Of a stretch of 24,404 nt of DNA, positions 1 to 24,404 are shown one piece after another. The position numbers and the translations under genes were made by a program. Below the pieces are notes generated by a model. It was given only the letters and a program-made list of their open reading frames with translations. It did not search any database and was not told the DNA's origin. The stretch lies in assembly GCA_023250585.1 (NCBI GenBank), contig JAHFAK010000018.1, positions 1 to 24,404 on the forward strand, written 5' to 3'. This DNA comes from Deltaproteobacteria bacterium (GTDB lineage: Bacteria > Bdellovibrionota_F > JAHFAK01). Positions within the stretch are counted from its first letter, which is position 1, and every line of letters starts with the position of its first letter.

Positions 1-102
1 GAACACACCGATTATTTTAAGCTGGAAGATCGTGCTCGCGCGAGTGAGCTTATTCATATCTGCGCTCAGAGATTGGGAATAGAAGTCGCAAATACTTTGT
101 GA
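1..102 (+). CDS. 3' end of an unrecognised protein-coding gene (partial)
   Basis: Frame 1 is open from the window edge to a TGA at 100-102, giving the last 33 residues of a protein (contains EDRARASELIHICAQRLGIE). The stretch looks like a normal charged, helical C-terminus rather than noise. It converges on smc, whose stop lies 18 bases away, so the two genes meet tail to tail. I do not recognise the family, and the catalytic or domain part lies outside the window. Confidence 0.55.
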   Translation, partial: EHTDYFKLEDRARASELIHICAQRLGIEVANTL

Positions 103-120
103 TACCTAGCGAGTCTCTAT

Positions 121-3100
121 TTATGCATTTCCTGCCATCGATGGGCTTGTAAAATTGACCGATACAACTTTAGAAACTCCAGGCTCTTCCATGGTAATCC
201 CATAGAGATGCTCAGACATTTCCATTGTTTTTTTGTTGTGGCTAATGATGAGAAATTGGGTTTTACCCGTAAGGCTTTTGACGAGATTCACAAATTTATC
301 GACATTCATGTCATCAAGGGGCGCATCAATTTCATCAAGAATACAAAAAGGAGAAGGATTGTAATAAAAAATTGAAATAAGATAGCAGATAAGCACAAGC
401 GCTTTTTCTCCTCCAGAGAGCAAATTAATATTTCGAATTGATTTTCCTTTTGGTTCTATAACGAGATCTACACCGCTTTCTAAAATATTATCGGGATCAG
501 TTAAATAAAGGTCACCGCTGCCATTTGTAAAGAGTTTTTGAATATTTTGTTGAAAGTTAGTGCGAACTTTTTCAAAAGCTTCGGTAAAAAGCTTCACGGT
601 ATTTCGATTTACTTTCAAGAGCGCAGATTCTAATTCCGTCAATGAATTTTCTAAATCTTTCTTCTGCGATTCTAAAAAAGTAAAGCGCGTGAGAACTTCT
701 TCATATTCTTTAATCGCATTGATGTTAACATCGCCTATTTTTGTAAGATAGAGCTCCAATTTCTTCTCTTCTTGGCGTGCTTCACTATAACTTATGCTGA
801 GTTCAGGTTTATAATTTTCAATACCAATGCCATATTTAGTTCGAATATCTTCGCCGATAATATCTCGCTTCATGGCAAGTCGTTCTTTTTGGAGCATGAG
901 CGTATTTACTTCAGCGCTCTTACTTTCAAGAGCCTGTTTTTTCGCAGCAAGATCTTTTTGTAAATCACCAAAAACCACACGCTCGTCTGAAAGTTTTTGT
1001 TCCGCAGTTTCATAATTATTTTTTACTTGCTCTAATGTTACGTTTAGTTCCTCCAAAGATTTTTCTTCTGATTGCTTTTCATCGAGAACAGTCTCCAATT
1101 CTTCTTTTCCTGACTCTAACTTCGTTTGTAACTCATTTTGCTGAGTCTCAAGAGCTTTTACTCGGTCATTGAAATTTTTTATTGTTTCATCCTGATGATG
1201 AAGTTTTTCTTCACCTGCTGTTTTCTTTACTAAATATTCCTTTTCAATCTGGCGTTGAGACATAACCTCACGCGAAAGCTCATGAGCAATCTTTCTATAT
1301 TCTTCTATGTGTTCTTTAAGAGTAGAAATTTCATTGGTAAAAGCTTCAATATTTTTTTCTGCTTCCTGAATCTTGGTTTCTTTCAAAGCGCGTTCTTCAG
1401 ATGTTTTTGCTTGCCATAATTTTCGTAGTTCCTCTTCTCGTTCAAGTGAAATAGCTTTACCTGAAAGTTGATGTATTTCTCTCTGGAACTGCTCTATCTC
1501 ACCCTGAAGTACTTGTGCTTTTTCTTGCAAATCCGCAATGTGTTTTTCTTTCTCAGAATGCCGCTTTTTTATCTTCTCCAGTTCATTCAAAATTAATTCA
1601 GATGTTTCTTTTGCTTCTTTAAAACGATGTTCAAGCTTTTCTAATTCCTTTTTTCTTTTGAGCAATGTACTTTTTGAATTCACACTGCCTCCAGAAATTA
1701 AGCATCCTTCAGAAAAAACAATGCCATCGCGAGTCGCAAATGTTGCATACGGATATTTACGAGAAAATTCCCGCGCAAGCGATACCGATTCTACAATATA
1801 TTTATGAGCAATAATTTGCTCTACAATTGGCGAAGCAGGAATTTTAATACTGACAATATCACGGAGAGCGATAAGATGGGGAAGATCATGTGCATCAATT
1901 TTTTCAGACCGAGCACTCTCAATATCAGCAAGAAACATCGTCACAAACCCTTTATTTTCTTTTTTAATAACCTCAATAAGCTCTACGCTTGTCGCAAGAT
2001 CATTGACAATAGGGCACTCGAGGTACTCGCGTAAAAGCGCACTGACACTATCAATATGCTCCTCACTCACATCAAGATATTCCAAAACATTTGCCTGAAC
2101 TTTATCTTTATGTGAGGTGAACAAGAACTGAATTGATTCACGATAGTCTGAAAAATTCACAATATGATCGCGAGTTACATTATATTTTGTTTCGATCTCA
2201 TGGTAGTTTTTTTTCTGAGAAAGCAATTCTTCTTCTTTTGCTTTAAGGGCTTGAGATAGCGATAATTTTTGCTCTTCCTCGGTATTAATAATTTTCTGCA
2301 CCTCTTGTTTTTCATTTAATTTCTTTTCAAGATCCTGCGATACAACATCAAGTTTTGTTTTAAATGCTTGATAGGCAAGGATCGTATCATTTATTTCTTG
2401 CTCCTTGCTAATTTTGGTCGTTTCCATTTCTTGAATTTGATCTCGATAGAGAACAATGATTGCCTGTAATTTATGTATCTCTTTTTCTTTTTCTTGGAGA
2501 TCATGATTATGAGTTTCACGTTTTTCGTTAATTTCTTTTATTTCATTATCTTTGGTCGCAAGATCGGAAGCATAGCTCTCGAAATGTTGGTTTACTTCAA
2601 CAAGAGACTGAACAATTTCTTCACGAATTTTCTGTGTTTCTTCTAACGATTTTTTTTTCTCGAGAATTTCTTGATTGGTTCTGATCAAATCCTCTTTAAT
2701 CTGATCTTCATGAAGTCTCAGCACTTGCCAACGCGAATCATACGACGCGACTCGTGACTCTTTACCGTGCGCCGTCTGCGCTAGACGAGCAGATTCTTTT
2801 TGTAATTCTCCCACTCGCCGTTCAAGCGCTTTATATGCTTCTTCTCGAAGCGCAAAGAAACGTTCGCTCTCATTAAAGCTCAAACCTTCTTCAAGAATAT
2901 TTGATTGATGCTTTTCAAAATCGCTCTGTACTTTTTCATACGCATCGCTTTGTTTTTTATAATCGTTGTAGGCAACAAAAAGTTCTATATCTTTTAATTG
3001 CTTTTTATATTCCAAAAACTTTTTTGCTTTTTCAGCTTGAACCATAAGAGAACTCTTTTGGTTAGAAACTTCAGTGAAGATATCATCAATACGTACGAGA

Positions 3101-3666
3101 TTATCTTTTGTTCCCTTAATTTTTTTCTCAATTTCTTTTTTTTGAAAACGATATTTTGAAATACCGCACGCATCTTCAATGACTGCGCGGCGTTCTTCAG
3201 GTTTTGCATTGATCAAAAACCCAAGTTCATCTTGACTAATAATATTGTAACTATTTCCACTTAAATTGAGTTCGAGTAATAACTCTTCAATGTCTTTGAG
3301 TCGACATTTGGTATTATTGATGCGATATTCGCTCTCCCCACTGCGAAAGAGCTTTCGCGTAATTGCAATATCTCGATAGTTTTGAAACTTTCTATTTTCA
3401 ATTTTTGAATTTTCAAAATTAATTGTTACCTGTGAAAGATTCGTCGCCTTTTGTGTTTTTGATCCATTAAATATGACATCTTCCATTACTGAACAGCGCA
3501 AGTTTTTTGCACTTTTATCAGCCAATACCCATTTAAATGCATCAACAATATTACTTTTCCCACAACCATTCGGGCCAACAATGACCGATACATTATTGGC
3601 AAATTGAAAACTCGCCTTATGTAAAAAGGACTTAAAACCTTGTAAATCTATTGAGGTAACTTTCAT
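121..3666 (-). CDS. smc: Chromosome segregation protein SMC
   Basis: Structural maintenance of chromosomes ATPase, which with ScpA/ScpB compacts and segregates the chromosome. The 1181-residue product has the full SMC plan. The N-terminal ATPase half carries Walker A GPNGCGKSN (residues 31-39). A long coiled coil follows, then a hinge near residues 515-665 with the glycine-rich GCLISGGSVNS at its end, and a second coiled coil. The C-terminal half has the signature LSGGEKALVL (about 1083) and Walker B CILDEIDAPLDD (about 1110). The frame stays open to a GTG at 3744, but I place the start at the ATG at 3664-3666. That gives the family-typical N-terminus MKVTSIDLQGFKSF; the 26 extra residues match nothing expected. 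scpA and scpB are not in the window. Divergent from the AlbA_2 gene. Confidence 0.96.
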   Translation of the reverse strand: MKVTSIDLQGFKSFLHKASFQFANNVSVIVGPNGCGKSNIVDAFKWVLADKSAKNLRCSVMEDVIFNGSKTQKATNLSQVTINFENSKIENRKFQNYRDIAITRKLFRSGESEYRINNTKCRLKDIEELLLELNLSGNSYNIISQDELGFLINAKPEERRAVIEDACGISKYRFQKKEIEKKIKGTKDNLVRIDDIFTEVSNQKSSLMVQAEKAKKFLEYKKQLKDIELFVAYNDYKKQSDAYEKVQSDFEKHQSNILEEGLSFNESERFFALREEAYKALERRVGELQKESARLAQTAHGKESRVASYDSRWQVLRLHEDQIKEDLIRTNQEILEKKKSLEETQKIREEIVQSLVEVNQHFESYASDLATKDNEIKEINEKRETHNHDLQEKEKEIHKLQAIIVLYRDQIQEMETTKISKEQEINDTILAYQAFKTKLDVVSQDLEKKLNEKQEVQKIINTEEEQKLSLSQALKAKEEELLSQKKNYHEIETKYNVTRDHIVNFSDYRESIQFLFTSHKDKVQANVLEYLDVSEEHIDSVSALLREYLECPIVNDLATSVELIEVIKKENKGFVTMFLADIESARSEKIDAHDLPHLIALRDIVSIKIPASPIVEQIIAHKYIVESVSLAREFSRKYPYATFATRDGIVFSEGCLISGGSVNSKSTLLKRKKELEKLEHRFKEAKETSELILNELEKIKKRHSEKEKHIADLQEKAQVLQGEIEQFQREIHQLSGKAISLEREEELRKLWQAKTSEERALKETKIQEAEKNIEAFTNEISTLKEHIEEYRKIAHELSREVMSQRQIEKEYLVKKTAGEEKLHHQDETIKNFNDRVKALETQQNELQTKLESGKEELETVLDEKQSEEKSLEELNVTLEQVKNNYETAEQKLSDERVVFGDLQKDLAAKKQALESKSAEVNTLMLQKERLAMKRDIIGEDIRTKYGIGIENYKPELSISYSEARQEEKKLELYLTKIGDVNINAIKEYEEVLTRFTFLESQKKDLENSLTELESALLKVNRNTVKLFTEAFEKVRTNFQQNIQKLFTNGSGDLYLTDPDNILESGVDLVIEPKGKSIRNINLLSGGEKALVLICYLISIFYYNPSPFCILDEIDAPLDDMNVDKFVNLVKSLTGKTQFLIISHNKKTMEMSEHLYGITMEEPGVSKVVSVNFTSPSMAGNA

Positions 3667-3732
3667 CGGAATGCATCTTATTACAAAGCTCTTTGGTTGG
3701 CAATAGGGAATGGTGATTGGAATCATAAGTTT

Positions 3733-3761
3733 TTGACCAATCACTAAGAATCCTATACTAT
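3733..3761 (+). promoter_or_regulatory. Likely sigma-70 promoter of the AlbA_2 gene
   Basis: TTGACC (3733-3738), a 17-nt spacer and TACTAT (3756-3761) form a reasonable -35/-10 pair. The predicted transcript would start near 3768. That is downstream of a possible TTG start at 3765 and upstream of the ATG at 3786, so it supports the ATG. Confidence 0.5.
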
Positions 3762-3785
3762 ACCTTGAAGCTATTAGGAATCTTC

Positions 3786-5198
3786 ATGACAAAATCTAAA
3801 ATAGTAAAACTCATAAAACAAGGTGAAAGCCAAAGGTTAGAATTTAAACCTTCGCTATCGGATATAAATAGAATTACTGAAACGATTTGCTCCTTTGCTA
3901 ACGCTCAAGGAGGAGTTGTTATAATTGGCATAAATGATACGGGAGACATTGAAGGAATTGATATTGGAAAACAAACGGTCGAGAGATTAACAAATTCTCT
4001 CGTAGATAATCTTGATCCTAAAGTCTATCCGGAGATCAAAGTACTCACCATCGATAAGAAAGAAATAATTATCATTGAAGTAAAAGAAAGCTCCGATAAG
4101 CCTCATTTAGCGTCTGGCAAAGCATTTATTCGTGTAGGGAAAACGACAAAAGCAATGAGTAGAAGTGAATACGAGAAGCACCTCCTTTCAAAAAGAAAGA
4201 TCAAATTTGATTCGGACATTTGCAAAGAAGCAACGCTAAAGGATATTGATAAAGAAAATGTACAATGGTTTTTGTCTAAAGCAAAAGAGGCAAGAAATTT
4301 ATCTATTACGGCGAATACTTCTCTTAAAGAATCACTCACCAAGCTGAAGCTCATGAAAAAGGGTAGAATAACCAATGCAGCTTTCTTGATGTTTTCAAAG
4401 AATCCTCAAAGTTTTTTTCTCCAGTGTGAAACAAAATGCGCACGATTCAAAGGAACAAGCACGAAAGAATTTATTGATATGGCAGAGTTTTCAGGGCCTC
4501 TCTTTAAACAAGTTGATGAAGCAGAAAATTTTGTATTAAGAAATATAAAAAAAGCAGCATGGATTGAACCGGGAAAAATTGAGAGGCAGGAAAAATGGGA
4601 ATATCCTAAAGATGCAATTCGAGAAGCTATTACCAATGCAATTATTCACCGGGATTATGAAGACGTTGCAAAGGTTCAAGTGAGAATCTTTGATGATCGT
4701 ATTGAAGTATGGAACCCCGGCTCTCTTCCTGAAGGATGGACCGTGGAAGATTTGAAGCATAAGCATGAATCAAGACCTTTTAATCCAGTCCTTGCACGAC
4801 TTTTCTTTTTGATAAAATACATCGAAGAATGGGGAAGAGGAACACTCGATATTATAGAAAGTTGTTTGAATCATGGCCTTCCAGAACCAGAGTTTAACGA
4901 ATTGACAAGTAGTATAGTTGTAACATTCAGAAAATCAAAGATAACAGATGAAATGTTAGAAAGCCTCAACAATAGGCAGAAAGAGCTATTGAACTATTTG
5001 ATGACTCATAGAAAGATAACAGTGAGTGAATACAGAAAAATGTTTACTATTGCAAAAGATACAGCACATCGAGATCTAACAGTACTTATAGATAAAGGAC
5101 TACTTATCCCGAGAGGTTCAGGAAGAAACACCTATTATGAGTTTTCGTTCGGAAATCGGACGGAAATCGGACGAAAATCGGACGAAAAGAAAACTTGA
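3786..5198 (+). CDS. AlbA_2 (Schlafen-like) / GHKL-type ATP-binding / winged-helix protein
   Basis: About 470 residues. The N-terminal AlbA_2 domain (about 10-130) has the typical pieces GESQRLEFKPS, SFANAQGGVVIIGINDTG and AFIRVGKTTKAMS. The middle domain resembles the HATPase_c_4 domain often labelled 'RecG-like helicase': DAIREAITNAIIHRDYED, then the glycine-rich EVWNPGSLPEG and EEWGRGT. A winged-helix segment (NRQKELLNYLMTHRKITVSEY) ends the protein. These proteins are usually annotated as putative transcriptional regulators; the helicase label is not supported, since no helicase motifs are visible. The start is the ATG at 3786 with AGGA at 3775-3778. The last codons contain three 11-bp tandem units (5151-5183), giving a variable polar tail. 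The exact biological role is unknown; defence or regulation are possibilities. Confidence 0.85.
   Translation: MTKSKIVKLIKQGESQRLEFKPSLSDINRITETICSFANAQGGVVIIGINDTGDIEGIDIGKQTVERLTNSLVDNLDPKVYPEIKVLTIDKKEIIIIEVKESSDKPHLASGKAFIRVGKTTKAMSRSEYEKHLLSKRKIKFDSDICKEATLKDIDKENVQWFLSKAKEARNLSITANTSLKESLTKLKLMKKGRITNAAFLMFSKNPQSFFLQCETKCARFKGTSTKEFIDMAEFSGPLFKQVDEAENFVLRNIKKAAWIEPGKIERQEKWEYPKDAIREAITNAIIHRDYEDVAKVQVRIFDDRIEVWNPGSLPEGWTVEDLKHKHESRPFNPVLARLFFLIKYIEEWGRGTLDIIESCLNHGLPEPEFNELTSSIVVTFRKSKITDEMLESLNNRQKELLNYLMTHRKITVSEYRKMFTIAKDTAHRDLTVLIDKGLLIPRGSGRNTYYEFSFGNRTEIGRKSDEKKT
5151..5183 (+). repeat. Three tandem 11-bp units at the 3' end of the AlbA_2 gene
   Basis: GGAAATCGGAC occurs twice exactly and once with one change (GAAAATCGGAC). 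The unit is not a multiple of three, so the three copies are read in different frames and encode NRTEIGRKSDE. It lies immediately before the stop codon. Confidence 0.8.
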
Positions 5199-5299
5199 AA
5201 ATGGGCTTCAAAATACCCATGCTTCGTAAGTAATTTTTCTATCACATTGAATTACAGCATGATTAGAAAAATACATGTATTTCGATGTGATCTATTCGT

Positions 5300-6292
5300 T
5301 TATCGACAATAACTCTTCCACTTATTAGGAATTAAAGTATAAAAATTGGGCAAAATAAGATTCCATATCTGACAAAAATTGTTCGCTTTACATGGATTTA
5401 GATAAGTATATATTTGATCTGACTTATCAAAGTAAGAATTGTTTTTAGAATCAATAAAAACAATAGCAGATATACTTTTATTTTTCGCTGTATATAAAGA
5501 AAAAAGGTTTTTTCTACCTAAATATTTTAACATTTGATTGTTTTTTACTCCTATTTCATAGTTACCAAAAATTGCATCAAAAATATGGTCTGTTTCAATT
5601 AAAATTGAACTATTATGAGAAATAATTAAGATATTATGATTATTATTTGATATTGGAGTCTCAGAAAAAGATTCTTTAGATTGCTTTAAATAATTATTCA
5701 ATTTCTTCCTGATAGAATCAATGTTTACCTCCCCACCATAGTGTGTTATGCCTATTTTTATTTCTGATTTCTTATGAGGATAAAATTTATAATAAATTTT
5801 ATCCTCATAAGAATAGTTCGTATCATATTTTATATTTTCTAAATTTGACTTTAACGCATTAATAAACTTATTGATGTCAGACTTATTAAAATCACTTAAA
5901 ATTTTTAGGTCTAATAACAATGAAAAGTTACTATTTTCAAATTCTTTTTCAATTGTTTTCTTTAAAGTATTTATATCTTGTTCGTTTATAATATTCTCTA
6001 TCAATTTAATTTGCATATTTAGTTTATGACCATCTACCTCTATTATTAGATCAGGAGTTTTTTTATTATCTTTCCTGTAAGGTTCATACTGAATATTTTT
6101 TATTCCTTTTTTATCAAAGTAATTGATTAAACATAGTTCTAATATAAAAGATGCAAAATTTTCGCCTCGTTCATTAAAAATATTTTTAATAAGATTAGGA
6201 AATCTATGCTCGTATTTTTTAATCATCTGATCTATCTTTACAAGATATGCCTCATCTGCTTTTGGAAATAATTTGTTAATCATATTATTCAT
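5300..6292 (-). CDS. Hypothetical protein with PD-(D/E)XK nuclease-like motifs
   Basis: I do not recognise a named family. Near the N-terminus there is a glutamate in FILEL, then TPDLIIEVDG and, about ten residues later, NMQIK. This E / PD...E(V)D / QxK layout fits the PD-(D/E)XK nuclease core seen in restriction and repair enzymes; the match is by eye only. The rest is lysine/asparagine-rich with no clear motif. Codon use is far more AT-rich than in the neighbouring genes, which suggests horizontal transfer, and it sits just 3' of a tRNA gene. The frame is open to an ATG at 6322, but a TATAAT-like box directly abuts that ATG, so I prefer the ATG at 6292 (MNNMINKLFPK); no strong RBS decides it. 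An exact 21-bp inverted repeat lies inside the gene. Confidence 0.6.
   Translation of the reverse strand: MNNMINKLFPKADEAYLVKIDQMIKKYEHRFPNLIKNIFNERGENFASFILELCLINYFDKKGIKNIQYEPYRKDNKKTPDLIIEVDGHKLNMQIKLIENIINEQDINTLKKTIEKEFENSNFSLLLDLKILSDFNKSDINKFINALKSNLENIKYDTNYSYEDKIYYKFYPHKKSEIKIGITHYGGEVNIDSIRKKLNNYLKQSKESFSETPISNNNHNILIISHNSSILIETDHIFDAIFGNYEIGVKNNQMLKYLGRKNLFSLYTAKNKSISAIVFIDSKNNSYFDKSDQIYTYLNPCKANNFCQIWNLILPNFYTLIPNKWKSYCR
5769..5813. repeat. Perfect 21-bp inverted repeat inside a coding region
   Basis: Arms 5769-5789 and 5793-5813 are exact reverse complements around a 3-nt centre. The arm contains CTTATGAGGATAAAATTTA. It is read through in frame (YEDKIYYKFYPHKK) within the AT-rich nuclease-like gene and would form a very stable hairpin in its mRNA. 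Confidence 0.9.
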
Positions 6293-6331
6293 GGAATCAC
6301 ACTTATTCTTATAAAAAATCATATTATAGTA

Positions 6332-6404
6332 AGCCAGGAAGCGGGATCGAACCGCCGACCTGCTGATTACGAATCAGCTGCTCTACCAACTGAGCTATCC
6401 CGGC
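6332..6404 (-). tRNA. tRNA-Thr (anticodon CGT)
   Basis: A complete 73-nt cloverleaf on the minus strand. The 7-bp acceptor stem GCCGGGA/TCCTGGC has one G-T pair. The D arm contains AGCTCAGTTGGTAGAGC. The anticodon arm is GCTGA-TTCGTAA-TCAGC with CGT at positions 34-36 (decodes ACG), and the T arm carries GGTTCGATCC. The discriminator base is T and no 3' CCA is encoded. Confidence 0.96.
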
Positions 6405-6515
6405 TTTCTACTACGCTCCTTCGGAGCTTCGCAGAACGAGTTTTGAAACAACTAACGTTACTCAAATCAACCTTGTCCTGCGTAGTTCCGAAGGAACGAA
6501 GCAGGATCCCGGCTT
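6397..6515. mobile_element. Small palindromic element with 10-bp direct repeats at the 5' end of tRNA-Thr
   Basis: ATCCCGGCTT occurs at 6397-6406 (the first bases of the tRNA gene, complement) and again at 6506-6515. The roughly 99 bp between them start and end with related hairpins in opposite orientation: CTCCTTCGGAG near 6416 and TTCCGAAGGAA near 6486. Over about 26 bases the ends match as inverted repeats with about five mismatches. This is the layout of a MITE-like insertion with a target duplication, but a chance 10-mer cannot be excluded. No coding capacity. Confidence 0.45.
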
Positions 6516-6607
6516 AGTCTCGTCCCATTTCAATACTAAGCTATGAATTTTTGATCAAGAAAAATTAAGAGCGTGTAAATTGACTTTTCTCATTTTATTC
6601 CATACCA

Positions 6608-7984
6608 ATGTTTTCTATGTTCGGCAAAATTTACGTAGCATTTATTATAATTTTTATTCTTCTCACATTTTCTCTTCAAGCAGGAGAGGAAAAGAATCCC
6701 ACCCCCAAAATATTAAATCTTAATGAGTGTATTGCTCTGGCGGTAAAAAACAATCTTGAAATCAAAGTAGAAGATTCAAATATCGAACTTTTCCAAGAAA
6801 AGAAAAAATTTATCGAAGGCAAAAAGATCTTGCCCCAATTTACCATGGAGCATTTAATTGGCCCAGTTCCTGATGCTACAGGAGATATCTTTACTGACCC
6901 ATCATCATTTGATCTGAATATTGATCACATTACTGAAGATCTTGGCGTTTTTTATAAATTTGAAGTTAAAGCTGTTCAGCCTATTTATACTTTTGGAAAA
7001 ATTTCCAGCCTTGAAAATATTGCAAAACTTGGTGTTGATGTTGCTGAACTCAAAAAAGGAGAAAAACACGCTGATATTATTTCAAAAGTAAGCACCGTGT
7101 ATTATTTAATTAATATGCTCAATAATCTTCAAACTATTATCGATGATGGACGAGAAAAATTAGGCGAAGCAAAAAAGAAAGTAACTTCTCTCCTCGAAAA
7201 GGGCTCTACAAAGGTAAGTATTTTTGATGAATATAAGATTGAAGTTTTTGAATTAGAGCTCGACAAAAACGAATTAGAAGTACAATCAAAAAAGACAATT
7301 GCAATCAATGGACTCAAAGCGCTACTTGCAATTGATTATGATTTTGAAATTGAGGAAATTACTAAAAAGCCTGATGAATACGATCTAAAAGATTTCGAGT
7401 TTTATCAGCAAGAAGCGCTAACAAAACGTCCCGATTTTCAACAACTCGAAAAAGCTCTTAAAATTAGGGAAAATCAAACGACAATTGGCGTTGCTAAATT
7501 TCTTCCCGATATTTTTGCTGGTGGATTATTTCGTTATGGGATAGCTCCAGGCAGAACCGATCAGCATAATCCTTTTGTAAAAGATGATTTCAATTATCTC
7601 GTAGGCGGCGTAGGAATTGGACTTAAGCAAGATCTTGATTTTTGGAGTACCGATCGCGAATACAGACAAGCAAAAATTGAACTTCAAAAATTAAAAAATC
7701 AAAAACAGTTAGCGTTAAGTGGTATTAAACTCGAAGTCAGTAAAAATTATGAATCAGTGATGAGTGAAAAGAAAAAATTCGAAGTTGCAAAAGAATCGAT
7801 TCGTACCACCAGAAAATGGCTCACGCAGGCTTTGAATGGTTTTGAAAACTTTGGCACCAATGATGTAAAGGAAGTCAAAGATGCGTTTATTGAATATGCA
7901 AAAGCACGAAAAGAATTTTATGCAACTATTTTTGAATTTGAAAAACAAAGAATTGAACTAGAAAAGAGTACAGGAACGATCTAG
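6608..7984 (+). CDS. TolC-family outer-membrane efflux protein
   Basis: 458 residues, the usual size for an outer-membrane factor that joins an inner-membrane pump and an adaptor to form an export channel. A signal peptide is visible (a hydrophobic stretch from about residue 9 to 26 ending in LQAGEE). Two OEP-type repeats of long amphipathic helices follow; each opens in the usual way (LNLNECIALAVKNNLEIKV near the N-terminus, ALTKRPDFQQLEKALKIRE in the second half). The ATG at 6608 and one at 6617 are both possible; both leave the signal peptide intact and neither has a clear RBS. No adaptor or pump gene is adjacent; the next gene makes membrane lipid, so the partner must be elsewhere. Confidence 0.85.
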   Translation: MFSMFGKIYVAFIIIFILLTFSLQAGEEKNPTPKILNLNECIALAVKNNLEIKVEDSNIELFQEKKKFIEGKKILPQFTMEHLIGPVPDATGDIFTDPSSFDLNIDHITEDLGVFYKFEVKAVQPIYTFGKISSLENIAKLGVDVAELKKGEKHADIISKVSTVYYLINMLNNLQTIIDDGREKLGEAKKKVTSLLEKGSTKVSIFDEYKIEVFELELDKNELEVQSKKTIAINGLKALLAIDYDFEIEEITKKPDEYDLKDFEFYQQEALTKRPDFQQLEKALKIRENQTTIGVAKFLPDIFAGGLFRYGIAPGRTDQHNPFVKDDFNYLVGGVGIGLKQDLDFWSTDREYRQAKIELQKLKNQKQLALSGIKLEVSKNYESVMSEKKKFEVAKESIRTTRKWLTQALNGFENFGTNDVKEVKDAFIEYAKARKEFYATIFEFEKQRIELEKSTGTI

Positions 7985-7993
7985 TATTTCTCA

Positions 7994-8069
7994 TGTCATT
8001 GCGAGCATAGCGAAGCAATCTCTTGATTCGCTATAGATTGCTTCGGAGCTTATGCTCCTCGCAATGACA
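7994..8069. repeat. Palindromic intergenic repeat (TGTCATTGCGAG type)
   Basis: TGTCATTGCGAG at 7994-8005 is mirrored by CTCGCAATGACA ending at 8069. Inner sequences AGCAATCT and AGATTGCT also pair, giving a long imperfect stem with a short AT-rich loop. It begins 10 bases after the efflux gene stop and ends just before the next gene, so it may also act as a transcript end or mRNA stabiliser. Similar CATTGCGAG palindromes recur in many bacterial genomes. Confidence 0.85.
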
Positions 8070-8094
8070 GAATAATATGATGGAGCTTAGTATT

Positions 8095-8769
8095 ATGCCC
8101 GAACAAGAAGTAAAAAAAATTCGTGATTCAAATATGATTAGCGACAGCATTCGTGATTGGTGGATAGGAGAAGTCAATAAACCAATCATCGATTACTGTA
8201 TTAAAAATAAAGTTTCGCCTGATGTACTTACACTGACTGGCGTTGCCATTAATGTTATTGCCGCACTTTTCTTTTGGCAAGGTTGTTTTGTCTTAGCAGG
8301 ATTTTGCATTATCATTGGAAGCAACTTCGATTTACTCGACGGAATTATTGCACGCAGTCTTCATGTAGATAGCCAAAACGGCGCTTTCTTTGATTCAGTA
8401 ACGGATCGTTATGCCGACGCAATTCTCTTTTTCGGCCTCATTGGGTATTATCAAAATTCATGGGTTATGGTTATTGTGCTTGCCGCACTTTTAGGATCCT
8501 TTATGGTGAGCTACTCAAAAGCCCGCAGCGAATCCTTAGGCATTAAGTGCGATGTAGGCCTTATGCAACGACCTGAACGAATCCTCTATCTTGGGCTTGG
8601 CTCAGGATTCAGTGGTTTAATTTCAATTAGCTTGTCACCTTTTTTCCCAAAAGGTTACGAAGTTCCACAATATCTTCTTATTTGTATTCTTATCATTCTT
8701 GCAATTTTTACCAACATTACTGCCATCGATCGTATTCGCTATAGCTTGAATAAATTGAAAAACCCGTAA
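8095..8769 (+). CDS. CDP-alcohol phosphatidyltransferase family protein
   Basis: Integral membrane enzyme that transfers a phosphatidyl group from a CDP-linked lipid to an alcohol in phospholipid synthesis. The catalytic motif D-x2-D-G-x2-A-R-x8-G-x3-D-x3-D is complete: D79, D82, G83, A86, R87, G96, D100 and D104 in the 224-residue form. About six hydrophobic segments follow the pattern of the family. Which alcohol is used (glycerol phosphate, serine, inositol phosphate or other) cannot be read from the motif. I start at the ATG at 8095 because GGAG (8081-8084) lies 10 bases upstream. The in-frame ATGs at 8077 and 8080 abut the palindromic repeat and have no RBS. Confidence 0.88.
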   Translation: MPEQEVKKIRDSNMISDSIRDWWIGEVNKPIIDYCIKNKVSPDVLTLTGVAINVIAALFFWQGCFVLAGFCIIIGSNFDLLDGIIARSLHVDSQNGAFFDSVTDRYADAILFFGLIGYYQNSWVMVIVLAALLGSFMVSYSKARSESLGIKCDVGLMQRPERILYLGLGSGFSGLISISLSPFFPKGYEVPQYLLICILIILAIFTNITAIDRIRYSLNKLKNP

Positions 8770-8779
8770 GTCTTAATGG

Positions 8780-8908
8780 CTCATACTAAGTTGCATTCAA
8801 AATGATAAACGTCGGCAAGGAGAAGGCGACGCAAACGTACGTAATAGTACGTTGAGGAGCCGACGACGAAGCCAACGCAGTTAGCGTTTGAATGCAACTT
8901 AGTATGAG
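8780..8908. mobile_element. 129-bp MITE-like element with perfect 22-bp terminal inverted repeats
   Basis: The ends 8780-8801 and 8887-8908 are exact reverse complements (CTCATACTAAGTTGCATTCA... and its mirror). Nested inside are GTCGGC/GCCGAC and a central AACGTAC-gtaata-GTACGTT hairpin, so nearly the whole element can fold on itself. The GC-rich interior differs from its AT-rich surroundings. It carries no gene and no obvious target duplication. It sits between the lipid synthase gene and thiC. Confidence 0.85.
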
Positions 8909-8971
8909 TTATTTAGAAGCATTCCATCTCTTGATTTTACTATTTCATAGCGTTAAGGTGAGAGCGTTTAA

Positions 8972-10719
<1,748 letters not shown>

Positions 10720-10720
<1 letters not shown>

Positions 10721-11784
10721 TGAAGATAGCGATTGTTGGGACAGGATTAATGGGACGCATTCTGGCTCTTGAACTTTCAAATACGACCCACGAACTTTCA
10801 CTTTTTGACAAGCACGATGCAGATGCTCATACAAGCTGTCTCTACGCAGGCGCTGGAATGATCGCTCCAAGCTGTGAACTCGAAGAAGCTCGAGAAATTA
10901 TTAATCAACTAGGGCTACAATCACTGCAAGTATGGCCACAGATACTTGCAAAATTAGATAATCCTATTTTTTATCAACATACAGGAACCGTTGTTGTTGC
11001 ACATCCTGGCGACCACGAAGAATTAATCCATTTAAAAGAAGCTATCACAAAAAAATCACATGTAACTGAAGGAGCACGAATTATTGGGCAACAAGAGCTT
11101 TCAGAACTTGAACCTGAACTTACACCGCATTTTAGCCAAGGAATTTATTTTCCCCTTGAAGGGCAAATCGATAATAGAGCGTTTATTGAAGTATCAACAA
11201 AAACAATTCTTTCTCGAAAGATCCCATGGAAAACAAACTGCAATATTCAATCATTGGATTCACATACCATTACTCATGACAATGAAACACATACATTTGA
11301 TTGGGTTATTGATACTAGAGGACTTGGCGCACAACAAGATTTAAATACCCTGCGAGGTGTACGTGGCGAGCTCATTGTAGTTCGAGCTCCTGAAGTACAT
11401 CTTACACGGCCGGTGCGTATGCTTCATCCACGGTATAGACTCTATGTAGTTCCTCGCCCAAATAACATTTACTTGATTGGTGCTACGGCAATTGAGAGCC
11501 AAGATTTAAGTCCTATTTCAGTGCGATCTACACTTGAATTATTATCTGCTGCGTATGCACTCCATACAGGTTTTGCCGAGGCTCGCATTCTTGAAACAGT
11601 CGTGAATTGTCGACCGGCATTTTCTAACAATTTACCAAAGATTATGTGTAGTGATGGGCTTATCCGTATCAATGGTTTGTATCGCCATGGGTTTCTCATT
11701 GGCCCTGCTCTTGCTCAAATTACCGTTGACTATCTAAACAATAATTCTATTAACTCTCTCGGAAAAGCTGTGATGGAGATATGA
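10720..11784 (+). CDS. thiO: Glycine oxidase ThiO (FAD-dependent)
   Basis: FAD-dependent DAO-family oxidase, 354 residues. In the oxygen-using route to the thiazole it oxidises glycine to the imine (dehydroglycine) used by ThiG. The N-terminus has the Rossmann dinucleotide motif in IAIVGTGLMGRILALELS with acidic FLDKHD-like end of strand 2 (SLFDKHD). Later blocks such as GVRGELIVVRAPE and YVVPRPNNIYLIGATAIE are typical of ThiO, and the C-terminal NGLYRHGFLIGPALA is the usual substrate/FAD loop. Start codon overlaps the thiC stop and thiS begins at its own stop, so translation is probably coupled. Its presence, with no thiH, points to aerobic thiazole synthesis. Confidence 0.93.
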
Positions 11785-11786
11785 TT

Positions 11787-11987
11787 ATGAAAATTATTGT
11801 TAATGGAAAAACATATGAATGCGCATCATCGATAACTCTTGAAAAACTTGTCGAAGAGCTTAACTATCAAAAAATGCACGTTGCAGTTGCACGAAATCAA
11901 GAATTTGTCCCGCATACACAGTATAGCGAAATGGTTATTCATGAAGGTGATGATATAGAATTTGTAGCACCGATGGTTGGAGGCTAG
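11787..11987 (+). CDS. thiS: Sulfur carrier protein ThiS
   Basis: Small ubiquitin-like sulfur carrier (66 residues) that is thiocarboxylated at its C-terminal glycine and delivers sulfur to ThiG. It begins [11 protein letters not shown] and ends VAPMVGG; the terminal di-glycine is the functional tail. The ATG at 11787 has GGAG at 11775-11778 with 8-nt spacing, better than the ATG at 11781, which overlaps the thiO stop. The di-glycine codons themselves form the GGAGG (11979-11983) that serves as RBS for thiG. The adenylating enzyme ThiF is not in the window. Confidence 0.95.
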
Positions 11988-11989
11988 AT

Positions 11990-12772
11990 ATGTGGTCAAT
12001 TGGGGGCAAGCAACTCAAAGGTCGGCTCATGATTGGTTCAGCGCTCTACCCTTCTCCGGAAATTATGACTGAAGCAATACAATCATCAAAAAGCGATATC
12101 GTTACAGTCTCCCTTCGTCGACAATCTCCACACGATAAAGCTGGCCAAAAATTTTGGGAACTCATTCAAAGTTTATCGATTAATATTCTGCCCAATACCG
12201 CCGGTTGTAAAACAGTCAAAGAAGCAATCGCAATTGCTCACATGGCGCGAGAACTTTTCAAAACAAACTGGATTAAACTTGAAGTTATTGGAGATGACTA
12301 CACACTTCAGCCCAATACACTTTTACTTGTTGAAGCTGCTCGTGAACTTAATCGCCAAGGCTTTGAAGTATTTCCGTATACAACTGAAGATCTTGTAGTT
12401 GCTGATTACTTGGTAGAAGCTGGATGTAAAACCCTTATGCCATGGGGATCTCCCATTGGTTCAGGCAAGGGTCTTCTCAATACCTTTTTGCTCAAGACTC
12501 TTCGTTCGCGATTTCCTTCTGTTAATCTTATTCTCGATGCGGGTATTGGAACACCATCTCATGCAACACAAGCGCTGGAACTTGGTTTTGATGGAGTTCT
12601 CATTAATACCGCAATTGCCAAAGCCCACGATCCAATAAAAATGGCACATGCTTTTTATCATGCAGTAGAAGCTGGCCGATTAGGCTATGAAGCTGGACTT
12701 ATGGCATCGCGTGATCTTGCAACGCCGAGTACCCCAACTTTGGGAACACCTTTCTGGCATCAGGAAAAATAA
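11990..12772 (+). CDS. thiG: Thiazole synthase ThiG
   Basis: TIM-barrel enzyme that joins deoxyxylulose phosphate, dehydroglycine and ThiS-thiocarboxylate into the thiazole. 260 residues, full length. The Schiff-base lysine is K96 in [10 protein letters not shown], and the phosphate-binding loop [10 protein letters not shown] and [13 protein letters not shown] are present. The C-terminus [12 protein letters not shown] is canonical, so this copy is the functional one. It starts 2 nt after thiS with GGAGG 6 nt upstream. Its last 174 bases plus 84 bases of downstream sequence (12599-12856) are repeated in altered form at 14000-14235, and the coding end again at 15685-15820, flanking an accessory island. 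Confidence 0.96.
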
Positions 12773-12856
12773 GATTAATATTTTGGATCAAGACTAAAAA
12801 TTGCGCGGATTCGGGTAGACTGAGATAATTTTACCTTAAGCATAAGACACCAGAAA
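12599..12856 (+). repeat. thiG-end repeat, copy 1 (in the intact gene)
   Basis: Covers the last 174 bases of thiG and the next 84 bases, up to CAGAAA at 12856, where similarity with copy 2 stops. It is 258 nt long and keeps the 22 bases missing from copies 2 and 3. It also has GGACTT and GGAACACC where the other two have GGCCTT and GGAACGCC. Confidence 0.92.
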
Positions 12857-12907
12857 GACAAATGGTGGGGACCGACATATGGAGACATTTAGTAGGGGGC
12901 ACATAGG

Positions 12908-12943
12908 AAAACAAGGAATTAGTAGATTTTAATTCCTTGTTTT
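12908..12943. terminator. Bidirectional terminator-like hairpin
   Basis: Perfect 13-bp arms AAAACAAGGAATT (12908-12920) and AATTCCTTGTTTT (12931-12943) around a 10-nt loop, with A and T runs at the ends. It overlaps the last codons of the MNT gene and lies downstream of thiG, so it could stop transcription from both sides. Confidence 0.7.
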
Positions 12944-13248
12944 CTTATGATTTTTCCGAGGATAATGCTTTTTTGGAAAGCTTCGGGACTATAGCCAATC
13001 GGTTCTATGCGCGGATCAACATAGCGAGTTTCACGCCAGAGGAGTTTTTCGTTTTCATCCCAGTTTGTCCGAAATCGTTCAGAAATAATACAGATATCAA
13101 TATCGCTCTCTTGATGGAATGTCCCTGTGGCATATGAACCGAAGAGGAAAGCGGCTTTGATAGGAAATCCTATTTGTATGAGATGTCCTATATATTTTTG
13201 AGCTTTCTTCTTTACTCTTTCAACTTGTTTTTTCTTAGTTTGAGACAT
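12919..13248 (-). CDS. MNT-domain nucleotidyltransferase (antitoxin of a HEPN/MNT pair)
   Basis: 109 residues of the minimal nucleotidyltransferase fold. The core motif GSYATGTFHQESDIDICI shows the GS and the metal-binding DxD; the third acidic residue is probably in RIEPIGY. In MntA/HepT-type systems this protein neutralises the HEPN RNase, in studied cases by adding AMP groups near its active site. The start ATG at 13246-13248 lies inside the 3' end of the HEPN gene (37-nt overlap), so the two are translationally linked, with the HEPN gene first. The C-terminus overlaps a hairpin terminator. The pair sits directly behind thiG, between two copies of the thiG end. Confidence 0.85.
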   Translation of the reverse strand: MSQTKKKQVERVKKKAQKYIGHLIQIGFPIKAAFLFGSYATGTFHQESDIDICIISERFRTNWDENEKLLWRETRYVDPRIEPIGYSPEAFQKSIILGKIIRKQGIKIY

Positions 13249-13628
13249 AAATTATTATGGAGTTTTTTTATTTTTGTCAGATAATCTTGGGTATATGCTT
13301 TCGTACATTGTTTGTAGAATTGTAATTTCTCATCAGGGTATCGCGTACGAATGTTGAATCGATTTACTTCAGCGAGTAAATTCCATTCTTCTTCTGATAG
13401 AAGGAGCTTTGCATCTTCTGCAAGTAACACGAGATTATGTGTGTAGCGAGCTTGTTTTTTTAATACCTCAACTGCATGTGCTTTAAGGACTTTTTCCAAG
13501 ACAATATGAGCAAAAAATAGAGAATCACTATATCGACGATTTTTAAATAAACTATTCATAGTCTCATAATCATGGCGGGCTGTTGCTATCCAATATGAAA
13601 TTATTTTTTTTATTTCATTGGTATTCAT
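13212..13628 (-). CDS. HEPN-domain protein (probable toxin of a HEPN/MNT pair)
   Basis: 138 residues, all helical, with the HEPN pattern: YWIATARHDYETMNSLFKN, then RYSDSLFFAHIVLEKVLKAH, then ARYTHNLVLLAED. The R-x2-H in RYTHNL corresponds to the conserved (R)xxxH/TH region of the PF05168-type HEPN family; spacing differs from the strict Rx4-6H toxin motif, so RNase activity is likely but not proven by sequence. It precedes and overlaps the MNT gene. A TATAAT box on the minus strand (13641-13636) is only 7 nt from the ATG, which would give a leaderless or nearly leaderless transcript. Confidence 0.82.
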   Translation of the reverse strand: MNTNEIKKIISYWIATARHDYETMNSLFKNRRYSDSLFFAHIVLEKVLKAHAVEVLKKQARYTHNLVLLAEDAKLLLSEEEWNLLAEVNRFNIRTRYPDEKLQFYKQCTKAYTQDYLTKIKKLHNNLCLKLRKNKLKE

Positions 13629-13635
13629 AGTATTT

Positions 13636-13641
13636 ATTATA
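13636..13641 (-). promoter_or_regulatory. -10 box of the HEPN/MNT operon
   Basis: TATAAT on the minus strand, 7 nt before the HEPN start codon, so transcription is expected to begin at or next to the A of the ATG. No good -35 is visible. Confidence 0.45.
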
Positions 13642-13689
13642 ATAAGTATATTTGATTTTTAGTATTGAGTAAAGGGTTAGAAACGAAAG

Positions 13690-13718
13690 GACCGAAACGT
13701 GCCCGGCAACTTTCGGTC
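13690..13718. repeat. Stem-loop between the HEPN gene and the transposase remnant
   Basis: GACCGAAA (13690-13697) and TTTCGGTC (13711-13718) are exact complements around a GC-rich 13-nt loop. It lies 60 nt upstream of the HEPN gene and could be the edge of the decayed insertion sequence next to it; function unknown. Confidence 0.5.
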
Positions 13719-13766
13719 GCTAATTTAGAAGATATCCTATGATTAAATTTTGGAGTAACTCCAGTT

Positions 13767-13919
13767 ATGAAAGTATTCTTGACTTACAAACCTGATTTGA
13801 ATGAGTACATATATAAATACAATCATGAAAGAACCAATCAAGGAAAACGGTGTAATGGAAATACTCCCTATCAAACTTTCCTTGACGGTATCAAGGTTTT
13901 TGAGGAAAAAGTGATTTAG
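13767..13919 (+). pseudogene. 3' remnant of an insertion-sequence transposase (rve/DDE type)
   Basis: An open frame of 50 codons ends at TAG 13917-13919 and encodes NEYIYKYNHERTNQGKR, then NGNTPYQTFLDGIKVFEEK. The pattern YN(N/H)ER..QGK.C.G.TP...FLDG is the C-terminal signature of integrase-core transposases of the IS481/IS3-like type. The catalytic DDE part is missing, so it is a relic. It lies on the opposite strand to the HEPN/MNT pair and 80 nt before copy 2 of the thiG end. It is the only trace of a mobility gene in the island. Confidence 0.75.
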
Positions 13920-13999
13920 TTTTTACTTTACTGAACATCACATGAGTTGTTTTCGCTAGTCAATTTGCTCATTGTTCAGAAAGTTCTAAACTTGTTCAA

Positions 14000-14235
14000 C
14001 TCATCAATACCGCAATGGCCGAAGCTCATGATCCAATAAAAATGGCACATGTTTTTTATCATGCTATGAAGCTGGCCTTATGGCATCACGTGATCTTGCA
14101 ACGCCGAGTACCCCAACATTAGGAACGCCTTTCTGGCATCAGGAAAAATAAGATTAATATTTTGGATCAAGACTAAAAATTGCGCGGATTCGGGTAGACT
14201 GAGATAATTTTACCTTAAGCATAAGACACCAGAAA
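14000..14235 (+). repeat. thiG-end repeat, copy 2 (decayed)
   Basis: 236 nt matching 12599-12856 from CTCATCAATACCGC to CAGAAA, including the 84 bases after the thiG stop. One 22-nt stretch is absent (between TATCATGC and TATGAAGCTGG), which shifts the frame, so it cannot encode a working ThiG end. Several single-base differences are unique to this copy (GAAGCTCATG, CATGTTT, ATCACG, AACATTAGG). Confidence 0.92.
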
Positions 14236-14414
14236 TGTAATACCTGAGGGAACCAAATACCTCGAGGTGGTTTTCGTACTACATCTCGTATATCATTTTC
14301 ATTGTAGATTTTATAAAGCCATCGTATTCCTTAATTATTCTTATTGTGGACAAAACATCTATCATAATACGTCAATAGTTTCATCAAACTACTGGGTGTT
14401 TTTAAACAAAAGTT

Positions 14415-14463
14415 AATTTTTACGTCAAAAATTAATTGATTATTCAATTTTTACGGGTATAAT
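14415..14463 (+). promoter_or_regulatory. Promoter and candidate operator of the AAA_14 ATPase gene
   Basis: TTGATT (14436-14441), a 16-nt spacer and a perfect TATAAT (14458-14463) lie just before the ATG at 14470, so the transcript would start at or beside the start codon. AATTTTTACG occurs twice (14415-14424 and 14446-14455), 31 nt apart. The first also forms a palindrome with the following AAAAATT (7-bp arms). These repeats flank the -35 and are good operator candidates. Confidence 0.55.
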
Positions 14464-14469
14464 TGAGAT

Positions 14470-15618
14470 ATGATTAAAAGATTACTCGATTTGACTTGTT
14501 TTAAGCATTCATTGTTTTTATTTGGTCCACGTCAGGTAGGAAAATCGTATCTCATTAAAAACACGCTATCTCCTGATTTGTACATAAATCTTTTGGTCAA
14601 CGAAGAGTACTTGCGATATTCAAAAAATGTATCACTGCTCTTTGCTGAAATTAAAAAGATTAAAAAAGAAAAAATGCTTGTTGTTATCGATGAAATTCAA
14701 AAATGCCCAGAGCTTTTAAATGAAGTACACCATGCTCTTGAAGATATTCGAACAGTACAATTTATTCTCACCGGTTCGAGTGCGAGAAAATTAAGGCGGG
14801 CAGGAGTAAATTTACTTGGAGGTCGGGCTATTACCCTTCATTTATACCCTCTTACGAGCGTAGAGTTAGGAGAACGCTTCACTATAGACGATGCACTCCT
14901 TTATGGAACAATTCCTAATATTGTTTTGGAAGATACAGTAGAAGATAAAAGGAGATTATTAAAAAGTTACCTTGAAACATACCTCAAAGAAGAAATCCAT
15001 GATGAAGCTTTGACGAGAAATATGCCCGCATTTTCTCGCTTTTTAGAGTTAGCAGCTTTTGAAAATGGGAATTTACTCAACTATCAAAATATTGCCCGTG
15101 AGGTAGGCGTAGCTTCACGGACGATTAAAGAATATTTTACAATTTTAGAGGATACGCTTATTGGATATTTTCTTTATCCCTACACAAAATCTCATAGACA
15201 AAAACTCGTGGCACATCCAAAATTCTATTTTTTTGATCCTGGAGTTATCAATGCGCTTAAAAATCAACTTTCGTCTTACTTTATTCCAGGCTCTCCTCCA
15301 TATGGAATGGCATTTGAACATTTTGTGATGATAGAAATTGAACGCATGCTTTCATATCACGAGCGCGAAGTGAAACGATCATTTTTTAGAACTACCGATG
15401 GTGCTGAAGTCGATTTAATTCTCGAGTTTGCAAATGAACTATGGGCGATTGAAATTAAATCATCTGACGCTCCTCAAATGAAAGATCTTGGTGGCCTTAA
15501 GAGCTTTATAAAAGATCATCCCTACAAAAGGGCAATCTGTCTTTGTCAAACGCCTCGGCCATACGTAATAGACTCAATCGAATTTTTGAATTGGAGAGCA
15601 TTCTTACAAGAACTCTGA
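14470..15618 (+). CDS. AAA_14 / DUF4143 ATPase
   Basis: 382 residues, the usual length for the family. The N-terminal AAA_14 domain has Walker A GPRQVGKS (residues 19-26), Walker B MLVVIDEIQKCPE (about 68-80) and a sensor block FILTGSSARKL. The C-terminal DUF4143 domain ends with the nuclease-like AEVDLILEFANELWAIEIKSS, whose EVD...EIK recalls a PD-(D/E)XK core. The family is widespread in many copies per genome, and its function is not established. There is no conserved partner gene beside it. It is bracketed by copies 2 and 3 of the thiG end, with its own promoter and a terminator-like hairpin after it, so it forms a self-contained cassette. Confidence 0.92.
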   Translation: MIKRLLDLTCFKHSLFLFGPRQVGKSYLIKNTLSPDLYINLLVNEEYLRYSKNVSLLFAEIKKIKKEKMLVVIDEIQKCPELLNEVHHALEDIRTVQFILTGSSARKLRRAGVNLLGGRAITLHLYPLTSVELGERFTIDDALLYGTIPNIVLEDTVEDKRRLLKSYLETYLKEEIHDEALTRNMPAFSRFLELAAFENGNLLNYQNIAREVGVASRTIKEYFTILEDTLIGYFLYPYTKSHRQKLVAHPKFYFFDPGVINALKNQLSSYFIPGSPPYGMAFEHFVMIEIERMLSYHEREVKRSFFRTTDGAEVDLILEFANELWAIEIKSSDAPQMKDLGGLKSFIKDHPYKRAICLCQTPRPYVIDSIEFLNWRAFLQEL

Positions 15619-15640
15619 CGAAAAATGTGAAAAAGACGGG

Positions 15641-15684
15641 AAAAGTGGCTGTCAGCTCGCCGTCAAAAGACGTCAGTCACTTTT
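15641..15684 (+). terminator. Terminator-like hairpin after the AAA_14 gene
   Basis: AAAAGTGGCTG (15641-15651) pairs with CAGTCACTTTT (15674-15684), with one G-T pair, followed by a T run (TTTTTT at 15681-15686). The large loop holds a smaller GTC-AAAA-GAC hairpin. It lies 22 nt after the ATPase stop and touches copy 3 of the thiG end. Confidence 0.7.
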
Positions 15685-15820
15685 TTGCAAAAGCCCACGA
15701 TCCAATAAAAATGGCACATGCTTTTTATCATGCTATGAAGCTGGCCTTATGGCATCGCGTGATCTTGCAACGCCGAGTACCCCAACTTTGGGAACGCCTT
15801 TCTGGCATCAGGAAAAATAA
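15685..15820 (+). repeat. thiG-end repeat, copy 3 (decayed)
   Basis: 136 nt matching the coding end of thiG, from TTGCAAAAGCC to the stop TAA, where similarity ends exactly. It has the same 22-nt deletion and the same GGCCTT and GGAACGCC variants as copy 2, but agrees with copy 1 where copy 2 has its private changes. It is frameshifted and non-functional. Confidence 0.92.
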
Positions 15821-15838
15821 TTCAGTGGGACGGGAGCA

Positions 15839-16057
15839 TTAGCTCTTATCAAATAGTGAATCAATGTGTTTAGCAGTTACATACTCATCCGGCTTTGATT
15901 CAGAAATTTTTTTAATTTCTTTAATATCTCGTAAATCTTCAATTTTTTCTAAAACGAGTCTTTTTATAGTACTCGAAAAATCCATTTTGTAATAGTTTAA
16001 AATTTCTCTCAATGCCTTTGTTTCTTTTTCATTAAAGCGAATAGTTTTTGCTGTCAT
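15839..16057 (-). CDS. Ribbon-helix-helix antitoxin-like protein
   Basis: 72 residues. The N-terminal part fits a ribbon-helix-helix DNA-binding domain: strand KTIRFN, helix EKETKALREILNYYKM and helix SSTIKRLVLEKIEDL. A basic/acidic tail (KPDEYVTAKHIDSLF) would wrap a RelE-type toxin. The start ATG at 16055-16057 overlaps the TGA of the RelE remnant just upstream, and AGGAGG 12 nt before it lies inside that remnant. It therefore appears to be an intact antitoxin left after loss of most of its toxin. The family resembles DUF6290/RelB-like antitoxins; I am not certain of the exact one. Confidence 0.75.
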   Translation of the reverse strand: MTAKTIRFNEKETKALREILNYYKMDFSSTIKRLVLEKIEDLRDIKEIKKISESKPDEYVTAKHIDSLFDKS

Positions 16058-16182
16058 GGCTTATAAATTCCTCCTCTTGGACCAATATCTTCTACATAGA
16101 TTGTTTCTTTATCCATATGAAATAAAGCACGATAAGAGCCTATTCTCAAACGAAAATATTTATACGGTCCTTTTTCTATGGA
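16054..16182 (-). pseudogene. C-terminal remnant of a RelE/ParE-type toxin
   Basis: A 42-codon open frame, too short to be a full toxin, encodes PYKYFRLRIGSYRALFHMD followed by KETIYVEDIGPRGGIYK. This is the C-terminal half of a RelE-family mRNA interferase, with the typical LRIG-YRALF strand. It begins straight after an in-frame TAA (16183-16185) with no start codon, so about the first half of the gene is missing. Its TGA overlaps the antitoxin ATG (toxin first, antitoxin second). The break falls between this remnant and the oxidoreductase gene end and may mark the right edge of the accessory island. Confidence 0.75.
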
Positions 16183-16204
16183 TTACGTATGTCAAGTTCC
16201 TATT

Positions 16205-17299
16205 TTAAAGTGCTTTCCTAAAATCCTCTAAACGTATTTCTAAAGCCACAGACTTTTGAATATCCAACGGCAGCGAATCAATACATTTTTCTAAACACTT
16301 TTTCACATCGCCTCGAGGGCCTGAATGCTTGAGGATAAATGAATCTAAAGCAGTGGCTCGATTCTGTATCATTTCACGAACAATAGCCTGAGTTGCGATA
16401 GCAGGATTAATTTCATTTAAGACATATGAAAATACGAGCGCTACATTTATAATGGCTTCAACCGTAAGATATGAAAGATGAAGATCCATACACAGTTTGG
16501 CAGTGTAAATTGCATCGACGACAGCATACTTAAGTAAGAATGGAATTTCCCAGTTATCATTACGAATGCCTGAACTTAAAACAAGATCCCACTGACGAGT
16601 ACCACCGGCGCCCGTATTGAGAAAATCAAAAAATTCACTCTGATCGTGCCCGCCAAGTTTGCCATGTGCAAAACATTCGGCATGAGTTGCTACCGCTGAT
16701 GCAATTCCCATAAGGCCATTGAATACCATTAAATGACCCATGAATTTAACTTGTGCACCAGCAGAAATCTTTTCACCAAAATGTCGAGGAGTTCCGAGAC
16801 ATGAGAGAGCTGACTTTAAACGCTCATATAATTCAACGTTGCCACTTGCAAGAATAAGCAATGTTCCTTTTTCTGCTCCTTGAGAACCGCCGGTTAATGG
16901 ATAATTTACGTAATCAATATGTACTTGTTTACAAAATGTATAGCCCGCTTCACTAAAATCTGTACTTACCGTAGACATATGACATATAAATTTCTTCTTA
17001 TTTGTTTTAGATAAAAGTTCTACACAAGAAGCAATAATTTTAAGATCATCACCATTTTTTCCACAGCAAACAAAAATTCCATCAAGGTCTTCTGTAATTA
17101 ATTCTTTAAACGTCGGAACTAACAGTGACCCATGAGCTCTCCATGCTTTTCTACATCGATCGCGTCGCTCATCTTTGATTCCACGATCATGAACTCGCAA
17201 AACTCGTACCGGTCCATTAGGTTTCCAATGTCGAGCCATGGGAGAGGCCATTAACCCAAGGCCACCTACAACGGCTATTTTTAATTGTTGATGAGACAT
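16205..17299 (-). CDS. NAD(P)-binding beta-hydroxyacid dehydrogenase-like protein
   Basis: 364 residues with the order of the 6-phosphogluconate/3-hydroxyisobutyrate dehydrogenase family: an N-terminal Rossmann domain (KIAVVGGLGLMASPMARHW), the STVSTDFSEAG block, the substrate loop VNYPLTGGSQGAEKGTLLIL and the catalytic-helix region GAQVKFMGHLMVFNGLMG. The lysine of that helix is present. The usual Asn four residues on (K-x3-N) is replaced by His, and the nucleotide motif GGLGLM is slightly altered, so the substrate may be unusual. It lies 82 nt downstream of the APC permease on the same strand, and an intercistronic hairpin separates them. Substrate unknown. Confidence 0.78.
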   Translation of the reverse strand: MSHQQLKIAVVGGLGLMASPMARHWKPNGPVRVLRVHDRGIKDERRDRCRKAWRAHGSLLVPTFKELITEDLDGIFVCCGKNGDDLKIIASCVELLSKTNKKKFICHMSTVSTDFSEAGYTFCKQVHIDYVNYPLTGGSQGAEKGTLLILASGNVELYERLKSALSCLGTPRHFGEKISAGAQVKFMGHLMVFNGLMGIASAVATHAECFAHGKLGGHDQSEFFDFLNTGAGGTRQWDLVLSSGIRNDNWEIPFLLKYAVVDAIYTAKLCMDLHLSYLTVEAIINVALVFSYVLNEINPAIATQAIVREMIQNRATALDSFILKHSGPRGDVKKCLEKCIDSLPLDIQKSVALEIRLEDFRKAL

Positions 17300-17315
17300 A
17301 GATACATCTAGATGT

Positions 17316-17368
17316 GGAGGGATATGTTTTCCTTCGATAGAAAATGAAAAAGGAAAACATATACCTCC
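17316..17368 (-). promoter_or_regulatory. Strong hairpin between the permease and the dehydrogenase
   Basis: Arms 17316-17332 and 17352-17368 are 17 bp with one mismatch around a 19-nt loop. On the transcript the 5' arm begins GGAGG and the 3' arm ends CCTCC, 17 nt before the dehydrogenase start. There is no U run after it, so it looks more like an mRNA-processing or translation-control element than a terminator. Confidence 0.7.
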
Positions 17369-17381
17369 GCATTTTCAACTT

Positions 17382-19694
17382 TTACTTTGGTTCTTCTTTT
17401 TCTCCAATAGGAGGTGGAGAACTTAGTTCTTCTGAGTCGCTGTTGACACCGCGTAATGCTTCAAGTCTGCCTCTCGAAAGCACTTCATTTTCAAGCTCCC
17501 TTACAACTACTCCATGAGGATCGCTAATAATTTCTCTTTCCATTCGGCGTAGCGCAACTCCAACGATATCACGGTGGTGTAAGCGGGAACCTAATCTTCC
17601 GTCGGTTAACTTAAGCCATAAACGATGCACACGTTCAACATCTTCAGGCCATAGGCGAGGTGGATGCGGACCTAAGTTAACATAAATTGATTTGGCACCT
17701 GTATCGGGTGGAACCATTTCGAGTGAAAGAGATGGCCGAGGAGAGGGTAGTTTTTCCCATTCAGCTCCAACTATTCGACTGAGTTCCCACTGATTCATTC
17801 GGTTAGACGTTCCTAGTACGATTCGTGAACTTTTGAGCTGCTCAGCTGTACGAACAATAGCAGCATAAGGATCAGTAGCAGGCACAACAAGAAGCTCAAC
17901 GTGTTTTCCCGCTTTTTCTGCCAAATGTACAACGCTACTAAATACATCGACTTCATGGGAAGAAACAATTTCATCAACGTGGAGAGCAGACTCTTGAGAA
18001 CCAGAATCTGCAGCCGCACGAACAGTTAAAACTACTATATCCATATATTCCATATCGGTTTTCTCAAGAACTTTTCGTAAATGCTCTAACCGACTTGGGT
18101 TACGGACAGCTACCAAAACATTTCCAGGTCGAGCCTGGATGGGATCTAGAGAAACTTGTTCATAGGTTTCTAATCTGAACTTTTCCTTTTTTTCATCCAT
18201 TGCCCGACGCTTTTTCTGATTATACCTACTTGAAATTTCAAAGGTAACAAATAGGATAGCTGTAAAGCAGAGCCCCGATATCGTGGCAGTTTTTTTTGTG
18301 AGAAGATTAATAAAAGCAAGACAAACTAAAAGAAGTGCTATCAACGCCAAACCCAAAGGAAATTCTATCTTGCCAATTCGAATATTCATTGGTACGCGCC
18401 ATTCACGCTTTTCCGGAATTTTGTAGCGTAAAATAAACATTGAGATTGTCATCATGGTAAAGCTCCACACAACTCCAAATGCATATGCTTCACCAAGTAT
18501 GTACACATTTCCACGACTAGCAATAATAGTAATAATCTGAAGGATGGTAATAAGATTAATCAAACGAGATGTTGTGCCATATTTTTTATGTGGATATCGA
18601 AACCAGTCAGTTAAAACTCCATCTTCCGCCACACGATTCAGTACTCCGTTGGATCCAATGAGTGAAGTATTAACAGCGCCGGAAAGAATAAGCACACCAA
18701 CAAGCACAACAAAGGTATGGAAAACAAGCTTGAGCGCCAATGGTCCTACCAAAAACATTGATAATCCACCGATGAGATTATCAAGATATTGAGCTCGTAC
18801 ACCATCAGGAATAATCATTACGGAAAAGAAAGAGACTAAAGAAGTAAAAATTAATGAATACACAAAAATAACAAGCCCTGCCTTCTCCATATTTCGTAAT
18901 TTTGGATGAGCAATTTCTCGATTTACTTGCGCTAAGCTTTCTTCTCCGCTCATTGCCAACAAAGAATGGCCGAGACCAACCAGAATGGCAACAACAGGAA
19001 TTGATGGCAAAAAAGTTCCATCAAGCCACCCAAGTCCATGAGGTCCAAACTGTATATTTTCTGGAATAGGTAAAGGAACAGGAAAGTATCCTTTTTGTAG
19101 AATGGTTAAAAAACACCAGCCAATGAGAAGAACTACCATGACGGTAGTAATTTGCATTATTCCTAAAGCTTTTTTACTCGATTCATGGATGCCAATAATA
19201 TTTTTCCGCCAAAAATACAGGGTTATTGCTATTGCAAATACAATAGAAAAACTATTCGGAGAAATATGTAATTCTGGCCGTCTGAAATATTCACCTAATT
19301 CATTGATAAGTCCGGCAAAATAAAGCCCAGCACTGACACTACTAATAGGGCCTGTAAGAATATAATCAAACATGAGAGCAGAAACCGCAAATTTTGCGGT
19401 TCGCTGGCCCATCGCTTCATTAACGATTCGATAAACTCCACCACGCACAAACATTCCGCAACTTTCAATATATACAGCTCTAATTGCATAAGAAAATAGC
19501 ATAATGGCCAGGATAAACCATGGAGCAGATTTACCTATGGCCTGTTCAGTAATTCCACCAATATAATATGCAGTAGAACCCAAATCGCTGAGAACAATTG
19601 CAGCAGCTCTCCAAAAGGAAATAAAAGACAACATAACAGTAGTTGCAACAACTACTTTTGTTTGTTTGGACATTGGTGCAGAGGTATTTGCCAT
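17382..19694 (-). CDS. APC-family amino acid permease with C-terminal UspA-like domain
   Basis: 770 residues. The first 490 or so hold about 12 hydrophobic segments of the amino acid-polyamine-organocation superfamily. Segment 1 lies after a short N-tail (VATTVMLSFISFWRAAAIVL), and GGVYRIVNEAMGQRTAK and YILTGPISSVSAGLYF are typical early loops. A soluble tail follows. It starts with a UspA-like fold (NVLVAVRNPSRLEHLRKVLE, ending in the nucleotide-loop-like VLGTSNRMNQWELSRIVG, roughly 520-640). The last part contains VHRLWLKLTDGRLG and HHRDIVGVALRRMERE. The transported substrate is not predictable from this. GAGGA lies a few bases before the ATG. It is transcribed towards, and may share a transcript with, the dehydrogenase. 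Confidence 0.85.
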   Translation of the reverse strand: MANTSAPMSKQTKVVVATTVMLSFISFWRAAAIVLSDLGSTAYYIGGITEQAIGKSAPWFILAIMLFSYAIRAVYIESCGMFVRGGVYRIVNEAMGQRTAKFAVSALMFDYILTGPISSVSAGLYFAGLINELGEYFRRPELHISPNSFSIVFAIAITLYFWRKNIIGIHESSKKALGIMQITTVMVVLLIGWCFLTILQKGYFPVPLPIPENIQFGPHGLGWLDGTFLPSIPVVAILVGLGHSLLAMSGEESLAQVNREIAHPKLRNMEKAGLVIFVYSLIFTSLVSFFSVMIIPDGVRAQYLDNLIGGLSMFLVGPLALKLVFHTFVVLVGVLILSGAVNTSLIGSNGVLNRVAEDGVLTDWFRYPHKKYGTTSRLINLITILQIITIIASRGNVYILGEAYAFGVVWSFTMMTISMFILRYKIPEKREWRVPMNIRIGKIEFPLGLALIALLLVCLAFINLLTKKTATISGLCFTAILFVTFEISSRYNQKKRRAMDEKKEKFRLETYEQVSLDPIQARPGNVLVAVRNPSRLEHLRKVLEKTDMEYMDIVVLTVRAAADSGSQESALHVDEIVSSHEVDVFSSVVHLAEKAGKHVELLVVPATDPYAAIVRTAEQLKSSRIVLGTSNRMNQWELSRIVGAEWEKLPSPRPSLSLEMVPPDTGAKSIYVNLGPHPPRLWPEDVERVHRLWLKLTDGRLGSRLHHRDIVGVALRRMEREIISDPHGVVVRELENEVLSRGRLEALRGVNSDSEELSSPPPIGEKEEPK

Positions 19695-19861
19695 TAAATC
19701 TAATCCTCAATCTAGTTTTCAATATTTTTGGTTCCCTAGAATCAATGAAGGCTGTAAAATATCATAGAGAATTATTAGGGTCAACCATTGCGCTTTCTCG
19801 GTAGTGTAAGGAAGATTGTCAAATAAACTTATTACTCTATTTATGAACTATCCTCACGTAT

Positions 19862-20173
19862 CTAAATCGTATTTTTTAATTTTTTGATAGAGAGAGTAAT
19901 CTCTTCTGCTAAAATATTGAGCTCGCTTTCGCATGATTGTAAAAGGTTCTGAATATCCTGCCCGATATTTTTGGCTGTATTTAAGTACAGTCGATAATCA
20001 GTGTTAATTTGTTCTATGCTCTTTATGTTTTTTCCAATGAAATAAGAAAAAATTCCAATAGGGATAATCGCAATGACGGTAAAAGATATTAAAATCGAAT
20101 AAAAGAGTCTCTTTTTTTTGAATCTTTTTAAAAAAGATTTTTCACTACATTTGTTTAATTTAAAAATATTCAT
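19862..20173 (-). CDS. Small single-pass membrane protein of unknown function
   Basis: 103 residues. A basic N-terminus (KSFLKRFKKKRL) is followed by one transmembrane segment (about 26-46, SILISFTVIAIIPIGIFSYF) and a helical, probably extracytoplasmic, tail likely to form a coiled coil. The orientation and layout resemble the beginning of sensor or chemoreceptor proteins, but nothing else of such a protein follows. It begins 5 nt after the aconitase stop on the same strand, so it is probably co-transcribed. No family recognised. Confidence 0.6.
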   Translation of the reverse strand: MNIFKLNKCSEKSFLKRFKKKRLFYSILISFTVIAIIPIGIFSYFIGKNIKSIEQINTDYRLYLNTAKNIGQDIQNLLQSCESELNILAEEITLSIKKLKNTI

Positions 20174-20178
20174 GAGCT

Positions 20179-22410
20179 TTATTTATTATTCTTTTGCCTT
20201 AACATACCGAGAGAGCTCCCAGCATAAAACCATTTTATCTGTTCGTTTGTCATTGTATGGTAGGCAATAATTATTTCTTGTTCACTATTTTTATGTGTTA
20301 AAAGAATATTGATCATTTTATTCGGTATTATTTCTTTGATATTTAAAGAAATCCTATCGTCTTCCGCTATCTTTTGATAATCAGAAGGATTAGAGAAGAT
20401 TAATGGCAAGACTCCTTGTTTTTTTAAATTCATTTCATGAATACGAGCAAAACTTTTAGCGAGAACTACGTTACCGCCTAAATATCTCATCTCCATAGCT
20501 GCGTGTTCTCGTGAACTTCCTTCTCCATAATTATCTTCTGCAATAATAATCCACGGCACTTTTTTTTCTTTATAGAAATATGCTGTCTGGTAGATAGTAT
20601 CAAAATGTCCTGTGATTTGATTTTTTACTTTATTCACTTCATTTGAAAAAATATTTTGTCCTCTCTGTAAAAAATTTTTAGATATATTTTCAAGATGACC
20701 TCGGTAATTCAACCAATGACCTGCAGGAGAAATATGATCTGTTGTGCACTGTCCTGCAACTTTAATTAATATCATCATATTATTAAAATCAATATGAGTA
20801 GGTATCTCAAAAGGAACAAATTTTTTGAGCTTTTCACTATCAGAAGGAATTACAAGATTTTCTTCAGAAGATTTTTTTTCAGAAAATATGAATAGAGATT
20901 CTCTTTTACTATATTTATTATGAGGGAGCCTTTCTGCATTCAGTGGGGGTTTGAACATTATCGATTTTCCTTGAGAAGATAAAAAATGCTCTTTCGTGAA
21001 ATCGAACGTTAACTTTCCCGATAACGCCATAAGAAAAACTGTTTCGGGAGATGCAAGGAAAGCATACGTATTTTTATTTCCATCATTTCTTTGCCTATAA
21101 TTTCGATTAAAACTTGTAATGATGGTATTAGATTCATCAGCTTTGCAATCATGACGATCCCACATTCCAGCACACGGTCCACATGCACTGGCGAGTAATT
21201 GTGCTCCAATTCGTTTAAGAATTTTTAATTGCCCATCTCTTTCAAGTGTCTTTAGAATTTCGTGAGAACCAGGAGCAATAAATAAAGGACATTTTAATGT
21301 TAACCCATTATTGAGAGCTTCTTGTGCTAATAATGCTACTCTATTTAAATCTTCATAACTTGAATTTGTACAAGAACCTATAATAGCCGTACTAATTTTT
21401 TCAGGTGCGCCTGTCTCTTCTATAAACCTCTGTAATTGGCTTACGGCACATCCTTTATCTGGAAAGAAAGGCCCATTAATCTGTGGTTCTAAACAAGAAA
21501 GATCTATCTCAATCACACGATCATAAAACCTATCAGGATTTTGCAAAACCTCATTGTCGGCTGTTAGAAAAGAACTAAAGCGGTTACTCAACTCTGCGAT
21601 AGTATCTCTATGAGTGCTCACTAAATAGTCATACATAGAGCTATCAAAAGGAAAAATAGAACCTGTTGCTCCCATTTCTGTACCAATATTGCATACCGTC
21701 GCCTTGGCAGTAGCTGATAAAGAAGAAACACCTTCTCCAAAATACTCAATGATGTAACCTATAGCTCCTTTTGTTGAAAGAATTGTGAGAAGCTGTAAAC
21801 CTAGATCTTTAGGAGAAGCCCATCCTTTAAGTTTACCTATTAATTTAATTCCCATAATTTTTTGTTTCGGTAATTGGAAATTCAATCCAGCAAGAACTTC
21901 TGCAGCTTCTAATCCACCGATGCCAATACTAAGCATTCCTAACCCTCCAGCATTTTGAGTATGTGAATCAGCAGCAACCATCATTCCACCAGGAAAGACA
22001 TAATTTTCTAAAATAACTTGATGGATTATTCCCGATCCAGGTTCCCAAAAATCCATAGAAAATTTTTCTGAGGCTTGTTTCAGGAAATTATAGATTTCTC
22101 CGTTGGTATCGAGAGCCTCTTGTAAATCTCGCTCTGCTCCATATTTTGCTTGTATCAAATGATCACAAAAGAGAGCAGAATGTATCTTTGTCTTTGTTAT
22201 GTCCAATGAATCAAGTTGCAATAATGCCATCGGACCAGAGCTATCATGGATTCCTACAAAATCGATTTGATAATTATTTGTTTCTTGAGTCGTATCAACT
22301 AAATGAGAATAAAGTATTTTTTCAGTATAGGTAAGAGGACGCTTTAATAAGAAACGAGTTTGACTAATTTTTTCCTCAAAATTTTTATAAAAATCGTCTG
22401 ACAACTTCAT
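20179..22410 (-). CDS. Aconitate hydratase, mitochondrial-type
   Basis: TCA-cycle enzyme that isomerises citrate to isocitrate through a [4Fe-4S] cluster. 743 residues. The cluster cysteines are C347 (IIGSCTNSSYED), C410 and C413 (ASACGPCAGMWDR). The active-site loop ITSFNRNYRQRNDGN and the swivel-domain block DNYGEGSSREHAAMEMRYLG are present. The wording of these motifs and the length fit the mitochondrial/Bacteroidetes-type aconitase rather than AcnB or the longer AcnA. It starts 19 nt after the hydrolase stop on the same strand, and a small membrane protein gene follows. No other TCA gene is in the window. Confidence 0.94.
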   Translation of the reverse strand: MKLSDDFYKNFEEKISQTRFLLKRPLTYTEKILYSHLVDTTQETNNYQIDFVGIHDSSGPMALLQLDSLDITKTKIHSALFCDHLIQAKYGAERDLQEALDTNGEIYNFLKQASEKFSMDFWEPGSGIIHQVILENYVFPGGMMVAADSHTQNAGGLGMLSIGIGGLEAAEVLAGLNFQLPKQKIMGIKLIGKLKGWASPKDLGLQLLTILSTKGAIGYIIEYFGEGVSSLSATAKATVCNIGTEMGATGSIFPFDSSMYDYLVSTHRDTIAELSNRFSSFLTADNEVLQNPDRFYDRVIEIDLSCLEPQINGPFFPDKGCAVSQLQRFIEETGAPEKISTAIIGSCTNSSYEDLNRVALLAQEALNNGLTLKCPLFIAPGSHEILKTLERDGQLKILKRIGAQLLASACGPCAGMWDRHDCKADESNTIITSFNRNYRQRNDGNKNTYAFLASPETVFLMALSGKLTFDFTKEHFLSSQGKSIMFKPPLNAERLPHNKYSKRESLFIFSEKKSSEENLVIPSDSEKLKKFVPFEIPTHIDFNNMMILIKVAGQCTTDHISPAGHWLNYRGHLENISKNFLQRGQNIFSNEVNKVKNQITGHFDTIYQTAYFYKEKKVPWIIIAEDNYGEGSSREHAAMEMRYLGGNVVLAKSFARIHEMNLKKQGVLPLIFSNPSDYQKIAEDDRISLNIKEIIPNKMINILLTHKNSEQEIIIAYHTMTNEQIKWFYAGSSLGMLRQKNNK

Positions 22411-22429
22411 ATTACATGTATATTTTTTT

Positions 22430-23308
22430 CTACCTTATTCCTTCAAGGAATCGATCGACTGCTTTATTAAACTTATCAGGGAACTCCCAAAACATTAAAT
22501 GCTTTCCTAATGCGAGAAATTCAGATTTAGGAAGAGTTATTTTCAAATACTTTTTTGCCTGAGGAGCAAAATCTTCACGTACTATGTTCATAACAGGTAT
22601 CTGTAATGTTGGAACCACATCACTATAATCAGCAAACCAACCATCAGTAAGTAATAGCATTGCGGTATAAAGAGGAGTTTTCAGTGATTCATCTAGCATC
22701 CATCGAATTTCTTCATCGGTTAGCTTTCGAGTAACAGTTGATTTTAAAAATTCTTCTGTAGAATGATAGCGAGAAGAATTTATACCATCGGCAAATGTTT
22801 TGTATTTGAAAGCATCGCCGATTCCCCAATCTCCATCAGATATTTTAAGGGCTTTGGGACTCCGATCAATAAAAATAATGGCCAAGATATTCTGTGTCCC
22901 AAACTGTTTGATATACGAGTAGATATCCATGGCTCCCATAGACCAACCTGCAAGAATTACTTTTTTCAATCCCATTGCTTCTATAAAACGTTTAAGATCA
23001 ACACCATGTGTTCTATCCGCCTTCGCAGAGTACCACGGCTTTAGCCGTGGGGCTCCATAGTTATTTCCTTCAAGCGTTTTTGTAGAGCGACCTTGCCCTC
23101 GGGGATCGTAGACTATAGTACGATACTTTTTTGAGAAGTAGGTTATCTGATGTGAAAAAAATCTTGTTGTCATTGTCCAACCAGGAATAAAAATTAAAGG
23201 AGTTCCATTCCCAGATTCTTCATAATAAATTTCGATATCATCATAAATTTTTATATACTTTCCTACCATCTCTTTTGAAACAGCATCATGTTTTATCACA
23301 CAAGTCAT
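22430..23308 (-). CDS. Alpha/beta hydrolase with a palindromic-repeat insertion; probably exported
   Basis: 292 residues from the first ATG. Alpha/beta-hydrolase fold: oxyanion-region FIPGWTMTTRF, VYDPRGQGRS, nucleophile elbow GWSMGA (Ser), a later Asp and the catalytic His in LGKHLMFWEFPDKF. The substrate is unknown; relatives include esterases and haloperoxidase-like enzymes. Two oddities stand out. Residues 85-99 (GAPRLKPWYSAKADR) interrupt the family stretch NNY...HGVDLKRFIEA and are encoded by a palindromic repeat. The frame also continues 18 codons upstream of the ATG, giving a signal-peptide-like sequence (QRILFTFFIFLGMTC). That extension begins at an ATA (23360-23362) behind a strong AAGGAG. 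The mature protein may therefore be exported, or the start may be mutated. Confidence 0.85.
   Translation of the reverse strand: MTCVIKHDAVSKEMVGKYIKIYDDIEIYYEESGNGTPLIFIPGWTMTTRFFSHQITYFSKKYRTIVYDPRGQGRSTKTLEGNNYGAPRLKPWYSAKADRTHGVDLKRFIEAMGLKKVILAGWSMGAMDIYSYIKQFGTQNILAIIFIDRSPKALKISDGDWGIGDAFKYKTFADGINSSRYHSTEEFLKSTVTRKLTDEEIRWMLDESLKTPLYTAMLLLTDGWFADYSDVVPTLQIPVMNIVREDFAPQAKKYLKITLPKSEFLALGKHLMFWEFPDKFNKAVDRFLEGIR
23012..23056 (-). repeat. Palindromic element inserted in frame in the hydrolase gene
   Basis: About 45 nt (15 codons) centred on CCACGGCTTTAGCCGTGG (23033-23050). They add a basic, proline/tryptophan-rich peptide in a loop of the hydrolase without breaking the frame. Removing it restores the ordinary family spacing. 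The behaviour recalls the Rickettsia palindromic elements. Confidence 0.7.
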
Positions 23309-23359
23309 CCCTAAAAAAATAAAGAACGTAAATAAAATTCTTTGAATACTTACTTGGTT

Positions 23360-23375
23360 TATACTATTCTCCTTT
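23360..23375 (-). promoter_or_regulatory. Strong ribosome binding site in front of an ATA codon
   Basis: On the minus strand AAGGAG is followed by a 6-nt spacer and ATA (23362-23360), in frame with the hydrolase. An in-frame TAA lies directly upstream. The codons after ATA spell a plausible signal peptide, so this may be the true initiation site, using a rare or mutated start codon. Confidence 0.5.
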
Positions 23376-23428
23376 TAATAAAGCTTACTAATGACTACAG
23401 ATTTAATTTAGCTTTCATGATTAATCAT

Positions 23429-23917
23429 TTACATTGGTGTTGCTATCATTGACTTTAAACCTCCAGCTTCTTTGGTATTTCGTATCCACGTAAGAAAATC
23501 ATTAAGTTTTTTTTTCTTAAATTCCTCAAGATCCCAAGGCTCATCTTTGATAACTTCTGGGTTATTATTAATATAAACGTATGCTTCTATCTCTTTTCCA
23601 TTTTTTAGTTTGATCTTAGATATAATTCTTTTATATCGGGCATTTGAGATAGGATTTCCCTCTCTGTCGATTATTCCTTCAAATTCATCTAATATTTTGA
23701 GATCTTTGCTATCAACGGTAAATATCTCTCCTTCTACAGATAAACTCTCATCTGAAAGAGATAGCATTGGTCCCCATTTTCCGCCCTTTGTTTTTCTATA
23801 ACCGAATAATTTTGCTTTTTTAGTTTTAATATTCCTTTTTTCCAAAATGAGTTCTCTCGCTGATGTGATCAGTAGAGTACCATATACAAACAGATACGTA
23901 ACAGCTCCCGACTTCAT
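23429..23917 (-). CDS. Gamma-glutamylcyclotransferase-like (AIG2/GGCT) protein
   Basis: 162 residues. The fold's glycine-rich entry motif YLFVYGTLL occurs near residue 8, and the catalytic glutamate is in LDEFEGI. The strand VEGEIFTVDSKDL and YKR(I) block are also typical. Members cyclise gamma-glutamyl-amino acids or gamma-glutamylamines, but substrate cannot be told here. GAGG lies about 9 nt before the ATG at 23915-23917. It is transcribed on the same strand as the hydrolase, about 120 nt upstream of it, so it may have its own transcript. Confidence 0.85.
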   Translation of the reverse strand: MKSGAVTYLFVYGTLLITSARELILEKRNIKTKKAKLFGYRKTKGGKWGPMLSLSDESLSVEGEIFTVDSKDLKILDEFEGIIDREGNPISNARYKRIISKIKLKNGKEIEAYVYINNNPEVIKDEPWDLEEFKKKKLNDFLTWIRNTKEAGGLKSMIATPM

Positions 23918-24233
23918 ACAGTAGATCCTCGTTTACACATTCCTAAATAAGCAAGAAATATGCCAAAACTCTACATTATAGGAATGTACTTTATTTTACG
24001 AGAGTTACATAATAATCATCCTTTGAGTGTCATAAAAATTTGTAAACAAATAGAATCAAACGCACGTAAAATTGTATATAAATCTTTACATAGATAACAG
24101 TTTGGATTCATAACCCTCAATGTAAGTAAAAACATCATTGTGTAAATCAATACAATTACTTTGAAAGAGGAATACATTCAAGCTCTCCAGTAAATTTCCA
24201 ATAATTTTTGGATGTTACAGAATGTTTAGTTTT
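23918..24233. other. Non-coding gap between GGCT-like gene and the right-edge gene
   Basis: AT-rich with no credible gene. ACATTCCTA near 23938 and TAGGAATGT near 23980 form a 9-bp inverted repeat, and ATTTGT-AA-ACAAAT is a small hairpin near 24040. Beyond these I see nothing that explains it. Confidence 0.5.
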
Positions 24234-24249
24234 TGGCATGGATCTTGCT
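24234..24249 (+). promoter_or_regulatory. Sigma-54 (RpoN) -24/-12 promoter
   Basis: TGGCATGGATCTTGCT matches the consensus TGGCACGnnnnTTGCW with one change (C to T). The invariant GG (24235-24236) and GC (24247-24248) are spaced exactly as required. The expected start is near 24260, leaving a leader of about 37 nt before the ATG at 24297. Confidence 0.72.
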
Positions 24250-24296
24250 TTTCTCATTTGTACCTGGGGATAACAATTTCAATAGGAGGATTTTGT

Positions 24297-24404
24297 ATGA
24301 AGCGAGCATTTATCACGGGACATGGGCCATTGGTACGAAGGCTATCAGAGTTACGAAAGCTCAAGGGGAGTACTATCACTATTCACATCTATGGGGAGTC
24401 AGGA
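24297..24404 (+). CDS. 5' end of a gene, possibly an ATPase (partial)
   Basis: The frame opens at ATG 24297, with AGGAGGA at 24284-24290, and runs open to the window edge (36 codons). It contains GHGPLVRRLSELRKLKGS, then TITIHIYGESG. The last residues resemble the beginning of a Walker A loop, as in the LGESGTGKE of AAA+ activators of sigma-54, and the spacing from pLvrrLsELrkl also fits such a domain. This is inference from a few residues; the defining part is cut off. A sigma-54 promoter lies directly upstream. Confidence 0.65.
   Translation, partial: MKRAFITGHGPLVRRLSELRKLKGSTITIHIYGESG

Follow-up and report, generated by a model that had tools for sequence, protein, structure and literature searches.

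Copies of gene 3′ ends around small cassettes suggest that genes without a mobility enzyme of their own enter chromosomes by recombining at a common gene end

The stretch of DNA analyzed here (24,404 nucleotides, referred to as the window) contains the 3′ end of the thiazole synthase gene thiG three times, with two small cassettes between the copies, which raises the question of how these cassettes arrived and why a gene end accompanies each of them. The intact gene (11990–12772, + strand), whose 3′ end is the putative recombination anchor, encodes a product of 260 amino acids (Pfam ThiG, E 4e-98). Self-comparison of the window finds exactly three copies of its end, at the coordinates already given in an earlier note on this DNA. 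Copy c1 (12599–12856, +) is the functional end of intact thiG together with 84 nt downstream, whereas c2 (14000–14235, +) and c3 (15685–15820, +) are both frameshifted remnants, as the earlier note had also recognized. Copies c1 and c2 align at 87% over 258 columns (E 3e-92), c1 and c3 at 84% over 158 (E 8e-49), and c2 and c3 at 95% over 130 (E 9e-55).

Relative to c1, c2 and c3 have in common two synonymous substitutions and one 22-bp deletion with a 2-bp GC microhomology, located at 14064/14065 in c2; this shared deletion had gone unnoticed before. In the coding part, c2 differs from c1 at 11 positions, 9 of them third codon positions. It extends 84 nt beyond the thiG stop codon, with no difference from c1 in these non-coding nucleotides, and its final 108 bp are identical to c1. 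Seven differences are private to c2 and absent from c3 at the same positions. The right edge of c3 coincides exactly with the thiG stop codon. The suggestion to look for thiG ends elsewhere was followed: a search of the genome returned no further copy, the best plasmid hits were 70% matches to thi genes of two Piscirickettsia plasmids, phages gave no matches, and viral contigs did not contain the deletion-variant signature of c2 and c3. In one relative of the same phylum, thiG is absent.

Cassette 1 comprises a gene for an antitoxin-type MNT nucleotidyltransferase (12919–13248, − strand; NTP_transf_2, E 1.2e-11), whose product matches part of the MntA antitoxin model at E 4e-10, below the cut-off of that model, and a gene for a toxin-type HEPN-domain protein (13212–13628, −; HEPN, E 8.6e-14). 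Adjacent and with the domains of the two families, these genes are predicted to form an MNT/HEPN toxin–antitoxin pair. The cassette also holds what is probably the C-terminal remnant of an IS transposase (13767–13919, +), a 50-amino acid stretch with a sub-threshold match to the integrase-core family rve_2 (E 0.012). Cassette 2 consists of an ATPase gene with AAA_14 and DUF4143 domains (14470–15618, +; E 1.4e-23 and 4.4e-34). Pfam thus confirms the cassette genes named in the earlier note, with the transposase relic staying below threshold. The ATPase gene had been credited with its own promoter and terminator; a terminator is visible by eye 3′ of the gene at 15635–15685 and is missing from the list of a consensus scan, and promoter-like matches around the gene are no more numerous than expected by chance. 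Just beyond c3 lies a DUF6290 antitoxin-like gene (15839–16057, −; E 1e-11), which had been taken for a relic and is in fact intact. It may belong to an older insertion. A composite IS at thiG was rejected, given a single IS scrap with neither a second copy here nor a full copy elsewhere.

The arrangement is not specific to thiG. We surveyed 1.20 Mb of the same metagenome-assembled genome, in stretches covering about half of it; several loci came from stretches picked for nearness to cassettes, whereas the aldolase, pilD, and nrdB loci lie in stretches that were not. Nine complete genes (thiG, truA, rpsG, lepA, a pta-family gene, dapA, a DeoC/LacD-type aldolase gene, pilD, and nrdB) are followed by a total of 10 copies of their own sequence, all on the same strand, all downstream, and all derived from the 3′ end. 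Upstream or inverted copies of 3′ ends, and copies of the middles of long genes, were not found in the 1.20 Mb. Small open reading frames (50–149 amino acids) gave mostly noise from dispersed repeats in this gene-end test. A tenth gene with a downstream copy of its end, on C110, is cut by a contig end and represented by its 3′ part only.

At the nine complete genes, the direct repeats that flank the inserts vary from 42 to 258 bp, and the target genes have no gene family in common. According to open reading frame lists and Pfam, the brackets enclose cassettes that lie between conserved genes and lack mobility genes of their own. The cargo comprises MNT/HEPN (thiG and truA), AAA_14/DUF4143 (thiG, rpsG, and C110), PIN (pta and, weakly, aldolase), DUF4160/DUF2442 (pilD and nrdB), Fic (dapA), and HicA (C110). 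In two other genomes, the same gene-end pattern surrounds AAA_14 genes at no fewer than two loci. The proposal that incoming units arrive at the end of a gene and leave that end behind in duplicate is supported. The same signature is present at eight complete genes besides thiG, and thiG itself is therefore not a special site or insertion hot spot.

The differences between copies indicate how they are related. In coding cores trimmed by hand, we counted 32 differences, of which 26 are synonymous and 6 non-synonymous. Random change would be expected to yield 9.1 synonymous differences; none of 20,000 simulations reached 26, and the excess holds at P = 2e-5 even if half of the change accrued in the selected gene. 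All differences are synonymous in pta (8 of 8), lepA (3 of 3), and pilD (4 of 4); in the coding cores of truA, rpsG, and nrdB (42–51 bp), the copies are identical. Most remnants retain their reading frame, and those of dapA, C110, and G030 still encode recognizable C termini with conservative changes in the protein. Moreover, the similarity often ends at the stop codon or at most 2 bases from it (thiG c3, aldolase, dapA, lepA, and pilD, as well as G001), which is where homologues normally lose similarity. Because 26 of 32 differences are synonymous and most remnants are in frame, the copies look, as judged from their sequences, like two alleles that were both once functional and not like decayed duplicates.

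We consider insertion-duplication by homologous recombination between alleles at a gene end the best reading of these loci, with a probability of about 0.58; homologous recombination had already been named as a possible mechanism in the earlier note. The incoming DNA would come from a diverged strain or species and carry that organism's 3′ end of the gene, with a small selfish cassette behind it; it would either have joined its own ends or have been circular already. One homologous crossover within the gene end would integrate it, leaving a live gene with a complete end, presumably the donor's, then the cassette, and then the old end as a downstream remnant. The triple thiG end would be the scar of two such events. 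The second unit probably reused the same end, and the deletion would therefore be common to c2 and c3. The process would have acted at many gene ends of this genome, and insertions may have persisted because they leave the live gene whole and because toxin–antitoxin cargo resists loss.

The recurrence, the cargo, the synonymous divergence, and the similarity stopping at the stop codon all support insertion-duplication. So does the ComEC competence gene present in the genome. A precedent exists in Escherichia coli, where single-crossover products predominated after conjugation of DNA carrying a lacZ end and had duplications of 109–950 bp of that end (PMC3240628). There, too, foreign DNA adjoining a gene end entered by one crossover, in a study of homology-facilitated illegitimate recombination; that case was observed in the laboratory with an engineered plasmid, whereas the present one is a natural, genome-wide pattern. 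Against insertion-duplication, some copies, at ∼45 bp, are short for a crossover that depends on RecA, but the homology may originally have extended further. In addition, a second exchange (gene conversion) must be assumed at thiG, because c2 has seven private differences and yet matches c1 throughout its last 108 bp.

The identical truA, rpsG, and nrdB cores fit simple duplication of the target equally well. Here, a staggered break or template switch would copy the resident 3′ end beyond the cassette as it inserts, so that the copies are identical at birth and diverge later, as has been proposed for restriction-modification genes of Helicobacter pylori (PMC3874152, PMC3031569, PMC1643837). 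These papers, which cite Nobusato et al. (2000) and Furuta et al. (2010), describe the same anatomy, with addictive cargo that lacks a transposase between variable direct host repeats of ∼100 bp on both sides; the repeats of 42–258 bp found here agree with this. The present loci differ in their cargo (HEPN/MNT, PIN, HicA, Fic, DUF4160/DUF2442, and AAA_14 instead of restriction-modification genes), in the segment copied, which here is invariably the 3′ end of the upstream gene, and in that the copies are allele-like. A synonymous excess of 26:6 is unexpected if one copy was non-functional from birth (P = 2e-5 against a half-and-half model). In-frame remnants with conservative protein changes at dapA, C110, and G030, and a similarity that often ends at the stop codon, also speak against this reading. 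Copies that differ in this way look like diverged alleles and not like fresh target duplicates, and the three identical pairs do not decide the matter. We therefore regard long target duplication in place as unlikely, while still the most serious competitor.

Site-specific integration is considerably less probable. Small elements would have gene 3′ ends as their attachment sites and carry a substitute end, with the recombinase supplied in trans or lost in the meantime. Substitute ends with synonymous changes are indeed carried by integrating elements at gene ends, such as e14 and phage 21 at icd, and elements at tRNA, guaA, or icd ends likewise regenerate the end on one side and displace the old one to the other. 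All remnants lie downstream, which would fit attL/attR, and the genome contains three matches to the tyrosine recombinase family PF00589. However, two of these fall within reading frames 299 and 310 amino acids long, the size of XerC/XerD by length, and the third within one of 1020 amino acids. None of the brackets encloses a recombinase, consistent with the absence of a visible integrase at thiG noted before, and the genome has no match to the serine recombinase family PF00239, on which basis resolvase-type recombination was also rejected. Nine unrelated target genes would require about nine specificities, and duplications of ∼42 to 258 bp have no fixed core length. The likeness drawn earlier to integrase sites at tRNA, tmRNA, and guaA ends is thus not borne out, although dependence on a recombinase in trans is possible.

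Slightly less probable still is the decay of old tandem gene duplications, with cassettes inserted later between the copies by ordinary transposition. The IS scrap in cassette 1 and the repeat-rich genome speak for it, but under decay 5′ ends and middles should survive as often as 3′ ends, whereas downstream 3′ ends alone are seen, and no transposase or inverted repeats common to the cassettes were found. Least probable of all is an assembly artefact or a mixture of strains, as might arise in a fragmented metagenome-assembled genome of 164 contigs with scaffold gaps, in which the pta and C110 cases are found at the ends of contigs. Exact runs shared by the copies reach at most 108 bp, compared with assembly overlaps of ∼120 bp, and each copy has variants of its own. 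Most brackets are internal to contigs, the class of cargo is consistent, and other loci repeat the pattern, so that assembly error, one refutation envisaged by the earlier note, is very improbable.

Insertion-duplication also bears on known mobile cassettes. In Neisseria, minimal mobile elements (Saunders and Snyder, 2002; PMC3898611) are likewise whole-gene cassettes between conserved genes that lack mobility genes and move by homologous recombination; as described in PMC3898611, they swap between two conserved flanks, and leftover gene ends do not form part of that description. Toxin–antitoxin modules are highly mobile, with an unexplained route to fixation (PMC2654758). Together with AAA_14/DUF4143 genes, they are scattered without transposases, and their movement is poorly understood. 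Our results suggest that genes lacking a mobility enzyme enter chromosomes by recombining at a common gene end. More tentatively, there may be a general, unnamed route on which such selfish modules accompany a conserved gene's 3′ end, use it as a homology ticket into strains or species sharing that gene, leave a remnant at each arrival, and can stack at one site. If so, the scar would allow the process to be read from any one genome. The footprint, in which the 3′ end of the neighboring gene recurs downstream in allele-like form, can be searched for in any genome and predicts the landing sites of cassettes, the order of their landing, and the rough relatedness of the donor. Recombination between alleles would also offer an alternative reading of the long target duplications around restriction-modification genes.

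REP-like palindromes were rejected as the moving agent, because at most loci the bracketing repeats are other sequences. The genome is rich in repeats, and members of the REP-like palindrome families around 12864 and 13690 are scattered genome-wide, some of them beside cassettes.

The window (contig C54 of a metagenome-assembled genome of 2.24 Mb in 164 contigs, 96.7% complete) carries the 3′ end of thiG three times. The earlier note had placed these copies at 12599–12856, 14000–14235, and 15685–15820, and comparison of the window with itself recovered all three there. Its claim that the first copy is the real gene end also held, and the live thiG is intact. Outside these three copies, a search for the thiG end found none in the genome. 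The second and third copies share a 22-bp deletion, so that one descended from the other or both from a common damaged end. The longest run of exact identity between copies is 108 bp, whereas contig overlaps in the assembly are ∼120 bp and 121-bp repeats flank scaffold gaps; the thiG repeats thus fall within the assembly's resolving range. The sequences nearest to the ThiG protein (11990–12772) in the genome collection are gammaproteobacterial, at 64% for Thiofilum and about 60% for Oleispira, a pattern that suggests horizontal acquisition of the thi gene cluster. At 16060–16190, downstream of an intact DUF6290 antitoxin-like gene, lies what by eye resembles a truncated RelE-type toxin.

The same anatomy recurs elsewhere in the source genome. 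We scanned each of 40 stretches (510 kb with the window), mostly around DUF4143 and HEPN matches (34 and 15 in the genome), and of 60 further stretches chosen without regard to cassettes, for local direct repeats with mechanical gene calls. Together, both sets cover 1.20 Mb, about half of one draft genome and partly cassette-selected. Where one repeat copy was genic and the other was not, the genic copy was almost always a 3′ end, with a cassette in between. Copies of the 3′ end bracket an MNT/HEPN pair at truA, AAA_14/DUF4143 at rpsG, two small ORFs without a Pfam match at lepA, a predicted PIN toxin preceded by a small ORF at a pta-family gene, a Fic protein together with another ORF at dapA, a weakly PIN-like gene and a 56-amino acid ORF at an aldolase gene, and a DUF4160/DUF2442 pair at both pilD and nrdB. 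A third nrdB end adjoins an AAA_14 gene where contig C143 ends, and a tenth gene, truncated at the edge of contig C110, has its 3′ end repeated beyond HicA, a dehydrogenase, and AAA_14/DUF4143. These putative cargo functions are assigned by family matches. The 34 DUF4143 (AAA_14) matches are striking for a 2.24-Mb draft, and a few of these genes (in stretches L106 and L124) sit between copies of dispersed repeats and not gene ends.

The bias toward 3′ ends was measured by searching the last, first, and middle 150 bp of 818 frames, each 150 codons or longer, against their own stretch. Local non-genic copies of the 3′ end numbered 10 and came from nine genes, with thiG contributing two; every one lies downstream of its gene and in the same orientation. 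The middle windows of these frames gave no copies, and the 5′ windows gave seven, in mixed orientations and several at dispersed repeats. For ORFs of 50–149 amino acids, the 3′-end test is noisy. The only clear same-strand 5′-side case is a duplication upstream of a gene in stretch L162 (7076–8038 and 8543–8671; 88% over 130 bp), whose two copies enclose an HU-like gene; it is possibly a mirror image of the 3′-end pattern.

A remnant newly copied from the resident end would be expected to decay regardless of reading frame. The differences counted in hand-trimmed coding cores comprise 26 synonymous and six non-synonymous changes. Random change predicts 9.1 synonymous of 32, and 26 was reached in none of 20,000 simulations; even with half of all change placed in the selected gene, P = 2e-5. 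The remnants at dapA, at the C110 gene, and in the unrelated genome G030 are diverged yet encode sensible protein ends (e.g. KLVDKLAVVR versus KLVDKLAIVR). The truA, rpsG, and nrdB cores are identical between copies and hence do not discriminate. At several loci, similarity ends at the stop codon or within two bases of it, as expected where the intergenic sequences of homologues differ; the third thiG copy ends exactly at the stop codon. The codon-level signature, an excess of synonymous differences, argues for recombination between alleles, with the gene-end copies as the alleles.

Insertion-duplication by a single homologous crossover fits three features: the anatomy, the allele-like divergence, and the loss of similarity at the coding boundary. 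Incoming DNA that carries a diverged gene end and a cassette would recombine once at the resident end. An experimental precedent exists in Escherichia coli, where DNA with a lacZ end integrated mostly by one crossover after the molecule had been circularised and trimmed, duplicating 109–950 bp of lacZ (PMC3240628). Repeat pairing during natural transformation of pneumococcus also yields duplications (PMC3784515). A competence gene, ComEC, is present in the source genome. At thiG, a second unit would have arrived at an end duplicated beforehand. The shared deletion groups the second and third copies together, apart from the first; either unit could have come first, and any of the copies could be the donor's. 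The second copy has 11 differences from the first in the coding part and no mismatch across the 84 nt past the stop codon; the identity of its last 108 bp to the first copy points to later exchange between the two.

Restriction-modification genes are reported to duplicate the target on insertion, over lengths that are long and variable (as cited in PMC3874152, PMC3031569, and PMC1643837), and in Neisseria homologous recombination exchanges cassettes between conserved genes (PMC3898611). The present cases differ from known insertions in their cargo, their consistent 3′-end anchor, and a codon-level signature that favours allelic recombination. A limited literature search, itself weak evidence, found no report of toxin-antitoxin or AAA_14 cassettes flanked by copies of gene ends.

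Cassette-centred stretches from three further genomes show the pattern again at least twice. In G001, of the same class, AAA_14/DUF4143 lies between two copies of a small gene's end, both of which finish at TGA (stretch L211); in G030, it lies between copies of the end of a 2891-amino acid frame (L219). The six stretches of G012 held no convincing gene-end bracket. Judged from these recurrences, the pattern is not private to the source species. At G030 L225 9113–9191 and G001 L210 1238–1282, a remnant of the DUF4143 gene's own end lies upstream of it, which looks as though cassettes stacked on or replaced one another.

Several dispersed repeats and palindromes lie near these loci and elsewhere in the window. 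A 29-nt REP-like palindrome (13690–13718) occurs at ∼32 other genomic places, often in inverted pairs roughly 30–110 bp apart; four Y1-transposase-family matches (C13, C32, C69, and C47) are possible REP-mobilising enzymes. One arm of a second family (GGTGGGGACCGACATATG...), found elsewhere in inverted pairs, occupies 12864–12906 and begins 8 nt past the end of the thiG-end homology. A third family (GTGCCTATACC...AGTAGCGTCACACC) lies directly 3′ of the nrdB ends. A near-perfect 45-bp palindrome (5769–5813) falls within a 340-amino acid ORF (5300–6322) that matches no Pfam family. Another palindrome, longer and imperfect (6400–6512), lies beside tRNA-Thr. At truA, a long inverted repeat (gggcagtcacaaaaacctg...caggtttttgtgactgccc; L133 4125–4310) within the truncated HEPN gene end is apparently another small insertion.
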